Positions 1 to 64,000 of a DNA stretch of 64,000 bases are shown here, in pieces (position 1 is the first letter of the stretch; the number at the start of each line of letters is the position of its first letter). This stretch comes from a bacterium. GTDB lineage: Bacteria; JAJRZV01. The stretch is from positions 1-64,000 of the forward strand of contig JAJRZV010000047.1 of assembly GCA_024275095.1 (NCBI GenBank). The letters are read 5' to 3'. Both the position numbers and the translations under genes were made by a program. The notes beneath the pieces were generated by a model. It was not told where the DNA came from, made no database searches, and saw only the letters and a list, made by a program, of their open reading frames with translations.

Positions 1-2
1 TA

Positions 3-401
3 CCAAACTTGGTAGAGCTTAAAGTTTTGTCACGTAGGGGCAATAAAGCAAAAGCCTATCATAAAGTAAAGGCTTTATGGCTGGAGATGAAATACTATCT
101 CATATACACCATTAACGAAACTCCAGAATCAGTCACAATCAGGTGGACTCTCGATACGGAAAAGAAAAGCGATCTCAAAGACACGCGTGGTTACTGGTAC
201 ATCCACAGGTGGGACAATAACAAAACACTGCTCATTTATTCATCATTCGTTGATTCGGGCAAAAAAATGCCCGAGATAATAGAAAAGCTTGTCATGTCTT
301 TTACTTTACCCCGAGTAATAAAAGGTGTCCGTAAATACGTAGAAAAAGAATCAGTCAACTCTACGAAATCATCTCCGCCGGCTGATGATTTTGGATTCTA
401 A
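3..401 (+). CDS. SRPBCC-fold protein, C-terminal part
   Basis: The reading frame is open from the window edge, so the 5' end lies outside; about 132 codons are visible up to a TAA. The visible part has the pattern of a START/polyketide-cyclase (SRPBCC) domain: a beta-strand region (ITINETPESV... WTLD), then GYWYIHRW and TLLIYSSFVDSG, and a long amphipathic C-terminal helix (PRVIKGVRKYVE). The polar tail (residues ~112-130) is probably disordered. SRPBCC proteins bind hydrophobic ligands or act in ribosome and quinone biology, but nothing here narrows the ligand. An internal TTG at 9 is the first start-like codon but is unlikely to be the real start. The family call rests on pattern only. Confidence 0.5.
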   Translation, partial: PNLVELKVLSRRGNKAKAYHKVKALWLEMKYYLIYTINETPESVTIRWTLDTEKKSDLKDTRGYWYIHRWDNNKTLLIYSSFVDSGKKMPEIIEKLVMSFTLPRVIKGVRKYVEKESVNSTKSSPPADDFGF

Positions 402-422
402 TTTCACCCTTTCGATCAGAAG

Positions 423-2213
423 CTATACATTGCTATTGTTGTAACTGCTTACGGCCCTTTCATAGGCAGCAATCAATTCTGAATGGCTGATAGTACCCAA
501 AAAATCACCTTCATCGGAAAGTACCGGAAGTTCTTCTACACCCGAGCGGATAAAATAAGTTAATGCTTTGTGAAGGGTATCAGAAGGTTTCAAAACCGGC
601 ACATCATCACGAACAAGATCATTAACCATTACAATTTCGTGCATCTCTTTACGGGTTCCAGGGTGCATAATCGCTCGTAAATCATCCATATACACCAATC
701 CAAGAAAATTTCCTTCAATATCCATTACAGGAAAACTCTGGCGACCAGTAGATGTGGCCAGGCGGAACACGTCTTCGATGGTCATATCAGGACGTAATGT
801 GATGCGATCCTGCGGAAGATGCGTGGCTCCCATAACGGTAATGCTATCCAAGACATCCACCATAAAATCCTGTCGGTGCGACTGCGAATCCTTTTTGGAA
901 TACACCTGAGCCTCGTATATGGTCCAGTTCCCGGAAAAGAAAAAACTGAAAAAGCTGGCCGCGGTTATCGGTACAAGAAGGTCATAGTTTCCTGTAAGTT
1001 CGGCAATCATGATAATGGTAGCAAGTGGTACCTTTGCCACACATGCAAAAAAGCTCCCCATGCCCACCAGCACGAAAGCACCTGTACTGATTTGAATGTT
1101 GGGTAAAATAATCTTCAATAAATGTCCATAAACGCCACCCAGCGCAGCACCAATGGCAAACGAAGGAGCATACAGCCCACCTGACGCTCCCGCACCGAGT
1201 GTGAACGAGGTTGCCACAATCTTTAAAAGCGCAAAAACAATGAGCATCTTTAAACCAAGATGTTCATTGAGCATTTCCTGAACCCATCCGTAACCATCTG
1301 ATGAAACAGCAGGTATTACCGCTATGCAAAATCCAACCACGATGGCTCCCAAAAACGGTGTAAGAAATCTGGGTATCATGCTGCGCGTGAACACTGTGTG
1401 CACACTACGCAGCAAGCGCGAATAGAAGTATCCAAAAGGAATCATGAAAAAGCCCATAAGTGCAAAAACAGGCACGTGGATAATGCTGAACTGGTAAGAT
1501 GGTGTGGTAAAGATAGGACTCCAGGTATCAAACAGGCCATACACCACATAGGCTGCTATGGAAGCGACAATAATGTGGGTAAGTGCTTCTGTTTCCAATT
1601 CCGCTGACCGGTAAAGAACCTCGGCGGCAAATATCGCACCTCCAATAGGAGCCTTAAATATTGCACCCACACCTGCTCCCGCACCTGCCAGCGTAAACAT
1701 GCGTTTTTCACGATCGGTCAATCTAAATACAGATGAAAGAACCCCTGCCACACCGGCACCAATTTGGGAAATTGGACCTTCTTTCCCGGCTGAACCACCC
1801 GTCCCAATAACCAGAGCAGAGGCCAGGGCTTTAATAACAGGTGTCGTAATGGAACTTTTAATGCGACCGGTATGAAACGAATGAATCATGTAATCCGTGC
1901 CGTCTCCCATCGCCTCTGGAGCTGTAAGGTACACCACAATTCCAGATATAAGAGCACCTGCTGCCACAATTGCTATCAAGCCCCACATGGGCCCCCAAAA
2001 GGTAACGGTTGCACCCTTGATAATATGTGGTTCTGCATAACCACCAATGTCATAGAGGAGAGACTTCTTTGCCAGATGAACAACCTGGGCAAACACATAA
2101 GCCATAAAACCCGAAACCATACCCACAAACACAGCAAAGCCAGCTCCCCGCATCGAAAGGGACTTTCGCAGTTGTTTGAATGAAAAGCGGCCCGTCTTAT
2201 TATCTTTCTTCAC
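423..2213 (-). CDS. CLC-type chloride channel/antiporter with C-terminal CBS pair
   Basis: A 596-residue polytopic membrane protein of the CLC family, which conducts chloride or exchanges it for protons across the inner membrane. The selectivity-filter signature GKEGPISQIG is at residues 143-152 and keeps the gating glutamate. The usual GSGIP loop appears as GDGTD near residue 103. The third signature is GASGGLYAPS near 345. Residues ~460-590 form two CBS domains (FPVMD..GNFLGLVYMDDL and LPVLSDEGDFLGTISHSEL), which in this family bind adenine nucleotides and modulate gating. Length is typical for a bacterial CLC plus CBS pair. It ends next to the SRPBCC gene (convergent) and has a repeat-rich gap upstream. 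Its physiological ion is not decidable from sequence. Confidence 0.9.
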   Translation of the reverse strand: MKKDNKTGRFSFKQLRKSLSMRGAGFAVFVGMVSGFMAYVFAQVVHLAKKSLLYDIGGYAEPHIIKGATVTFWGPMWGLIAIVAAGALISGIVVYLTAPEAMGDGTDYMIHSFHTGRIKSSITTPVIKALASALVIGTGGSAGKEGPISQIGAGVAGVLSSVFRLTDREKRMFTLAGAGAGVGAIFKAPIGGAIFAAEVLYRSAELETEALTHIIVASIAAYVVYGLFDTWSPIFTTPSYQFSIIHVPVFALMGFFMIPFGYFYSRLLRSVHTVFTRSMIPRFLTPFLGAIVVGFCIAVIPAVSSDGYGWVQEMLNEHLGLKMLIVFALLKIVATSFTLGAGASGGLYAPSFAIGAALGGVYGHLLKIILPNIQISTGAFVLVGMGSFFACVAKVPLATIIMIAELTGNYDLLVPITAASFFSFFFSGNWTIYEAQVYSKKDSQSHRQDFMVDVLDSITVMGATHLPQDRITLRPDMTIEDVFRLATSTGRQSFPVMDIEGNFLGLVYMDDLRAIMHPGTRKEMHEIVMVNDLVRDDVPVLKPSDTLHKALTYFIRSGVEELPVLSDEGDFLGTISHSELIAAYERAVSSYNNSNV

Positions 2214-2249
2214 TTCTCTTTATACACCGGAAGTTTTGTTTCCTTATTA

Positions 2250-2430
2250 TTCTCCTCGCTGCCTCCAATTGCAAGAACCTCTACCCCCGTTTGCTTCGCC
2301 ACCGCTCGCATGACGGGGTAAAAAAAGCGGGAGTCGCAATGACACTCCCCCAGTCGTTACGAGTAAATCCCCTGCATCGCGGGAAACGACCGAAGCAATC
2401 TCTATGGATTGCACGGGAAACCTTAGTGTG
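2250..2430. repeat. Degenerate interspersed GAAGCAATCT/TCGCAATGAC repeat
   Basis: This gap between the CLC gene and cobN holds no plausible gene. It contains several copies, on both strands, of short words such as GTTTGCTTCGCC, GCTCGCATGACGGGG, GTCGCAATGACA and CCGAAGCAATCTC. The same word family recurs at about 13,985-14,120. Such sequences resemble the dispersed REP/MITE-like elements found in many bacterial genomes. This copy looks decayed, and no clean terminal inverted repeat can be traced. Confidence 0.45.
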
Positions 2431-2457
2431 AAAAATCGAGACCAGCCCCCGGGGAAT

Positions 2458-5400
2458 TTACTCGGCTGTACTTTCCATTTTCAAAAGAATTTCCTGTAAA
2501 GCCTCCACTCTTTCCGGAGAAGCAGACCAGTAACCACGATGTTGAGCCTCAACAAGCAACTCTACAAGCCGGATTGCCGCGTAAATGTTATTAGCCTGTA
2601 ATCTCTTACGCACATCTTCATTAAAAACAAACGTTTCAGCTACTTCATCAAATATCCATTCTTTTACATGCCCTGTAGTCGCGGCAAAACCCAGGAGGTA
2701 TTCCATCCTATCCTTGATCTTCTTTGCACCGTGAAAATCATGCTCCAGCAACCCTTCTATCCACAGTGGATTGAATATGCGTGTTCTTGCTGCTCTATCT
2801 ATCGCTTCAGAAAGAGTAAGTACTTCGACGTCTTCAGTAGTATCAATAACCATCACATCTGCCCGTTCACTCTTGCGTACTTCTACAGCCTTGGCAAGTC
2901 CTCCAAGAAATTCGTAGTAATGGTCAAGATCAGTAATGTCATATTCCACGTTGTCTCTCTCCTGCGTTACAACATCAACATTCGTGAGCACCATATTGAA
3001 AGCTTCATTCTGTTTTTCCACGCGTCCTCTGAAATAAGCATGATTCATACTCTCTTCATAGCTACGTGCAAGTTCGTCTTCACTTTTCCAGCAACCCGTC
3101 TCCACGAGTGTACGCATCGAGGTTGCATATTCAGATGGAGAGGGGCCGAAAACGCGTGCCAGCGCGAAATCTCCTAACTTTTCTTTTGCTTGGAAATAAT
3201 GCTTTTTTACAAAATTCATCTCCGGCGGTTCGTCAAGAAAGGCTACAATCTCCACCGCCCGGTTGATAAGGTCAACATGAGTGTGAAAGGTGTCTCTGAA
3301 TATACCGCATATAGTTACAGCCACATCTATACGCGGCCTGCCGAGTTTCTCCAAAGGAATCACCTCTAACTCCTTGAACCACGGGCTCTTTTTATGTATG
3401 AGTCTCACTCCCAGAAGTGCCAGTATCATTGCAATGGTATCTCCACCCGTCTTCATGGTTTCAAAACCCCAAAGGACAACACCCACGGTTTCCGGCCACC
3501 TTCCCTCCCGCTTCCGGTATGCATTCAACAACATCTCTGCAGCCTGCCTCCCCCGGGCTTCGGCTGTTACAGTTGGAACGAGTCGTGGATCAAAAGCATA
3601 CATGGCTCTTCCGGCAGGATATACTTCCGGGTCGCGTACAGGGTCACCTCCTCGAGCCGGCATAACAAATCGCCCACACAGCGCGTCGAGCAATGCCCTG
3701 CTTTCACAAAAATCCCGGGTTGCAGCGGCTACTTGATTAATGAAAGCAACGTAATCCTTCGGTAGCCATTCTGGGGCACGGCCATTGAGCACGGCGGTAA
3801 TTACTTTTCTTGCCGTATTTTCCAGTTCATGTTCCGCGTGCGTATTTTTGATTTTTCCCCACTCCGTTCCCTTGCGTTCAGCCAAAAACCTGAATAATGA
3901 CGGGACATCACGGTCTATGCGTAATACCGCAAGAAGGAACTCCTCCAGATCCTCGCTCGAAGGTTTCCTATCCATTATGTGAAGTCCTCGAGTAATAAGC
4001 GTGCGCTTCATTTTGAAGAGCCTCTTTCTCAAAGTTTCCACGTCTGGTTCCATGTGCAAGTGGTTGACCACATCCTTTATTTCCTGGAGCACTTTTTCAT
4101 CACGGGTGGTGTCATACTCATTTAACAAATTCTCCAGGACTAAATACTCGCCATAAAGACCGGCACATCTCATGGGCGGGGAGGCATGTGAAACACACAG
4201 TGCGAGCGAACGTCTCTTGGCAATGGTTGACTCCGATGTGTTGCCTATCCAGTAGTAGTAAATATGAGGCATGCTTCCAATGAGAAGTGCTGGATAACAC
4301 TCTCTCGAAAGAGCTGCTTCCTTACCTTTGGTAAACTCCAGTGTCCCGTGCATACCAAAATGTATAATTGCATCCGCTCTGAACTCCCTTTCCAGGAACA
4401 TATAATAGGCAAGGTACTGATGGTGTGGAGGAAGTTCCCTGTCATGATATGCTTTTTCCGGATCCTCATGTACGCCCCTGGCAGGCTGTACCCCCAGGAA
4501 AATATTGCCAAGAACAACTCCTGGAATAAGGATATCTGTACCATCAACCATTATATCTCCTGGCGGAGGTCCCCAGTGGCTTACTACTTCTTTTTGAACC
4601 TTCACCGGCAGAGCCCTGAACCACTGAAGATATTTATCCAGTGGGACGCGAAGACGGGACTTTCTAACATACGCAGGACTATTTACAATGCCTTCGGCCA
4701 GGAAAAGCTCCTCTAACGGCCTATCTGGTAAATCAACTTTGTATCCTTCCTCTCCCAGCTTCTCCAGAAACACCCGAAGACTTTTGAACACATCAAGGTA
4801 TCCCGCTTCTCCTATACTGTACTCGCCGGGAGGATAATCGTAAGTGATAACAGCAATACGCTTTTCACTGTTGGATGCAAAACGTAAATGCAACCACCGT
4901 TTGATACGTGCGGCCAAAGCGCGAACTCCGTCCTCCAGCACCTTCACTTTCTTAACCTTACCCAACAATTCATCATCTTCGCTCTCCAGACACGCAACAA
5001 ATACGGGCTCAATGGCCCCGTCAATTTCTGGAAGCGTCATGTTAAGCACTATTTCCAGAGGGCTCATCCCGGCCGGTTCCTCTTCCCACTTTTTCCTGTC
5101 TGTTTCATAGGTTCTTACAGGTACAATATAAGGAGCATTTAACTTTGAAAGAAATTCATACGTGGGTTCCGGTTCTCCTCCATAGGGCCCTCCGTGCAGG
5201 CGAAAATACTGCATATTTACAAACAGATCCACATCCTTCAGGTACTTGTTCACTGCTTCGATATTGTGTTCTACCTTGGAAAAAGCAAAAATCAGGTTCA
5301 CATCTTCCTTCAACTCCGCGTACAGAGCCTCTGCAACAGGCCGTGTATCATCAAAATGCATTCCACCGTAAAGTAACACGCCCACCGTGGGTTTGTGTGA

Positions 5401-6075
5401 TGAAAAACCGATCCGGTGTTTATAAACGTCCAGATTTTCACACACACCTTCACCAGGAACGTACAACCCTATGGCCGGACGCCGCACAGGGGCTGGAACT
5501 TTGCCAATCTGTTTCACGCACGCATAATGCTTCAGCAAAAACAATATGAGATTCTTCAGATTTTCTGCATCACCCTCGGTGTAATACTCCTGAGCCAGCA
5601 CCCAGTTACGCATATCTTTCAGCATGCCAACAGGTACAATTGCTCCGAGCCTTCTTACAATCGCTGAAAACTTCCTGGCTTTCATATAAGAATGTATATC
5701 GAATTCTTTTTCACGTTCTGGAGTAAACACTCTACTTCCGTCAAACCTACCCATGCGTGTCAGTGCGAAAATATGACTGCTGCCTCCTATCAAGGTAACA
5801 ATGGTTTTATTCTTACTTCCCGCAAGCATCCGAGGAAGTTCCCGACCCACCCGCGTTTCACCCCTCACATCGACAAGGATAATATCTGAGCCGGATATTG
5901 CTCTCTCCAGCGGTTCCAACGAAACATCACCTTTCTCGTAATCATCGAAATACACCTTTTGAACACGCACGATATCCCCGTATTCACGGCGTACCATACC
6001 TACTGCCTCACGCAGGCTCAATGTATTGTTGATGGTACTCAGCAAAAGGATTCGACACACACGCGAAGCCATCAC
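2458..6075 (-). CDS. cobN: Cobaltochelatase CobN / Mg-chelatase H-type large subunit
   Basis: A 1205-residue protein of the CobN/BchH family, the porphyrin- or corrin-binding subunit of an ATP-dependent metal chelatase. The conserved core [19 protein letters not shown] is near residue 575, preceded by the [17 protein letters not shown] block; the [11 protein letters not shown] block follows near 870. Length matches CobN (~1200). The start is GTG at 6075 or the adjacent ATG at 6072. Either one overlaps the stop codon of the upstream chlI-D gene, so the two are translationally coupled. No bacteriochlorophyll or other corrin genes are in the window. Cobalt insertion for cobalamin is therefore more likely than Mg insertion, by inference only. 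No cobalamin riboswitch was seen upstream of the pair. Confidence 0.9.
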
Positions 6076-7874
6076 ATCAGTTCATCAATATACCACAATG
6101 GTGCATCCAGCACTTTTGCCATTTTTTCCAGAGTACCGACACTCCGGGCACGAGGTTCCGTATTAATAATAATAAATTCTGTCTCTCCTCTCGCAGCAGC
6201 AATAATTTCCAGGTCTTCATCTAAACTGCTCTTCATAAACACATTACACCTGCCATCAGAAATAAGGATAACCTTAACACTGTCTCCTCTTTCCTTCCTT
6301 GCTTCCTGAAACGCTGCATAAATAGCGGGAGTAAGCGGAGTTTTACCACCTGTAGGTACACTTTCAAGCATTTCTTCTATCTTCAGCATGTCCGTCGTGG
6401 GAGCAACAAGCAACTCAGGAGTCTCTCTCCGGAAAACCATAAGAGCGACTCTGCTCTTTTTCTCATAAGATCGCCTCAATAATTGCCAGGCCAGTGATTT
6501 TGCAAGTTTCACCTTTCGGTCCATTCGCATGGATGAAGAACAGTCAAGCAAAATGAAGTAGAGACTTCTGCCGCGACCTTTTCTTATTTTTTCCATTAAA
6601 TGTTCAGGTAACACATTCAGGGTTCCTGTTTCCCTCACCGCCCTTTTTACCGTAGCATCCAGCGCCACGTTCCCGGTGTTTTCATTTGCGCGTGCTTTAA
6701 CGTATAAACCCCGTCTCCCTTCGGTGGGGTGCTTATCCCAACCCTCTTTTTCTCCACGCATTCCTTGAATGAGCGGGTCCACTTTAAATTTCCTATTCTT
6801 CTGAAAATCGAAAATCTCTTCTGTATAAGTATTATTTTGATTCTCCTCCTTCAGGAGCTGACGAATTGCATCACGTGAAAGCGATCTTTCTCTTTCAAAA
6901 GGTTGCTGACGCATCCGGTGAGGAAGAGCAAGAAGCGCTGCCTCCTCCACGTCTTCCTCTGTTACAAAATTTCTTCCGTTTAGAGCTGCAAGCGCTCTCG
7001 CAGTTTTTTCCATTACAATGTCTGCTCTGTGAGTGCGTACACCAAGGGCCGAGGTAATCCGTACAATGCGCTCAAGAAGCGGAACCGGAATATCAACATC
7101 AGGTAGCAATTCGCGTGCTCTTATGATAGTGTCCCTCAGCAGTTCCTCTTCGTGGGCAAATTCCTCATTAAACCGCCATGGATCTTCATCAAATCGTCTT
7201 CTATACTCCATAACTCTCAGTCTTTCTTCCGGAGAGGATAAAGCCTCAACTTCCACACACAGGCCAAAACGGTCCAGTATCTGAGGTCGCAGGTTCCCCT
7301 CTTCAGGATTCATGGTGCCTACCAGTATAAAACGTGATGGATGATAAAAGGAGACGCCTTCCCGCTCCACAATGTTCACCCCCATAGCAGCGGCATCGAG
7401 CAGAATATTTACCAGGTGATCATCGAGCAGATTCACTTCATCGATGTAAAGGATATTCCTGTTTGCCCTTGCAAGAAGGCCGGGCTCGAAGGCTTTGATA
7501 CCATCTTTGAGTACACGCTTGATATCCAGCATACCTACCACCATGTCCTCAGTAGCCGAAAGAGGCATATCAACCACTTCCATTTTCTTCTCAATCTCCG
7601 GAAGAGACCCTTCCTCCCTGTAACGCTCCTGGCACCGCATGCACATAAACTGGACATTTGACGGATGACAGTTAAAAGAACATCCCTGGACAACCTTGAT
7701 GGGAGGAAGAAGCCGGGCCAGTGCACGCACAGCAGTGGATTTACCTGTACCTTTATCTCCCTTGATGAGCACTCCTGCAATGGTCGAGTCTACCGCATTG
7801 AGAAGCAGAGCCTGCTTCATCCGCTCCTGCCCCACTATGGCAGGAAAGGGAAACACGGGGAATTTGTGATACAC
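6072..7874 (-). CDS. Chelatase ATPase: ChlI/BchI AAA+ domain fused to ChlD/BchD VWA domain
   Basis: A 600-residue protein combining the small and medium subunits of Mg/Co chelatase. The AAA+ half carries Walker [10 protein letters not shown] (residues 39-47), a Cys-rich insertion ([17 protein letters not shown], ~65-81) seen in this ChlI/D subgroup, Walker [11 protein letters not shown] (~143) and the sensor GTMNPEEG. A variable linker follows (~340-390). The C-terminal integrin-I/VWA domain has a MIDAS DCSSSM near residue 445 and a TGGKTPL motif. It hydrolyses ATP to drive metal insertion by CobN. The GTG start at 7874 is supported by AGGAGGT seven bases upstream. In related chlD genes, separate I and D products can arise by frameshifting; no obvious slippery heptamer was found here. 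Confidence 0.9.
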
Positions 7875-8054
7875 GCGCAGACCTCCTGATTACCAAATGA
7901 TCACACGAATATGATTTACAGTAATACTGATCACTTTATCAATCAAGAAGCTCGCCACAGAATATTCATGAATCACTTACTACCCATCCTTGTAATATCA
8001 ATACCGTCTTTATTACCATTAAATCACAGAAAAAAATTGATTAACTTCCAGACC

Positions 8055-9290
8055 ATGCTCAAACCAAAGTTGAGACCACTGGACGTGAGGCCTGTTTTTC
8101 AGGGCAAACAGCGTCTTCTTATGCTGCGTGACCCTCTGGGAATTGCCAGCAGAGAAATTTTTCTGCCTGCGGAAATAGGACCCCTCTTGCATTTGATGGA
8201 CGGGACAAGGGACGCGCGAGACCTTTCGATTTCGCTCTCGCTTCGGTTTGGACAGCACATATCCCCTGCAGATATTCAGCAACTTATCAACGTGCTTGAC
8301 CGTGAACTTCTCCTGGACAATGATAATTTTCGAACTCAGCAGCAGAAAATCCTGGAAGAATTTCGTCAGGCCCCTTTTCGTCCCATGAACTGTGCAGGGA
8401 GTTCCTATCCTGAAAATCCTGACACCCTCGCGAAAACCCTTCAGAATTACGTAGAAAAAGCCTGCAGTGATACACCCAGCATTCCCGAAATTTCCCCCAC
8501 CAAAAAGATCCTCGGACTCATCTGTCCACACATCGACTTCCAGAGAGGCTGGCGAGTTTATGCGCGTGTATGGCACCAGGCCAAACAGGCTTTTATCAAC
8601 GCAGATACAGTCATCATTATAGGCACTGATCACTACGGCACTGATGAGTCAGGAGTAACTCTTACGTACCAGTCATATGCCACACCATGGGGAGTACTCC
8701 CCACCCACAGGGATGCAGTTGAATACATAGCGCATACAGTAGGTGAAGATACTGCATTTGCCGGTGAACTTCGACACAAGGGAGAGCACTCTATCGAGCT
8801 TGCTGCTGTGTGGCTTCACTTTATCCGGGAGGGTAAAGCCTGTCACCTTATACCTATTCTTACAGGTACATTCCAAATCGAAAAAAATAAAGATCCACAC
8901 ACCGAGTCTTTAATCAATCCGATTGTGGAAAAAACGTGTCAGGTTATTTCAAAAATTGCCGAAGACCTCCAGGCACCAATTGTCTCAGCAGCGGACCTCT
9001 CCCATGTCGGCCCTGCATTTGGAGGGCCTCCACTCGACCTCAGAGAAAGCGCCCGGCTGAAAGACACAGATGCACGGCTCCTTGAGTACATTACCAGGTG
9101 TGATGCTACAGGTTTTTTCGCAGAAATATGCCGCACACAGAATGAAACTCATGTGTGTGGTGTCTCTGCCATTTTCACGCTCATGAGAGCGTTGAAATCT
9201 GCAAGGGGAACTGTAATTGACTATCAGCGATGTCCAGCGGATGAAAACGGCCTGTCCGCAGTGACAATTTGCGGCGCCATTTTTTCATAA
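8055..9290 (+). CDS. Memo-family protein (AmmeMemoRadiSam system protein B type)
   Basis: About 411 residues. The C-terminal two thirds (from GLICPHIDFQRG near residue 155) is a Memo domain, related to extradiol dioxygenases. It carries the conserved block TVIIIGTDHYGTD, a GEHSIEL segment with the usual H-x-E pattern and SAADLSHVGPAFGG. The first ~120 residues are a PqqD-like helical region (LLHLMDGTRDARDLS). Members co-occur with AMMECR1 and radical-SAM genes, but neither partner is here. The open frame extends upstream to an ATG at 7911; that extension is low-complexity and AT-rich, so I prefer ATG 8055 (MLKPKLRPLDVRP). No clear Shine-Dalgarno supports either start. The biochemical role of this family is unsettled. 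Confidence 0.85.
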   Translation: MLKPKLRPLDVRPVFQGKQRLLMLRDPLGIASREIFLPAEIGPLLHLMDGTRDARDLSISLSLRFGQHISPADIQQLINVLDRELLLDNDNFRTQQQKILEEFRQAPFRPMNCAGSSYPENPDTLAKTLQNYVEKACSDTPSIPEISPTKKILGLICPHIDFQRGWRVYARVWHQAKQAFINADTVIIIGTDHYGTDESGVTLTYQSYATPWGVLPTHRDAVEYIAHTVGEDTAFAGELRHKGEHSIELAAVWLHFIREGKACHLIPILTGTFQIEKNKDPHTESLINPIVEKTCQVISKIAEDLQAPIVSAADLSHVGPAFGGPPLDLRESARLKDTDARLLEYITRCDATGFFAEICRTQNETHVCGVSAIFTLMRALKSARGTVIDYQRCPADENGLSAVTICGAIFS

Positions 9291-9452
9291 AACACGGCGT
9301 CAAATTCGGCTTCTCTACTTCTTTTTACTACCCAACTCCTCAAAAAAATACTCTGGCGCAACTTAGCACATGCGTCAAAAAAGCGTTTTTGAACAAAAAT
9401 TATTCGAAACAAATACCAACAAGCGGGGTGAATTGAAATAGATTCGATATTA

Positions 9453-9469
9453 TTGACACATTGTGTCAA
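9453..9469. promoter_or_regulatory. Perfect 17-bp palindromic operator
   Basis: TTGACACA-T-TGTGTCAA is a perfect inverted repeat nine bases upstream of the -35 element at 9478. Related half-sites lie nearby: GGCGTCAA at 9296-9303, TGCGTCAA at 9371-9378, and TTGACGCA at 9487-9494 inside the promoter spacer. The same TTGACGCA word occurs twice upstream of the sigma-54 operon at 44.9 kb. The pattern is what a dimeric regulator would bind. Its identity is unknown; CRP/FNR-like or NtrC-like are both possible. Confidence 0.65.
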
Positions 9470-9477
9470 ACAATGGG

Positions 9478-9506
9478 TTGACATTTTTGACGCACTGCAT
9501 TATATT
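9478..9506 (+). promoter_or_regulatory. Housekeeping-type promoter, TTGACA-N17-TATATT
   Basis: A consensus -35 (TTGACA, 9478-9483) and a near-consensus -10 (TATATT, 9501-9506) are separated by exactly 17 bases. Transcription should start near 9513, about 22 bases before the start codon at 9535. One TTGACGCA half-site lies in the spacer, so a bound regulator there would be expected to block polymerase. Confidence 0.75.
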
Positions 9507-9534
9507 TAAAGTGAAAAATATAGGAGGTGCTGAA

Positions 9535-9882
9535 ATGGCTAAGGCACTGGCATACCGATTGGAAAAAGCAGCAAAAAGGATGTGGGTTCATGGAGAGCAG
9601 CTGGGTAATGTGGCAATATCCCTGGGGGGTGTTGCTCTTGCATTAACCTTCATTGTAATCACGCTCACACTTACAGATGGCGCCTCCGTGGTTCTGAAAA
9701 ACGCGTTTGTGTTCGCCATGACGCTGGTATCTGGAACCTTCGCAGCGCTGGGCCTCATCCTCGCTGACCGTACAAGCAGTGACTACAAGAAACGGGTTGC
9801 TCGGATTATCAACATCATCGCAGGTGCACCCATGTGGTACATTATCGCGGGCGTCACCTATGCTCTGAGCATAATTCACTGA
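9535..9882 (+). CDS. Small membrane protein of unknown function
   Basis: A 115-residue protein starting at ATG 9535, preceded by TAGGAGGTG, an almost perfect ribosome binding site. The basic amphipathic N-terminus (residues 1-25, rich in Lys/Arg) is followed by hydrophobic segments at about 27-48, 55-76 and 93-113, separated by a basic loop (DRTSSDYKKRVAR). I do not recognise the family. It stands alone with its own strong promoter and an elaborate operator region, and the next gene is convergent. The shared operator word links it by inference to the GcvH/HybAB operon at 40.5-44.8 kb. Confidence 0.75.
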   Translation: MAKALAYRLEKAAKRMWVHGEQLGNVAISLGGVALALTFIVITLTLTDGASVVLKNAFVFAMTLVSGTFAALGLILADRTSSDYKKRVARIINIIAGAPMWYIIAGVTYALSIIH

Positions 9883-9915
9883 GCCATGCTGTGCGTCTGT
9901 CACCCGGGGAGGACT

Positions 9916-10992
9916 TCACTCCTGCAACTGGTCCAAAAAGGTGCGGAGATACCGCTGCCAGTCATCGAAGTTTATGACGGACTTTTTGAATCCTTTCTCG
10001 TACACAACTACTTTGCCGGAAGATCCAACAAACCCGAGATCGGCGTGAAGGGCCTCCCCAGGACCATTCACCACGCATCCCATTACTGCTATCTTAACGG
10101 GCACCCTGAAGCCCGAAATCATCTCTTCCACTTCTTCGGCCATTTTTACCACATCGAACTCAGCTCGAGCACAGGTAGGACATGCGATAACAGTGGGACC
10201 AGGCTCCCTGAGACCCAGTGACCTCAAAATTTCAAAACCCGCAATCACCTCAAGTACCGGGTCTGCTGCTAAAGACACACGCAGGGTGTCACCGATTCCC
10301 TCGGAGAGAAGTATTCCAAGGGCAACGGCGGACCTGATTCCTCCGCTGAAGCGTGTCCCGGCTTCGGTTACCCCAAGATGCAATGGATAATCAACTTTTT
10401 CTGAAAGTTTTCTATAAACCTCTATTGTATCCATCACACCACTGGCTTTGGCCGAAATCTTCACGTTGGTAAGACCCAGGGACGTAATGAGTTCAAGTGA
10501 AGATTCCACGCTTGCAAGCATTCCCTCTACAATACCAAGATTTCTATAGCGTTTTTCTACAGACCCTGAATTTACCCCAATACGAAGACACGCTCCGGCA
10601 TCCATAACAGCCAATACCACTTCTTTCAGCTTTTTCTTGCCACCAATGTTCCCGGGATTAATGCGAATACCATGAGCACCGGCTTTCACAGCGTCAATAG
10701 CAAGACGATAGTGAAAATGAATATCTGCAACCACAGGAACACGAAGGGACGATACGAGAACCTTTATTGTCTCAACGCTCATCTCATCAGGTATAGAAAC
10801 ACGAACGACTTCACAACCTGCGCTTTCAAGCCGTTTCGCCTGACGAAGGGTGGAATTTATATCTGAAGTGACCGTATTGGTCATGGACTGCACCGAAATG
10901 GGCGCTCTGCCACCCACTTTCAGGGAACCGAGAGTGACCTCCCGGGTATGTTTACGCTGAACCTTCACAGGTCCTATTTTCTCATTTTTTCG
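9916..10992 (-). CDS. ispG: 4-hydroxy-3-methylbut-2-enyl diphosphate synthase IspG (GcpE)
   Basis: IspG is the [4Fe-4S] enzyme that reductively opens the cyclic diphosphate MEcPP in the non-mevalonate isoprenoid pathway, in the cytoplasm. Signatures: PISVQSMTNT near the N-terminus, VVADIHFHYRLA, RINPGNIG, and the cluster-binding cysteines in CPTCAR and GCVVNGPGE near the C-terminus. About 358 residues, the usual length of the bacterial short form. The frame is open to 11025; GTG 10992 overlaps the murJ stop, and GTG 10968 is also possible. The gene directly follows and overlaps murJ, so the two are probably cotranscribed, tying isoprenoid supply to cell-wall lipid II flipping. Confidence 0.95.
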   Translation of the reverse strand, partial: RKNEKIGPVKVQRKHTREVTLGSLKVGGRAPISVQSMTNTVTSDINSTLRQAKRLESAGCEVVRVSIPDEMSVETIKVLVSSLRVPVVADIHFHYRLAIDAVKAGAHGIRINPGNIGGKKKLKEVVLAVMDAGACLRIGVNSGSVEKRYRNLGIVEGMLASVESSLELITSLGLTNVKISAKASGVMDTIEVYRKLSEKVDYPLHLGVTEAGTRFSGGIRSAVALGILLSEGIGDTLRVSLAADPVLEVIAGFEILRSLGLREPGPTVIACPTCARAEFDVVKMAEEVEEMISGFRVPVKIAVMGCVVNGPGEALHADLGFVGSSGKVVVYEKGFKKSVINFDDWQRYLRTFLDQLQE

Positions 10993-12580
10993 CACGCTGG
11001 AATACCGTCCGCATGAGCTGTACAAATACAGGTTCCCTGGTCACCGCCAGTACAGCGAAATATATCAAAGCTCCTGCCACCACTTCCACAGCCAGTAAAG
11101 CCACCCCGTACATTCCTCTTCCACCCCATGTATTCAGGAATTCAAGAGTCTCCAGAGCGAGCATCATTATAACTGCGGCAATTATATAAAGGACAAAACT
11201 CTTTGTTACAGAGCGAAAAATTTCGGTAATCTTGATACCTGATCGAGGGGCAACTTTGACAAGATACGCAAGTTGAGCGTACGCGGCGATTCCCGTAGCA
11301 AGTGCAAGACCTGCATGGGCCATTACCCTCATCAGTAGAATACTTACAATCACATTTACCGCAAGAGCAATATATGCACTTTTAAGAGGCGAAGAAGCAT
11401 CCTTAACAGAATAAAAAGCCTGCACCAGCATCCTCACCATCCCAACTCCAACCATCCCCAGGGCATACATTTTTACTGCTATCGCCGTCTGATGTGCCTC
11501 ATAAAGAGTAAAATTTCCTCTCATGAAAAACACTTTTACCAGTGGCTCTCCAAGAGCAATGAGGGCCAGCGTTGCAGGTACGGTGAACAAAAGCACCCCT
11601 GCTATTCCGTCAGAAAGTCTGCTTATGTATTCTTTATTTTTATTGGCCGAGCTCAGTTCTGAAAGAACGGGCAGTATAGCAACTGATATGGCGAATACAA
11701 AAAGCCCAAGCGGCAGTTCCAGAAACCGGACTCCATAGTATAAATACGCGATGCTCCCTCTTGGAAGAAACGACGCGATAATGTTGGTAATCAGAATGTT
11801 AATTTGATAAGCAGAAACAGCGAGAACAGAAGGGCCAAGAAGACGCGCCACTTCCTTCACACCAGGATGAAATATGCACGAAGAAGTCATGGTCAACGGG
11901 AAAGGGAACCCGCGTTTTATCGCAGGTGGAATTTGAAGTAACAGCTGTACCACCCCGGAGCCCGCCACACCCGCAGCAATAAAAAACACAGCTCTGTCTG
12001 GACGCAGCGACATCCCAAGCAATGCTCCCGCAATCATAAAGAGGTTGAGAAAAATGGGAGCAGCGGCAGGCGCAGCAAAGTGACCATGCGAGTTCAGATA
12101 GCCCATGAAATATGCAACCAGCCCGATAAAAAACAAATAGGGAAAAGTAATACGTAACAGTGTGACCGAGAGCGCGTTTACTTCTCCTTGAAATCCCGGA
12201 GCAAAAATGCAAATCAGCCCAGGAGCTATCAAAATTCCCAGGCAGGTCATTACCAGAAGCACACCGAAAGACGCGGAAAAAGAGCCCCTGAGGAATCTCC
12301 GGCGCTCTTCCTCATCTCCTGTTGCGAGGATTCTTTTATATATAGGAACAAAAGAAACTGTAAGGCTTCCCTCTCCTACAAACCGTCTGAACACGTTAGG
12401 GATCCTGAATGCTACCACAAATGCATCTGCCACAGGACCAGCACCCAGTACATAAGCGAGGGCCATATCTCTAAGTAGTCCCGATATTCGAGACAGGAGG
12501 GTAAAAAATGCAATCACTCCAGCTGAACCGAAAAATGAAGAACCTTCCAACGACTCGTTTTTCTTGTCTTCAAAACTCAT
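10982..12580 (-). CDS. murJ: Lipid II flippase MurJ (MviN)
   Basis: About 532 residues with 14 predicted transmembrane segments, of the MOP superfamily MviN/MurJ group that moves lipid II across the inner membrane for peptidoglycan synthesis. The N-terminal signature FTLLSRISGLLRDMALAYVLG with DAFVVAFRIPN and FRRFVGEGSLTVSFVPIY is diagnostic. The frame opens at 12622; I chose ATG 12580 (MSFEDKKNESLEG), since the 14 residues before it are atypical. Neither start has a good Shine-Dalgarno. The 3' end overlaps ispG by a few bases. Confidence 0.93.
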   Translation of the reverse strand: MSFEDKKNESLEGSSFFGSAGVIAFFTLLSRISGLLRDMALAYVLGAGPVADAFVVAFRIPNVFRRFVGEGSLTVSFVPIYKRILATGDEEERRRFLRGSFSASFGVLLVMTCLGILIAPGLICIFAPGFQGEVNALSVTLLRITFPYLFFIGLVAYFMGYLNSHGHFAAPAAAPIFLNLFMIAGALLGMSLRPDRAVFFIAAGVAGSGVVQLLLQIPPAIKRGFPFPLTMTSSCIFHPGVKEVARLLGPSVLAVSAYQINILITNIIASFLPRGSIAYLYYGVRFLELPLGLFVFAISVAILPVLSELSSANKNKEYISRLSDGIAGVLLFTVPATLALIALGEPLVKVFFMRGNFTLYEAHQTAIAVKMYALGMVGVGMVRMLVQAFYSVKDASSPLKSAYIALAVNVIVSILLMRVMAHAGLALATGIAAYAQLAYLVKVAPRSGIKITEIFRSVTKSFVLYIIAAVIMMLALETLEFLNTWGGRGMYGVALLAVEVVAGALIYFAVLAVTREPVFVQLMRTVFQRAKK

Positions 12581-12727
12581 GGCCCAGTCTTTTTTATCTG
12601 AATACAAGCTCCAGCAGGACATAAAATTTCATTAAAACTTACCACAATCTTATTGGGAACTCACTTATATATTTACATTTCTCTATCAGGTTGAGAATTT
12701 TTAAAGCTCCATGGTATAAACCATTCT

Positions 12728-13120
12728 ATGGAAAAATACATCAGAGTAACACCTCAGGAAGGCTTCAGGCTGGAAATCACCAACGGTAAACACGTGATTA
12801 TTTCTGACCAGCCCTCGGGGAGAGGTTCAGATAAAGGCATGCAACCAGTGGAGCTGTTTGTTGCCTCTCTCGCCGCATGTATTGCTGTATATGCAATACC
12901 GTTTTTAAAACGGCGCGGCGTGGATGAAAAAAACTTAGAGGTGGAGGCCTCCTATGAATACGGAGATCATCCTCCCCGCATAAAAAAAATTTTTGTACGG
13001 ATAAAAGCACCCTATCGTCTGGAAGACAAGGAAAAAAAAGCACTTCAACGGGTGGTCAACCATTGTACTGTTCATAATTCCATCGTACATACTCCTGACA
13101 TTGCCATTCACATTGAATAA
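12728..13120 (+). CDS. OsmC/Ohr-family protein
   Basis: A 130-residue OsmC-like protein. It has the family's central helix with the first reactive cysteine (ELFVASLAACIAVYAI, Cys ~58) and a second cysteine in NHCTVHNSI near residue 116, with the spacing of thiol-dependent peroxidases that reduce organic hydroperoxides. The N-terminal strand/turn region (TNGKHVIISDQPSGRGSDKGMQPVEL) also matches. Many OsmC-like proteins with this architecture are of unknown substrate. It stands alone between murJ (divergent) and the histone-like gene. Confidence 0.85.
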   Translation: MEKYIRVTPQEGFRLEITNGKHVIISDQPSGRGSDKGMQPVELFVASLAACIAVYAIPFLKRRGVDEKNLEVEASYEYGDHPPRIKKIFVRIKAPYRLEDKEKKALQRVVNHCTVHNSIVHTPDIAIHIE

Positions 13121-13401
13121 CTGGAGTCTAAAACACCCTGCCCGGACAAGCGAGAGAGTTTAATACGTCATTACTTTACATGAATAATAAACTAATTCCC
13201 TCCAACAAATAACACTTTCTTAAAAGTTCACGTTTATTTAAATTCGAAGAGAGTCGTATTGCTCTCCAAATTGACATAAGCCCACTACTCTTCCTTTTTT
13301 ACTCTTCTTAAAGAACGCATCCTTTTTGTAACAATGTAATTGTTTATATTGTCTGATATTCGTCAATGTGCAAAGGAGATGTGTTACTTCCAAAAAATTT
13401 T
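13121..13401. other. Non-coding gap
   Basis: AT-rich sequence between the OsmC gene and the promoter of the histone-like gene. Open frames on the minus strand here are complements of the Lys/Ala-repeat gene or short AT-rich frames. I see no RNA gene or strong hairpin. Confidence 0.5.
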
Positions 13402-13430
13402 CTTGACAGGTGACGTTGGTTAATATACAT
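13402..13430 (+). promoter_or_regulatory. Promoter of the histone-like gene
   Basis: TTGACA at 13402-13407 and TACATA at 13425-13430 with a 17-base spacer, followed 22 bases later by AAGGAGGGCACC and the ATG at 13461. The -35 matches consensus fully and the -10 at four of six positions. Confidence 0.6.
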
Positions 13431-13460
13431 ATATAGTAAAATACGTTTAAGGAGGGCACC

Positions 13461-13808
13461 ATGGCCACCAAAGGCAAGAGCTCAAAGAAATCTGCGGCGG
13501 CAAAGAAAACCTCCGCCAAAAAAGCGAGCGGATCAAAATCCACAACAAAGGCAAAAAAAACGGCGGCCAAAAAAACAACAGCGAAGAAGAAAACCGCGGC
13601 TAAGAAATCAACAGCAAAGAAAACAGCCACAAAGAAAAAAGCAACGAAAAAAGCCACAGCGAAGAAAAAAACGACAGCAAGTGCCAAAAAGAAAACAGCG
13701 GCCAAAAAAACAGGAGCCAAAAAGGTAAGAAGTAAATCCCCTCCTCTCATACTCCACCCCGGAGGGTACACCCACCTCCTCTCCTCCGGGGTGGCCAACA
13801 GGAGGTGA
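13461..13808 (+). CDS. Lysine/alanine-rich histone H1-like DNA-binding protein
   Basis: A 115-residue protein whose residues 1-92 are nearly all Lys, Ala, Thr and Ser in repeats of the type KKTAAKK/KKATAKK. This composition is shared with eukaryotic H1 tails and bacterial proteins such as Chlamydia HctB and Pseudomonas AlgP. Such proteins bind and compact DNA non-specifically. The ATG has a strong Shine-Dalgarno (AAGGAGGG). The last ~23 residues lose the repeat (PPLILHPGGYTHLLSSG) and coincide with a perfect hairpin at 13754-13794, so the true C-terminus may differ. Repeat number is likely to vary between strains. Confidence 0.8.
   Translation: MATKGKSSKKSAAAKKTSAKKASGSKSTTKAKKTAAKKTTAKKKTAAKKSTAKKTATKKKATKKATAKKKTTASAKKKTAAKKTGAKKVRSKSPPLILHPGGYTHLLSSGVANRR
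13754..13794 (+). terminator. Perfect 12-bp hairpin with anti-Shine-Dalgarno loop
   Basis: CCACCCCGGAGG (13754-13765) pairs perfectly with CCTCCGGGGTGG (13783-13794) around a 17-base loop that contains CACCTCCT, the same sequence as the 3' end of 16S rRNA. AGGAGGTG follows at about 13800. There is no T-run, so this is not a standard intrinsic terminator; it could stabilise the mRNA or act as a switch. It lies inside the open frame of the histone-like gene. Confidence 0.5.
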
Positions 13809-13984
13809 AAGAGTATTACTATTTTACAGGGAAAGGTGTACAAGCTTCAAGTCATCTTTTATTAATATATTTTTACCGAAAAGTTCATTAAGTGTGAGGG
13901 CAGGTGGAGTTTCAGGATCGCTCGAAGCATTGAAAACAGTGAAAAATGAAGCATACCAATTATTGCTCAACTCCATTCCCGACA

Positions 13985-14130
13985 CCATGAGATCGCCTTG
14001 CCTTCGGCTCGCAATGAAAGCTCCGACACACTCACTGCAAGGAGTCCTGCCTTCGGCAGACGAAGCAGTCCCAGAGATTGCTTCGCTTTCGCTCGCAACG
14101 CGTGGGATGAGCAAAGCAAGCCCCATCCCA
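13985..14130. repeat. Interspersed repeat, second copy family member
   Basis: Within the gap 13809-14177. Words TTCGGCTCGCAATGA, CACTGCAAGGAGTCCTGCC, TTCGGCAGACGAAGCAGTCCC and AGAGATTGCTTCGCTTTCG alternate on both strands, the typical composition of a dispersed bacterial REP/MITE-like repeat. Words are shared with 2250-2430. The rest of the gap holds a short minus-strand frame that reads like a protein C-terminus but cannot be assigned. Confidence 0.5.
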
Positions 14131-14177
14131 CATACCCCACCGCCCGTAAAGCCTGAGCATCGAACCCCGAATGTCCA

Positions 14178-14627
14178 ATGTTGAGACCAGACCCCGAAAT
14201 TCCGCCTGGCTGGTTGTTCGTTTATGGCACATTGAAAAAAGGTGAAGTTGCACACCATCTTATAGAAAGGTTCATTGCCCGTATTGTTCCCGCCACTGTC
14301 AGAGGTACACTTTACCATCTCCCCTACGGTTATCCAGTCATAGTGCCTGAAAATCGTGGTATTGTACACGGCGAGCTCTTTTTCATACCCAATCTTTCAC
14401 AAATCATTGAACTTCTGGATGATTACGAGGATTACAATTCAGAAAATTCTGCAGAAAGCCTTTTCATTCGGGTCATGGTTGAAGCAAAAGGAAGTGACGG
14501 ACGTTACTATTACGCTTGGACATATGCAGCCGGAGAAAAGCTGAAGAAGGTTCTGCAAAAAAGAGCTATCCCTGTAACCGGGGGTGTATGGACATCCCAA
14601 AGATTTGCACCTGCAACGAAATTCTAA
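14178..14627 (+). CDS. Gamma-glutamylcyclotransferase-like (AIG2/GGCT fold) protein
   Basis: A 149-residue protein with the family's opening motif LFVYGTLKKGE (residues ~13-23), a GELFFIPN strand and the acidic LLDDYEDYN segment that supplies the catalytic glutamate in GGCT-fold enzymes. Members cleave gamma-glutamyl-amine or dipeptide bonds to release 5-oxoproline; the exact substrate is open. The start at ATG 14178 lacks a Shine-Dalgarno and sits just after the repeat element, so a promoter inside or beyond the repeat is implied. It converges on the LarA-like gene, with adjoining stop codons. Confidence 0.8.
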   Translation: MLRPDPEIPPGWLFVYGTLKKGEVAHHLIERFIARIVPATVRGTLYHLPYGYPVIVPENRGIVHGELFFIPNLSQIIELLDDYEDYNSENSAESLFIRVMVEAKGSDGRYYYAWTYAAGEKLKKVLQKRAIPVTGGVWTSQRFAPATKF

Positions 14628-16013
14628 TCACTGCCGATTAACCGCAGGAGGATACTTGATAAAAGCAATGGAAGCGTCTTTGCCATGCTGTTCAAAGGCT
14701 TTCTCAAGCGCTTCTTCCACACTTTCAGCAGGCACAAAACCTATGTGGCGGGCCAGTTCAGGTTTTTCAATCCCTGCCACGTAAACAGTAGATGCGTGCC
14801 TCAGGCGTTTGAGCGGATGCAAAGCCATTAAACCGTGAAGGGGATGAAAACCATACCTGAACCTGTATTTTTCTATGTAATCCTCTCTCGTAGCAAATTC
14901 ATCTTCAAACTGCTTCATGATCTGATACGGGTCACGCGTGACTGGTACCACTGTCTCCCATATCTCCCGATAAGAAGGATGATGCACTTCGTCCCACCTT
15001 TCCGGGCAGGGTGTAACGAGAATAACAGAGCAGCCGGGTTTTCCCAGAGCCTCGATGTATCCGCCCAGATATCCAAGTCCTGTAGATGAAAGAGTCAAAA
15101 TGGGGTTTGTAAAGGAAAAAACAGCGTATGGACTCCAATCAGGTACTCCGTATATGACAATGTCGACCTTTTCAGAGAGCATTTTTCGTCGTGCAACCTG
15201 GTGCTTCCTCATGAGCTCCAACACCCTTGCACGGGTTCCGTTTATACTCCCTCCCCACATACGGGCGACCTGAATGGGACTGGCCAGCACTGTCTCTATT
15301 TTGAAAAACTTCTTATCGCCGACCTTTTCCTCAACAAGTTGTCCCATTTCGTCAAGAATTTCATGCATACGGTTCTTTTCTATAGACATACTCATGATGT
15401 CCGGGGTGTGGTGCCACCGGATAGAACGCCAGGTACTTAAACCCACACAGATAGACTTCCAGCCGCCGTTAAATCCCATGGTACACGCGGCATTGAGGTA
15501 CACGGTCAAGTCTGACTCCACCGTCAGTCTGTTGAGTTCGACATCGTACCCGTTCTTTGTTTTGCCGAGATAAACAAGATTATCCTTATCTTCAGCATCA
15601 TGACACAGAAGACGGTGCCCAAAACGTTTCACCAGTTCCTTACCCATAATCTTTGCAAGTTCCTCATGCCTGAATTTCCGGTGAAGTGCATTGGCACAAA
15701 GAAGTGTCATTCGCTCTTCTTTCACACCTGCATCCATCAGTTCAGAAATAATGGTCGTAAGTCCCACGTACCATACAGGAGCAAAACACATAACCGTGGG
15801 ATCATCAAAAGCAATGGTTACTTTTGAACGGGAGTTTACCAGTTCTTTGAGTGGCGGCATATCCACAGGATTTTTTAAAGCGGAAAGAACCAGCGCCTGC
15901 AGGTCTTCTGCCGGCTCAAGCGGAAGCAAAACCCCTCCAGGAGATACCACATGAGTACGATCCGGGAGTGTGGCCTCAACAACCCTCTCACCATAGACAA
16001 CTTCTACCCGCAT
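14628..16013 (-). CDS. LarA-like (DUF2088) nickel-pincer racemase family protein
   Basis: A 461-residue protein with the two-domain LarA organisation. Visible motifs: SKVTIAFDDPT (N-terminal Rossmann start), the HRKFRHEEL helix (first catalytic histidine position), CHDAEDKDNLVYLG, then GFNGGWKSICVGLSTWRSIRWHH. In the last block the Lys that anchors the pincer cofactor and the Ni-binding His positions appear kept, while the usual 'pH' before it reads ACTM. Lactate racemase LarA interconverts D- and L-lactate; many homologues act on other 2-hydroxyacids. The altered residue and the absence of larB/larC/larE nearby argue against assuming lactate. It is a single gene on its strand. Confidence 0.75.
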   Translation of the reverse strand: MRVEVVYGERVVEATLPDRTHVVSPGGVLLPLEPAEDLQALVLSALKNPVDMPPLKELVNSRSKVTIAFDDPTVMCFAPVWYVGLTTIISELMDAGVKEERMTLLCANALHRKFRHEELAKIMGKELVKRFGHRLLCHDAEDKDNLVYLGKTKNGYDVELNRLTVESDLTVYLNAACTMGFNGGWKSICVGLSTWRSIRWHHTPDIMSMSIEKNRMHEILDEMGQLVEEKVGDKKFFKIETVLASPIQVARMWGGSINGTRARVLELMRKHQVARRKMLSEKVDIVIYGVPDWSPYAVFSFTNPILTLSSTGLGYLGGYIEALGKPGCSVILVTPCPERWDEVHHPSYREIWETVVPVTRDPYQIMKQFEDEFATREDYIEKYRFRYGFHPLHGLMALHPLKRLRHASTVYVAGIEKPELARHIGFVPAESVEEALEKAFEQHGKDASIAFIKYPPAVNRQ

Positions 16014-16127
16014 ATTGACATTCTACTCAACAAAGCTCATTCACAAAATGGTTTTGGATGCAGAATTTTGATTGCACAGCAAGGGACAAAATAAAATAAT
16101 GAGTGCACCTATGTGAATAGAGCAAAA

Positions 16128-16754
16128 ATGAGCTTTTTATTTTTTCTTTTGCAAGCAGTGGTAATTTCACTTTCAGGCATAATGATGCCAGGCCCGATAA
16201 CAGCTGCGAGTATAGGTGAAGGTACTCGAAGGTCATGGGCAGGTGTTGCCATCTCAATAGGTCACGGTCTCGTAGAATTTCCACTTATCGGTGCCCTGTA
16301 TGCCGGGGTTATTGTTTTTGCGGATATAACTTCTCAACTAAAAAGCTATATATTCATCATTGGTGCTTTCGTTCTCATTCTAATGGGGGCGGATTTCCTG
16401 CGTCGGGCACGAAATACGACCCAGCGAGAAAGATATTTCCCTCAAACCTCTCTTCTCCTCGCGGGAGCAGGACTTACAGCTGCAAATCCATACTTTCTTA
16501 TCTGGTGGCTTACCATAGGGGCGGCACTTATAACAGAAGCAGGGAAATTCGGAACAGCAGGCCTGCTAACCTTCGTTATCGTACACTGGCTGTGTGATGT
16601 TTCATGGTACTGGTTTCTCTCCGGCCTTGCATTCAGGGGTGTGAATTTCTTTGGAACAACCTTTCAAAAATGGCTCTTCATTTTTACAGGAATTGTACTT
16701 CTCGGTCTTGGCGGAATATTCGGAGTCTCGGGCGTCTCTGCTCTCGTCAAGTAA
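16128..16754 (+). CDS. LysE/RhtB-family amino acid exporter-like membrane protein
   Basis: About 208 residues with five to six hydrophobic segments. The family signature is near the N-terminus (SLSGIMMPGPITAASIGEG), followed by an amphipathic loop (RRARNTTQRERYF) and AANPYFLIWWLTIGA, the second conserved membrane motif. Such proteins export amino acids or small metabolites. The frame also starts at GTG 16113; ATG 16128 is preferred on spacing. A perfect inverted repeat (TACCGG-N5-CCGGTA, 16755-16771) directly follows the stop codon. Its relation to the downstream TetR operon is unclear. Confidence 0.75.
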   Translation: MSFLFFLLQAVVISLSGIMMPGPITAASIGEGTRRSWAGVAISIGHGLVEFPLIGALYAGVIVFADITSQLKSYIFIIGAFVLILMGADFLRRARNTTQRERYFPQTSLLLAGAGLTAANPYFLIWWLTIGAALITEAGKFGTAGLLTFVIVHWLCDVSWYWFLSGLAFRGVNFFGTTFQKWLFIFTGIVLLGLGGIFGVSGVSALVK

Positions 16755-16792
16755 TACCGGACCAACCGGTACACAAACCACACAAAATTTTC

Positions 16793-16821
16793 TTGACAGA
16801 GCGCGTTGCTACCAATATCTT
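16793..16821 (+). promoter_or_regulatory. Promoter of the TetR/acyl-CoA operon
   Basis: TTGACA (16793-16798), a 17-base spacer and TATCTT (16816-16821). The expected transcription start is near 16828, inside the operator described next. This would leave a leader of only about 16 bases with no ribosome binding site before ATG 16844. Confidence 0.7.
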
Positions 16822-16824
16822 ACC

Positions 16825-16842
16825 TGACTGACTGGTCAATCA
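16825..16842. promoter_or_regulatory. TetR-type operator TGACTGACT-GGTCAATCA
   Basis: An 18-bp near-palindrome (two mismatched pairs) between the -10 element and the TetR start codon. The form TGAyTGACy/rGTCArTCA is typical of TetR-family, FadR-like regulators of acyl-CoA genes. Its position implies autorepression of the whole operon, relieved by an acyl-CoA ligand. Confidence 0.6.
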
Positions 16843-16843
16843 A

Positions 16844-17449
16844 ATGAAGGTAGTTCAAACGAAAGAGCGAATTCTCGATGCGGCTGTGAAGGTGTTCGCG
16901 CGGCAGGGTTTTCACCGCTCCCGTGTAGCCGATGTCGCCCGCGAAGCCAATGTTGCATATGGGCTTGTATATCACTACTTTAAGAGCAAAGAGGAACTTC
17001 TTGAGCATATCTTTCAAACCAAATGGTCACTTTTTTTAGCCGCACTCCAGAACATTCGAGACGACAGTGGCTCTACTCGTGAAAAACTCCACAAAGTTCT
17101 GTGTTTTCTCTTTGAAACATACCGTCAATTTCCCGAACTCATTCAGCTCATAATCCTCGAAATCACACGCGACTCGCGATTTATGAAGCAAGAACATCTT
17201 GCTCAGTTCAAGCGGGCCTTTGAAATTATCAGGGAAATTCTTGAAGACGGAAAAAAACGCGGGGAGGTTGACGAAAAAGCTGATCTCAACCTTTCAGCTT
17301 TTGTATTCGGAGGGAGCATCGAGGTGCTTCTGACCACCTTTGTGCTCGGAATTTTTCCATGGGGTGAAGGCATTGAAGACAATATGCCCCGCTTAATTGT
17401 GGATATGTTCATGGATGGTATTGGTCCCAAAAATCGTCAAGGAGGGTGA
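16844..17449 (+). CDS. TetR-family regulator of the acyl-CoA operon
   Basis: A 201-residue repressor. The N-terminal helix-turn-helix (TKERILDAAVKVFARQGF ... VADVAREANVAYGLVYHYF) is canonical, and the C-terminal domain (~60-195) resembles the FadR-type TetR proteins that sense acyl-CoA. It is the first gene of a run of seven same-strand genes and its own operator covers the promoter. Its 3' end holds the ribosome binding site (GGAGGG) of the next gene, whose ATG comes two bases after the TetR stop codon. The ligand is inferred from the neighbours. Confidence 0.88.
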   Translation: MKVVQTKERILDAAVKVFARQGFHRSRVADVAREANVAYGLVYHYFKSKEELLEHIFQTKWSLFLAALQNIRDDSGSTREKLHKVLCFLFETYRQFPELIQLIILEITRDSRFMKQEHLAQFKRAFEIIREILEDGKKRGEVDEKADLNLSAFVFGGSIEVLLTTFVLGIFPWGEGIEDNMPRLIVDMFMDGIGPKNRQGG

Positions 17450-17451
17450 AA

Positions 17452-18627
17452 ATGGAATTTGAACTTACTGAAGAGCAAAAAATGCTTCGTGAAACCATTT
17501 ACCAGTTCTCCAAGAATGAAATTTATCCCAACTCCAAGAACGTAGAATACGACACCAAAGGAGAATTCATCTGGGACAACTGGAAAAAAATGGCAAAGAT
17601 GGGATTACTCGGTTTCCCTTTTCCACAGGAATACGGTGGTCAGGGCGCGTCAGTCATGGATACCGTAATCGCCAAGGAAGCATTCGCTATGGGCGGTGCA
17701 GATGCAGGAACCTGTCTCTCATGGGGTGCTCATACCATTCTCTGCGGTGTGCCCATCTGGCAGCTTGGCACCAAAGAACAGAAGGAAAAATACCTCACCA
17801 AAATAGCCACGGGGGAATGGATCGGTGGGTTCGCCCTTACCGAGCCCGGTGCAGGTTCCGACGCTGCCTCTATCCGAACTCGCGCAGAAAAAAAAGGAGA
17901 CCGCTGGATTCTCAATGGCAGCAAAATGTTCATCACAAACGGTCCCATCGGCGATGTATTCGTCGTGATCGCCGTGACGGATAAAAACAAAAAAGCCTTT
18001 GGTATCAGCGCGTTTATCGTTGAGAAGAACTTCAAGGGATTTGGTGTAGCACGCGAGCTTGACAAGCTCGGCAACCGAACCTCTCCCACAGCGGAACTGT
18101 ATTTTGAAGACTGCGAGGTGCCCGAGGAAAACCTGCTCGGTCCCCTGGATCTCGGGTTCGTAGAAGTCGCAAAACTCATACTTGAATGGGAGCGTTCGTG
18201 CCTGCTGGCTCCTGCTGTAGGTGCCATGCAGCTCGGGTTGAAAAGGGCCGTGGATTACGCGAAGGAGCGCGTGCAGTTCGGCAGGCCCATCATTCAGTTC
18301 CAGGCGATCAAGCACAAACTCGCTGATATGTACGTCGCCATAGAGGCATGTCGCCAGCTTATCTACCGGGTCGCATGGATGAAAGACCAGGGAATGAGTG
18401 CTTATCTCGAAGCCTCCATCGCCAAGTATTTTGTTTCAGAAATGGTGGTCAAGATGGCTTATGAGGAAGTTCAGATACTCGGTGGATACGGGTACATCAA
18501 GGAGTACCTCGTGGAAAGGGGCTACAGGGACGCCAGGCTTTCCACCATCGGCGGCGGCACGTCGGAAGTGCAGAAAAGCATTATCGCTCGTGCGGTTCTG
18601 GGCCTGTCAGGCCGTGAGATTACATAA
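17452..18627 (+). CDS. Acyl-CoA dehydrogenase, isovaleryl/long-chain type active site
   Basis: A 391-residue FAD-dependent acyl-CoA dehydrogenase that introduces an alpha-beta double bond into an acyl-CoA. Motifs: the FAD-binding segment FALTEPGAGSDAAS, FITNGPIG, and ILGGYGYIKEYLVERGYRDARL. In the last active-site loop the usual catalytic Glu of short/medium-chain enzymes (xEGTSE) is Gly (GGGTSE). A Glu sits instead in helix G (LEWERSCLLAPAVG), the base position of isovaleryl- and long-chain enzymes. ATG 17452 is preferred over the overlapping GTG 17446 because GGAGGG lies five bases upstream. Branched or long-chain substrates are inferred. Confidence 0.9.
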   Translation: MEFELTEEQKMLRETIYQFSKNEIYPNSKNVEYDTKGEFIWDNWKKMAKMGLLGFPFPQEYGGQGASVMDTVIAKEAFAMGGADAGTCLSWGAHTILCGVPIWQLGTKEQKEKYLTKIATGEWIGGFALTEPGAGSDAASIRTRAEKKGDRWILNGSKMFITNGPIGDVFVVIAVTDKNKKAFGISAFIVEKNFKGFGVARELDKLGNRTSPTAELYFEDCEVPEENLLGPLDLGFVEVAKLILEWERSCLLAPAVGAMQLGLKRAVDYAKERVQFGRPIIQFQAIKHKLADMYVAIEACRQLIYRVAWMKDQGMSAYLEASIAKYFVSEMVVKMAYEEVQILGGYGYIKEYLVERGYRDARLSTIGGGTSEVQKSIIARAVLGLSGREIT

Positions 18628-18642
18628 GTATGGGAGGGTGCC

Positions 18643-19800
18643 ATGAACTTTGCGTTTACCGATGAAGAGCGTCAAATCATAGAAGCCTTTGCGGACCTGT
18701 GCAAAAAGGAAGTTGAACCCCGGGCAGCTGAGGTTGACCGGGAAATGAAATTTTCCTGGGAAAACCTGAAAGCTCTTGCTGAATTCGGATATCTCGGTGC
18801 CACATGGGATGAAAAGTACGGTGGCAAGGGCATTTCTCTACCGGTATTTCAGGCCATGAACATCGAGCTGGCCAAGGCGTGTGCTTCGACATATCTCTCT
18901 GTATCAGCGAACCTATCACTCTTCGGACACACCATTTACAAATACGGCAGCGACGAACAGAAAGAAAAACTCCTGCCAGCTATGACCAGGGGAGAATTTG
19001 TGGGGGCTCTGTGTTCTACTGAACCTTCGGCCGGCTCAGATGTTCCGGCCATCAAAACAAAGGCAGAAAAGAAGAATGGAAAATACATTATCAACGGGAC
19101 AAAAACCTTCGTTACAAACGGACCCATAGCCGAATGGTTTGTCGTACTTGCAAAGACGGAACCGGAAAAAGGACGTGACGGCATGACCATGTTCCTCATT
19201 CACAAGGACACACCGGGATTCTCCGTCGGCAAACCATTTCACAAACTGGGAGTGAGGGGATCACCTACCAGTGAGGTTTACCTGGACGATGTCGAGGTTG
19301 ATGAAAGTGCAGTTATCGGTGAGGTTAACAAAGGGTACTGGCAGTTGATGAACGTGTTCACATTTGGCCGGATTGGCATTGCCTCTTTTTCAACAGGTAT
19401 CGCGGAAGCATGCCTGGAAGAGTGTATAAAATATTCAACCGAAAGAGAGGCGTTTGGCAAAAGAATTGCCGCTTACGAAGAAGTAAACTTCAAAATTGCG
19501 GATATGAAAGTTTACACGGACGTGGCCAGGCAGCTCATTTACCGTGCAGCGTGGGCTTACGAAAACGACAAACCAGACGCAAAGGCTCTTGCCTCTGCCG
19601 CAAAGCTGTTTGCCTCAGAAATGGCCACAAAAATTGCATCTGATGCCGTACAGATACACGGAGGTTATGGATACATCAGTGAATTTCGCGTGGAACGGCT
19701 TTACAGAGATGCAAAGCTGGGAGAAATTGGTGAAGGTACATCGGAAATTCAGCGTCTTCTTCTGGCGAGATACGTGGAAAAAGTTTATGGGGAGGGGTGA
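18643..19800 (+). CDS. Acyl-CoA dehydrogenase, short/medium-chain type active site
   Basis: A 385-residue acyl-CoA dehydrogenase, paralogous to the preceding gene. It keeps the canonical catalytic glutamate in GEIGEGTSEIQ and has the FAD motifs LCSTEPSAGSDVPA and FVTNGPIAEWFV. HGGYGYISEFRVERLYRDAK is the conserved C-terminal segment. Electrons would pass to ETF, but no etfAB genes are in the window. The start ATG is preceded by GGGAGGGTGCC. With the previous gene it makes a pair of dehydrogenases that place the catalytic base differently, suggesting two substrates or successive steps of one pathway. Confidence 0.92.
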   Translation: MNFAFTDEERQIIEAFADLCKKEVEPRAAEVDREMKFSWENLKALAEFGYLGATWDEKYGGKGISLPVFQAMNIELAKACASTYLSVSANLSLFGHTIYKYGSDEQKEKLLPAMTRGEFVGALCSTEPSAGSDVPAIKTKAEKKNGKYIINGTKTFVTNGPIAEWFVVLAKTEPEKGRDGMTMFLIHKDTPGFSVGKPFHKLGVRGSPTSEVYLDDVEVDESAVIGEVNKGYWQLMNVFTFGRIGIASFSTGIAEACLEECIKYSTEREAFGKRIAAYEEVNFKIADMKVYTDVARQLIYRAAWAYENDKPDAKALASAAKLFASEMATKIASDAVQIHGGYGYISEFRVERLYRDAKLGEIGEGTSEIQRLLLARYVEKVYGEG

Positions 19801-19802
19801 TC

Positions 19803-20954
19803 ATGAAGAAAATCGCCATAGTTGGGTACGCAACATCTCCTTTCAAACCAGGGATACGTGACATACACCTGGGAGAACTTGTCTTCAACACAGTGCAGGA
19901 AGCGCTGAAAAACACAGGTATGAGTATAGAAGATATTGAAACTGTGGTGGATGCTTCATGCGATATTATTGACGGACGCAGTATCAGTAATACCTTCATG
20001 ATCGAACCAATGGGAGCGTTCCTCAAGGAAGAAGCCAAGGTTGAAGAAGACGGGGCATATGCAACCATATACGCCTACATGAGACTGCTCACCGGAAAAT
20101 TCAAAACCGCCATGGTTGTCTCCCACGGCAAAATCTCTGAATCTTCACCTGATACGTATTCAGGTACTATTGCTGATCCGTTTTTCATGCGGCCGATGGG
20201 TATTACCGCTCTCACGTCAACCGCTCTTCACGTCTCAACCTACTACGGCCACTACGGCATTGATGAAAAATACGCGGCGATGGTTGCTGTCAAAAACCTG
20301 GGCAATGCGAAGCTCAACCCTCGGGCCCACAACAAAGGTGACTATACTGTAGAGGATGTGTTGAACTCGGAGGTTCTCGCTACTCCCATTAAAAAGCTGG
20401 ACTCTCCTCCAGTTACCGATGGAGCTGCCGTGATTATTCTTGCCGTAGAAGGAGAAGCAGAGAAAATTACTGACACGCCTGTATGGATAAGGGGTGTGGG
20501 ATTTATCAACGATGGCTTTTATCTTGGCCATCGCGACCTGATAGAACTACCGTCTCTGAGAGAAGCCGCCAGGCGGGCATATGCCGCCGCGGGCATCAAA
20601 AATCCTGCCGAAGAAATTGATATCGCTGAGGTGTACGAGTCTTACTCGTTCAACGAGCTCATGCTTTACGACGGCCTGGGATTCTGCGAAAAAGGTGAAG
20701 GATGGAAACTTATCGAAGAAGGCACCACTTGCCGGGATGGTAAACTTCCTGTCAATGTTTCAGGCGGTGCACTTGGAGCCAACCCGTTAATGGCCCGTGG
20801 ACTTGTAAACATGATTGAAGTGGCGACTCAGCTTACAGGAAAAGCCGGGGAACACCAGGTAAAAAAAGATCTGAAAACGGGACTTGTGCACTCCACCAGC
20901 GGTTTCTGCTTTCAATCCAATGTTGTATGGATACTCTCCAACGAGAAAGGTTGA
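19803..20954 (+). CDS. Thiolase-fold protein lacking catalytic residues (copy 1)
   Basis: About 383 residues of the SCP2-thiolase-like group: KKIAIVGYATSPFKPG at the N-terminus, KLDSPPVTDGAAVIIL in the middle and EIDIAEVYESYSFNELMLYDGLGFC near 285. At the nucleophile loop the sequence is VEEDGAYATIYAY, with no cysteine. The GHP histidine motif reads SGGALGANPL, and the C-terminal CxG reads HSTSGFCF. Condensation by the normal mechanism is therefore unlikely. Thiolase-like proteins that work with DUF35 partners, for example the Ltp2/ChsH2 retro-aldolase, are the closest precedent. ATG 19803 follows GGGGAGGGG. Its partners are probably the DUF35 proteins downstream. Confidence 0.85.
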   Translation: MKKIAIVGYATSPFKPGIRDIHLGELVFNTVQEALKNTGMSIEDIETVVDASCDIIDGRSISNTFMIEPMGAFLKEEAKVEEDGAYATIYAYMRLLTGKFKTAMVVSHGKISESSPDTYSGTIADPFFMRPMGITALTSTALHVSTYYGHYGIDEKYAAMVAVKNLGNAKLNPRAHNKGDYTVEDVLNSEVLATPIKKLDSPPVTDGAAVIILAVEGEAEKITDTPVWIRGVGFINDGFYLGHRDLIELPSLREAARRAYAAAGIKNPAEEIDIAEVYESYSFNELMLYDGLGFCEKGEGWKLIEEGTTCRDGKLPVNVSGGALGANPLMARGLVNMIEVATQLTGKAGEHQVKKDLKTGLVHSTSGFCFQSNVVWILSNEKG

Positions 20955-20981
20955 GGTGAAAGACAGGATAAAATGTTTGCA

Positions 20982-21078
20982 CAGAAACCAGGGATAGGGC
21001 GGGTGGGAAACATAAATAAGGCGCGCGTGCTGCCTGCGCGCCAGAAACCAGGGATAGGGCGGGTGGGAAATATAAAGT
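20982..21078 (+). repeat. Tandem 60-bp G-quadruplex repeat, upstream pair
   Basis: Two copies of CAGAAACCAGGGATAGGG followed by CGGGTGGGAAA (20982-21010 and 21042-21070, period 60), separated by the inverted repeat GGCGCGC-N9-GCGCGCC (21020-21042). Each copy holds GGG-ATA-GGG-C-GGG-T-GGG, a textbook three-tetrad quadruplex motif on the mRNA-sense strand. The last copy runs into ATATAAAGTAAGGAGGTG, the ribosome binding site of the next gene. The same array recurs before the first DUF35 gene. Confidence 0.85.
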
Positions 21079-21092
21079 AAGGAGGTGCCACC

Positions 21093-22286
21093 ATGAGGCG
21101 TGTTGCCGTTGTTGGAACAGGATATCCCAAACATAAATCGCGCTGGGAGGAGGAGGGCCTTACGGGACTGGTTTACCTTGCTGCAACAGAAGCCCTTGAA
21201 GATGCAGGACTGGAACCTGCTGACATAGAAGCGGTTGTATACGGCAGTTCACCCGAGCTGTTAACAGGGATCAATCATCCTGAAAAATGGTGTTCAGAAG
21301 CATCCTTCTCCGTGGGCAAACCTCAATTTCGAATTCACACCGGAGGAACAGTCGGTGCTTCAACTGGAATTGCCGCTTTTTATTTTGTGGCATCCGGCAT
21401 GTTTGACATCGTCCTTGCTGTTACAGGGGATAAAAATTCGGAATCTCCGGTGCAGTATGGTTTATCCACTGTGTACGATCCCATTATCGGACGTCAATTT
21501 GCGTGCGGGGCACCGTCAGCGGTTGCTCTTCAAGCTCTGGAGTACATGTACAAATTTGGTGCCACTGAAGAACACGGTGCCAAAATTGCTGTAAAAAATC
21601 GCATCAACGCGCTTCGCAACCCCAAGGCGCACCTTCATATAGAAGGAATTAATTTGGAGATGGTACGCAATTCGCCCATGATCGCATCTCCCATCCGGCT
21701 GCTCGATGCATGTCCGGCATCGGATGGTGCTGCTGCCATGATATTCGTCAGTGAAGAAGTAGCAAAGAAACTCAGCGCTCCCAAGGCATGGGTAAACGGA
21801 GTTTCTGCTGTAACAGAAGGGGTCATGTATGTGGACCGTGACATGACAGACCCCATCGCGCTCAAGAAGGCGGCAAAGACAGCTTACACTCAAGCCGGCG
21901 TCACAAATCCATTTAAGGAAATTGATGTTGCGGAACTATACGAAGCATTTTCTTATCAGGAAATGATCTGGTACGAAGGCCTGGGGTTCTGTGAAAGGGG
22001 TGAGGGGATGAAACTCATTGATGAAGGCTCAACGTTCATGAAAGGTATTGACTACGGATTTGAAACACCAAGGGCTGGAGAACTGCCGGTTAACCCATCT
22101 GGAGGAGTTCTATCATCCAACAACATTGGTTCAACTGCCATGATCCGTCAAATAGAAGCTTCCATGCAGGTGAGAGACAAAGCAGGCGAACATCAGGTTG
22201 ACGGAGCCAGAGTGGCTCTTGCACACGGATGGGGTGGAGGCATTCAGTTTCACACGGTAATGATACTCGGTCGCGAACCGGCATAG
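21093..22286 (+). CDS. Thiolase-fold protein lacking catalytic residues (copy 2)
   Basis: A 397-residue paralogue of the preceding thiolase-like gene: RRVAVVGTGYPKHKS at the N-terminus, LLDACPASDGAAAMIF, then EIDVAELYEAFSYQEMIWYEGLGFCERGEG. The nucleophile loop reads HTGGTVGASTGIA with no cysteine, GHP is replaced by SSNNIG, and the C-terminal CxG by HGWGGGIQ. It could be an aldolase-like lyase, an acyl-CoA-binding scaffold or a heteromeric partner of copy 1. Tandem quadruplex repeats occur on both sides, each placed just before a near-identical AAGGAGGTGCCA[CT]CATG start region, so this gene could be duplicated or deleted by recombination. Confidence 0.85.
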   Translation: MRRVAVVGTGYPKHKSRWEEEGLTGLVYLAATEALEDAGLEPADIEAVVYGSSPELLTGINHPEKWCSEASFSVGKPQFRIHTGGTVGASTGIAAFYFVASGMFDIVLAVTGDKNSESPVQYGLSTVYDPIIGRQFACGAPSAVALQALEYMYKFGATEEHGAKIAVKNRINALRNPKAHLHIEGINLEMVRNSPMIASPIRLLDACPASDGAAAMIFVSEEVAKKLSAPKAWVNGVSAVTEGVMYVDRDMTDPIALKKAAKTAYTQAGVTNPFKEIDVAELYEAFSYQEMIWYEGLGFCERGEGMKLIDEGSTFMKGIDYGFETPRAGELPVNPSGGVLSSNNIGSTAMIRQIEASMQVRDKAGEHQVDGARVALAHGWGGGIQFHTVMILGREPA

Positions 22287-22401
22287 TGGGGAGTGCTCGA
22301 TCATTGATGACACTGGTGCAAGTACCGTGAGCACGCTAAGAAGAAATTATTACAGGTGTATGTGTCGGGATGGAAAGTAGCAGGTGCCTTAACATTCGTG
22401 C

Positions 22402-22565
22402 TTACCACGCACCAGAAAGACTCAGGCTCGGGTGGGTCGGGGAATATAAGAATTGCAGGGTGCGCCGGGAAAGAACCAGGGATAGGGCGGGCGGGAAATA
22501 TAAAGTAAGGCGCGCGTGCTGCCTGCGCGCCAGAAATCAGGGATAGGGCGGGCGGGAAATATAAA
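22402..22565 (+). repeat. Tandem 60-bp G-quadruplex repeat, downstream set
   Basis: Two good copies (22471-22499 and 22531-22560) with GGG-ATA-GGG-C-GGG-C-GGG at 22479-22495 and 22540-22556 flank the same GGCGCGC-N9-GCGCGCC inverted repeat (22509-22531). A decayed third copy lies at about 22402-22446, with G-tracts at 22425-22442. The array ends in ATATAAAGTTAAGGAGGTG, the ribosome binding site of the first DUF35 gene. The upstream part of the gap (22287-22400) has a GTGCTC...GAGCAC inverted repeat and no gene. Confidence 0.85.
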
Positions 22566-22582
22566 GTTAAGGAGGTGCCATC

Positions 22583-23047
22583 ATGAGTACTGATAAAATC
22601 AGCTTCGAACCCAAAGTACTCGAAGGTGAAATAAACATTCCCTATAAATGGACCACAGGTCCAGCAGCGGGAAAATTTTTGACAACTCTACGTGATGAAA
22701 GAAAAATTATAGGTCTTAAATGCTCGTCATGTGGGCGCGTCAGTGTACCTCCAGAAGAAATCTGCGGAAAGTGCCGTAAAAGGAATTCTGAATTTGTGGA
22801 TATCAGTGACGAAGGCGAACTTGTCTCCTTTACTGAAGTACGCGTTCCCGTGTTCTGGCAACCGGCTGAACCTCCGTTTGTAATAGGATTCATCAAACTT
22901 GACGGTGCAGATACACTGCTTATTCACAGAATTCTCGCATCTGCTTCCTCTTTGAAAAAAGGTCTTCGTGTAAAGGCTCGCTGGAAGGAAGAGCGTGAAG
23001 GCCATATTCTCGACATAGAAGGATTTGAAATCATTCAGGAGGGGTAA
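22583..23047 (+). CDS. DUF35 (ChsH2/OB-fold plus zinc ribbon) protein 1
   Basis: A 154-residue DUF35 protein. A short N-terminal helix precedes a rubredoxin-like zinc ribbon (CSSCGRVSVPPEEICGKCRKRN, four Cys, residues ~50-70), followed by an OB-fold (ELVSFTEVRVP ... PFVIGFIKLDGADTLLIHRI) that in homologues binds the CoA end of the substrate. DUF35 proteins are obligate partners of thiolase-fold enzymes in archaeal acetoacetyl-CoA/HMG-CoA synthesis, benzylsuccinate-type degradation (BbsAB) and steroid side-chain cleavage. Two such genes follow two thiolase-like genes, implying one partner each. A perfect AAGGAGGTG ribosome site precedes ATG 22583. Confidence 0.9.
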   Translation: MSTDKISFEPKVLEGEINIPYKWTTGPAAGKFLTTLRDERKIIGLKCSSCGRVSVPPEEICGKCRKRNSEFVDISDEGELVSFTEVRVPVFWQPAEPPFVIGFIKLDGADTLLIHRILASASSLKKGLRVKARWKEEREGHILDIEGFEIIQEG

Positions 23048-23049
23048 AA

Positions 23050-23502
23050 ATGGCTGAGCCTGTGAAAGAAATCAAAGGTCGTTTGATTATTCCCTACAGG
23101 TGGTCTTACGGGCGTTCTCTTAGCCTGTTCTTCGAACACACACGCGTTGAAAAAAAGATCTACGGGGCACGATGCACCAAATGTAAGAGAGTTCTTGTTC
23201 CTCCTGTGGTGGTATGCGGTAGATGTTTCGCCCCCACAGAGGAAGAATGGGTAGAAGTTGCTGACAGAGGAGAACTGATCGCGTGGACAACGGTTTATTA
23301 TCCCTTTCCCGGCCAGCCCACACAGCCGCCTTACACTTATGGATATGTATTGCTTGACGGTGCAAATACCAAATTCCCTCACCTCATCATGGAAATTGAA
23401 CCGGAAAAGTTGAAACCCGGAATGCGTATGGAAGCAGTATGGAATGAGGATAGAAAGGGCGACCTTTATGATATAAAATACTTCCGACCGGAACAGAAAT
23501 AA
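23050..23502 (+). CDS. DUF35 (ChsH2/OB-fold plus zinc ribbon) protein 2
   Basis: A 150-residue paralogue of the preceding gene, with the same layout: zinc ribbon CTKCKRVLVPPVVVCGRC (~43-60), then OB-fold (GELIAWTTVYYPFPGQPTQPPYTYGYVLLDGANT). It starts two bases after the upstream stop codon, with CAGGAGGGG as ribosome site. It is the last gene of the TetR-to-DUF35 operon and no terminator with a T-run was seen after it. Its likely partner is one of the two thiolase-like proteins. Confidence 0.9.
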   Translation: MAEPVKEIKGRLIIPYRWSYGRSLSLFFEHTRVEKKIYGARCTKCKRVLVPPVVVCGRCFAPTEEEWVEVADRGELIAWTTVYYPFPGQPTQPPYTYGYVLLDGANTKFPHLIMEIEPEKLKPGMRMEAVWNEDRKGDLYDIKYFRPEQK

Positions 23503-23576
23503 CCCACAGAGGCATAACGGTTAGAAAAAGTTCCAAACTTTACTGGTTACGTTTTGTACTTTCTCCATTTATTTGT

Positions 23577-24278
23577 ATGTTTACGTATGCATGTGCTGTT
23601 CAATCGGTCTACATGCATCATACCGCCAGGCCCCTGGGAAAAGGTAAGGTCTCAGGGGGACTCGCTGTGGGTCTCAGCAGAGACATCACTGCTGGTTATC
23701 CCACTGACCAGGACTTTGTCCCTGACAAAAACAGTTTTCAGGCCCCGCTTATAGAAGGTTACTTTAACAAAGGTATAATATCTGCTTTTACACTCACAAT
23801 GCAGATGGGTACGAGTTTGTTCGGCAGTGTCGAACTCGAAGTTGGTGGATACTATACTTTCTTGAACAGGGATCCTTATTATCTTGCAGCAGGGACCAGG
23901 CTACTCTTTGTAAGGGGAGAAAGCTCTTACACCATTAATCTCTTCGGTTCCTCCAGCAGCGAAGATAATCTCTACTACATCTATGGTGTGCGCATTCCTC
24001 TGATTTTTACAGTAGTACCTTTTTCGTGGCTTGAGTTCACTGCAGGGATACCATTTTACCTCGACTATCTGGACGTTTATATCCGGGAAAGTGAAAGCGA
24101 AAACAGGCGATACAGGGAATTCGACTTTGCTCCGTCTCTTTACTTTTCCGTCGCTTTCAACTTTCACATTTTCCAGATAATACCGCAGGTATCAATCTTG
24201 AATATCCGCAATCCTGTGTCTGATAAACGCATGTGGATTGCCTATCCTGCTCTTACACTGGGGGTTCGTTCACGTTAA
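23577..24278 (+). CDS. Putative secreted or outer-membrane beta-barrel protein
   Basis: At least 233 residues of unknown family, rich in alternating hydrophobic/aromatic strands (VELEVGGYYTFL, LYFSVAFNFHIFQIIPQV, WIAYPALTLGVRSR ending in a positively charged residue), as in small outer-membrane barrels. The first ATG is at 23577, but the frame is open upstream and encodes VRKSSKLYWLRFVLSPFIC, a good signal-peptide n- and h-region, with no ATG, GTG or TTG before it. The cysteine in FTYACAVQ could be a lipobox. The true start is unresolved. It sits between the acyl-CoA operon and the octaheme cytochrome, on the same strand as both. Confidence 0.55.
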   Translation: MFTYACAVQSVYMHHTARPLGKGKVSGGLAVGLSRDITAGYPTDQDFVPDKNSFQAPLIEGYFNKGIISAFTLTMQMGTSLFGSVELEVGGYYTFLNRDPYYLAAGTRLLFVRGESSYTINLFGSSSSEDNLYYIYGVRIPLIFTVVPFSWLEFTAGIPFYLDYLDVYIRESESENRRYREFDFAPSLYFSVAFNFHIFQIIPQVSILNIRNPVSDKRMWIAYPALTLGVRSR

Positions 24279-24491
24279 GGTAAAAAAGACAAGATTTCTG
24301 AGAGCTTCCATCCAGTTTGATGGACCCTCCATTACTCGAGACAGACAAAAGCATCAATCAAGACACGGAAATAAACAAAACTTAAAAACCAACACAGGCT
24401 TCAGAGTTTCAAAAATACTTGACTCTTGACTTTTGCAAAACAAGGAACCAAAATATTTAGGACTTCAAACAAATTTTAAGGAGGTGTCAAG

Positions 24492-25760
24492 GTGAAAGGG
24501 AAATTGGAAATACTCGCTACCGCCGTTATCCTTTGCTTTACAGTCACAAGCAGTTCCGCCCACGCTGATAAATGCGTGAAATGTCATTCTAAAGTAACCC
24601 CCAAAATCGTATCTGACTGGAAACTCAGCAAACACTTTCAAAACGACGTCTCATGCAGTGAATGCCACGGTTCCAGGCACAAAAAAGGCAAAAAAGATGC
24701 CCACAAAGTTCGCATACCCACACCCGAGACATGCGCCTCCTGCCATGAAGAACGCGTTAAAGAATTCAAAGCAGGAAAACATGCGTATGCATGGGCAGCC
24801 ATGAAAGCCATGCCCACAGCTCACCGGCAACCCATGGCACTCATGGACGGCATGAAGGGCTGTGGGGGATGCCACAAGATCGGTCTGAAAACAGAGAAAG
24901 AAATCAACGAACTCAAAAGGCAGGGCCAAAAATTCGGCATAGCATCATGCGATGCCTGCCACACGCGTCACCTTTTCAGCGTCAAAGAGGCAAAACAGCC
25001 TCAGGCCTGTCAGACGTGCCACATGGGCTTCGATCATCCTCAATGGGAAATGTATTCCTCATCCAAGCACGGTGTGCGTTATCTTCTGAAGCAGGATGGG
25101 ATACTGCCTTCCGACGCAGCCGCCCCTACATGCCAGACATGCCACATGCAGGACGGTAACCATGAAGTGCGCACCGCATGGGGATTCCTCGCTGTCAGGT
25201 TGCCACTTCCTGAAGATGAACAATGGAAGAAAGATCGAATCACAATCCTGCAGGCACTCGGCGTGCTTGATCCTCAGGGCAAACCCACAAAACGCCTGGA
25301 GGTGGTCAAAGCAGCAGACGTGGCTCGCCTCGACGAAGCCTCATGGCAGAAGGAACGTGACAAAATGATCAAAACGTGCAGTCAGTGCCATTCTCCTAAA
25401 TTCGCCAGGAAAGAACTGGAAAAAGGCGACGAAATGATTAAACAGGCAGACCGGCTCATGGCAGAAGCCATTCGCATAGTAGCCGATCTCTACCAGAAGG
25501 GCTATCTTAAGAAACCGGCCAGCTATCCTTACCCTTTTCCCGATATTCTTACCTTCCACGATGCACCCACGGTCATTGAACAAAAGCTTTTCAAAATGTT
25601 CTTAAAACACCGCATGCGCACCTTCCAGGGAACATTCCACATGAATCCCGACTACGCCCTGTGGTACGGATGGAGTGAAATGAAACAGGACCTCACGGAA
25701 ATCAAGGAACTTGCCGAAGAAATCAAAGCCAGAGCGAAACACGAGAAACATCACAAGTAA
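24492..25760 (+). CDS. Octaheme cytochrome c of the hydroxylamine oxidoreductase family
   Basis: A 422-residue periplasmic protein with a Sec signal peptide (cleavage near SSAHA) and eight CxxCH heme-c motifs (CVKCH, CSECH, CASCH, CGGCH, CDACH, CQTCH, CQTCH, CSQCH). Landmark blocks KHAYAWAAMKAMPTAHRQP, GCGGCHKIG, HTRHLFSVKEA, MGFDHPQWEMYSSSKHG and the C-terminal NPDYALWYGWSEM match the HAO family, in which heme 4 is the catalytic heme. Anaerobic relatives often act reductively on nitrite or hydroxylamine rather than oxidising hydroxylamine; I cannot tell whether the P460 tyrosine cross-link residue is present. GTG 24492 follows AAGGAGGTG. Single gene, closed by a terminator. Confidence 0.85.
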   Translation: MKGKLEILATAVILCFTVTSSSAHADKCVKCHSKVTPKIVSDWKLSKHFQNDVSCSECHGSRHKKGKKDAHKVRIPTPETCASCHEERVKEFKAGKHAYAWAAMKAMPTAHRQPMALMDGMKGCGGCHKIGLKTEKEINELKRQGQKFGIASCDACHTRHLFSVKEAKQPQACQTCHMGFDHPQWEMYSSSKHGVRYLLKQDGILPSDAAAPTCQTCHMQDGNHEVRTAWGFLAVRLPLPEDEQWKKDRITILQALGVLDPQGKPTKRLEVVKAADVARLDEASWQKERDKMIKTCSQCHSPKFARKELEKGDEMIKQADRLMAEAIRIVADLYQKGYLKKPASYPYPFPDILTFHDAPTVIEQKLFKMFLKHRMRTFQGTFHMNPDYALWYGWSEMKQDLTEIKELAEEIKARAKHEKHHK

Positions 25761-25778
25761 TCAGGTACAAGCTACCCC

Positions 25779-25803
25779 AGAGGGGGCACATGCCCCCTCT
25801 TTT
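25779..25803 (+). terminator. Intrinsic terminator of the octaheme cytochrome gene
   Basis: AGAGGGGGCA (25779-25788) pairs with TGCCCCCTCT (25791-25800), followed by TTTCC. The pyrimidine-rich tail is on the plus strand, matching the cytochrome gene rather than the convergent DUF763 gene. Confidence 0.8.
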
Positions 25804-25805
25804 CC

Positions 25806-26879
25806 TTACAAACCGTGATAACGCGCCAGCCTGCGCAGGGCCTGGAGCTTTTCACTCTGTCCCAGTCGTGCCAGCTTTACAGCACGCTCCAACGCCTCGA
25901 TGGTTCCGTCATAAGTCTTGCGATCTACCGGATAAGGCGTACCATCCTTGCCTCCATGAGCAAACGAGTAAAGAAACGGATCTTTGTAGGCTGGCTCTGC
26001 TCCGTAAATTATCTCTGCCCCAAGTGTCAGTGCACGTAATGATTTCGCTCCCAATCCGGGAGTCAGCAAAAGGTCTTCAAAAGTCGTGGGCGGCCTCTCA
26101 TAGGTGCGCTCCAGAATTCTAACCACGTTCTTTTTCTGCACATCCCTTGCTATTTGAAGTGTATGACGTCCTGGAAGTGTCAAAACTTCCCGAACGATCC
26201 TTGAGGGATGCTCACGTACAATTTCCATTACAGCATCACGGGCATCACGGGATTCTCTATGAACCAGATTGAGCGGTCTTTGTGCCGGTGCTTCCGCTAC
26301 AACACCAGCGTGAGGCTCATTGCTGAAGTCTTCGAGTTCACAGGAGAGCCAGTGATAGCGGCGTGCATAACGTGTTCGAGGATTCATGCCCTGCTGCACC
26401 ACCGCCCAATGCCCGCTCGTCGTCACCCAGAAGGTGTGATGGTAAATCTGATATCCGTCTTGAAGTGCATTGTTATCTATACGGGCAGTCAGCCTGCTAA
26501 TACGAACGAACTTTTCAGCATTTAATCCGGTCTTCTCCCCGATCCTGAAAAGTTCCTCCGGCGTCCGCCTGGAAGCAGCACCCTTGCCCCCGGCACAAAA
26601 AAGACCGAGAAAGGGCCTTTTCCTGAGAGCCTCTTTCAGAGCCCCTGTTGTGGTTGTTGTAACACCTGACGAATGCCAGTCAAAACCCAGCACACATCCC
26701 AGGGACTGGAACCATACAGGATGAGCAATCCGGCGCAGGCATTCCTCCGGCCCAAACTCATCTACCAGCACCTCCAGTACGGCCCCGGCCAGCTTCACCA
26801 TTCGCTCCCACAACCAGCGAGGTGCATGGCCGGTATGAAGCGGGAGTTCAACAGCGCGCCTGGAAAAATCAACACTCAT
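25806..26879 (-). CDS. DUF763 protein
   Basis: A 357-residue protein of family DUF763, common in archaea and thermophilic or anaerobic bacteria. Signature segments are VELPLHTGHAPRWL at the N-terminus, GCVLGFDWHSSGVTTTTTGALKEAL, KFVRISRLTARIDNNALQDGYQIYHHTF and, near 285, LLLTPGLGAKSLRALTLGAEIIYG, which resembles a helix-hairpin-helix DNA-binding motif. The C-terminal part (FAHGGKDGTPYPVDRKTYD) is also conserved. The function is unknown; a nucleic-acid role is inferred from the HhH-like motif only. Single gene, convergent with the octaheme cytochrome. Confidence 0.85.
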   Translation of the reverse strand: MSVDFSRRAVELPLHTGHAPRWLWERMVKLAGAVLEVLVDEFGPEECLRRIAHPVWFQSLGCVLGFDWHSSGVTTTTTGALKEALRKRPFLGLFCAGGKGAASRRTPEELFRIGEKTGLNAEKFVRISRLTARIDNNALQDGYQIYHHTFWVTTSGHWAVVQQGMNPRTRYARRYHWLSCELEDFSNEPHAGVVAEAPAQRPLNLVHRESRDARDAVMEIVREHPSRIVREVLTLPGRHTLQIARDVQKKNVVRILERTYERPPTTFEDLLLTPGLGAKSLRALTLGAEIIYGAEPAYKDPFLYSFAHGGKDGTPYPVDRKTYDGTIEALERAVKLARLGQSEKLQALRRLARYHGL

Positions 26880-27242
26880 CGTACTATTGCAATATTAATT
26901 CACACACTCTTCATTTTAAAGCATTCGCTCCTTCTTTGAACCGCGATCACTGTGAAAAAAATAGCCACGCAGAGGCCTCGGATTCTCGAGTATTTGTTGG
27001 TATATAAAACAAAAATCTTTTTCTATCCGTTCAGAACAAAAAAGATGAACTAAATGCTTGTGCTTCAATGCAAATTACGATATATTAAGTTTGTAATATT
27101 AAGAAATGATCTAATGAGAGGTGCACTTCGGATCCAAGCGGGGGAGTTAACTTCTATGGAACGCGAACCGTTAACGTATAAAAAATCTCTGTGGAGCAAA
27201 TCTTTATCCGAACCAGAACATTGGCTGCCCCCCTCCTTACGT
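26880..27242. other. Non-coding gap
   Basis: Upstream of the DUF763 gene. Only short AT-rich frames are present and none resembles a known protein. The first part probably carries the DUF763 promoter on the minus strand, but I could not pick out convincing -35/-10 elements. Confidence 0.4.
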
Positions 27243-27340
27243 GGCGCCCGCACAGGCCGGCAAACGCATCCCGGTATGTCGTCCCTCCAAATTACCGGGC
27301 CCCTACCTTCCGCAGCCCCTGATATGCCGGCCTGGGCGCC
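27243..27340. repeat. Compound nested hairpin element
   Basis: The outer stem joins GGCGCCC (27243-27249) and AGGCCGGCA (27254-27262) with TGCCGGCCT (27325-27333) and GGGCGCC (27334-27340), with a four-base bulge. The inner stem is CCCGGTA (27270-27276) with TACCGGG (27293-27299). GC content is far above the surrounding AT-rich gap. It could be a decayed MITE-like element or a structured RNA. No gene is on either side for 100 bases or more. Confidence 0.55.
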
Positions 27341-27474
27341 TTTAAAGCCGAGCCGTCAAACCAGACTCTTTCCCCTTCATTACATTGACATGGTGTGCCC
27401 ACTTCCACGATTGTCATTGGTCCTGTCTCAGGACTTATCTGCAACAGCAAACACTTCCACACAATTACAGGGAA

Positions 27475-28292
27475 TCAGGCTTTTATAATACACAGGACAC
27501 CTGCGAAGATAAGGACGCCTGCTATTAAGCGGCGCATTGCGTTTTCCTTTTCTCCGGCAATAAAGTAGCTGAACACAAAACCGAAGAGAAGATTTGTTCT
27601 GATAAGTGGATTGACCTTGGTGATAGGAGCCAGCGAGATGGCAGTGTAGTTGAGCACACTGGCAGCAAACGATAGAAAAGATAAGGGTGCAGTTGCAAAA
27701 ACTTTATCGCGGGAAAAAGGCGGTTCTTCTACCATACCTCTCAATCTCATGATAACGTAAATAAAAGTACTCGCTGTGACAAAAGAAATAAGGGGATACA
27801 CCAGCGGAGAACCCATCCTCAGCGCGCTTTTGGCAATAATGCCACTCAATGCCGAAGCAAAAGCACAGTAGAGGCCGTGAGGCATGAACCGGCCCAGGCG
27901 GTAAAAAATCACTCCACCTGCAGACGTAAGGAATATTCCAGCGACGAGCAAAAAATTTACTTTTTCCTGAAGTATCCCTGGAGCCATCAAAAGAACAAAA
28001 AGAGGCGAAAGTCCGGTCAGGCTGTAGGTGGAATAATAATCACGACGTACCCCGGCAAAGAAGACAAAAATGCGTATTCCTTCGTTCAATCCAGCGATTA
28101 CACCCAGTAAATAAAACTGTACAGGCACCCTGGAGTCGAAGGCATATATTGCCAATGGTACAAAAAAAGCGCTACCATCCCTCGGAAAAGGAGCGTGAGG
28201 TTGAGAGGATGAATCCACTCCAGGCGCGACTTGCTCATGGAAGACCACATGGCATTGAAAAACGCTGCCGTTAGAACAAGTCCCGCCCACAT
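27475..28292 (-). pseudogene. EamA/DMT-family transporter, frameshifted at an A7 run
   Basis: Two overlapping minus-strand frames together make one ~272-residue EamA-type drug/metabolite transporter with about ten membrane segments. The N-terminal part (MWAGLVLTAAFFNAMWSSMS, from ATG 28292) reads into MVALF, where it must shift at seven T on the coding strand (A7 at 28162-28168 on plus) into the frame continuing VPLAIYAFDSRVPVQFYLLG. The rest is uninterrupted to 27475. The cause may be a real mutation, phase variation or a sequencing error in the homopolymer. The long in-frame extension upstream in the second frame is not protein-like. Confidence 0.7.
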
Positions 28293-28497
28293 GGAAAAAC
28301 ATTTTGGTATCAGCAGTGTGGCCTAAGCAAACAAAAGAAGCACCGGGACTCACGTCGAATTTCACGTTCCACGCAAACTTCATGTACGCATTTGCTCACG
28401 GGTGTTTGACACAGAGACCGTGATTTGAAATGCAAAACCTTTACTACCCGAGAAAAAAAAAGGGTGATAAACTTAAAACGTTTTCTCAGGAGGAAAA

Positions 28498-29721
28498 ATG
28501 ACAGGCAAAAGCAACAGGCTGTTAAAAATCAGTATTAAGACGTTTATTTTTGTAATTGCCGCAGCGTGTTCCTCACAGAAAGAGATTTCTGCTGTACGCA
28601 TCACAATAAAGCCTGCTGAAAAAAAAGAAGTAACGCTTCGTATTCCCGGGTATGCAACAGCCCGTATCATCTTTCCCGAAGGCACGGTGGAAAAAGACAC
28701 GGTCCTTAACGTAGAACTGAATGACACGAAAATTACTGTGCCAGGATTCAAAGTGTATCCCGTGTCTTTGTCGATCAGTCCTCATATGTACAGTCCTCTC
28801 GGATTTATTAAACCTTTTTCCGTAACCCTTAATATAAATGGGTCAGAAGCACCCTCCTCAGTTACGGGTGTACTTGGTATTGTTTTAGAATCCAGTAATA
28901 TAGTTGTGCCATTTGCCTATTTTCCAGGAGAGAGAGAAGGCACCACGATTTCATGGTCTTCTCATGTGCCGGGGCGCTATTACCCGGTAGAAAAAGCTTT
29001 CAGCGGAAATATCCGGTGCGTTGCAGGAGTTACGCAAAAGGAAGATTACAAATGGTCTGTAAAGGATACCTCCGGCGCAACCCAGATGACACTTGAATCT
29101 TTACCGTTCGCTGCACCTGTAACCGGAATATTCTGTGGAGCACCACCCACTTCCGAACCTTTCTCTACTACATACCAACTACTTTACTACCTCTCACCCC
29201 TCATACCTTACGCCAACGTCATGTACGTGGGCTTTCAAAATGCACTCACATACCGATTCACCGCAGGAATTACCGCCGCTGGCTTAGAAGACACAAGTTT
29301 ACTTTTACAGGAATTGCTTAACGCCTCACCAACCATTTTTCCCGTATACCATACAACCGGCGAGAACTTCTGTAGTTCAATTACGTCATCAAGCGTGCAG
29401 GTAATTTTTGTAAGGTTTTACCACACCAACGGCATTGTCCAGATGCCGGTAATTGTACACAGGGATTTTGAAACGTGTTCTCAGCTACCCGGATACTCCC
29501 GGCTTATCGAAAAAGCCAACGCACTGTACCAGGCAGTACAGACGTCCCCTGCATGGACCACAACATCTCCTGGATATTTAAAATGTACGGATGCATCTGC
29601 CTGCTCGGTTAAAGATAACCTGTGTATTGCAGGTGAAACAAACGGGCCGACTTTTGTCCCTGTGTCATGTCCAGACTGTACCTGTACCTGTATCATGGGC
29701 AGCTGTGACTGGAGTTTTTAA
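28498..29721 (+). CDS. Putative lipoprotein, unknown function
   Basis: A 407-residue protein with a lipoprotein signal peptide: basic n-region (KSNRLLK), hydrophobic core and lipobox IAAAC with the acylated Cys at about residue 24. The next part (~30-150) resembles a beta-sandwich (VTLRIPGYATARIIFPEGT, FKVYPVSLSISP). The C-terminus is cysteine-rich (CPDCTCTCIMGSC), suggesting disulfides or metal binding outside the cytoplasm. AGGAGG precedes the ATG by five bases. I do not recognise the family. It lies 14 bases upstream of the ThDP enzyme gene on the same strand. Confidence 0.65.
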   Translation: MTGKSNRLLKISIKTFIFVIAAACSSQKEISAVRITIKPAEKKEVTLRIPGYATARIIFPEGTVEKDTVLNVELNDTKITVPGFKVYPVSLSISPHMYSPLGFIKPFSVTLNINGSEAPSSVTGVLGIVLESSNIVVPFAYFPGEREGTTISWSSHVPGRYYPVEKAFSGNIRCVAGVTQKEDYKWSVKDTSGATQMTLESLPFAAPVTGIFCGAPPTSEPFSTTYQLLYYLSPLIPYANVMYVGFQNALTYRFTAGITAAGLEDTSLLLQELLNASPTIFPVYHTTGENFCSSITSSSVQVIFVRFYHTNGIVQMPVIVHRDFETCSQLPGYSRLIEKANALYQAVQTSPAWTTTSPGYLKCTDASACSVKDNLCIAGETNGPTFVPVSCPDCTCTCIMGSCDWSF

Positions 29722-29735
29722 AAACCGGGGGCGAG

Positions 29736-31433
29736 GTGAACGTTTCCCAGATCATCTCAAAGGTATTAACACAACATAAAGTTGAATATGTTTTCGGGAT
29801 TCCCGGTGCACAGGTGCTCACGCTTTTCGATGCACTGGGTGAAGAAAAATCGATAAAGCTCATTAATCCCACAACAGAACTCAGTGCATCCTTCATGGCC
29901 GATGGATACGCAAGAGCCTCGGGACGACCAGGGGTACTGGTTGTGGTCCCGGGTCCAGGGCTCGCGCTTGCCCTTTCAGGCATCGGAGAGGCACTGCTGG
30001 ACCACGTACCCATGGTAATTCTCGCCGCAGATGTGGCAGATAACCTTCCGTATCAATTCCAGCTTCACCAGATTCCACAAACAGACATGGCCGCCCCGTT
30101 AGCCAAGTCTGTTTATCACATAAACAATACTGATACGGCACAGGAAATAATCATCCGGGCATTTGAGGATGCCGTGTGTCCCCCCCCGGGGCCGGTGATC
30201 GTGAACGTAGCATCGAACATATTGCAGGAGAAAGCATCTCCACCACAACCAGTAGCAAATCGACAAACTCCAGCACCAGCAATTTCAGAAAGTATAGTGC
30301 TCCAAGCTGCTGAAATAATCCAGAAATCAAAACAACCGGGATTGCTGGTTGGGTGGGGATGTATGGACTTCTCTGACAGGGTCCTTGAACTGGCCCAGCG
30401 CCTCCAGGCACCTGTAGCAACCACATTGTCCGGACGGGGGGTTGTTCCGGAGGATCATCCCCTCTGTGTGGGTTATGGATTCGGTTCATTCGGGACACCC
30501 GTTGCCGAAAAAATCTTCCGCAAGTGCGATCTCGTAATCGCTCTTGCTGTCCGGTTCAGCGAAGTGGGAACAGGCTCATACGGTTTGCCGCGGGAAATCC
30601 CGTTATTGCATGTTGACGCAGACCCCGGGGCACTTGATGCGAACTGGCCATCCCGGTTATCTGTTGTAAGCGATGTGGGAAAATTCCTAGATGCGGTACT
30701 GGAAAGAATTCAACCCAGGGAACCCAATCACAACCTGCTCAACAGAATAAAGCAGGAGAAAGAAAAATACCTGCAGAACAGAGAGCTAACCTTACATAAC
30801 CATAAAAATGTAGACCCGGGCATGCTGGTGAGAACATGGAGAGCGCTTCTCCCACGCGATGCAATAGTTACAACCGATGCGGGAGCCCATATGTTCTGGG
30901 TGCTTGAACATTTTGACGTGTTTACACCTCGCACGTTTCTTGCTCCCGTAGATTTTCAATCCATGGGCTTTTCAGTTCCTGCTGCTATTGGGGCAGCACT
31001 GGCAAAGCCTGAAAAAGTGGTTTTATGCACTGTTGGCGACGGGGGTTTTATTTATACCGGTCTGGAACTGCTTACAGCAGTAAACCTCCAACTGAACGTG
31101 AAAATCCTTATATTCAACGACGGATATTTGGGGCTCATCAGACAATTTCAACAAAAAATATTCAGGCACGAAGTAGCAGTAAAATTGAACAATCCTGATT
31201 TTAAATATGTTGCCCATGCTATAAATTCACATTATATTCTGGTAAAAGAAAACGAAGACATAGCCCCAGCCGTTGCAGAAGCACTGGCCGTGGAGGGACC
31301 TGTAATTATGGAAGCACTTGTATCTTACGATCACGTAACGAGATACATTAAAAGTGCCATGCGAACAAATATCAAACGAACCCCTTTAAGCATAAAGCTG
31401 GAGCTCTTAAAGAAACTCCTGGCGAGAATGTAA
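29736..31433 (+). CDS. Thiamine-diphosphate-dependent enzyme, acetolactate synthase large-subunit family
   Basis: A 565-residue ThDP enzyme with three canonical domains. The Pyr domain holds FGIPGAQVLTLFDAL and the cofactor-activating glutamate in NPTTELSASFMADGYARASG. The middle domain is QPGLLVGWGCMDFS to SEVGTGSYG, and the PP domain has the ThDP motif GDGGFIYTGLELLTAVNLQLNVKILIFND. Family members condense or decarboxylate 2-oxoacids. No small (regulatory) subunit or branched-chain amino-acid gene is nearby, so a catabolic acetolactate synthase or another decarboxylase is as likely as biosynthesis. GTG 29736 is preceded by GGGGGCGAGG. It overlaps the next gene by one base (TAATG). Confidence 0.85.
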   Translation: MNVSQIISKVLTQHKVEYVFGIPGAQVLTLFDALGEEKSIKLINPTTELSASFMADGYARASGRPGVLVVVPGPGLALALSGIGEALLDHVPMVILAADVADNLPYQFQLHQIPQTDMAAPLAKSVYHINNTDTAQEIIIRAFEDAVCPPPGPVIVNVASNILQEKASPPQPVANRQTPAPAISESIVLQAAEIIQKSKQPGLLVGWGCMDFSDRVLELAQRLQAPVATTLSGRGVVPEDHPLCVGYGFGSFGTPVAEKIFRKCDLVIALAVRFSEVGTGSYGLPREIPLLHVDADPGALDANWPSRLSVVSDVGKFLDAVLERIQPREPNHNLLNRIKQEKEKYLQNRELTLHNHKNVDPGMLVRTWRALLPRDAIVTTDAGAHMFWVLEHFDVFTPRTFLAPVDFQSMGFSVPAAIGAALAKPEKVVLCTVGDGGFIYTGLELLTAVNLQLNVKILIFNDGYLGLIRQFQQKIFRHEVAVKLNNPDFKYVAHAINSHYILVKENEDIAPAVAEALAVEGPVIMEALVSYDHVTRYIKSAMRTNIKRTPLSIKLELLKKLLARM

Positions 31434-32467
31434 TGGAAAAAAGTAAGGTTATAAAAGCTATCGTTGGAACAACCACACCTGAAATGAAACGCATGGTTGC
31501 GCTTTTAAAATGTTTTCCTCTCAATGTAATTGAATACTGTGGCGATTTAAAAAGGCTTGAATCGTCTTCTCTTGAGCATGCATGCGTATTCCTGCCCGAA
31601 GACTCTCCTGTCTCGCTTCTATTCAAGCTGGCAAAAATGAGTGAGTGGTGCCACGTGTGTATGGTTACATCGGGTAACACAGAAAAAAATGCTGATGAGT
31701 GGAGACACCACGGCATTCACTTTATCGAGCCTGAAATCTCTCCAGAACAATTGAGAGAGGATTTGAAATCGTGGGGGGTGCCGGTACCTTCCTTTGATTT
31801 CTCAGGCAAATGTACTGAAGAGACACTGCTGCAAATGGGAAGCGAAATATGGCGTGAAGGGCTTTCAGTTACCCTGCAACTGGAAAATAATGAAGGTACG
31901 AATCAGCAATTGCACCTCTACCGTGGACAGCTCGCCATTCAACAACCAGCCCTTTCGCGACCTGTCGACGCATTTAAAAATGCCTTTGCGGTACTGTCTC
32001 AGTTGCTCTCTTTTATCTCATCTGCAAAAGAGCTGAACTACCGGATCGAGCCTTTTGAACCTCAACAATTTGTCATAATTGAGACATGGCCCTCCTTTGT
32101 ACTCCGCCTCTCATGGTCGCAGGACAGAACCACCCAGATCCAGGAGGATGACAGATATTATGAGGTAACCAATTACGAGTATCTGACACTTCTTCCCCTT
32201 CGGGATCAGGAGACGGCATTTTTAAGTGCCCTCACACCAGGCGTATCATTCAAGGAAACAGCTGCAAGCAAGGGAATCAGTGAAAAAACGGCGGCACGTG
32301 TTTTATGGGCATGTATTCATCTGGGAGTGGTGCACAAACTCAGCCTTGAACAGGAGGAAAAAACCGCAGATAAGAAAGCAGCATTACCCGATATTGTACA
32401 AACCGAATCCAAAAAATCTACCGTCTCGAATGACTCTTTCGACATCTTAGACCTGGACGAGGAGTAA
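31433..32467 (+). CDS. DUF4388/PATAN-like signalling protein
   Basis: A 344-residue protein I place only loosely. Residues 1-115 resemble a degenerate receiver-type alpha/beta domain without phosphorylation Asp residues. Residues ~120-185 (FSGKCTEETLLQMGSEIWRE ... LYRGQLAIQQPALS) look like a DUF4388 domain. Residues ~255-300 (AFLSALTPGVSFKETAASKG ... VLWACIHLGVVHKL) form a winged-helix-like segment of the sort that accompanies DUF4388 in predicted regulators. The C-terminus is acidic and disordered. It lies between the ThDP enzyme and the DegT aminotransferase in one tight transcription unit. Confidence 0.45.
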   Translation: MEKSKVIKAIVGTTTPEMKRMVALLKCFPLNVIEYCGDLKRLESSSLEHACVFLPEDSPVSLLFKLAKMSEWCHVCMVTSGNTEKNADEWRHHGIHFIEPEISPEQLREDLKSWGVPVPSFDFSGKCTEETLLQMGSEIWREGLSVTLQLENNEGTNQQLHLYRGQLAIQQPALSRPVDAFKNAFAVLSQLLSFISSAKELNYRIEPFEPQQFVIIETWPSFVLRLSWSQDRTTQIQEDDRYYEVTNYEYLTLLPLRDQETAFLSALTPGVSFKETAASKGISEKTAARVLWACIHLGVVHKLSLEQEEKTADKKAALPDIVQTESKKSTVSNDSFDILDLDEE

Positions 32468-32475
32468 GTTCAGCG

Positions 32476-33612
32476 GTGCAAATCCCTTTCTACCGGGTAA
32501 AGCTGGAAGAAGAGGACATCCAAAAAGTTGAGGAAGTACTTCGCTCCGGCTGGATAGGTCAAGGGCCTCAGGTAGAACAGTTTGAAAAAGAATTTGCAGA
32601 ATATGTGGGCGCCAGTGAAGCCGTTGCACTTAGCTCGTGCACAGCAGGACTCTTCCTTGCCCTGAGAGCTCTTGGGATTGGACCTGGTGACGAAGTCATT
32701 ACCTCGCCGCTTACTTTCGCCGCCACAGCCAATGTAATAGAAAACACCGGGGCCAAACCTGTTTTCGTGGATGTTGATCCAGTCACGTGTAATATTGATC
32801 CGGTCTCAGTGAAAGCTGCTGTAACACCACGTACAAAAGCCATTATTCCTGTACACCTTTACGGCAGACCATGTGAAATGGACCGCATCATGGAAATCGC
32901 CAGCAAGCACAACCTTATGGTCATTGAAGATGCCGCTCACGCCCTTGGGGCAGCGTACAAAGGCAAACCGATCGGCTCTATCGGCCACGTTACTTCCTTC
33001 AGCTTTTACGCCACGAAAAATCTCACAACCGCAGAGGGCGGGATGCTCACCACAGATGATCCCGATCTTGCAAATAAAATCCGGATACTCCGTCTGCACG
33101 GTATCAGCCGGGATGCATGGAAACGGTACACACACTCCTCTCCCGTTCATTACCAGGTTGTAATGCCGGGGTTCAAATTCAACATGACCGACATCCAGGC
33201 TGCACTGGGACGCAATCAGCTCAAGCGTTTCCATGAAATTCAAACCCGTAGACGCAGGCTGTGGAATATGTACCGTGAAAGGCTCAAAAACATCAATGGA
33301 ATCCGTCTGCCTCTTGAAGAAGAAAAAGGCATCGTTCACGCGTATCACCTCTTTGCCGTGCTCATCGAACACGAAAGAATTACCCGAGATGAAATAATGA
33401 ATCAGCTGGCCGAAATGGGCGTGAGCACATCTGTACACTTCCACGCCCTTCACCTTCAGCCATATTATCGGGAAAAGTATGGATACAAGCCAGGCGATTT
33501 CCCACATGCGGAACACATATCTACAAGAACACTATCACTTCCCTTCTTCCCTTCCATGAGCGAAGACGAACTTGAGTACGTATGTGAATGCCTGAAAAAA
33601 ATTCTTACCTGA
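32476..33612 (+). CDS. DegT/DnrJ/EryC1/StrS-family PLP aminotransferase
   Basis: A 378-residue sugar-aminotransferase-type enzyme. It has the N-terminal PFYRVKLEEEDIQKVEEVL, LSSCTAGLFLALRALGIGPGDEVI, DEVITSPLTFAATANVI, the PLP-contacting EDAAHALGA segment and the Schiff-base lysine in SFSFYATKNLTTAEGG. GFKFNMTDIQAALG and SVHFHALHLQPYY are also diagnostic. Family members transaminate keto-sugar nucleotides, feeding lipopolysaccharide or glycan synthesis. It starts at GTG 32476, eight bases after the preceding stop codon. The neighbouring alkaline-phosphatase-superfamily genes fit a surface-glycan locus, but no glycosyltransferase is present. Confidence 0.9.
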   Translation: MQIPFYRVKLEEEDIQKVEEVLRSGWIGQGPQVEQFEKEFAEYVGASEAVALSSCTAGLFLALRALGIGPGDEVITSPLTFAATANVIENTGAKPVFVDVDPVTCNIDPVSVKAAVTPRTKAIIPVHLYGRPCEMDRIMEIASKHNLMVIEDAAHALGAAYKGKPIGSIGHVTSFSFYATKNLTTAEGGMLTTDDPDLANKIRILRLHGISRDAWKRYTHSSPVHYQVVMPGFKFNMTDIQAALGRNQLKRFHEIQTRRRRLWNMYRERLKNINGIRLPLEEEKGIVHAYHLFAVLIEHERITRDEIMNQLAEMGVSTSVHFHALHLQPYYREKYGYKPGDFPHAEHISTRTLSLPFFPSMSEDELEYVCECLKKILT

Positions 33613-33614
33613 CT

Positions 33615-35270
33615 TCAGTCAATATATCCTAAATCTCGCAATCTCTCCTCTACGCTCTGAAGCGCGTCTTCACTCCACCATTGAGACGGAACCGCCTTTT
33701 TCAATATCTCGTCTGCCATATTTTTTAATGGGATTACCTGTGAAGAAACTCTACTCATAAATTTTCTGGAAACCTCTTCCCCATCAGGTTTTACCTGGAA
33801 ATATACATATCGGTGTGCTGTTTCACGAATGCCGGGAATATGTGTTACAACAAACAGCCCGATTTTTTCAGCCAGCCTTCCGAGCAAAGGTAATTGACTG
33901 ATGTAATAAAGAAATACACCTATCTTTGCGATTATCCTGTGTTTTAACCTGGTCGGAACGTACGGCTCTTTAAACATCTCTTCCACAAAGGCTGAAACAT
34001 AAAAGTGCTTACCTCTCTCCTTATCCTGAGAAGAAAAAAATGAATTCTCCAACAGACCGTTAATCCACAATTTTTCAGTAGGAGTGCGAACGCACACCTG
34101 TGTGAGCTTATTGATGATGCTGTATTTTTTCTTTTGTGCAAACGATTTTAAAAGTTCATCAGATGTGAGATTGTGAGACCAGAATTCAGCATATACATAC
34201 GAATTTTTCCTTTCGTCATCAAGTAACGATCGCCCACGTGCAACATGTGCATGCTCTTTTTTCCATTCATCAAGGAAACCCGCCAGCTGCGCGATCGTGG
34301 GTCCTACATCCGTAATTGAAGAAATTTCTTCCTTCATCCCCGGAGAAAGTCCTGCACCTCCAATAGCAAGCGGGACACGAAGAACTCCGTCTGTAAGAAG
34401 GTTGATATGCCCCAGCATGCCTGACTGTACATCTTCACCATGATCAGCCGTAACAATCACTGCTCCGTGGGCATCCATAAATCCTGCTGACTCAAGAAAA
34501 TCCATATATTCCTTAAACCTTCCTCTATCGAAAAACTCCACACCCCTCGCGTACAGATGGACAGCCTGGGAAATAAGGCCTTCCGTCCTTAATCCAACCA
34601 TCTCGAGCAACCTTTTCACACGTTGCTCCTTAAAAATAAATTCATAAGCTTCTTTGAACCGGCCAGCACTGACAAGGGCCTCCACGCGTTTTTTCTGACC
34701 CAGTTTCTCCGCCGTCGATAATATTTGAGTTTTAAAAAATGATTGGTCATCTCCGTAATCCCGCCTCAAACAATATGGAGAATGCACATCTGAAAAATGC
34801 AAAAAAAGGAACACCGGTACATTCCTTTCATGGTTGATATGGTTGAAAAGCGAATCCCGTGCATCCAGAGATGTTATATCAAAAACAAGGTCAGCATCGT
34901 CCAGTAGACCCCAGGCCTGGAACATCGTCAAAAAATCTACTCCAAATATTATTCTGTAACCTTTCTCCCTCAAAAATTTCACCACGGATTTTACATTTGA
35001 AGAAAGTCGCTCCCCTACAAATGACCTCAACCCGTGCGATGGTGGATAAAGCCCGGTAAGCATGGATGCATGTGCAGTGGAGGTATAAGAAGCAGTGGAA
35101 AACGCGTTCACAAACACGAGAGCTTTTTCAAAAAATGCATCCAGCACGGGGGTGTCAGGTGGAGGCACTCGATGGCGGTCGTAAAAATCGGAAACGCGAT
35201 AAAACGAAACAGCATCTCGCCTCAATGTATCAATCGAAAGAAGAGCAATTCTGTGTACGGGCATGTTCAT
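33615..35270 (-). CDS. Sulfatase/alkaline-phosphatase-superfamily hydrolase (1)
   Basis: A 551-residue protein with the sulfatase-like fold: IALLSIDTLRRDAVSFY (metal-binding Asp), then ASYTSTAHASMLTG in place of the CxPSR formylglycine motif. The nucleophile is therefore probably Thr or Ser rather than formylglycine. VTADHGED near 275 supplies the second metal site. Such members are phosphodiesterases or lipid/glycan phosphotransferases. Residues after ~400 are variable, with a hydrophobic stretch near 445. It follows gene 35271-36707 with directly abutting stop and start codons. Its C-terminus (ERLRDLGYID) nearly repeats that of its neighbour. Confidence 0.8.
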   Translation of the reverse strand: MNMPVHRIALLSIDTLRRDAVSFYRVSDFYDRHRVPPPDTPVLDAFFEKALVFVNAFSTASYTSTAHASMLTGLYPPSHGLRSFVGERLSSNVKSVVKFLREKGYRIIFGVDFLTMFQAWGLLDDADLVFDITSLDARDSLFNHINHERNVPVFLFLHFSDVHSPYCLRRDYGDDQSFFKTQILSTAEKLGQKKRVEALVSAGRFKEAYEFIFKEQRVKRLLEMVGLRTEGLISQAVHLYARGVEFFDRGRFKEYMDFLESAGFMDAHGAVIVTADHGEDVQSGMLGHINLLTDGVLRVPLAIGGAGLSPGMKEEISSITDVGPTIAQLAGFLDEWKKEHAHVARGRSLLDDERKNSYVYAEFWSHNLTSDELLKSFAQKKKYSIINKLTQVCVRTPTEKLWINGLLENSFFSSQDKERGKHFYVSAFVEEMFKEPYVPTRLKHRIIAKIGVFLYYISQLPLLGRLAEKIGLFVVTHIPGIRETAHRYVYFQVKPDGEEVSRKFMSRVSSQVIPLKNMADEILKKAVPSQWWSEDALQSVEERLRDLGYID

Positions 35271-36707
35271 TTACTCCAGGTATCCCAAGTCCCTGAGTCG
35301 TTCGATCACCTTCTCCTCGTCCACATTCACTGAATAAGCCACATTTCTCTCCGTAGTTTCAGAAGAAATTTTAACCTCGCGCATATAAGTAACGGAATCG
35401 GGTCTGAAAATATCCCGGAGTACCTTACCATCCAGTTCAGAAGGTACTGCGCAGCCCATTAAATGCAAAATAGTAGGTGCCACATCCACGATGGAAAATG
35501 CTTCACACACACCTTTCTTAAAATATTCTCCAGCTGCAATAAGAAAACCTGTCTGTGCGTTGTCGGCCTTTACATCACGTACAGAACGTACAATCCCCCC
35601 TGCTCCAGAAGATATCAACCTCACTTTCTTTTCAGGCATTACAATCAGATCAGGAGCATCGTCAACATAAGGACCAGAGTAAAGTTCTCTGCCTTTACAC
35701 ACTTTTTCCACACAATCTGCGAGTTCCTCTTCCAGCACCGAGCACAGCTCGTCAATCAACTCTGCTGCATCAAGAACAAATACCACCCCATGAGTAAAAG
35801 GAACCAGCCGTGAGTTGGCTATATCCACGGCTGTTGTCAAACGAGGTAAAACCATGGATGCACGGGGCACCTGGGACAGAGATTCTACCAGTTCTTTTAT
35901 GTACCGGCGCCAGCCACGGGATTTTACGGTGGTCCACCCTTTCTGAATGCACAATGTCAAAAGGTCTGCCTCTTTTTCGATCCTTCTCAGGCCATGATCT
36001 GATACCACCATCACTGTTTCGCCTGCCTCTAGCCATTTACGGACATACCTGTCCACACGCTGCCATACACGCAAAGTTTCATCCCCGTTAAAATAAAAAT
36101 GCCCAAGTGCAACCATGTGATAAAGGACCAGGAAACCCACTGAAGGCGTGCGTTCATAAAAAAGCGTGTCAAAAGTTCGCAGATGGTTTTCTGTAAGTTC
36201 TTCGATAACTCTCACGCCTGACTCGCCGCGTAAAGACACATCTGGCCAGTGCGGGGGATGCACGCGGAAATTAAAATGTTCTTTCAGCTCACTCTCAAGT
36301 TCGTGCGGATATGTGTACCCCACATCCTGGGTAAACGGTCCACCCGAGATAAGGATACCCTTTACAGGCCGTGGAGGATATGTGAGAGGTGTACCCATTA
36401 TAAGTACTTCAAGATCGTTTTCACCCATGTAATCCCAGAAGTCCTTACTCCGCCCGGCGAGATATCCTGCATGTACCACCGCTCCAGTCCGCTTGTTCAA
36501 CTGTAACCACCAGTACAAACCAAGTTGCCCGGGATTTTTACCTGAATACAAGCTCTTCCAGGCCGGTGCTGTTACGGGCGGAACAGTACTGAGAAGCGGA
36601 GCATACACGCCATTCTCCAGCAATTCAGAAAAACCCGGCAACTCCCTCTCCTCAATCCAGGGAGCCAGCATTTCCATGCAACCGCCGTCTATGCCCAGAA
36701 CAATCAT
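35271..36707 (-). CDS. Alkaline-phosphatase-superfamily phosphodiesterase (2)
   Basis: A 478-residue protein related to type I phosphodiesterase/nucleotide pyrophosphatase. The N-terminal MIVLGIDGGCMEML carries the first metal-binding Asp. The nucleophile region PPVTAPAWKSLYSGKNPG has Thr at the active site, and VMVVSDHGLRR holds the second Asp-His pair. GVCEAFSIVDVAPTILHLMG completes the set. Proteins of this form are frequent in glycan and lipid biosynthesis islands. The C-terminal ERLRDLGYLE matches that of the next gene, suggesting a shared docking or processing feature. First gene of a two-gene unit. Confidence 0.8.
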   Translation of the reverse strand: MIVLGIDGGCMEMLAPWIEERELPGFSELLENGVYAPLLSTVPPVTAPAWKSLYSGKNPGQLGLYWWLQLNKRTGAVVHAGYLAGRSKDFWDYMGENDLEVLIMGTPLTYPPRPVKGILISGGPFTQDVGYTYPHELESELKEHFNFRVHPPHWPDVSLRGESGVRVIEELTENHLRTFDTLFYERTPSVGFLVLYHMVALGHFYFNGDETLRVWQRVDRYVRKWLEAGETVMVVSDHGLRRIEKEADLLTLCIQKGWTTVKSRGWRRYIKELVESLSQVPRASMVLPRLTTAVDIANSRLVPFTHGVVFVLDAAELIDELCSVLEEELADCVEKVCKGRELYSGPYVDDAPDLIVMPEKKVRLISSGAGGIVRSVRDVKADNAQTGFLIAAGEYFKKGVCEAFSIVDVAPTILHLMGCAVPSELDGKVLRDIFRPDSVTYMREVKISSETTERNVAYSVNVDEEKVIERLRDLGYLE

Positions 36708-36941
36708 TTCACCAAAATATATGAAACAAGCATCGTGTTCAATATCCGATCCATTAAATACATCAACTCCTGATATGTTTTGTTATTCTCGTACAAAGTT
36801 CCATGTTTTGAAAACAGGGTTAATTTTTATATTTCATCTTTAACTCAACCATTACTCCGAGACTTTTTAAGAATGCTTTGCTTCTATCATGGGCGTCTTT
36901 TGAGGCAAAAGTGTCAAAGAACTGTTATATTTTACTACGTA

Positions 36942-38561
36942 ATGAAATACCCACGAGACCATAAAAACACTGAAAATACTCTCAAAATTAAATGGTACCA
37001 GAGTATCAGTTTTAAGCTTACATTTGTGGTGGGTTTTGTTGTTACGTGCATATTTGGCTTCTTCATGTACGTGGTTATGAAAACCAGCCAGGATTCCCTT
37101 TTGCGCGAACTTCTCAGAAGTGCCACCCAGCTCAGCGAAACGGTCAGAAGGAGTACTCATTACGATATGCTCGAAAATCGTCGCGAAAACATATATCGCA
37201 TTATACGTACCATTGCTTCGCAGAAAGGGATAGAAAAAATCCGCATTTTCAATAAAGAAGGTCGCATCATGTTTTCTACTGCTGAAGAAGAAGCAGGAAA
37301 GATGGTGGATAAAAAAGCCGAGGAATGCTATGCGTGCCATGCACGTGAGCGACCACTTGAAAGGCTGGACATTAAAAAACGAAGTCGAATATTCCGCTGG
37401 GGTGAAGATAAGCACCGCGTATTCGGAATGATTACCCCCATATACAACGAAGAAAGTTGCTATACTGCTGCATGCCATTATCATCCACCCGAACAGAAAA
37501 TTCTTGGGGTACTGGATATCGTTATCTCCCTGAAAGATGTGGATCAACGTCGCGAAGCCATGCTCAAGCGATTTCTCATCACAGCCGCTCTGGCCATCCT
37601 CTCGACATGCCTGCTCATTATCGTATTTATGCAGAAAGCCCTCATCACCCCTGTGCGAAAATTAGTGGAAGGAACAGAAAAAATCGCTGAGGGCAAACTA
37701 GAGCACCGAATCGACGTGGATACCGAGGACGAAATTGGAATACTTGCGAGGTCCTTCAACGTGATGGCTGAAAACCTGAAAAAAGCGGAAGAGGAGATTC
37801 AGGAATGGATAAGAACGCTGGAAGAAAAAGTTAAGAGAAGAACCCGGGAGCTGGAAGCCACGCAAAAGCAGCTCATCCAGTCTGAAAAAATGGTGTCCCT
37901 GGGCAAACTTGCAGCCACCGTTGCGCACGAAATCAACAACCCATTAACAGGAGTGCTCACCTACCTCAGGCTTATTTCCAGGAAACTTTCAGAATCAGAA
38001 GGAGAAATGAAAAAAGAAGATCTGCTCAGGTACCTCTGGATCATAGAAGCTGAAATTAAAAGAGCTTCTGTCATAGTAAAAGAGCTCCTTGATTTCGCCC
38101 GCCAGAGAGAACCCATACTGAAAGAGGTGGACATCAACAAGGTCCTGGAGGGGGCACTTTCCATTCTTTCCAACGAGGTCGCTCTGAGAAACATTACAGT
38201 AAAAAAATACCTGTCCAGGGTGCCCATCATCAAAGCCGATCCCAATCAGCTCAAACAGGTGTTTATCAACATTGTTATGAATGCCTGCGAAGCCATAAAA
38301 GAAAAGGGTGAGATTACCATTACAACACGGTATGATGAAAATGCAGGAGAGGTGGAAATTCAAGTTACAGATACAGGGATCGGTATTCCCGAAGAAAATC
38401 TTTCGCGCATATTTGATCCGTTTTTTACAACCAAAGAAAAAGGTACTGGTTTAGGATTGTCGGTGGCGTACAATATTATCACGAATCACAAAGGCAAAAT
38501 CCAAATCACAAGCAAAGAAGGAGAAGGCACCACTGTAACTATTCGACTCCCTGTATCATAA
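36942..38561 (+). CDS. Sensor histidine kinase with periplasmic heme-c motifs
   Basis: About 539 residues from ATG 36942; the frame is open upstream, but that part is not protein-like. Order: membrane segment (~24-46), periplasmic domain with a CYACH heme-c motif (residues 129-133) and a CYTAACH motif of CX4CH form (173-179), membrane segment (~211-231), HAMP (~232-284), coiled coil (~285-315), HisKA with the phosphoacceptor His in VAHEINNP (~329), and a catalytic ATPase domain (NIVMNACEA, DTGIGIPEE, GTGLGLSV). Covalently bound heme outside the membrane implies sensing of redox, a gas or electron flow. It heads a three-gene operon with the archaemetzincin and the sigma-54 regulator. Confidence 0.88.
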   Translation: MKYPRDHKNTENTLKIKWYQSISFKLTFVVGFVVTCIFGFFMYVVMKTSQDSLLRELLRSATQLSETVRRSTHYDMLENRRENIYRIIRTIASQKGIEKIRIFNKEGRIMFSTAEEEAGKMVDKKAEECYACHARERPLERLDIKKRSRIFRWGEDKHRVFGMITPIYNEESCYTAACHYHPPEQKILGVLDIVISLKDVDQRREAMLKRFLITAALAILSTCLLIIVFMQKALITPVRKLVEGTEKIAEGKLEHRIDVDTEDEIGILARSFNVMAENLKKAEEEIQEWIRTLEEKVKRRTRELEATQKQLIQSEKMVSLGKLAATVAHEINNPLTGVLTYLRLISRKLSESEGEMKKEDLLRYLWIIEAEIKRASVIVKELLDFARQREPILKEVDINKVLEGALSILSNEVALRNITVKKYLSRVPIIKADPNQLKQVFINIVMNACEAIKEKGEITITTRYDENAGEVEIQVTDTGIGIPEENLSRIFDPFFTTKEKGTGLGLSVAYNIITNHKGKIQITSKEGEGTTVTIRLPVS

Positions 38562-38571
38562 CCTGTTTTGG

Positions 38572-39123
38572 ATGAAAAGAATTCACATCATCCCTGTTGG
38601 GAAAACGAATGTTTCCATGCTCGAGAGGATATCGAAAAAAGTGGAACATTTGTTAAATGTACCCTCCGAGGTATTGAAACCTGTAAGTGTGCCCAAAGAA
38701 GCTTACGACTACGTGCGAAAGCAATATAACTCCACCGTAATTCTTAAAAACCTGCTGGAAAAGGTAACCCCTGACTCTCTCAAAGTTATCGGTATTACTC
38801 ATGTTGATCTTTTCATCCCTGTTCTAACTTTTGTATTTGGAGAAGCCCAGTTGGGAGGACAGGTAGCCGTGGTATCCACTGCCCGTTTAAGGCAAGAATT
38901 TTACGGACTTCCAGCGGATGAATTTGTACTGGAAGAGAGGCTCTACAAAGAAGTCATCCATGAACTGGGACACACTTTCGGACTTGTACACTGTTCGCTC
39001 AACAAATGCGCTATGTATCTTTCCACCAGCATAAAATTCATTGACCTCAAAAGCAGTGGCTTCTGCAGGGAGTGCCAGAAACAGTTGAACAAAAGCCTCC
39101 AATTGCTTAAAACAGACAGGTAG
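38572..39123 (+). CDS. Archaemetzincin-type zinc metalloprotease
   Basis: A 183-residue protein with the archaemetzincin signature: HELGHTFGLVHC, then CAMYLS and FCRECQ, i.e. HExxHxxGxxHCx4CxM followed by CxxC. Three His ligate the catalytic zinc and four Cys form a second structural zinc site. ALRQEFYG-type residues (TARLRQEFYG) precede it, as in the family. No signal peptide, so it is cytoplasmic. Bacterial members are uncommon and their substrates are unknown. It starts 10 bases after the kinase stop and ends two bases before the regulator start, so it is part of the two-component operon; proteolysis of a regulator is a tempting but unproven role. Confidence 0.88.
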   Translation: MKRIHIIPVGKTNVSMLERISKKVEHLLNVPSEVLKPVSVPKEAYDYVRKQYNSTVILKNLLEKVTPDSLKVIGITHVDLFIPVLTFVFGEAQLGGQVAVVSTARLRQEFYGLPADEFVLEERLYKEVIHELGHTFGLVHCSLNKCAMYLSTSIKFIDLKSSGFCRECQKQLNKSLQLLKTDR

Positions 39124-39125
39124 CC

Positions 39126-40490
39126 ATGAATAGTAAAGTTAAAGTACTCATTGTAGACGACGAGCAGGTGGTGAGAGATTCTCTCTCCGAATGGCTCCGA
39201 GAGGACGGTTATGAAGTGGGAGCTGTAGAAAGTGGCAAAAAAGCTCTTGAAGAACTGGGCAAAAGCAACTGGGACATACTTCTGGTAGACCTCAAGATGC
39301 CGGAAATGGACGGTCTGGAACTTCTCCAGAAAGTAAAGGAAATTTCTCCTTCCATACCCGTCATCATTATCACCGCATACGCCACAGTGGACACTGCCGT
39401 TAAAGCCATGAAAGAAGGTGCATATGACTATCTTGTAAAACCTTTCGATCCGGAAGAAATTTCCCTCCTCATGAAAAGACTCACAGAGCACATTAAACTG
39501 ACCCGCGAAAATATTTACCTTCGACAGCAGCTGAAGAAACAATACACGCTTCACGACATTATCAGCAGAAATCCCAAAATGCAGGAACTGATGGAACTGG
39601 TCAAAATGGTGGGACCAACAGATTCAACCGTGCTTCTTCAGGGCGAAAGCGGCACCGGCAAGGAACTGTTCGCCCGCGCACTCCACAAAGAAAGTCTCAG
39701 AGCAGACAAGCCCTTTATCGCGGTCTCCTGCGGTGCGCTCAGTGACAGCCTGTTAGAGTCGGAACTCTTTGGCTACGAAAAAGGGGCATTTACAGGTGCT
39801 ACATCTCGCAGAAAAGGGAAATTCGAACTCGCCAATGGAGGAACTATTTTTCTCGATGAAATAGGAGACATAAGTCCAAAACTCCAGCTTGACCTTTTAA
39901 GAGTACTTGAACAGAAAGAGTTCTACCGGATTGGCGGCTCAGAAGTCATCAAAATAGATGTCCGGGTCATCGCCGCCACGAACAGAGATCTCGAAAAAAT
40001 GGTGAGAGAAGGACAATTCAGGGAAGACCTTTTCTACAGGCTCAACGTTGTCCCCATTCACATCCCTCCTCTCCGGGAGAGAAAAGAAGACATACCCCTT
40101 CTGGTTGACCACTTTCTCGAAATTTTCAGGTTGGAAACAGGCAAAAACATAGAGCGTGTAAGTGAAGATGCCATGAAGGTGCTGCTCGATTACGACTACC
40201 CAGGAAATGTTAGAGAGTTGAGAAACATCATAGAAAGAGCCGTTATTGTGGCAAAAGGTGACGAAATTACTGTTGAAGACCTTCGCTTCGGGCTCAAATC
40301 ACCGCCTGCACCTTCGACGGAAGCGGAAGATGAAGCGCTTGAATCGGTAGAACGAGCTCATATATTGAAAGTGCTTAATAAATATGACTGGAACGTAAGT
40401 AAGGCCGCATCCGCTTTAGGAATTGACCGCACCACCCTTTACAACAAAATGAAAAAATACGGCCTTACGCGCCGGGGGAACGACGCGTAA
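39126..40490 (+). CDS. NtrC-family sigma-54-dependent response regulator
   Basis: A 454-residue activator. The receiver domain (residues 5-118) has the acidic pocket (VDDE), phosphorylated Asp in LLVDLKMPEMDG and conserved Lys in LVKPF. The AAA+ domain (~145-375) has Walker A GESGTGKE, the sigma-54-contacting loop GAFTGA, Walker B GGTIFLDEIGD and the arginine finger region FREDLFYRLNV. A Fis-type helix-turn-helix ends the protein (NVSKAASALGIDRTTLYNKM). Phosphorylated by the upstream kinase, it should activate sigma-54 promoters. The best candidate is at 44786-44801, in front of the convergent GcvH/HybAB operon. Confidence 0.93.
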   Translation: MNSKVKVLIVDDEQVVRDSLSEWLREDGYEVGAVESGKKALEELGKSNWDILLVDLKMPEMDGLELLQKVKEISPSIPVIIITAYATVDTAVKAMKEGAYDYLVKPFDPEEISLLMKRLTEHIKLTRENIYLRQQLKKQYTLHDIISRNPKMQELMELVKMVGPTDSTVLLQGESGTGKELFARALHKESLRADKPFIAVSCGALSDSLLESELFGYEKGAFTGATSRRKGKFELANGGTIFLDEIGDISPKLQLDLLRVLEQKEFYRIGGSEVIKIDVRVIAATNRDLEKMVREGQFREDLFYRLNVVPIHIPPLRERKEDIPLLVDHFLEIFRLETGKNIERVSEDAMKVLLDYDYPGNVRELRNIIERAVIVAKGDEITVEDLRFGLKSPPAPSTEAEDEALESVERAHILKVLNKYDWNVSKAASALGIDRTTLYNKMKKYGLTRRGNDA

Positions 40491-40494
40491 GGCC
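40461..40494. terminator. Perfect 11-bp hairpin spanning the regulator's stop codon
   Basis: GGCCTTACGCG (40461-40471) pairs perfectly with CGCGTAAGGCC (40484-40494). The TAA stop of the regulator lies inside the right arm. There is little T-run on either side. It sits exactly between two convergent operons (regulator ending 40490, GcvH-like gene ending 40516), so a bidirectional transcription barrier is likely. Confidence 0.6.
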
Positions 40495-40515
40495 TGCTTC
40501 TACTGCGGGTGCAGG

Positions 40516-41220
40516 TCAGGAGGTAAGGAAGAACCTCCTTGTGATCTCGTCCCAACGATCCGGATCAAGGGCACGTGCCAATCCCTTTACAGGTAAACCG
40601 CCGTCCTGATACACAAGACCAAGATCCTGTCCCGTAAGCCTGCGAAGTTCATCTGTAGAATGTTCTATCCACTTTTTCACCACATGGCCTTTTAATAAAT
40701 TCCTGAGTGCAGAAGGTCTTGAGAGCTTCACCTTTAGAAGCCAACCCTTTTCGTAAGGGTCCTGTTCCATGGTCTCGGGGGAAGTGAGCACGTCATTGTT
40801 AACACCTACAACCTCACCGTCCACAGGAGAAAGCATATCTATCTTTTTTGAATCTACAACAAGAGCCCATCCTTTCTCTCCCTGTTCAAGCCTTGTACCT
40901 TCACGTGGTAAATCCAGTGAATTGACTTTACCAACGAGCTTTTGAGCAAAATCGTCAAGACCCACCTGAACCACGTCTCCCGAGAGTACTTTGACCCAGG
41001 TATGTCCGGGATGGAAATAATAGGGCGCTTCTGGAGGTGGGACGCGGAACCACTCCACAATGTCATAAAGCCAACCGTGGGAGACCTCTGCTTCAGCCTC
41101 TACAGCGGGAGTGGTCAGGTAAGACCAAAAGGCAACCAGCAAAAGGAGGAAACCTATTACCAGAAGATATTCAACGCCTTTTGTTGCGTATATGTCTATC
41201 ATGGCCAGCGTCTCCATCAT
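40516..41220 (-). CDS. Membrane-anchored GcvH-fold protein (3)
   Basis: A 234-residue protein. One N-terminal membrane segment (~17-36, LLVIGFLLLLVAFW) is followed by a ~45-residue linker and then a GcvH-like lipoyl domain (YYFHPGHTWVKV ... VQVGLDDFAQKLVGKV ... SPVDGEVVGVNNDVL ... DPYEKGWLLKVKL). Lys is present in the DSKKIDMLSP turn, with one residue fewer than in canonical GcvH. After the lipoyl domain comes a module shared with the two other copies (WIEHSTDELRRLTG, then QDGG and DPDRWDEITRRFF). Last gene of the operon; its ATG overlaps the NrfD gene's stop. It cannot be part of a normal glycine cleavage system, which is soluble. Confidence 0.85.
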   Translation of the reverse strand: MMETLAMIDIYATKGVEYLLVIGFLLLLVAFWSYLTTPAVEAEAEVSHGWLYDIVEWFRVPPPEAPYYFHPGHTWVKVLSGDVVQVGLDDFAQKLVGKVNSLDLPREGTRLEQGEKGWALVVDSKKIDMLSPVDGEVVGVNNDVLTSPETMEQDPYEKGWLLKVKLSRPSALRNLLKGHVVKKWIEHSTDELRRLTGQDLGLVYQDGGLPVKGLARALDPDRWDEITRRFFLTS

Positions 41221-42461
41221 GCCACCTCCTTTTTCATCTGGACTACATTATCCTCTTCCTCCCAGCCCTTGTGTTCGGTCAACACAGGCATTCTGTTCAC
41301 CACCCACCTGAAAGCCCACATTTCTGCACAAATAACTGCCAGTGTAATCACTATTTCCATCCAGGAAGGCACGTACCTGTTGGCAGCGTCCCATTTAAAA
41401 GCGATGATAGAAACGTTCAATCTGTTGAGAAGCACACCAACAACCGTAAAGAAGGCAACAGTTTGAATCAACTTCACATTGCGAGTTCTTACACCGTAAG
41501 TGAAAAGCAGACACGGTATTACAACAAAGCCTATGAGTTCCACCAGATACCAGTGCCCCATCGAGGTGTTCAGCAGGTGCCAGTGATTACCGTGAGCAAT
41601 ACTTATGATTTTTAATGTGAAGTAGAGAAACAGTGTACCTGCAGCAGCTTTTCCGAGTCCCACTACAATATCATCAAAGGAGGCATGGTGCTCCGGGTCC
41701 ACCTGAAACACTTTATGCGAGATGGAACTTTCCACAATGACCATGGAAAGTCCTCCAAAAATGCTGGACACAAAGAAAAGAACCGGAAGATTGGTATACC
41801 AGAGAGGATGAACTTTTGTGGGAGCCATGAGGAATAAAGCCCCAAGAGCCGACTGGTGCAACGTGGACAACGTGATCCCAAAAATCACCGCTCCCACCGT
41901 AAGTCCTCCAACGATCTGTCGAATTCTTTTCCACCCGAGCCATTCGGTAATAGCAGGACTGAATTCCACAAATTCACAAATGGTGTAGAGAAAAAAATGC
42001 CACGCGATGAGAAATAACACCGAACTGAGTCCAAAGGAGTTACCAATCAGAGGATTAATGACGTGCCATGGGCGGCCAAGATCCAGTAAAAGGGCACCAC
42101 CATAAAAGCAATACCCCAGAAACCCTGTAAGAACCGCCGGTCTTACGATTGGATGGTATTTTTCAAGTCCCAGTATATACACCATAAAAGGAATTACATA
42201 TCCACCAGCAGCAATAGCCACACCCCCCATTACGTCGAACCCGATCCATATCCCCCATGGAAAATCCTGTGACAGGTTGGTGGTAGCGCCCAGGCCTTTT
42301 ACAAATCGAATCACAATAAGTACGCCACCAGCGAGGATAATTGCTCCGGTGATGACATTAAAAGGAGTGAGTATCTTCCCCTTTGGTTTCAACTCGCTAA
42401 TGATGAACCTGACAAAGTTTCCGACTTCGGACATGAGATTTTTCCTTTCGGCAGTGTTCAT
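41217..42461 (-). CDS. HybB/NrfD-family quinone-interacting membrane subunit
   Basis: A 414-residue protein with about ten membrane segments. The opening KGLGATTNLSQDFPWGIWIGFDVMGG and VRPAVLTGFLGYCFYGGALLLDLGRPWH are diagnostic of the HybB branch of the NrfD/PsrC family, which passes electrons between the quinone pool and an extracytoplasmic Fe-S subunit. No hydrogenase or molybdoenzyme catalytic subunit occurs in the operon. GGAGGGG precedes ATG 42461. It lies 13 bases after the HybA-like gene and overlaps the last GcvH-like gene. Confidence 0.9.
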   Translation of the reverse strand: MNTAERKNLMSEVGNFVRFIISELKPKGKILTPFNVITGAIILAGGVLIVIRFVKGLGATTNLSQDFPWGIWIGFDVMGGVAIAAGGYVIPFMVYILGLEKYHPIVRPAVLTGFLGYCFYGGALLLDLGRPWHVINPLIGNSFGLSSVLFLIAWHFFLYTICEFVEFSPAITEWLGWKRIRQIVGGLTVGAVIFGITLSTLHQSALGALFLMAPTKVHPLWYTNLPVLFFVSSIFGGLSMVIVESSISHKVFQVDPEHHASFDDIVVGLGKAAAGTLFLYFTLKIISIAHGNHWHLLNTSMGHWYLVELIGFVVIPCLLFTYGVRTRNVKLIQTVAFFTVVGVLLNRLNVSIIAFKWDAANRYVPSWMEIVITLAVICAEMWAFRWVVNRMPVLTEHKGWEEEDNVVQMKKEVA

Positions 42462-42474
42462 TTTGTCCCCTCCT

Positions 42475-43353
42475 TCATTTAGCTTTTTTCACTTCTTCTT
42501 TTTTCACCTCTTCCCTGCGAGCATGGCTGATGCCCAGCAGAAAAGCAGGCCATATAAGAAGGACAAGAGAAACCCCGTAAAGGAATTCCTTTGTCAGTTC
42601 AGGATATGGTCTTGTGCCTACATTCGTGGGGAATCCAAGCTGTTCGAAGGGGACAGCAGCAAGGTACAACCATCCGGTGCCACCAACTTCGTGTTCGCCA
42701 TAAACATGATGGACGTATTTATCAGGATTGTTATAAATACGCCTCTTTGCTTCTTCAAGAAGTTCACCCCTTTTACCAAAGACGATCGCTTCCTCAGGAC
42801 ATGCCTCCACGCACGCCGGCTGTTCTCCTTTCTCCAGCCTTTCGTAACACATGATGCATTTGCGGATGCGGGGGTTAGGGCTGTCGTATTCAAACTTCGG
42901 AATATCGAAAGGACACGAAATCATACAATAACGACAGCCCATGCATTTATTCCCCCGCCAGATCACAGGACCTTCTGGTGTTTTATACATGGCCTTAACC
43001 AGACACGCCGATGCACAGGCAGGTTGATTACAGTGCATGCACTGTTTCTTCGCGTATACCGTGCCCTTTTCTGTTTCATACCGATTTACCACGGTCCAGT
43101 GGTTCGGGTCAGTTTTACGATGCCTCTCGAACACAGATTCATCATCAATATCAGGCACCGGAAGACCGTGAGCTTCTGCACACGCCTCTTCACAACTTCG
43201 ACAACCAATGCACCGTGTGGTATCCACCAGTACAGAAGCCATTTCATTGAACACATCCTGGGCTGACTTCAAAGTACCGGCAGATGCAAGACCCCCGGTA
43301 AGGAGGGCTCCACCTGAAATCGCCGCAGTTTTGAGGAAGTCTCTTCGTCTCAT
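42475..43353 (-). CDS. HybA-like periplasmic four-cluster ferredoxin with Tat signal
   Basis: A 292-residue protein. The twin-arginine signal RRRDFLKTAA is followed by four cysteine clusters typical of the 16-Cys HybA/DmsB/NrfC ferredoxins: CIGCRSCEEAC, CMHCNQPACASAC, CMGCRYCMISC and CIMCYERL...CVEAC. The C-terminal hydrophobic segment (~258-278, GVSLVLLIWPAFLLGI) anchors it. It would carry electrons on the outer face of the inner membrane to or from the HybB-like subunit. A strong ribosome site (AGGAGGTAAAC) precedes ATG 43353. The partner catalytic subunit is not encoded here. Confidence 0.92.
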   Translation of the reverse strand: MRRRDFLKTAAISGGALLTGGLASAGTLKSAQDVFNEMASVLVDTTRCIGCRSCEEACAEAHGLPVPDIDDESVFERHRKTDPNHWTVVNRYETEKGTVYAKKQCMHCNQPACASACLVKAMYKTPEGPVIWRGNKCMGCRYCMISCPFDIPKFEYDSPNPRIRKCIMCYERLEKGEQPACVEACPEEAIVFGKRGELLEEAKRRIYNNPDKYVHHVYGEHEVGGTGWLYLAAVPFEQLGFPTNVGTRPYPELTKEFLYGVSLVLLIWPAFLLGISHARREEVKKEEVKKAK

Positions 43354-43370
43354 TTCCGTTTACCTCCTTA

Positions 43371-43994
43371 TCAGGCTTTCTCTAAAAACTCTTTCACAAT
43401 TGCCTGCCAGTGCTCTTTGTCTATTTTCTCGGAAAGTCCTTTAGGCACCTCTCCTCCATCTGCTACAGTCACTCCAACTTCGGCGCTGAGGAAGTGATGG
43501 AGTCGATCTGATTCTCTCAACAGCCACTCTTTCGCCTTTTCACCGGAATAGAGGTCTTTCAAACCTCTCTTTTGTACCTTCATTTTGAGTATCCACCCTT
43601 CGCCGTAAGGGTCTTCTGAAACCACTTCCGGACGATGCAAGACAGTGGAGTTCACCTCCACTACCGTTCCATCAATGGGCCCAGGAACATTTACTTCTCC
43701 AGCATGGGCAGCGATCCTTATTGACGGCTTCCCTCTTCTCACCTCTCTTTTGGGCGGAATTATCTCGCGAATGCGTCCAATAAGACGGACAGCAAAATCA
43801 TCCAGACCGACCCTTGCAACCTCCTTCTCTTCAGGCTGAATCCACGTATGTACTGGTGAATAGAACCGGTCACCCGCAAAAACGAAACCGTGAACCTTCT
43901 CTATCCCCTCTGTTTTCACCCGCTGGCTCAACATCTGAGCCACCGCTATGGCACCCATAACCACGAAAATCAAAAAAATCGCCACGTAACCCAT
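43371..43994 (-). CDS. Membrane-anchored GcvH-fold protein (2), lipoyl lysine lost
   Basis: About 207 residues. One N-terminal membrane segment (GYVAIFLIFVVMGAIAVA), then a GcvH-like domain (YSPVHTWIQPEEKEVARVGLDDFAVRLIG ... GPIDGTVVEVNSTVL ... DPYGEGWILKMKV) and the shared C-terminal module (WLLRESDRLHHFLSAEVG, VADGGEVPKGL, EHWQAIVKEFL). At the lipoylation turn the sequence is HAGEVNVPGP, with Gly where copies 1 and 3 have Lys, so this copy cannot be lipoylated there. ATG 43994 is preferred (AAGGAGG eight bases upstream) over the overlapping GTG at 44003. Probably structural. Confidence 0.83.
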   Translation of the reverse strand: MGYVAIFLIFVVMGAIAVAQMLSQRVKTEGIEKVHGFVFAGDRFYSPVHTWIQPEEKEVARVGLDDFAVRLIGRIREIIPPKREVRRGKPSIRIAAHAGEVNVPGPIDGTVVEVNSTVLHRPEVVSEDPYGEGWILKMKVQKRGLKDLYSGEKAKEWLLRESDRLHHFLSAEVGVTVADGGEVPKGLSEKIDKEHWQAIVKEFLEKA

Positions 43995-43999
43995 AACGT

Positions 44000-44758
44000 T
44001 CACCTCCTTTTCCTTTTTTTAAAAAAGCTTCTTGCCACCATCCCCCATTCCACCTGGTCGAGCTGCTTGTGCAAGCCAGGCATAATCTCTCCCCCGTCAG
44101 CAACAACCACGCCCAGTCTTTCCTCGAGAATTCTGTGCAGCTTATCAACTTCCTTTTCTATCCAATTTTTCACGCTCTCTCCGTGCAAGAGATTTTCGAG
44201 TGCATTTTGATCTTCAGGTTCTATCTCGCAGATCCAGCCCTCGAGATAGGGATCTCTCGTGAGGAGGCCGGGGTCTGCCTTTAAAGACTCATTTATTCCC
44301 ACGACTGTACCGCTTACCGGGGAAAGCAGGCGTACTGATTTATCCCCGCACTTCACTTCACAAAGCACCTCCCCCTCTTTAACGAGACTTCCAGGCTCCG
44401 GGAGTTGAAGAGAAGAGACTCCATCCAGCAATCTGCTCCCAAAATGATCAAGTCCCACTGACACGCGATTACGACCAGGCTTTACCCACAGGTGAGCAGG
44501 GTGATAGTAGAGATTCTTCATGAAGTAATAACCTCTTACCTTCTCGAGAAATGGCCTTATGAGAGACTCCCTGTAAAACGGACACAAATGATACTCACCG
44601 GACGTGCACAGCGAAGGCTCCTTTTCAATGGACTCCAGGGGAATGGGTTTGCGCGTGGGAGCTTCACGACAGAATCCCACTGTTACAATCTCCAGGTGAG
44701 GACACTTGCCTCTTGTTTTCCTTTTTCGAGACTTTTTGAGGGTTACCTTTTTTCTCAT
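44000..44758 (-). CDS. GcvH-fold protein (1) with N-terminal four-cysteine region
   Basis: About 252 residues from ATG 44758 (GGAGG seven bases upstream). A very basic start (KKVTLKKSRKRKTRGK) leads into CPHLEIVTVGFC and LCTSGEYHLC, four cysteines spaced as a likely Zn or Fe-S site. Then comes the GcvH-like domain (YYHPAHLWVKPGRNRVSVGL ... SPVSGTVVGINESLK ... DPYLEGWICEIEP) and the shared C-terminal module (WIEKEVDKLHRILEE, VADGGEIMPGL). A Lys lies in GDKSVRLLSP at the same register as copy 3. No membrane segment, so it is presumably cytoplasmic. First gene of the operon, behind the sigma-54 promoter. The frame upstream to 44827 contains the promoter and is not translated. Confidence 0.83.
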   Translation of the reverse strand: MRKKVTLKKSRKRKTRGKCPHLEIVTVGFCREAPTRKPIPLESIEKEPSLCTSGEYHLCPFYRESLIRPFLEKVRGYYFMKNLYYHPAHLWVKPGRNRVSVGLDHFGSRLLDGVSSLQLPEPGSLVKEGEVLCEVKCGDKSVRLLSPVSGTVVGINESLKADPGLLTRDPYLEGWICEIEPEDQNALENLLHGESVKNWIEKEVDKLHRILEERLGVVVADGGEIMPGLHKQLDQVEWGMVARSFFKKRKRR

Positions 44759-44785
44759 TTTATCGCCTCCTGGACATGCCAATGT

Positions 44786-44801
44786 AGCAAATGCCATGCC
44801 A
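44786..44801 (-). promoter_or_regulatory. Sigma-54 (-24/-12) promoter of the GcvH/HybAB operon
   Basis: On the minus strand the sequence is TGGCATG-GCAT-TTGCT, matching the sigma-54 consensus TGGCACG-N4-TTGCW at all but one position, with the invariant GG and GC exactly ten bases apart. The predicted start point (~44775) leaves a leader of about 17 bases that holds GGAGG before ATG 44758. An NtrC-type regulator is encoded in the adjacent operon. Confidence 0.8.
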
Positions 44802-44922
44802 CCATGGGCAATGGTCTCCAAAAGCACTACAGTAAAGGATTCTGAGAGACTCGCTATTTCTTCAGCGACCCTCAGAGTGTAGAAAAATTCATCTGTCGTG
44901 TTGCATTCTTCGACACACTTCT

Positions 44923-44958
44923 AAGACACACTGCGTCAACAATTCCGGTTTGCGTCAA
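44923..44958. promoter_or_regulatory. Candidate activator sites upstream of the sigma-54 promoter
   Basis: AAGACACA-C-TGCGTCAA (44923-44939) is close to the perfect palindrome at 9453-9469, and a second TGCGTCAA lies at 44951-44958, 19 bases further out. They are about 150-180 bases upstream of the predicted start, the usual distance for enhancer sites of sigma-54 activators. A looser relative (TTGAGGCAAAAGTGTCAA) lies at 36900-36917 upstream of the kinase gene. Confidence 0.6.
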
Positions 44959-45037
44959 AATGATAAAATGGGAACAAAAATTTAGTTTTTAGAGATAGGG
45001 TACGGATAAAAAGCAAGTCCATTGTGAATATTTGATA

Positions 45038-45277
45038 AACCCGAACTCGGGCATCCCTCACGAACTCACAAAACCCAGATGCCCACAACAAAATGCTTTC
45101 GTCGAATCTTTCTTCAGCTCCTTTGAAAAAGAAGTACAGCAAAAAATGACTTTTGAAAACTTTGAACACCTTAAAAAAAGCCCGCTCGGCTTTTATCGAA
45201 TTCTATAATCGTGTCCAAAATATGAAAATATGGGGGTTACACCACCAGGGGCTATGGACTGGTTCAATGAAATTTGA
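45038..45277 (+). pseudogene. Remnant of an IS3-type transposase (integrase core C-terminus)
   Basis: Frame 45038-45208 reads NPNSGIPHELTKPRCPQQNA followed by FVESFFSSFEKE, the part of a DDE integrase core that contains the last catalytic Glu. After its stop, an adjacent frame reads FIEFYNRVQN and a third reads GVTPPGAMDWFNEI, which are the next conserved pieces of the same kind of protein. At least two frameshifts and loss of the 5' half show it is dead. No terminal inverted repeats were identified. It lies just beyond the operator region of the sigma-54 operon. Confidence 0.65.
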
Positions 45278-45407
45278 AACTCCATAGTGTTCAAAGTCAC
45301 TGGCTTCGCCTCTGTATGGACTGCGGTGGGGAAAACGTCCCTGTTGATACTCAACGGAAGAATAAAAAAAGAATAAAAAACCCGGGATTTTCAAAATTCC
45401 CAACAGA

Positions 45408-45664
45408 TTGCTCATCATGTCTGCGCTCAGCCTCGTCTGCGTGATAATTGAAATATATCTCAACAGGGCTGGACTTCTGGTGTGGGAATATTCCTGGAGG
45501 AACGCCCGCTTTCCATTTCTCATTTTTCTGATAGGATGCATGCCGTTTTTTCTCATGTGTTTCTACGTTTATATAACCTCGATGACCTGAGAAAGCAGAG
45601 AAAGGCTCTGAACATAACCTTCGGCACCGACATTTCCCTCTTCATTAGTGCCTGGCTTACTTAA
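45408..45664 (+). pseudogene. Possible frameshifted small membrane-protein remnant
   Basis: Frame 45408-45590 encodes two hydrophobic stretches (LIMSALSLVCVIIEIYL and FPFLIFLIGCMPFFLMCFYVY). A +1 shift near 45565 continues as NLDDLRKQRKALNITFG to a stop at 45664. The join reads sensibly as one protein but neither part resembles a family I know. It may belong to the same decayed insertion as the IS remnant. The rest of the 44,830-45,695 gap holds nothing else that I can support. Confidence 0.3.
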
Positions 45665-45695
45665 CTCTCAACACCTTTAAATCGGCACACACATG

Positions 45696-47108
45696 TTAAA
45701 ACGTGAACTCTGCGAGAACATAAACCATATCAAATTTTTTGAACAGTCCAAATTTTGTGCTGGGTTTGCCGTCAACTATCATGGAACCTGCCTTGATGGA
45801 AAGACTGTCCACTGGATAATATTCAAGTTCAGGAAAAATTGCATAAGAATTGGAATCAAGAAAATCACTGTAATCAGATACATTGAGGAGAAAACTTAGC
45901 CCTACCTTCAGAACTTCGGATATTACCTGATATTCACCTCTCATAAGGTAATAATCCTCTATTTCGCTTTCAAATCCCGGACGTCCCAGACCAGAATTTT
46001 CTGCTCTTTGAGTAAAGTCCATTTCATCAAAAAATCCGTGTATGTACTGAAAGTTGGTGTAGATTCCGTTTCCCACGCTGAAGGTGTAATCAAGACCTGC
46101 TACGAATTTCACGTATGCTTTTTCAAAAGCACTGCAGGTCTCACTCGTGAGCAAGTTTTTAAATTTCCAGTCTTCGGGTATGAAAATGCCCAGTTCTCCC
46201 CACCACCCGATGCTGAAGAGTTCTCCTGAAAATTCCAGACCCACCACCTGCAGAGATGGATAACCATATGTTACGGAAACCGCCACAGGAAAGGTTTGAA
46301 TATTGCCTGAAATTTCCGATATAACGGGCATGTCAAAAAAACCCCTAAAGTATGAAAGAGCATAATCAATGTTAAATACTGTTCCAAAAAGACGGATCCC
46401 CCAGGGATTGTTGTCAGGCCTCCACGCAGGCATTTCTAAGTTCTGAACCACATTGATAGAAGACCCTTCAAACAATGGGAATTCTTCGACAAGTTCTCTT
46501 CTCATCACCTCTCCTGCCATTTCCCAGAATCCCAGGGGAAAGGACGCAGGTTTAAAGGAAAAAGTATAATTAACCTCCAGATTCACATAATCTGAAAAGT
46601 AATAGGTGAGGGATAAAACGGGGGTAGGGATGCTCTCCCCAAAATAATCAGGGTCAAACGTCACAAAATTCGCCCAGTCTGAAGGATTGATGTTATCAAG
46701 GACGTGAATTTTATCTGCCTTGCCCCATTTGAGTCTCTGCTTACCAAGTTTTAAATCAAGGTTCTCAAGTCCGAAGCCCTCCACCTTGAAATAAGCCTCA
46801 TAGAGAACAAGATCAAAAGAATTTATCTTTCCCCACCCTATGCCCTCTGTATCTGAGAGTTTCTCTACAGAAGGAACGTCCATGTATATAAAGTCAGCTC
46901 GGATAAAGTAATCTATATTTTCTCCAACCGTGCCTTCCACGTGGATTCTCGCATCTCCTTTGTTCAGGTAAAACTTCCCTGCTCTGTGAGGATAAAAGAA
47001 CTCCTGAGAATCGGTTGTGAAAATTGTCGTGTAATACCTGAGCTTCCCTCCCACGGAAGCGTTGAGAGAAAGGGGAAGTATTAACGCAAAGAGAATGCCA
47101 TTCATCAC
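45696..47108 (-). CDS. Outer-membrane beta-barrel, DUF1302/porin-like
   Basis: A 470-residue protein with an N-terminal signal (ILFALILPLSLNASVGG) and amphipathic strands throughout, ending in the aromatic YVLAEFTF typical of outer-membrane barrels. The block FGLENLDLKLGKQRLKWGKADK followed by NPSDWANFV and a proline-rich loop matches DUF1302-type porins. It is the last gene of a four-gene unit (TetR, MMPL, LolA-like, this) joined by four-base overlaps. In such operons the barrel is thought to complete a path for lipids or hydrophobic compounds to the outer membrane. The start is GTG 47108 or ATG 47105. Confidence 0.8.
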   Translation of the reverse strand: MMNGILFALILPLSLNASVGGKLRYYTTIFTTDSQEFFYPHRAGKFYLNKGDARIHVEGTVGENIDYFIRADFIYMDVPSVEKLSDTEGIGWGKINSFDLVLYEAYFKVEGFGLENLDLKLGKQRLKWGKADKIHVLDNINPSDWANFVTFDPDYFGESIPTPVLSLTYYFSDYVNLEVNYTFSFKPASFPLGFWEMAGEVMRRELVEEFPLFEGSSINVVQNLEMPAWRPDNNPWGIRLFGTVFNIDYALSYFRGFFDMPVISEISGNIQTFPVAVSVTYGYPSLQVVGLEFSGELFSIGWWGELGIFIPEDWKFKNLLTSETCSAFEKAYVKFVAGLDYTFSVGNGIYTNFQYIHGFFDEMDFTQRAENSGLGRPGFESEIEDYYLMRGEYQVISEVLKVGLSFLLNVSDYSDFLDSNSYAIFPELEYYPVDSLSIKAGSMIVDGKPSTKFGLFKKFDMVYVLAEFTF

Positions 47109-47869
47109 CTTACCCTCCTTTTTAGATTTCTCTGCGTGAAGAGTTTGTCCGGAAGTCCCGTGTCAAATTCAATGTTTTCCATCTTCAGGAGGGTCCTGTG
47201 CTCCTTTTTCACATCCTCCACCTCCATTTCAACCATTGCCCAGTATTTTCCAATTTTTCTATGCTTCGCCCTGAACACCTTCCAGAGATTTCCTCCTTCG
47301 TCATATTTTTTTATCTCCACAGGAAACCAGGATCTTTTATCTATCTTTAGGTCCATTGTGGGATAAGGTTTATCTGACCCCTTTTTCCTCTCCGCTTTCA
47401 AATAATAGAAATTTTCATCCTCTTTCACAATTTCAGCAGTGTAATGCTTTTCGTAATGAGATGTAGACATGTCATCATAAGACAGATCTGACCCCATGAA
47501 GCTTTCATTTTTCGTGTGCGATGCTATTCTCCTAACTTTTTTGAACGCTGGCATGTAGAGGTACATCCTGTCATCAGCCAGAACCAAAAAACCTACTCCC
47601 CTCACGTCAGGAGGTGAGATAAATTTTATCAGTCTCCAGTCATCCTTGCCGGGAATGGTTTTCTGCCATACCTTCATCTTTCTTACCTTTTTATTGCCTC
47701 GTTTATCCACTAAGGTCATCACCATTGTCATCTCCTGGTCCCGTGGTGCGGAGAAAGTTTCATCCACTTTTGTGAGTATTTCATCCCCTGTAATTGCCAA
47801 AGAACTCAGAGGAATTAACAATCCCGAAAACACTCCTGCAACCACCAAGTATTTGAAGCAGGTCTTCAT
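47105..47869 (-). CDS. LolA-like outer-membrane lipoprotein-sorting protein
   Basis: A 254-residue periplasmic protein with a signal peptide (residues 1-26, ending PLSSLAI) and a LolA/LolB-like fold: EILTKVDETFSAPRDQEMTMVM, DDWRLIKFISPPDVRGVGFLVL, RMYLYMPAFKKVRRI, SFMGSDLSYDDM. This subgroup (often annotated 'outer membrane lipoprotein-sorting protein') regularly accompanies MMPL/RND proteins. It would shuttle a hydrophobic cargo between the inner-membrane transporter and the outer-membrane barrel. It overlaps both neighbours by four bases. Confidence 0.88.
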   Translation of the reverse strand: MKTCFKYLVVAGVFSGLLIPLSSLAITGDEILTKVDETFSAPRDQEMTMVMTLVDKRGNKKVRKMKVWQKTIPGKDDWRLIKFISPPDVRGVGFLVLADDRMYLYMPAFKKVRRIASHTKNESFMGSDLSYDDMSTSHYEKHYTAEIVKEDENFYYLKAERKKGSDKPYPTMDLKIDKRSWFPVEIKKYDEGGNLWKVFRAKHRKIGKYWAMVEMEVEDVKKEHRTLLKMENIEFDTGLPDKLFTQRNLKRRVR

Positions 47870-50718
47870 CTCGCACCTCCTTTTCTCAAACTTTTCTGTA
47901 TAAAAGGACTGGCGCCCACAATCATGAGAAGGGGACCTATAAATCCCAGAACCACTGCTGCGGAGAGGAGGAGCATGGCTGACGTGAGCATACCGAACAC
48001 CTTAAGGGGTTTAAGGGAAGATAGAAGAAGCACCAGGAACCCACCTCCAACAGATATTGCGTTGGCGAGAATCGCCCTGCCTGCAGTCCTGAAAACGTCC
48101 AATATGCTTTTTCTGATGTCACCTGTTTCCCTGAAGGCTTCCCTTAGCCTGTGAAGAAGGTGAATGGAATAGTCAATCCCTGCACCTATTGCAATTGAGC
48201 CCATCAGCATGGTCATGTAATCAAGAGGGGAAGAGGTGATGGGAAGAAGCGCGTAGGATATTGCAATGGTGAGGAGAATGGGCAGTATACCAATCACCCC
48301 CAGCACAGGAGAGCGAAATTCAGCGCTTATGAGGAAAAACACCACAAAGAAGGAAAGCGCCATGGAAGTCCAAAAGGAGCGAACCATAAATTTATCCAGT
48401 TGATTGACCAGAGGAGGCATTCCCGTTTGAATAAAATTAACAGTTATTTTTTCACCGCTGTAATTGCCTTTCACTATCTGAAACCTGTCTGTTAAGCCAT
48501 ATAAAATGCCAGTGACTTTCTTCTTGAGTTCAGGGATTTTATCAATTTCAGGAACAGAGGATCTGAGCAATTCCGTGATTTTTTTCACCGTCATCTCCTG
48601 CAGGAGGAAACGTTCAATATCCCTGAGTTCCACAAAAAGGTCTTCTATCAGGTCAAAATCCTTCGGAGGCACATACTCTTTCACTGCTTCAGCAAAAGTT
48701 TTTCTATCTTTAAGTGTAGCAAGTGCCTTTTTCGCAAACTCCGAAACCTTGCTCTCATCAATTAACACAACTGATTCATCGCTCCGCAAGTATTTTTCTA
48801 TTTGAGAGGTAAGTTTCGCCTTCAGAAACGAGTCATCTGGAGGTGAGAAAAGGGAGTTCAATGAGGAGACAATTTTTTCTTCAGATATTTTTCTGTTCGT
48901 ATACTTCAAAATAAGTGTTGAGAGGAGTTCAGCCTTTTCGGGGAAAACGTGTTTCTTCATTAAGGTAATCTTCTCTTCATCTGTCATGTTTTCTGTATCA
49001 ATAATGGTGTAGGTGCCGTTTATATTGCGAAGTATTTTTTCTATTCGGACATCAATTTTTTTCATCAGCGCTGTGTCTATCTCCCTCACTCTACCCATTG
49101 CAAGGAGCTTCTTCTCATCCCCCGAGACAAGCTGTTCCATGATGTCCTGACCTTCAAGCATAAGCCAAAGGTTTGCCACCCCTTCATCCGTATCAGGAAC
49201 TTTGAACCTCCCGTAAAGTTGATAGTTCATTTCAGCGAGCAGGTCCGCAACACTCTGGAAAGAACTCACGTCTTCAATTTCGTCCAGAAAAATTTCAACA
49301 TCAAAAAGTTTTTTGAGAAGAGCAGAATTTTTAATCGTGCCTCCATCATCAGAAGAATAGTAAATGAGCACGGGCATTGCTCCGTCAAAGTGTTCTTCCA
49401 TGATGCGCGATGCTATGCGCGGAGCACTGTTCTCCGGGAAGAACGTGGTGAAATTCACTTCCCTGCTTATGCGAGGTAATAAAAAAAGGGAACCAACCGC
49501 AAGGAACAGCCAGAAGAATATGAAAAATAAAGGTTTCTGTAATATGAATTCTCCTGCTTTCAAAAGCAGTCTGAACTCCCTGCGCTCACCCACAGTAACC
49601 AGAGATTTACGGGAAAGGGGAAATGTGCTCAGAAGAGCAGGGAAAAATGTGACCGACAGTATAAAGCACCAGAAAATCCCACCTGCTGTGAAAATTCCAA
49701 AGTGTTTTATTATGGTGAGCCTGGCAACTACGAAGGATGCAAAGCCGGCAAGGGTGGTAAAAGCAGCCATTGCCACTGGAGGAAGGATACTGTCCAGCCC
49801 TTCTGAACACGCCTGCTGAAAGTCTCTCTCACGGGCGTAAAGGGAAATTCTGTTGAAAACGTGTATTCCGTAAGCACTTCCCATTGCTATGATGACCACG
49901 GGCATGATGGGAGAAATCATGGTCATGGGAACGTTGAAAACAGGAAGCAAAGCGAACATGAGTACAGACCCAACGAACATTGACCCCAGAATGAAAAGCA
50001 CAACCTTCACGCTTCTGAAGGTGACAAACAAAACAATCAAAATGAAAATAATCACCACGGGCAGAAGTGTCTGCAGGTCCTTTACCGCAAACATATTGCC
50101 ATAGAGAGCACTGACAGGCATCCCCCCGAAATACAACTTCACACTGTCTTTCCACTTTTCCGCTACGCGCTGGCTTTCCTTAATGACTCTCTCGCTCACT
50201 GCAATTTCATCATGCTGTCCGGAGAGAAATACGCTGATGGCAGTGAATTTCCCATCCTCTGAAACAATTGATTTTCTGAACATCTCCTTTGACAAGACAT
50301 ATTCACGGAGTTTTCTCAGTCCTTCTTCATCTGGGATATCCTTTATAAGTTCTGCAACCTCCACTCCGCCCTCTATCTTCTTTATGTCGGTCATGTTTAT
50401 GATGCTTATCACATTTCTCACGCCCTGAATCTTCTTGAGAGAAGAAGATATTTCCCTCACGCACTCAAGGACATCCTTCTGGAAAACATCTCCTTTCAAA
50501 CTCTCAACCACTATCATATCCATTTTGCTCGTTCCGAACTCCTTGCTCACGTGAATGAACAATCCTGCAATGGGATCCTTTTTGGGCAAAAAGCTCTCAA
50601 TACGGTTATCCATGTATATTCTGGTGAGCATGTAGCCTCCTGCAAGGAGAAACAGAGAGGTGAGTAAAATAATAAACTTTCTGTGTTTTACTACTTTATC
50701 TCCATAAACAACCTTCAC
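47866..50718 (-). CDS. MMPL/RND-family transporter
   Basis: A 950-residue inner-membrane protein with the duplicated RND layout: one membrane helix at the N-terminus, a ~180-residue periplasmic domain, a block of five helices (~215-370, with MVVIAMGSAYGIHVFNR containing charged residues in helix 4), a second N-terminal helix (~395), a ~330-residue periplasmic domain and another helix block (~755-935, with IAIGAGIDYSIHLLHRLRE). MMPL relatives include HpnN and sterol or hydrophobic-lipid exporters. Association with LolA-like and DUF1302 genes supports lipid traffic to the outer membrane; the cargo is unknown. Confidence 0.9.
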   Translation of the reverse strand: MKVVYGDKVVKHRKFIILLTSLFLLAGGYMLTRIYMDNRIESFLPKKDPIAGLFIHVSKEFGTSKMDMIVVESLKGDVFQKDVLECVREISSSLKKIQGVRNVISIINMTDIKKIEGGVEVAELIKDIPDEEGLRKLREYVLSKEMFRKSIVSEDGKFTAISVFLSGQHDEIAVSERVIKESQRVAEKWKDSVKLYFGGMPVSALYGNMFAVKDLQTLLPVVIIFILIVLFVTFRSVKVVLFILGSMFVGSVLMFALLPVFNVPMTMISPIMPVVIIAMGSAYGIHVFNRISLYARERDFQQACSEGLDSILPPVAMAAFTTLAGFASFVVARLTIIKHFGIFTAGGIFWCFILSVTFFPALLSTFPLSRKSLVTVGERREFRLLLKAGEFILQKPLFFIFFWLFLAVGSLFLLPRISREVNFTTFFPENSAPRIASRIMEEHFDGAMPVLIYYSSDDGGTIKNSALLKKLFDVEIFLDEIEDVSSFQSVADLLAEMNYQLYGRFKVPDTDEGVANLWLMLEGQDIMEQLVSGDEKKLLAMGRVREIDTALMKKIDVRIEKILRNINGTYTIIDTENMTDEEKITLMKKHVFPEKAELLSTLILKYTNRKISEEKIVSSLNSLFSPPDDSFLKAKLTSQIEKYLRSDESVVLIDESKVSEFAKKALATLKDRKTFAEAVKEYVPPKDFDLIEDLFVELRDIERFLLQEMTVKKITELLRSSVPEIDKIPELKKKVTGILYGLTDRFQIVKGNYSGEKITVNFIQTGMPPLVNQLDKFMVRSFWTSMALSFFVVFFLISAEFRSPVLGVIGILPILLTIAISYALLPITSSPLDYMTMLMGSIAIGAGIDYSIHLLHRLREAFRETGDIRKSILDVFRTAGRAILANAISVGGGFLVLLLSSLKPLKVFGMLTSAMLLLSAAVVLGFIGPLLMIVGASPFIQKSLRKGGAR

Positions 50719-51290
50719 TTTTTCATAATCCCTTCCAGAAGATATTTTGAAAGAGTGAGCATTCCTTTTTTGATCTTCTTGCTTCTCTTTGAGATTAAAT
50801 ACCTTATGGCAATCTCGTTTAAAGCGGTGATTATGGCAATGGATAGGAGGTCAATCTCTTCCACCTGAAAAATCCCTCTGTCTACACCTTTTAAGAACAA
50901 TTGCCTGAGCATATTCACTTCTTCTTTTTCAAACACAGCCATCACGTCTCTGACGAACTCAAGGCTTGACTCCAGCGCTGAGGAAGTAACGCCCCTGTGG
51001 GATAGATGTTTTTCAATTGTGTTCAGCATAATTTCTGGAAGTTTTTTTATCGCTTCAACCGGGTCTTCAATTTCATTCAACATCCCCTTAATCTCTTTCA
51101 AAATTTCTTCGCCGTCTTTTTTCACAGCCTCACGGAACAATTCTTTTTTGTTTTTGAAATAATAGAAAATGCCCGCATCCTTTATCCCTACTTCCTCAGC
51201 AACGTCTTTTAAAGTAACCCTCCGGTAACCGTGACGTGCGAGAAGTTTCGCAGCACTCTCCAGTATTACTTCTCTCGTGTTTTTACCCAT
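50715..51290 (-). CDS. TetR-family regulator of the MMPL operon
   Basis: A 191-residue TetR protein with a clear N-terminal helix-turn-helix (TREVILESAAKLLARHGYRR ... LKDVAEEVGIKDAGIFYYF) and an all-helical ligand domain. It is the first gene of the four-gene operon and overlaps the MMPL gene by four bases, so it is likely autoregulated with it. Upstream, TTGACA is present on the minus strand at 51331-51326, with an AT-rich but poor -10. No clear operator palindrome was found. Confidence 0.88.
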   Translation of the reverse strand: MGKNTREVILESAAKLLARHGYRRVTLKDVAEEVGIKDAGIFYYFKNKKELFREAVKKDGEEILKEIKGMLNEIEDPVEAIKKLPEIMLNTIEKHLSHRGVTSSALESSLEFVRDVMAVFEKEEVNMLRQLFLKGVDRGIFQVEEIDLLSIAIITALNEIAIRYLISKRSKKIKKGMLTLSKYLLEGIMKK

Positions 51291-51720
51291 TTTAGGTTTC
51301 TAAAAATAAATTAAAAAATTAAAATTGTCAAGCTTTTCCCAATTCCCCTGGATTCCACTATAAAAAATTTTTACCCGCGCAAGCAGATAAGCAGAAGAAA
51401 AAATAAATCTTCATCCCTTCATTTCTGTAAGCACCTCTCCTCCCCTTGCCTTTTTCAAATTACCTGATTTAGTACCTCTCACAGATATGAATAAGAACTC
51501 TTTTCCTTATGACAGGATTTTGCCTTGTCCCAACAAAAAGCGAAACATTTTTTCTGAAAAATATGAAAGACCTTCTTCTCATGTGTGCATCTCCTGGATC
51601 GATATTTTATATCCCGTAACAGAGGTGATCTTCTATCTCTGCTTCGAGAGACCCTGAACCTCATCGGAAAGTCTCACTTATCGAATGTTTCGGTTTGGGT
51701 GGGGCAATACATTCAATTGA
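51291..51720. other. Non-coding gap
   Basis: AT-rich divergent region between the TetR/MMPL operon and the Npt-like transporter. It holds a TTGACA (minus strand, 51326-51331) near the TetR gene. I see no RNA gene, repeat or intact frame. Confidence 0.4.
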
Positions 51721-51864
51721 TATTACTTACAGAATTCTCTACAATTCTTTCCTGGCAACTCGCTAAAAAACATAACCAAACAGGGCAATATCATTAATAA
51801 GGAACTTTTCAAAAAGACCGGTATACTTCTCATCGGTTCCTTCACGGCAGTCTCTACACTTATT

Positions 51865-54747
51865 GTGGGAAGAATCGCCGGATATACACTCTTTCTCTCC
51901 AGATATAACATCGAAATGCTCCCCTATCTTTACCTTGGCATAGCCGTTTTAATGGGCAGCATATCTTATTTTTACTCTCACGCCATTAAGAAGTTTCGAT
52001 TCAACGTCATCTTTGCTGTTATGGGAGTGGGTATTGCCGCTGTTACCTTGGGGTTGTACTTCCTGGTGAACTCAGGAAAGTGGATATTTCCTGTTATTTA
52101 TCTGTGGAATGAAATTGCCGGCGGATACCTGGTAATCCTTTTCTGGACCATCGCCAACGACATGGTCACCTCACAGGAAGCAAAAAAAATTTTTCCTGTA
52201 GTCGCCGGTGGAGGTGTTATCGCGAATCTTTTCTGGGGTGGACTGATAAAAGCCTTTGCACACGAAATTGGTACTGAAAACCTGCTTTTTATCGTGGCAG
52301 CGAATGCTGTCGCATTTGTTACTATTATGGGCGGTAAAATACCACCTGCCGGTACAGGACAAGTGTCAGCACCGGAAAAGGCTGAAAGTGAATCACCTGC
52401 TTTATATACGCTCCTGTTTCTGGGACTCGTTATATTAACAAACCTGCTTTCAACAACAATCGACTATGAATTCAAGGTTGAAATCAGGAAAGTTTATACA
52501 GAAGCTGAGCTCGCGTCTTTCCTGGGCATGTATACACTCGGGCTTGGGATGGTCTCATTTGTGCTCCAGTTTTTTATCGCGGGTAAAATCTTAAACAATC
52601 TTGGAATGTTTTTTTCTTTAATGATTCTTCCCGTATCACTTCTATCGGGAACGTTGCTATATACCCTCATGCCTTCGCTTGCGATTATTGTGGGTTTAAA
52701 ATTTAACGAACAGGCTTTCAGGTACAGCATCCACCAGCCATCATCACAGCTTTTATTTTTACCTTATAACCAGCAATTGAGAAGGCGTCTGATCGCCCTT
52801 ATGGAAGGTTTCGTAAAACCTCTTGCTATTGGAGCCGGGGGTGTGCTTGCAATTTTCCTCAAGAGCAATGTTATTCCCGTGTCCATAGCTCTCTGCCTCA
52901 TGTGGATATTTCTTACCATAATTATCAAAAAAGAATACGTTCAATTCCTTTATCTTCAGTTGCGCACCGGCAAACTCGATCTTGCTACTCCATTTACTGT
53001 GAACCTTGATCTATCCACCAAAATGTTTCTTGTGGATTCCATCTCTTCCATGAACGAAAAACAAAAAATCTATGTGCTTGAACTTCTCCAGAACACTGAC
53101 AGAGAGTTGCTTGTTGAAGCCGTACAAAAGAGTGTTCCAGGTGCCTCTCCCGCATTGAAAGTAAAAATATTCTCTATTATTCGCAAAAACAAACTACACG
53201 AGTTTCTCAACATCGTAGAAGAGCACATTCACAGCGCTCATCCTGAATTGCAAAAAGAGGCGCTCATTTCACTCGCCATCCTGGATCCAGAAAAAGCGAT
53301 GCCCCAAATAAAAGAAATGGTTCACTCAGATGAATATTACATAAAAAGTGCCGCAGTAGCTGGTCTCCTTTATCACAGGGCAGAAAAAGACGCCGAAAAA
53401 ATTCTCAGCAAGATGCTTGCTTCAGATAACATCGAAGAAAAAATTGAAGGATTGGACGCAATTGAGAAAGCAGAAAGGAAAGACCTGTGGCAACACGTGA
53501 AAATGACTCTACATTCAGACTCCGTTGAAGTCTTGAAAAAGGCCGTCAGAACATCCGGAATCCTTAAAAGCAAAGAGCTCGTTCCTTTTCTTCTCAATTT
53601 TCTGGGAAACCGCAAATTGAGAACAGATGTAGTGGAAGCACTCGCTGCCTATGGAGATGAAGTTATACCATTCCTCAAGGACAAGGTTTACGCTGCTCCT
53701 CACTCACGACTGTCTCTCACAGTACCCCGGGTTCTTAACAAAATCAAGACTCCCTACTCTGCTGACGCCCTGCTCTTCTGCCTGGAGCAACCTGAACACT
53801 ATCTTCAGCTCAGGGCATCAAGAGTGCTGTCGAAATTACTTGTTAAATCCCTGGGAAAATCTCTCGCAAGAGCAGACATAACAACCCTTCTGGAAAGAGA
53901 AATTCTATATCGCGAGAACCTTCGTAAAGTTCAAAAAGCAATTATTGAAAACGAAGACAAATTTGTTTTTAAAAGCATTCAAGAAGTAATAGAAGAAATC
54001 GAGGAAAAAATTTTCAGAATCCTTGCTCTTGCATTTCCATATCATATAGTAATGACATCCTTTAATCATTTAAAAAGCTGCAACAAACGCGTACGCTCGC
54101 ATGCTTATGAAATGCTTGAGAGCATTCTGGATAGAAAAACAAAAAAGGTGCTCTCTCCTTTCCTCACAGAGACGCCTTATCGTTACCCGGCTCTTTCCTC
54201 AGATGAGATCGTTATTATTCTTTCAGGTAATGGAAATTACTGGTTGCAAAAAGTCTCTGATTATTATACCAATGAAAGAATCATGAAAAACAAAGATTCA
54301 AAAAAGCAAAACTCTCAGGAAGAAGTCCTGAATATCCTGGAAAAGGTGATGTATTTGAAAGGGGTGTCCATTTTTTCAGAAATTCACGGAGAGTCGCTGT
54401 ACGAAATCGCCCAGGTCACCGAAGACGTTTATTTCAAAAAAGGGGAACTCATCTTTAACGAAGGTGAACCCGGTGATTGTTTGTACCTGATAGTCAAAGG
54501 AAAAGTCAGGGTACACAAAGGCGACGTAGAACTTGCCATCCTCGGCGAAGGTGAATGTTTTGGTGAAATGGCGATCCTGGATAATGAGCCACGCTCGGCC
54601 TCTATCACAGCACTTGAAGATTTGCATTTACTGAAAATCAACCAGGATGATTTCTACGATATTCTCTACGACCGCACGGAAATTGCACGCGGCATATTCA
54701 GGGTCTTAACCCAGAGGCTACGAAATGTCATTGGAACCAGAGCCTGA
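51865..54747 (+). CDS. Npt/TLC-like MFS transporter fused to HEAT repeats and a cyclic-nucleotide-binding domain
   Basis: At least 960 residues. Residues ~1-360 form a 12-helix transporter domain resembling ADP/ATP translocase (TLC/Npt) or MFS proteins ([28 protein letters not shown]). Residues ~390-800 are helical HEAT-like repeats ([29 protein letters not shown]). Residues ~840-955 form a cNMP-binding domain ([41 protein letters not shown]) with the phosphate-binding cassette. GTG 51865 is the first canonical start, yet the open frame from 51721 encodes the front half of helix 1 ([21 protein letters not shown]). ATT 51793, seven bases after AGGG, may be the real start. Role unknown; regulation by a cyclic nucleotide is inferred. 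Confidence 0.8.
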
Positions 54748-54786
54748 ACTCTCCCACCCAGAGGAATCAACAATTGAATGGAACTT

Positions 54787-54861
54787 TGGAGCGGGAAACG
54801 GGATTCGAACCCGCGACTTCCGCCATGGCAAGGCGGCGCTCTACCGCTGAGCTATTCCCGC
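54787..54861 (-). tRNA. tRNA-Gly (GCC)
   Basis: On the minus strand GCGGGAA at the 5' end pairs with TTCCCGC at the 3' end. The D-arm is AGCTCAGCGGTAGAGC, the anticodon stem-loop CGCCT-TGCCATG-GCGG with anticodon GCC, and the T-arm CGGGTTCGAATCCCG. CCA is encoded. It lies between the Npt-like gene and pgsA. Confidence 0.95.
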
Positions 54862-54933
54862 TCACCTTTCAGATCCAGCATTAGTATAATGAGACCTCTT
54901 GTTAAGTTCAACCCTTCAAATTTGCCTCAACAC

Positions 54934-55575
54934 TCAACCATCAGAAAACACGCGCCTGAGCACTTCGCGCCGTATGCGTGCATACTTGATGATGTAATCT
55001 GTACCAGAAATCCAGGTGAGCAAAAGTGCCACATACAGGCAAATGAGCCCTATCAAATGGACAGGAATACCCCAGAGAGGATGGTGCATAATGAGCATAA
55101 CAAACGCAACATTCTGAGTAACAGTTTTTGTCTTACCCAGTGAAGAAGCTGCTATTACCACTCCTTGAGTGGTGGCAATACCGCGGATACCGGTAATAAT
55201 AACTTCTCTCAACACTATAAGAGCAATAACCCAAGCAGGGGCACGGTCCAGGGGAATTAACATAATAGCCGTTGTTGTTACAAGGGCCTTATCAGCGATT
55301 GGATCCAGAAGCTTGCCCAGATCAGTAACAAGATTGTATCTTCGGGCTATAACGCCATCCACTGTATCCGATACGGCCACTATAAAATAAATGAAAGCGG
55401 TTATATAGCTGAGCGTATAATCCGTTTTCTTTCCCGTGTAGTGATGAATAAGAATAAGCAATATCATAATTACAGCCACCGCTCCCATGCGAAACACCGT
55501 GATAATATTCGGCGCTGTCCAGAACTTTTGGGTCGATGTGTCAGACCTTTTATCAGGTGCTTCCATAAAATTCAC
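54934..55575 (-). CDS. pgsA: CDP-diacylglycerol-glycerol-3-phosphate 3-phosphatidyltransferase
   Basis: A 213-residue inner-membrane enzyme of the CDP-alcohol phosphatidyltransferase family. It makes phosphatidylglycerophosphate, the precursor of phosphatidylglycerol and cardiolipin. The family signature DG-x2-AR-x8-G-x3-D-x3-D is intact (DGVIARRYNLVTDLGKLLDPIADK), and six hydrophobic segments are visible. PNIITVFRM at the start is typical of PgsA. The start is GTG 55575, overlapping the upstream gene's stop by four bases, or ATG 55566. It is translationally coupled to the TPR-AIM24 gene. Confidence 0.92.
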   Translation of the reverse strand: MNFMEAPDKRSDTSTQKFWTAPNIITVFRMGAVAVIMILLILIHHYTGKKTDYTLSYITAFIYFIVAVSDTVDGVIARRYNLVTDLGKLLDPIADKALVTTTAIMLIPLDRAPAWVIALIVLREVIITGIRGIATTQGVVIAASSLGKTKTVTQNVAFVMLIMHHPLWGIPVHLIGLICLYVALLLTWISGTDYIIKYARIRREVLRRVFSDG

Positions 55576-57305
55576 TTCTTGAGGAAAAGATAACCTTCAC
55601 CCCTTAGAGAAATAAAAACCTTTTCTCCTTCTTTTGATAAAGATGGAACAAATCTGCCTTTCCACCCAATAATTCGTTCCAGCGGTACAGACATGGGGTC
55701 ATCCGGATCAACATTTTCAATCTTGATGACACTGGATTTTTCCGCCCGGAATATTACGTAACCAAATCCCTGAAATCGAACCATGTTGATTTCCCGATCG
55801 CCGCCTGCGAGCTTACCATTCTCCCAGCCCAAAGTATCCGAGAAGCCAAGCACATAATTTTCAATAATAAAAAGTTCATCGCCCTTTACCTCTACCTCGA
55901 AGGGTTCACTAATACCGACAAGGTCAACAGAGATGCTCCCTGTACCATAAAGCTTGCTGATGGGATCGTTTTTGGGTCCAAAAGAGGATTTGAGTTCTTT
56001 GCCACGGTACCTTTTACGCACATCTTCAAGCTTAACACTTCCCTTCATGAGTAAAATATCGCGCGAGCGAATGTAAAAACCTCGATCAAGTAACTTCAAA
56101 TGCATATTACCATCACGGTAAGTATGAACTTTTTCTATCTGCACAGGTGTTGAAGATACGGGTACCTCGTGCTTTTCTTGGGTTTCAGCCTTTTCTTCCT
56201 GTTCAGCCTGTACGGTCTGGGTAGAAACAGGGGTCTCTTCGACTTTTTCCTCATGTTCAGCCCCTGTCGGTGTTTCCTGTGCGTACAATTCCTCTTCCCC
56301 TTTCTCCTCTTCTTCTTTTTCTTCTTCAGGTTTTTCTTTAATCTCTTCCTCTTCCCTTTCTACTTCTTCTTTCGCTTCTGCAGAAGGTTCACTCACCTGC
56401 TCCGCCTTCTCTTCACTTTCACCAACACGTTCTTCCACATCGGACCCTTCGGCAGGTGGAACTTCAGAAAGTGGTACAAAACCCGGAAGAACATCCTCCT
56501 GAACCGGCTCCTCTACCGCTTCAGATGGTTCCGAAACAGCTTTCTCTTTGTCCGTTTCTTCCACTCTTTCAGAATCTCCAGCGACTCCCTCTATTTCTTC
56601 TTCTGGTTTCACGTCCGCCCGAGCTTCTTCCTTCTCTGGCGAAGCCGCCTCCATTTCCTCTGATCTCTCCTCTTCACCACTCGCCTCTGGTGTCTGCTCA
56701 GGAGCCACAGGTCTCGAGGGTGCTTCTTCTTGTTCTTCAATTTCCTCTTCTTCCCGGGAAGCAGGAACCTCACCGGTCGATGTCTCACCAGGGGGCAACT
56801 CCTCCACCTCACCCTCAACAGAAGAAATTTTCGTTTCCTTACCTCCGAGTTCCTCCTCAATTTTATGGATCATTTTCTCAGCCCTTCCCTTTCTGAACTC
56901 CTCGAGAGCCTCCTCAAGTCTGCCAAGATTATAAAGAGCGTATCCAAGATAGTTGTGAGCCTTTTCGTTGCTTTCATCGAGGATAACAGCTTCACGAAGA
57001 ACCTCTGTGGCTTCATCGTATTCGCCAAGTTTCAAATAAGCGAGTCCCAAATTGATGCGCAGGCTGTTAATATTGGGATTGCGACGTAACAGTTGCCTGA
57101 AAATTTTTACGGCTTTCTCATAATCTTCAATTTTGAAATATATCATCCCAAGAAGATTCAAAGCACGGTCATCTCCCGGCTTCACTTCAAGAGCCAGTTC
57201 CACCTCCTCCCGGGCAGAGATAAAGTCACCGTCTTTAAGGAAACCTCTTGCCCGTTCAAAGTGATACTGGAACTTTTCTTCCATTTCCTGAATAATATCA
57301 GCCAC
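55572..57305 (-). CDS. TPR protein with acidic linker and AIM24-like C-terminal domain
   Basis: A 577-residue cytoplasmic protein in three parts. Residues ~10-150 are tetratricopeptide repeats (KPGDDRALNLLGMIYFKIEDYEKAVKIF and following). Residues ~155-390 are an extremely Glu-rich, Pro/Ser/Thr-containing, presumably disordered linker. Residues ~395-577 resemble an AIM24-family beta domain (LFIIENYVLGFSDTLGWENG, MVRFQGFGYVIF, GEGYLFLKK). AIM24 proteins occur in many bacteria and in mitochondria without an agreed function. The gene lies between the lytic transglycosylase and pgsA in one run, with short overlaps on both sides, which hints at an envelope-related role. Confidence 0.75.
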   Translation of the reverse strand: MADIIQEMEEKFQYHFERARGFLKDGDFISAREEVELALEVKPGDDRALNLLGMIYFKIEDYEKAVKIFRQLLRRNPNINSLRINLGLAYLKLGEYDEATEVLREAVILDESNEKAHNYLGYALYNLGRLEEALEEFRKGRAEKMIHKIEEELGGKETKISSVEGEVEELPPGETSTGEVPASREEEEIEEQEEAPSRPVAPEQTPEASGEEERSEEMEAASPEKEEARADVKPEEEIEGVAGDSERVEETDKEKAVSEPSEAVEEPVQEDVLPGFVPLSEVPPAEGSDVEERVGESEEKAEQVSEPSAEAKEEVEREEEEIKEKPEEEKEEEEKGEEELYAQETPTGAEHEEKVEETPVSTQTVQAEQEEKAETQEKHEVPVSSTPVQIEKVHTYRDGNMHLKLLDRGFYIRSRDILLMKGSVKLEDVRKRYRGKELKSSFGPKNDPISKLYGTGSISVDLVGISEPFEVEVKGDELFIIENYVLGFSDTLGWENGKLAGGDREINMVRFQGFGYVIFRAEKSSVIKIENVDPDDPMSVPLERIIGWKGRFVPSLSKEGEKVFISLRGEGYLFLKK

Positions 57306-57921
57306 CGCAAAAACCTCTCTTATGTTGTCTTTTCATTATCTTAAAACTCTCATATTTTTTCAAAATTTTCTTTATGTACATCTGCGTCGTCAAAATGTCA
57401 GGGACACCACCATTTTTCTGTACATTATATTCTCCTGCATGATAGGCAGCCAGTGCCACCGTAAGTACCTGATACCGATCGATTAGTTGCCTCAAATATC
57501 GCGCACCATAATAAAGATTCTTGTAAGGATGAAAAGGGTCGTCAAGCCCGAGCTTTACCGCTGTTGACGGCATAATCTGCATGAGCCCCATAGCACCCGC
57601 AGGTGATACTGCTCCGGGATCGTAAGCAGATTCTACCTCTACAACCGCGCGCAGGAGTAATGGATCAAGGCCTGTCTGGCGCGCCACCTTGCAAATAAGT
57701 TGAAGGATTACCTTCCGCTGGTAGTGTTTTTTGGATGACCGTGAGCGCCATCTCAACCATCCACTGGAGTCGGGAATGTTCGTAAACACATATGTGCCAT
57801 CTTTAGCTTTTTGAAAATAAATCTCGCCACTGTTTGCAGAAAATGCCAGAAGCAGACAAAATGCCCATATGAACTTAAAAAAACGAAGTAATAATGCCCG
57901 GGGCCGGACTTGAACCGGCAC
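57298..57921 (-). CDS. SLT-type lytic transglycosylase, start overlapping tRNA-Leu
   Basis: A secreted peptidoglycan lytic transglycosylase of the Slt/MltC type. The catalytic Glu is in AVVEVESAYDPGAVSPAGAMGLMQIMP, followed by NLYYGARYLRQLIDRY and LALAAYHAGEYNV, all family signatures (residues ~85-185). A signal-peptide core precedes it (LLLRFFKFIWAFCLLLAFSANS), then a short DUF4124-like segment (YFQKAKDGTYVFTNIPD). No ATG, GTG or TTG lies between the signal peptide and tRNA-Leu. The nearest in-frame start is GTG 57921 inside the tRNA; ATG 57987 lies beyond it. Translation through the tRNA sequence or use of a non-standard start is implied. Confidence 0.8.
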   Translation of the reverse strand: MPVQVRPRALLLRFFKFIWAFCLLLAFSANSGEIYFQKAKDGTYVFTNIPDSSGWLRWRSRSSKKHYQRKVILQLICKVARQTGLDPLLLRAVVEVESAYDPGAVSPAGAMGLMQIMPSTAVKLGLDDPFHPYKNLYYGARYLRQLIDRYQVLTVALAAYHAGEYNVQKNGGVPDILTTQMYIKKILKKYESFKIMKRQHKRGFCGG

Positions 57922-57981
57922 TCCGCCAGGAGCGGAAGGGGATTTTAAGTCCCCTGCGTCTACCAATTCCGCCACCCGGGC
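57895..57981 (-). tRNA. tRNA-Leu (TAA)
   Basis: An 87-nt class II tRNA on the minus strand. Acceptor GCCCGGG pairs with CCCGGGC. The D-arm region is GGTGGCGGAATTGGTAGACGC, the anticodon arm GGGGA-CTTAAAA-TCCCC with anticodon TAA, the long variable arm TTCCGCTCCTGGCGGAG, and the T-arm GCCGGTTCAAGTCCGGC. The CCA end is not encoded. The lytic transglycosylase frame runs through its 3' half. Confidence 0.95.
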
Positions 57982-58130
57982 GCTCATAGACTAATTCTAA
58001 CAGTGTCCAAACGCTCAGTGCCACAGTAAGACTCCAATTTTTCAAAAGGTCTGTGTATTTTTTTACGCGACCTGAATACAAATCTCATTTTCCTGTTAAA
58101 ATTTAGTTCTTAAAAAATTAATATAGACAC

Positions 58131-59279
58131 ATGGACATGCAGAAAAAGAGGATGTGTTATATTGTTTTTTTGTTCTTACTCTCCACGTGTGCACCAGAAG
58201 AAGAGGTGCATCCGTTTACCAACGGCACGGATAACAGCCACATCTATTCGGTGAAGGCACCTCAAGTGTTTCAACCACTGATAGAACAAAACGAAGATGG
58301 GTCATATACAGTGAGCGTGAGTCTGCCTTCTCCGGGCCTTGCATTCCCGGGGGCAAGCACCAGGACACTCAGCGGGAAGGCTGAAATAAATGTGCTGTAT
58401 CTACAAAGTGTCCAGCAACGTACACTTCGCCTCCCCGCCACCCAGATTGTTCACGGCACGCTCCTCTATCCAGAAAACACGCGCGTGAGAATTTCAAATT
58501 CCGAATTCAGAATATGGGAAGGTAGCAACGAACCATTCCCTTATCTGCAGAAAGGCAACTACAGTGTAAAAATCCTGGAGATCAGCAACCTGACCACCAA
58601 CTCACCGGCTGCGTTAATAGGGTACTCCAGCGGAAGCCGGTATGTAGAATACCTGTGGATCATGCGCGATGGTTTTGCGTACCCTGTAGCTCAAATACGA
58701 CGTGCCAAGAAGCTCGACTTTCACCTTCCGCCCCTGAGGGGCCGATACATTCTCTTTTCTTCTTCCGACTTTCTCGTAAACTCCTACATCAGGCCTGATA
58801 CCGTACGTGGTGTATCCAGTGAATTCATGCTGGACGAAGGAGAAAATCCCAAAATCATGGTCGAACTTTTCTGGCTCAGACCAATTGACATGGACCTGCA
58901 CATCCTTCCTTACGGTAACATGCCTTCGGGAGGAGCATACGACTGTTACTTCGGCAACACCCAGACATCATGGGGATGCCAATTTCTCAATATCAACGAT
59001 GCAGGTTTTGGTGAGAACCGGGGTGGACGGGGCTTTGGTTCGCCCGAGGTAGCAGTATTGAACAATACAGTTGATGGATGGTATGTAATTGTTGCCGACG
59101 TTTACAACATGCGTGATGCAGTATGGGATATATGTTTTGTCAGCTTAAAGCACCAACATGGTCAAACAGTGATATTCTCGCCCGTAACAGCCAACCAGAC
59201 AATCACAATGGCCAAATTTCATGTAAAAAATGGCCACATTGTAGAAATTATTCCTCTAAACTCTATTACTGAAGAATAA
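58131..59279 (+). CDS. Putative lipoprotein with YfaP/DUF2135-like domain
   Basis: A 382-residue protein with a lipoprotein signal peptide (basic KKR start, hydrophobic core, lipobox LLSTC with Cys ~20). The middle is beta-rich without a family I recognise. Residues ~240-335 (PIDMDLHILPYGN ... GGAYDCYFGN ... GSPEVAVLNNTVDGWYVIVADVYN) look like the DUF2135/YfaP beta-sandwich found in secreted bacterial proteins. ATG 58131 or the Met two codons later is the start; no good ribosome site was seen. It ends three bases before the UbiE-type methyltransferase start. Confidence 0.6.
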   Translation: MDMQKKRMCYIVFLFLLSTCAPEEEVHPFTNGTDNSHIYSVKAPQVFQPLIEQNEDGSYTVSVSLPSPGLAFPGASTRTLSGKAEINVLYLQSVQQRTLRLPATQIVHGTLLYPENTRVRISNSEFRIWEGSNEPFPYLQKGNYSVKILEISNLTTNSPAALIGYSSGSRYVEYLWIMRDGFAYPVAQIRRAKKLDFHLPPLRGRYILFSSSDFLVNSYIRPDTVRGVSSEFMLDEGENPKIMVELFWLRPIDMDLHILPYGNMPSGGAYDCYFGNTQTSWGCQFLNINDAGFGENRGGRGFGSPEVAVLNNTVDGWYVIVADVYNMRDAVWDICFVSLKHQHGQTVIFSPVTANQTITMAKFHVKNGHIVEIIPLNSITEE

Positions 59280-59282
59280 CCC

Positions 59283-59972
59283 GTGGCAGGCAAAGCACCT
59301 GTATTCGACCCTATCATCAGATGGTACGATACACTCAACTCTGTTTTTTCCTTCGGCATAGACCGGCACTGGAGAATGCTCTGCGCGCGAAAAGCTGCAG
59401 CGGCAAATGGTCATCTCTTCGTAGATATCGCAAGTGGCACAGGTAAAATGGTACATGCTTTGAAACAGGCACTTCACCACAGAAGCATCATAGTGGGAGT
59501 AGATCCCAGCAGAGCAATGATCGAGTGGGGCATAAAGAAAATGCGTTATGAGACATGTACTGAAACACGAGTATTTGCTGTTCAGGGCATTGCTGAAAAA
59601 ATCCCTCTTGCTTCACACTCGGCTTCAGCGGTTACGTGTGCATTTGGCATGAGAAACTTTACCCATCTTCGAGGAGGATTGCAGGAGATATACCGAATAC
59701 TGCGTCCCTGTGGAATATTCTCTGCTGTGGAAATAACATATCCTCACCGCATTTTCACAAAAGTGTTTTTCGGGCCTTATTTCAAATATTTTATGCCGCT
59801 GGCGGGCAACTTTCTTTCTCAATCACGCTCCTACACATACCTGCGCAATTCTGTAATGAACTTTCCCTCGAGAGAAGCACTGACAGGAATTTTAAAAGAA
59901 GTTGGTTTTAGAAAGGCTGATTATCAGGAACTCACAGGGGGAATTGCCTGTTTGTATTTCGCAATAAAGTAA
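59283..59972 (+). CDS. UbiE/MenG-type quinone methyltransferase
   Basis: A 229-residue SAM-dependent methyltransferase of the UbiE/COQ5 family. Signatures: WYDTLNSVFSFGIDRHWR, the SAM-binding motif FVDIASGTGKM (GTG in place of the more usual GTGD), GMRNFTHLRGGLQEIYRILRPCG and YTYLRNSVMNFP near the C-terminus, ending in LTGGIACLYFAIK. UbiE/MenG methylates demethylmenaquinone (or the ubiquinone precursor); for an anaerobe menaquinone is the likelier product, but no other quinone gene is here. GTG 59283 follows the lipoprotein stop by three bases. Confidence 0.85.
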   Translation: MAGKAPVFDPIIRWYDTLNSVFSFGIDRHWRMLCARKAAAANGHLFVDIASGTGKMVHALKQALHHRSIIVGVDPSRAMIEWGIKKMRYETCTETRVFAVQGIAEKIPLASHSASAVTCAFGMRNFTHLRGGLQEIYRILRPCGIFSAVEITYPHRIFTKVFFGPYFKYFMPLAGNFLSQSRSYTYLRNSVMNFPSREALTGILKEVGFRKADYQELTGGIACLYFAIK

Positions 59973-59973
59973 A

Positions 59974-60909
59974 TTACGATAAATCCTGTGCGGCTGTCTC
60001 ATTCATCATGCGCGAAATCACCCGAACTTTTGCTTCCAGATTGAGCATGTAAGGGGTACGTGGTTGGGTGGTCTTTTGAGGTGTGTACTCCTCGGCAGCG
60101 ATAATTTCTACAACACGTTTTTCATCGCCGTAGCGACGCAATAATTTCTCGACCTTTTCGCGAAAAGCCTCTGTTGCACGAATGCTCTCATTCATATATT
60201 CCCGGGCCTTTTTATCACTGATAACACCTCCATGGGCCAGACAGATAAACCTGGGCTGTAAATCCCGCATGCGGTAAAGAGAGTGGAGATACGCATCATA
60301 GCTGGACAAGAACTCGGGCTGAACCTCACCCGTGAGAAAGGGCACACCAACAGCTTCACCGGCTGAAAGTGCTTCCAATTCCTCGACAAAATAGGCAACA
60401 GAACATTTCGTATGTCCGGGCACATCAAGCACGCGAATGTGAAACCTGCCGGTATCAATGATGTCTCCTTCTTTTATTGTTCTGGAGAAAGAAAACGGTT
60501 CAAATTGAATATCTGAAGGAAGCGAAATCCCGTAATTCTCCCGTGCCTGAAGAGCGACCTCTTCGTTAAGACGGGTTAAAAGATTCACAACCTTTTCTCT
60601 TTTTATCAGTTCAGCAGCATATTCCGATCCTCCGGCTTTAAGAGAGGGGATGCGACGCTTGAAGTACGGAATGCCTCCGCAATGATCATAATGCAGGTGT
60701 GTAATGTACACCCATTCCAGAGCCGGAGGGATCCCTAAAAGTTCTTCAAGTTGTTGAAAAATAAAAGGAGCGGTAAAACTCATGCCGGCATCCAGTAATA
60801 CCGTAGCATCACCCTGGAAAAGGTACACCGGGGCGAGCATGTTACCCACGGCACGGAACCCGTCGGCAATTCGCTCGGGAGGCACGGTAATGTCCCATAC
60901 ATTCTGCAC
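59974..60909 (-). CDS. MBL-fold metallo-hydrolase
   Basis: A 311-residue metallo-beta-lactamase-fold protein with the binuclear metal motif THLHYDHCGGIPYF (HxHxDH form), a third His in VLDVPGHTKCSVAYF and the final LAHGG motif. After the fold, a helical C-terminal region (~215-311) resembles those of thioesterase/glyoxalase-II-like members. The substrate is not predictable. It converges with the methyltransferase (stop codons two bases apart) and diverges from radC; the radC frame upstream of ATG 61013 overlaps this gene and is not used. Confidence 0.85.
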   Translation of the reverse strand: MQNVWDITVPPERIADGFRAVGNMLAPVYLFQGDATVLLDAGMSFTAPFIFQQLEELLGIPPALEWVYITHLHYDHCGGIPYFKRRIPSLKAGGSEYAAELIKREKVVNLLTRLNEEVALQARENYGISLPSDIQFEPFSFSRTIKEGDIIDTGRFHIRVLDVPGHTKCSVAYFVEELEALSAGEAVGVPFLTGEVQPEFLSSYDAYLHSLYRMRDLQPRFICLAHGGVISDKKAREYMNESIRATEAFREKVEKLLRRYGDEKRVVEIIAAEEYTPQKTTQPRTPYMLNLEAKVRVISRMMNETAAQDLS

Positions 60910-61012
60910 GCTTCCTTATTACCAATCCCCCGTGAACTTATCAACAGAATCCCACATCAACGTTACGAATGAATTGCAACGATACGGCTGCCGGGTGTAT
61001 ATTCTTCAGTCC

Positions 61013-61702
61013 ATGAAATGCCGACGTCCTATATACGAGTGGCCGGAAACACAGAGACCACGCGAACGTGCACTTGACGAAGGAGTTGAGTCTCTTTCAG
61101 ATTCAGAATTACTCGCGCTTATCATCGCAAAAGGCACGGCAGAACACAGTGCCGTTCAACTGGGTGAAGCACTGATCCAGCGTTTCGGGTCCCTCGGAGA
61201 AATTGCCCGTCGCAACCCTGTTGAATTCATGGAAATTCCCGGTATCGGAAAGGCAAAAGCAGCTGCCATATCAGCTGCTTTTGAGATGGGACGGCGTGCA
61301 CACTTACCGGATAAAGAGAAGGTTATATTGATAGGAAAACCAAGCGATGTCCATGCATACATGGCTCCCCGCATAGCCCACCTTCCACAGGAGACCTTCT
61401 GGGTACTACTTCTCAACACGCGCGGACGCCTTTTGCGAGCTGTAAAAATTTCTGAAGGAACACTCAATGCCACAGTAGCCCACCCCAGAGATGTCTTCAG
61501 AACGGCAATTGCTGAAAATGCCGCTTCCATTGTTCTCGTGCACAATCATCCAGGAGGGGACTCTTCCCCTTCACCAGCAGATGTGGAATTAACGCACCAG
61601 CTGGTTAAGGCTGGGGATATATTTGACATCAAAGTAGTGGATCACGTAATTATCACCACAAATGGATACTTCTCTACAGCAGAAAAAATGGGTATTCCCT
61701 GA
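61013..61702 (+). CDS. radC: RadC-family JAB/MPN-domain protein
   Basis: About 229 residues. The N-terminal helix-hairpin-helix region (RERALDEGVESLSDSELLALII ... IPGIGKAKAAAISAAFEMGRR) and the C-terminal JAMM metalloprotease-like motif (LVHNHPGGDSSPSPADVELT, HxHx7SxxD) match RadC in full. Despite its name, a direct role in DNA repair is not established; JAMM chemistry suggests a zinc hydrolase. ATG 61013 was chosen because the earlier in-frame ATG at 60782 would overlap the MBL gene on the other strand. Confidence 0.93.
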   Translation: MKCRRPIYEWPETQRPRERALDEGVESLSDSELLALIIAKGTAEHSAVQLGEALIQRFGSLGEIARRNPVEFMEIPGIGKAKAAAISAAFEMGRRAHLPDKEKVILIGKPSDVHAYMAPRIAHLPQETFWVLLLNTRGRLLRAVKISEGTLNATVAHPRDVFRTAIAENAASIVLVHNHPGGDSSPSPADVELTHQLVKAGDIFDIKVVDHVIITTNGYFSTAEKMGIP

Positions 61703-61783
61703 CGATGTCTCTCTTGCTTGACCTGACGGAGACCTCACTGTAATGTAACATCCGTTAACACACAAGAAGCTTGGAGGCGGGCC

Positions 61784-62923
61784 ATGAAAAAAATGATGTT
61801 GCTTTCTCCAGGGCCTACAGCTGTTCCTGATCGTGTGCTAAAAGCCATGAGCGAAGCCACCATTCACCACCGTACAAGCGTGTTTGAAGAGGTTTTCGCT
61901 CAAGCGAGGGAAGGGCTCAAAAAGGTCTTTCAGGTAAGTAGCGATGTATTGATACTTGCTTCTTCAGGCACCGGGGCAATGGAAGCATCTGTGTCCAACT
62001 TCTTCCGCAAAACAGACACCTGTGTCTATATCAATGGTGGAAAATTCGGTGAGAGATGGGGCGAAATTTTGAGAGCTTATGGTGTTAACGCGATAGAAAT
62101 TTCCGTAGAATGGGGACGAGCAGCGGTAGTCGAGGAAGTCGCGAGTATAGTTGAGAAGGAGAAGCCAGCAGGGCTCTTCTTCCAGGCATCTGAAACATCT
62201 ACCGGTGTAAGGCACCCCACACAGGAAATTACAAAAGCGGTTAAAGAAGTTTCACCTGACACTCTCATCGTTGTTGACGGTATTACAGGAGTGGGAGTGT
62301 TCGATATCCGGCCTGAAGAGTGGGGGCTTGACGTTCTTGTGTCGGGGTCACAAAAAGCTTTTATGCTGCCGCCGGGCTTGAGTTTTCTGTGGGCAAGTGA
62401 AAAGGCCTGGGAGAGAGCAAATGACTCCGACCTACCCTGTTATTACTTTGACCTGAAAAAAGAAAAGAAACAACAGGCGAAAAACCAGACCGCGTATACA
62501 CCGGCCATAGGACTTGTTCTCGGATTAAAGGAATCCGTATCAATGATTCTTGAGGAAGGCCTGGAAAATGTGTTTAACAGACACGCAAAATTAGCCCGTG
62601 CTGCTCGCGAGTGCATGAAAGCGCTCAGCCTGGAACTTTTTTCAGAAGTTCCGGCAGAAGGTCTTACAGCGGTGAAAAGTCCTGCTGACATTGACGGGCA
62701 AAAGGTGGTTAAGCACATGCGTGAAACGTATGGAGTCGTTATTGCAGGGGGTCAGAGTCATCTCAAGGGCAAAATTTTCCGAGTCGCTCATATGGGCTAT
62801 GTATTCGAATCTGACCTTCTGGCTGGGCTCGCTGCACTGGAACACACACTTCACGACCTCGGATATCCGGTGGAGTTCGGAAAAGGCGTTGGTGCCGCAG
62901 AAAAGTCCCTCGCGGAGGGTTAA
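61784..62923 (+). CDS. Class V PLP aminotransferase (serine-pyruvate/alanine-glyoxylate type)
   Basis: A 379-residue class V aminotransferase: LLSPGPTAVPDRVL at the start, HHRTSVFEEVFAQAREGL, SGTGAMEASVSNFF, FFQASETSTGV, VVDGITGVG and the PLP lysine in VLVSGSQKAFMLPPGLSF. Next to serA it most probably works as the phosphohydroxypyruvate:glutamate aminotransferase of serine synthesis, in place of SerC; such AgxT-SerA pairs occur in other bacteria, for example Thermotoga. GGAGGCGGGCC precedes ATG 61784. The gene ends three bases before serA. Confidence 0.9.
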   Translation: MKKMMLLSPGPTAVPDRVLKAMSEATIHHRTSVFEEVFAQAREGLKKVFQVSSDVLILASSGTGAMEASVSNFFRKTDTCVYINGGKFGERWGEILRAYGVNAIEISVEWGRAAVVEEVASIVEKEKPAGLFFQASETSTGVRHPTQEITKAVKEVSPDTLIVVDGITGVGVFDIRPEEWGLDVLVSGSQKAFMLPPGLSFLWASEKAWERANDSDLPCYYFDLKKEKKQQAKNQTAYTPAIGLVLGLKESVSMILEEGLENVFNRHAKLARAARECMKALSLELFSEVPAEGLTAVKSPADIDGQKVVKHMRETYGVVIAGGQSHLKGKIFRVAHMGYVFESDLLAGLAALEHTLHDLGYPVEFGKGVGAAEKSLAEG

Positions 62924-62926
62924 AAC

Positions 62927-64000
62927 ATGGGAGAAAAATACAGAATTTTTGTTGCCGACAAACTCCACAAAAAAGGCGTGGAATTGCTGGAAGCACAATC
63001 GGATTTTGAAGTGGTTGTAAAACCGGGGCTTGGCGAAGACGAACTATGTGAAGCCATCAAGGGGATGCACGCTGTCATTGTGAGAAGCGGAGTCAAAATC
63101 ACCGGGAAAGTTATTGAAGCTGCTGATGTACTGCGGGTTATCGGGCGTGCAGGGATAGGTGTTGACAATATAGATGTTGCAAAAGCTACTGAACGTGGCA
63201 TCCTGGTAATGAACAATCCAAGTGGTAATGCTGTCACAACAGCAGAACACGCCATAGCACTCATGTTCGCTCTTGCACGTCGCATCCCCCAGGCCCATGC
63301 CTCCGTCACATCAGGAAAATGGGAACGAAGCAAGTTTCAGGGTACAGAACTAAGCGGCAAAATACTGGGCATTGTAGGTCTGGGAAACATCGGCAGTATC
63401 GTCGCAGAAAAAGCCGTTGGACTGGGACTCACTGTTATTGCACATGATCCATATGCTTCAGAAGAGGCTGCCAGGCGTCTCGGGGTAAAACTGGTCAGTT
63501 TTGATGAACTTCTCGAGCAGGCCGATATCATCACGCTTCACGTACCTCTTACAGAAAATACAAAAGGGCTCATCGGGTCAAAAGCTCTTTCAAAAATGAA
63601 AGAAAGAGCCCTTCTGATTAACTGTGCCCGAGGCGGGGTTGTAGATGAAGAAGCTCTTGTTGAAGCACTGAAAGGAGGACGCATTGCTGGTGCTGCTATT
63701 GACGTTTACAGTCAGGAGCCACCCTCGCCCGACCATCCGCTGTTTTCATTAGAGAATGTGGTGTGCACACCCCATCTTGGTGCCTCAACACGAGAGGCTC
63801 AGGAGAATGTGGCTATAGGCATCGTGCAACAGATTACAGATTTTCTGCGCAAGGGCATAATACGTCATGCGGTCAACATGCCGTCCATATCGCCCGAGGC
63901 ATTTGAAGCCATACGGCCCTACACGTTCCTGATCGAGAAACTGGGCCGATTTGTGGCTCTCATGAAGGAAGAAGGAATTACCGCCGTATCTGTAAAGTAT
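62927..64000 (+). CDS. serA: D-3-phosphoglycerate dehydrogenase, 5' part
   Basis: The first 358 codons are visible; the frame is open at the window edge. SerA oxidises 3-phosphoglycerate with NAD in the first step of serine synthesis. Motifs: GRAGIGVDNIDV, the NAD-binding GIVGLGNIGS with the expected acidic residue in HDPY, NCARGGVVDEEAL (catalytic Arg), SQEPP, and CTPHLGAST with the catalytic His. After ~310 the sequence enters the ASB-like domain (RHAVNMPSISPEAFEAIRPY), indicating the long ~525-residue type with a C-terminal ACT domain outside the window. The ATG is preceded by GGAGGG. Confidence 0.95.
   Translation, partial: MGEKYRIFVADKLHKKGVELLEAQSDFEVVVKPGLGEDELCEAIKGMHAVIVRSGVKITGKVIEAADVLRVIGRAGIGVDNIDVAKATERGILVMNNPSGNAVTTAEHAIALMFALARRIPQAHASVTSGKWERSKFQGTELSGKILGIVGLGNIGSIVAEKAVGLGLTVIAHDPYASEEAARRLGVKLVSFDELLEQADIITLHVPLTENTKGLIGSKALSKMKERALLINCARGGVVDEEALVEALKGGRIAGAAIDVYSQEPPSPDHPLFSLENVVCTPHLGASTREAQENVAIGIVQQITDFLRKGIIRHAVNMPSISPEAFEAIRPYTFLIEKLGRFVALMKEEGITAVSVKY

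What the first reader, a model, noticed from the sequence alone, without database searches (positions are those of the whole stretch)
40516..44758. Operon of three GcvH-fold proteins around a HybA/HybB membrane module without hydrogenase
Seen: five tightly packed genes encode GcvH-like (Cys-rich, soluble), GcvH-like (membrane anchor, Lys lost), Tat-exported 16-Cys ferredoxin, HybB-type quinone subunit, GcvH-like (membrane anchor, Lys kept). All three GcvH copies share an extra C-terminal module (W-x~6-L..., DGG, W-x2-I-x2-FF) that glycine-cleavage GcvH lacks. No glycine decarboxylase, lipoate ligase, hydrogenase or molybdoenzyme is in the window. Known: GcvH-fold lipoate proteins act as carriers in sHdr sulfur oxidation. 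Inference: a membrane redox complex in which lipoyl-like arms or scaffolds deliver electrons or sulfur/methyl groups to quinone. I know of no characterised system with this composition.
Basis: partly seen in the sequence, partly recalled or inferred. Interest (0 to 1): 0.85.

Follow-up and report, generated by a model that had tools for sequence, protein, structure and literature searches.

The report
Lipoate-less GcvH proteins on redox complexes
A bacterial gene cluster pairs a membrane quinone enzyme with three relatives of the glycine-cleavage H protein that have lost the site for its lipoate cofactor; a dedicated sensor-activator-protease cassette lies beside it, and the same pattern recurs in about ten bacterial groups with no description found in the papers searched.

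Summary
The five genes are real and lie where stated. Three encode GcvH-fold proteins with an extra C-terminal module ("GcvHx", my label); the other two are closest to HmcB/HmcC, not HybA/HybB. The key inference fails: the lipoyl lysine is absent from all three copies and from 110 of 111 family members, against 1 of 14 ordinary GcvH. GcvHx is a separate, old paralogue family. Its TM-anchored members are predicted to face the cytoplasm, and each occupies a fixed slot. The five-gene order is identical in six other genomes and near-identical in four more.

A consensus sigma54 promoter sits just upstream of gene 1. The cassette and GcvHx go together in 14 of 14 cassette genomes among 290 surveyed. 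In other lineages GcvHx is paired with NuoF/NuoG-like, Nfn-like or HdrA-like modules instead of HmcBC.

Most likely this is a sigma54-induced, menaquinone-linked HmcBC complex exchanging electrons with periplasmic cytochromes, with GcvHx as non-lipoylated cytoplasmic-face adaptor subunits. Electron route and adaptor role are inferred, not shown. The protease's role is unknown.

The parts
44000..44758 (-). H1: soluble GcvHx, 252 aa, with a Cys-rich N-terminal motif (C-x2-LE...C...C...C-P-x-Y); real start ATG 44758 behind GGAGG
   Evidence: AF2 model of the GcvH core confident, Cys segment not
44786..44801 (-). Sigma54 -24/-12 promoter TGGCATGGCATTTGCT, 28 nt upstream of the H1 start
   Evidence: fits TGGCAYRNNNNTTGCW exactly
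43371..44003 (-). H2: GcvHx with N-terminal TM anchor, 210 aa (GTG start overlapping the H1 stop); divergent, its class is not resolved
42475..43353 (-). B: HmcB-like ferredoxin subunit, Tat leader (MRRRDFLK), 16 Cys (four [4Fe-4S] clusters predicted), C-terminal TM
41217..42461 (-). C: HmcC/NrfD-family quinone subunit, 10-TM type, N- and C-termini predicted cytoplasmic; only copy in the genome
40516..41220 (-). H3: GcvHx with N-terminal TM anchor, 234 aa; slot directly downstream of HmcC
36942..38561 (+). K: histidine kinase, 2 TM with CxxCH (AEECYACH) in the sensor domain, HAMP, HisKA, HATPase; listed ORF begins TTG 36780, ATG at 36942 fits the length of relatives
38572..39123 (+). M: archaemetzincin (peptidase M54) with the HExxHxxGxxHC motif
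39126..40490 (+). R: NtrC-type response regulator (receiver, sigma54 AAA, Fis HTH), convergent with the H-B-C operon

Best explanation
The five genes encode a menaquinone-linked membrane oxidoreductase of the HmcBC kind in which proteins of the GcvH fold have become dedicated, non-lipoylated subunits. HmcB (periplasmic, four Fe-S clusters) exchanges electrons with periplasmic c-type cytochromes; HmcC passes them to or from menaquinone and takes up protons from the cytoplasm. H2 and H3 are anchored by one helix each, with the GcvH domain on the cytoplasmic face next to HmcC, and soluble H1 with its Cys4 motif docks there. GcvHx works as an adaptor or scaffold domain and carries no lipoate. The operon is switched on through sigma54 by the adjacent R, driven by K, whose sensor carries a c-haem-type motif; M is a regulatory or maturation protease of unknown target. 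Shown by sequence: gene content, loss of the lipoyl Lys, subunit slots, the cassette and the promoter. Predicted: fold and topology. Inferred: electron route, the adaptor role, R acting on this promoter, the role of M.
For: Fold: H3 model pLDDT 89; Foldseek best hits are GcvH structures (1onl, E 1.3e-12, TM of target 0.89). Lys lost: 1/111 against 13/14. Separate family: branch against GcvH SH-aLRT 99; H3 clade 95 across phyla; 14 changes of positional class against 62 in shuffles. Fixed slots: H1-H2-B-C-H3 order in L052-L055, L057, L058 and H2-B-C-H3-H1 in L041, L051, L061, L148. Topology: K/R after the TM exceed those before in 44 of 50. Domain fusion of GcvHx with a NuoG-like Fe-S module next to a NuoF-like gene. 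HmcC-type residues invariant: D76, Y117, D127, Y159, E166, E173, with spacing like the QrcD quinone-site and proton-path residues of PMC6303296. Cassette K/R/M with GcvHx: 14/14 cassette genomes against 8/276 others. Sigma54 site in 30/86 GcvHx operon starts against 2/514 other genes. CxxCH sensor in 26/27 kinases at HmcBC loci, 0/21 elsewhere. The genome has many multihaem-cytochrome matches.
Against: No biochemical evidence for a complex; direct GcvHx-HmcC contact is not shown and complexes could not be folded here. In many Desulfobacterales GcvHx is alone behind its sigma54 promoter beside the cassette, with no clear redox partner in cis, which fits a regulatory role as well. About half of the B proteins lack a Tat leader, so the periplasmic side is not universal. 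The sigma54 consensus is strict in the window and Desulfobacterales but weak or absent at many other HmcBC loci. The cytochrome partner of the window's complex is not linked to it.
Confidence: 0.5

Rival explanations
1. GcvHx is a signalling part: K, R, M and GcvHx form one sensory module in which GcvHx reports the state of the redox partner to the kinase or activator, and M removes it.
For: K/R/M with GcvHx is the most constant association, found also where HmcBC is missing and GcvHx is the only cis target. The Cys4 motifs of soluble GcvHx could sense redox or metal.
Against: GcvHx lies behind the sigma54 promoter, that is, as output of the system. H2 and H3 are part of the HmcBC operon with slot-specific clades, and GcvHx is fused to a NuoG-like redox module.
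Confidence: 0.22
2. One reading: lipoyl arms on GcvH-like proteins carry electrons, sulfur or methyl groups to the quinone module, as LbpA does in sHdr.
For: GcvH fold confirmed; LbpA precedent with Hdr-like enzymes (PMC6067878); some GcvHx neighbours are HdrA-like.
Against: Lipoyl Lys absent in all three copies and in 110/111 members; the Glu of the E-S-V-K motif is also replaced. The Lys at +1 in H1 and H3 is not conserved in orthologues.
Confidence: 0.03
3. HmcBC is simply the membrane arm of the NiFe hydrogenase encoded on another contig (Hyb-like H2 uptake), the GcvHx proteins being accessory.
For: The genome has one strong NiFe large-subunit match (C7) with no HybA/HybB-like genes beside it, and one HmcC only.
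Against: The operon is not linked to a hydrogenase in any locus inspected and has its own regulator. This would explain the electron source, not GcvHx.
Confidence: 0.12
4. GcvHx binds another ligand or carries another modification at or near the lipoyl hairpin.
For: The core fold residues are retained (H73, W75, G87, P132) and the hairpin turn is often G/N-rich.
Against: No residue at the hairpin tip is invariant.
Confidence: 0.08

Closest known systems
Hmc complex HmcB/HmcC (and HybA/HybB, QrcC/QrcD) of the NrfD/PsrC family
   Same: Periplasmic 4x[4Fe-4S] subunit plus 10-TM quinone subunit; best NCBIfam matches NF045715 and NF045714; conserved residues spaced like the QrcD quinone-site and proton-path residues (PMC6303296)
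   Different: Scores below the HmcB/HmcC equivalog cut-offs; no HmcA, D, E or F-like gene in the operon; three GcvHx subunits instead; own sigma54/haem-type sensor/M54 cassette
LbpA of the sHdr sulfur-oxidation system
   Same: GcvH-fold paralogues encoded with redox complexes, in one to three copies; Cys features added
   Different: LbpA keeps the lipoyl Lys in all 95 aligned proteins and has dedicated lipoate ligases (PMC6067878); GcvHx has lost the Lys and has TM anchors, a DGG C-terminal module and a different gene context
Glycine cleavage GcvH (TIGR00527 / PF01597)
   Same: Core fold and HxW, LP..G, PxxG, dPYxxGW signatures
   Different: Below the gcvH equivalog cut-off, no Lys, extra C-terminal module, not with gcvT/gcvP; branch SH-aLRT 99 apart
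Archaemetzincin (peptidase M54)
   Same: Full motif HExxHxxGxxHCx4CxM...CxxC in 44 of 46 cassette copies; consensus from PMC3427221
   Different: Here tied to a two-component system and GcvHx; most other bacterial M54 genes sampled stand elsewhere. Biological role unknown in the literature found

Membership tests
Glycine cleavage H protein / lipoyl carrier | GcvH fold | tested here: met
Glycine cleavage H protein / lipoyl carrier | Lipoyl Lys at the hairpin | tested here: not met
   Asp (H1) and Ser (H3) at the site; H2 has no Lys there; 1/111 in the family, 13/14 in ordinary GcvH
Glycine cleavage H protein / lipoyl carrier | Encoded with gcvT/gcvP | tested here: not met
   Not in the window or in the loci inspected; the genome's own GcvP is on another contig
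LbpA (sHdr) | Conserved Lys and linkage to sHdr genes | tested here: not met
   HdrA-like neighbours occur only in some Desulfobacterales loci
HmcBC-type quinone oxidoreductase | HmcB-like 16-Cys subunit with Tat leader | tested here: met
   (358 bits against NF045715, curated cut-off 420)
HmcBC-type quinone oxidoreductase | HmcC-like 10-TM subunit with the quinone-site and proton-path residues | tested here: met
   (441 bits against NF045714, cut-off 550); residue match judged by spacing, not by a structural alignment
Complete Hmc complex (HmcABCDEF) | HmcA 16-haem cytochrome and HmcD-F in the operon | tested here: not met
   The operon contains only H1, H2, B, C, H3
Hyb-type hydrogenase module | HybO/HybC catalytic subunits beside A and B | tested here: not met
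   None in the window; the hydrogenase is on another contig
Archaemetzincin | HExxHxxGxxHC Zn motif and downstream Cys | tested here: met
Sigma54-dependent regulon | -24/-12 promoter and adjacent activator | tested here: met
   transcription itself not testable
GcvHx as complex subunit | Physical association with HmcBC | not testable with these tools
   Needs co-purification

The most novel reading that the evidence does not exclude
GcvHx is a previously unrecognised family in which the GcvH fold, stripped of its lipoate site, serves as a general adaptor subunit plugged into different oxidoreductases (HmcBC, NuoFG-like, Nfn-like, HdrA-like), always under one dedicated sigma54 / redox-sensor / archaemetzincin control cassette.
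Probability: 0.4. Interest if true: 0.85.

Novelty: new variant of a known kind. Interest (0 to 1): 0.72.

Why it matters
It would show a universal carrier fold recast as a non-carrier subunit of respiratory complexes. It also ties bacterial archaemetzincins, proteases whose biological importance is little known (PMC3427221), to a concrete regulated redox operon, which makes their role testable. And it separates a widespread set of proteins that score as GcvH from real glycine-cleavage components in anaerobe genomes. No paper describing the association was found in nine searches of the held library.

Tried and rejected
Lipoyl carrier reading: rejected on the alignment. Recent local duplication of one GcvH: not supported for H3 and H1, which group with slot-orthologues from other phyla; H2 of the window is divergent and unresolved. 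Glycine-cleavage operon: no linkage. Two HmcC orientations to explain B with and without Tat: rejected, since K/R distribution puts HmcC the same way round in both types. PDB sequence search for HmcC gave nothing useful. The AF2 model of H1 left the Cys-rich N-terminus at pLDDT about 50, so its metal site could not be judged. Pfam named no domain for the Cys motifs. Literature searches found no description of the cluster.
Full report
OBSERVATION. Five minus-strand genes run from 44758 to 40516. Products: H1 (252 aa from ATG 44758; the listed 275-aa ORF begins at a GTG upstream), H2 (210), B (292), C (414), H3 (234). H1, H2 and H3 pass the Pfam GCV_H cut-off at 81, 73 and 87 bits against 22, but lie below the NCBIfam gcvH equivalog cut-off of 116. 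B is closest to HmcB (358 bits; HybA 247) and C to HmcC (441; HybB-type 257), all below those models' own cut-offs.

LIPOYL SITE. Aligned to the same profile, ordinary GcvH from this and other genomes have Lys eight residues before the invariant Pro in 13 of 14. The one exception is a second short GcvH-like gene of this same genome. In the extended family (GcvHx) the position is Lys in 1 of 111; Gly, Asn, Ser and Asp dominate. H1 reads EVKCGDKSVRLLSP (Asp at the site), H3 LVVDSKKIDMLSP (Ser at the site). The nearby Lys is shifted by one and is not kept in orthologues.

FOLD AND FAMILY. AlphaFold2 of H3 with 47 relatives gives pLDDT 89, and Foldseek returns GcvH structures first (1onl E 1.3e-12, TM of target 0.89). 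The extension is a long helix, a DGG loop and a terminal helix. In a tree of 103 rows GcvHx and GcvH are split by a branch with SH-aLRT 99. H3-type proteins (TM-anchored, downstream of HmcC) form a clade at 95 that spans phyla. Positional classes need 14 changes against 62 in shuffles. The tree was a quick search without bootstrap, and H2 of the window is not placed well.

GENE ORDER. A scan of GTDB genomes gave 54 loci from Deltaproteobacteria, Gemmatimonadota, Nitrospirae, Eisenbacteria, Planctomycetota, KSB1, Zixibacteria, WOR-3, Ignavibacteria and Terriglobia. The window's order (soluble, TM, B, C, H3) recurs in L052-L055, L057 and L058; TM, B, C, H3, soluble recurs in L041, L051, L061 and L148. 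H3 directly behind HmcC goes with a Tat leader on B (16 of 19; without Tat 1 of 16, and that B reading frame looks broken; Fisher p 4e-6).

TOPOLOGY AND CHEMISTRY. In 44 of 50 TM-bearing GcvHx, K/R residues are more numerous after the TM, which puts the GcvH domain in the cytoplasm by the positive-inside rule. The window's own H3 is one of the few without that signal; its orthologues have it. HmcC has K/R-rich N- and C-tails in both locus types. Invariant D76, Y117, D127, Y159, E166 and E173 show spacing (41, 10; 7, 7) like the QrcD residues D70, Y110, D120, Y150, E157 and E164, proposed for quinone binding and for proton uptake from the cytoplasm in PMC6303296 (spacing 40, 10; 7, 7). This is a spacing match, not an aligned structure.

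REGULATORY CASSETTE. On the + strand, converging on the operon, lie K (2-TM histidine kinase with AEECYACH in its sensor), M (archaemetzincin) and R (NtrC-type sigma54 activator). In a survey of 290 diverse genomes, by my own tally of the tables, all 14 genomes with a K-R-M cassette also hold GcvHx, against 8 of the other 276 (p 1e-18). Most other bacterial M54 genes sampled stand apart from such cassettes. Of 43 GcvHx loci with full flanks, 33 have both K and R nearby, 28 have M, and 24 have all three. The kinase sensor has CxxCH in 26 of 27 cases at HmcBC loci and in 0 of 21 elsewhere.

PROMOTER. TGGCATGGCATTTGCT at 44801-44786 (-) matches the sigma54 consensus exactly and precedes a GGAGG site and the H1 ATG. 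By itself it could be chance: a scan with two mismatches gives 55 hits against 59 expected. Across loci, however, the strict site lies at 30 of 86 GcvHx operon starts and at 2 of 514 other genes, and 30 of 36 strict sites in all loci precede a GcvHx gene. Most of these are in Desulfobacterales; several HmcBC loci have weaker sites and some have none.

EXCHANGEABLE PARTNERS. In Zixibacteria and similar loci GcvHx is fused to a NuoG-like Fer2/Fer4 module beside a NuoF-like gene. In Desulfobacterales it is soluble, usually with two Cys4 motifs, follows K-R-M, and is next to a 1345-1383-aa HdrA/GltD-like flavoprotein, CCG proteins, an Nfn-like pair, or in some loci an MTHFR gene; in others it has no clear partner. 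Nearly all the named partners are electron-transfer modules.

INTERPRETATION. The best reading is an induced menaquinone-linked HmcBC complex with GcvHx as cytoplasmic-face adaptors (confidence 0.5). The main rival is a signalling role for GcvHx (0.22). The genome has a NiFe hydrogenase without its own membrane subunits and many multihaem-cytochrome matches, so H2 could be one electron source; this stays untested. The role of the protease and the chemistry of the Cys4 motif remain open.

Noticed in passing
L038, L044, L045, L046, L063, L095, L100, L104, L124, L126: B proteins of about half of the HmcBC-GcvHx loci lack any Tat leader and start directly at the first cluster motif, although HmcC keeps the same predicted orientation; several of these loci carry 4- to 10-haem cytochromes.
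   Followed up: partly
L069, L078, L084: Near GcvHx in Desulfobacterales, an MTHFR-like gene (Pfam MTHFR in L078), a 77-aa FAD piece and a 1345-aa HdrA/GltD-like 43-Cys protein follow a second divergent sigma54 activator; two of these (L069, L078) have a strict sigma54 site in front.
   Followed up: partly
L002 / L050 (G000:C108:7351-7707): The same genome has another short GcvH-like protein without the lipoyl Lys (EVETGEEVFELVAPVTG), on a contig that also carries multihaem cytochromes.
   Followed up: no
window:24492-25760 (+): Octahaem-type cytochrome c (PF13447) about 12 kb from the cassette; a possible electron partner, not linked by operon.
   Followed up: no
soluble GcvHx in L064-L094: Tandem Cys4 motif C-x-W-M-x-A-G-V-V-x-Y-K-L-C...C-x2-C without a Pfam name, in two copies in most Desulfobacterales proteins and one copy in other groups.
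   Followed up: partly
L156 (G000:C7): NiFe hydrogenase large subunit with maturation-type genes but no HybA/HybB-like genes nearby.
   Followed up: partly
window:45696-50718 (-): DUF1302 / LolA-like / 950-aa 13-TM protein cluster (probably an RND-type exporter) next to the operon, apparently unrelated.
   Followed up: no
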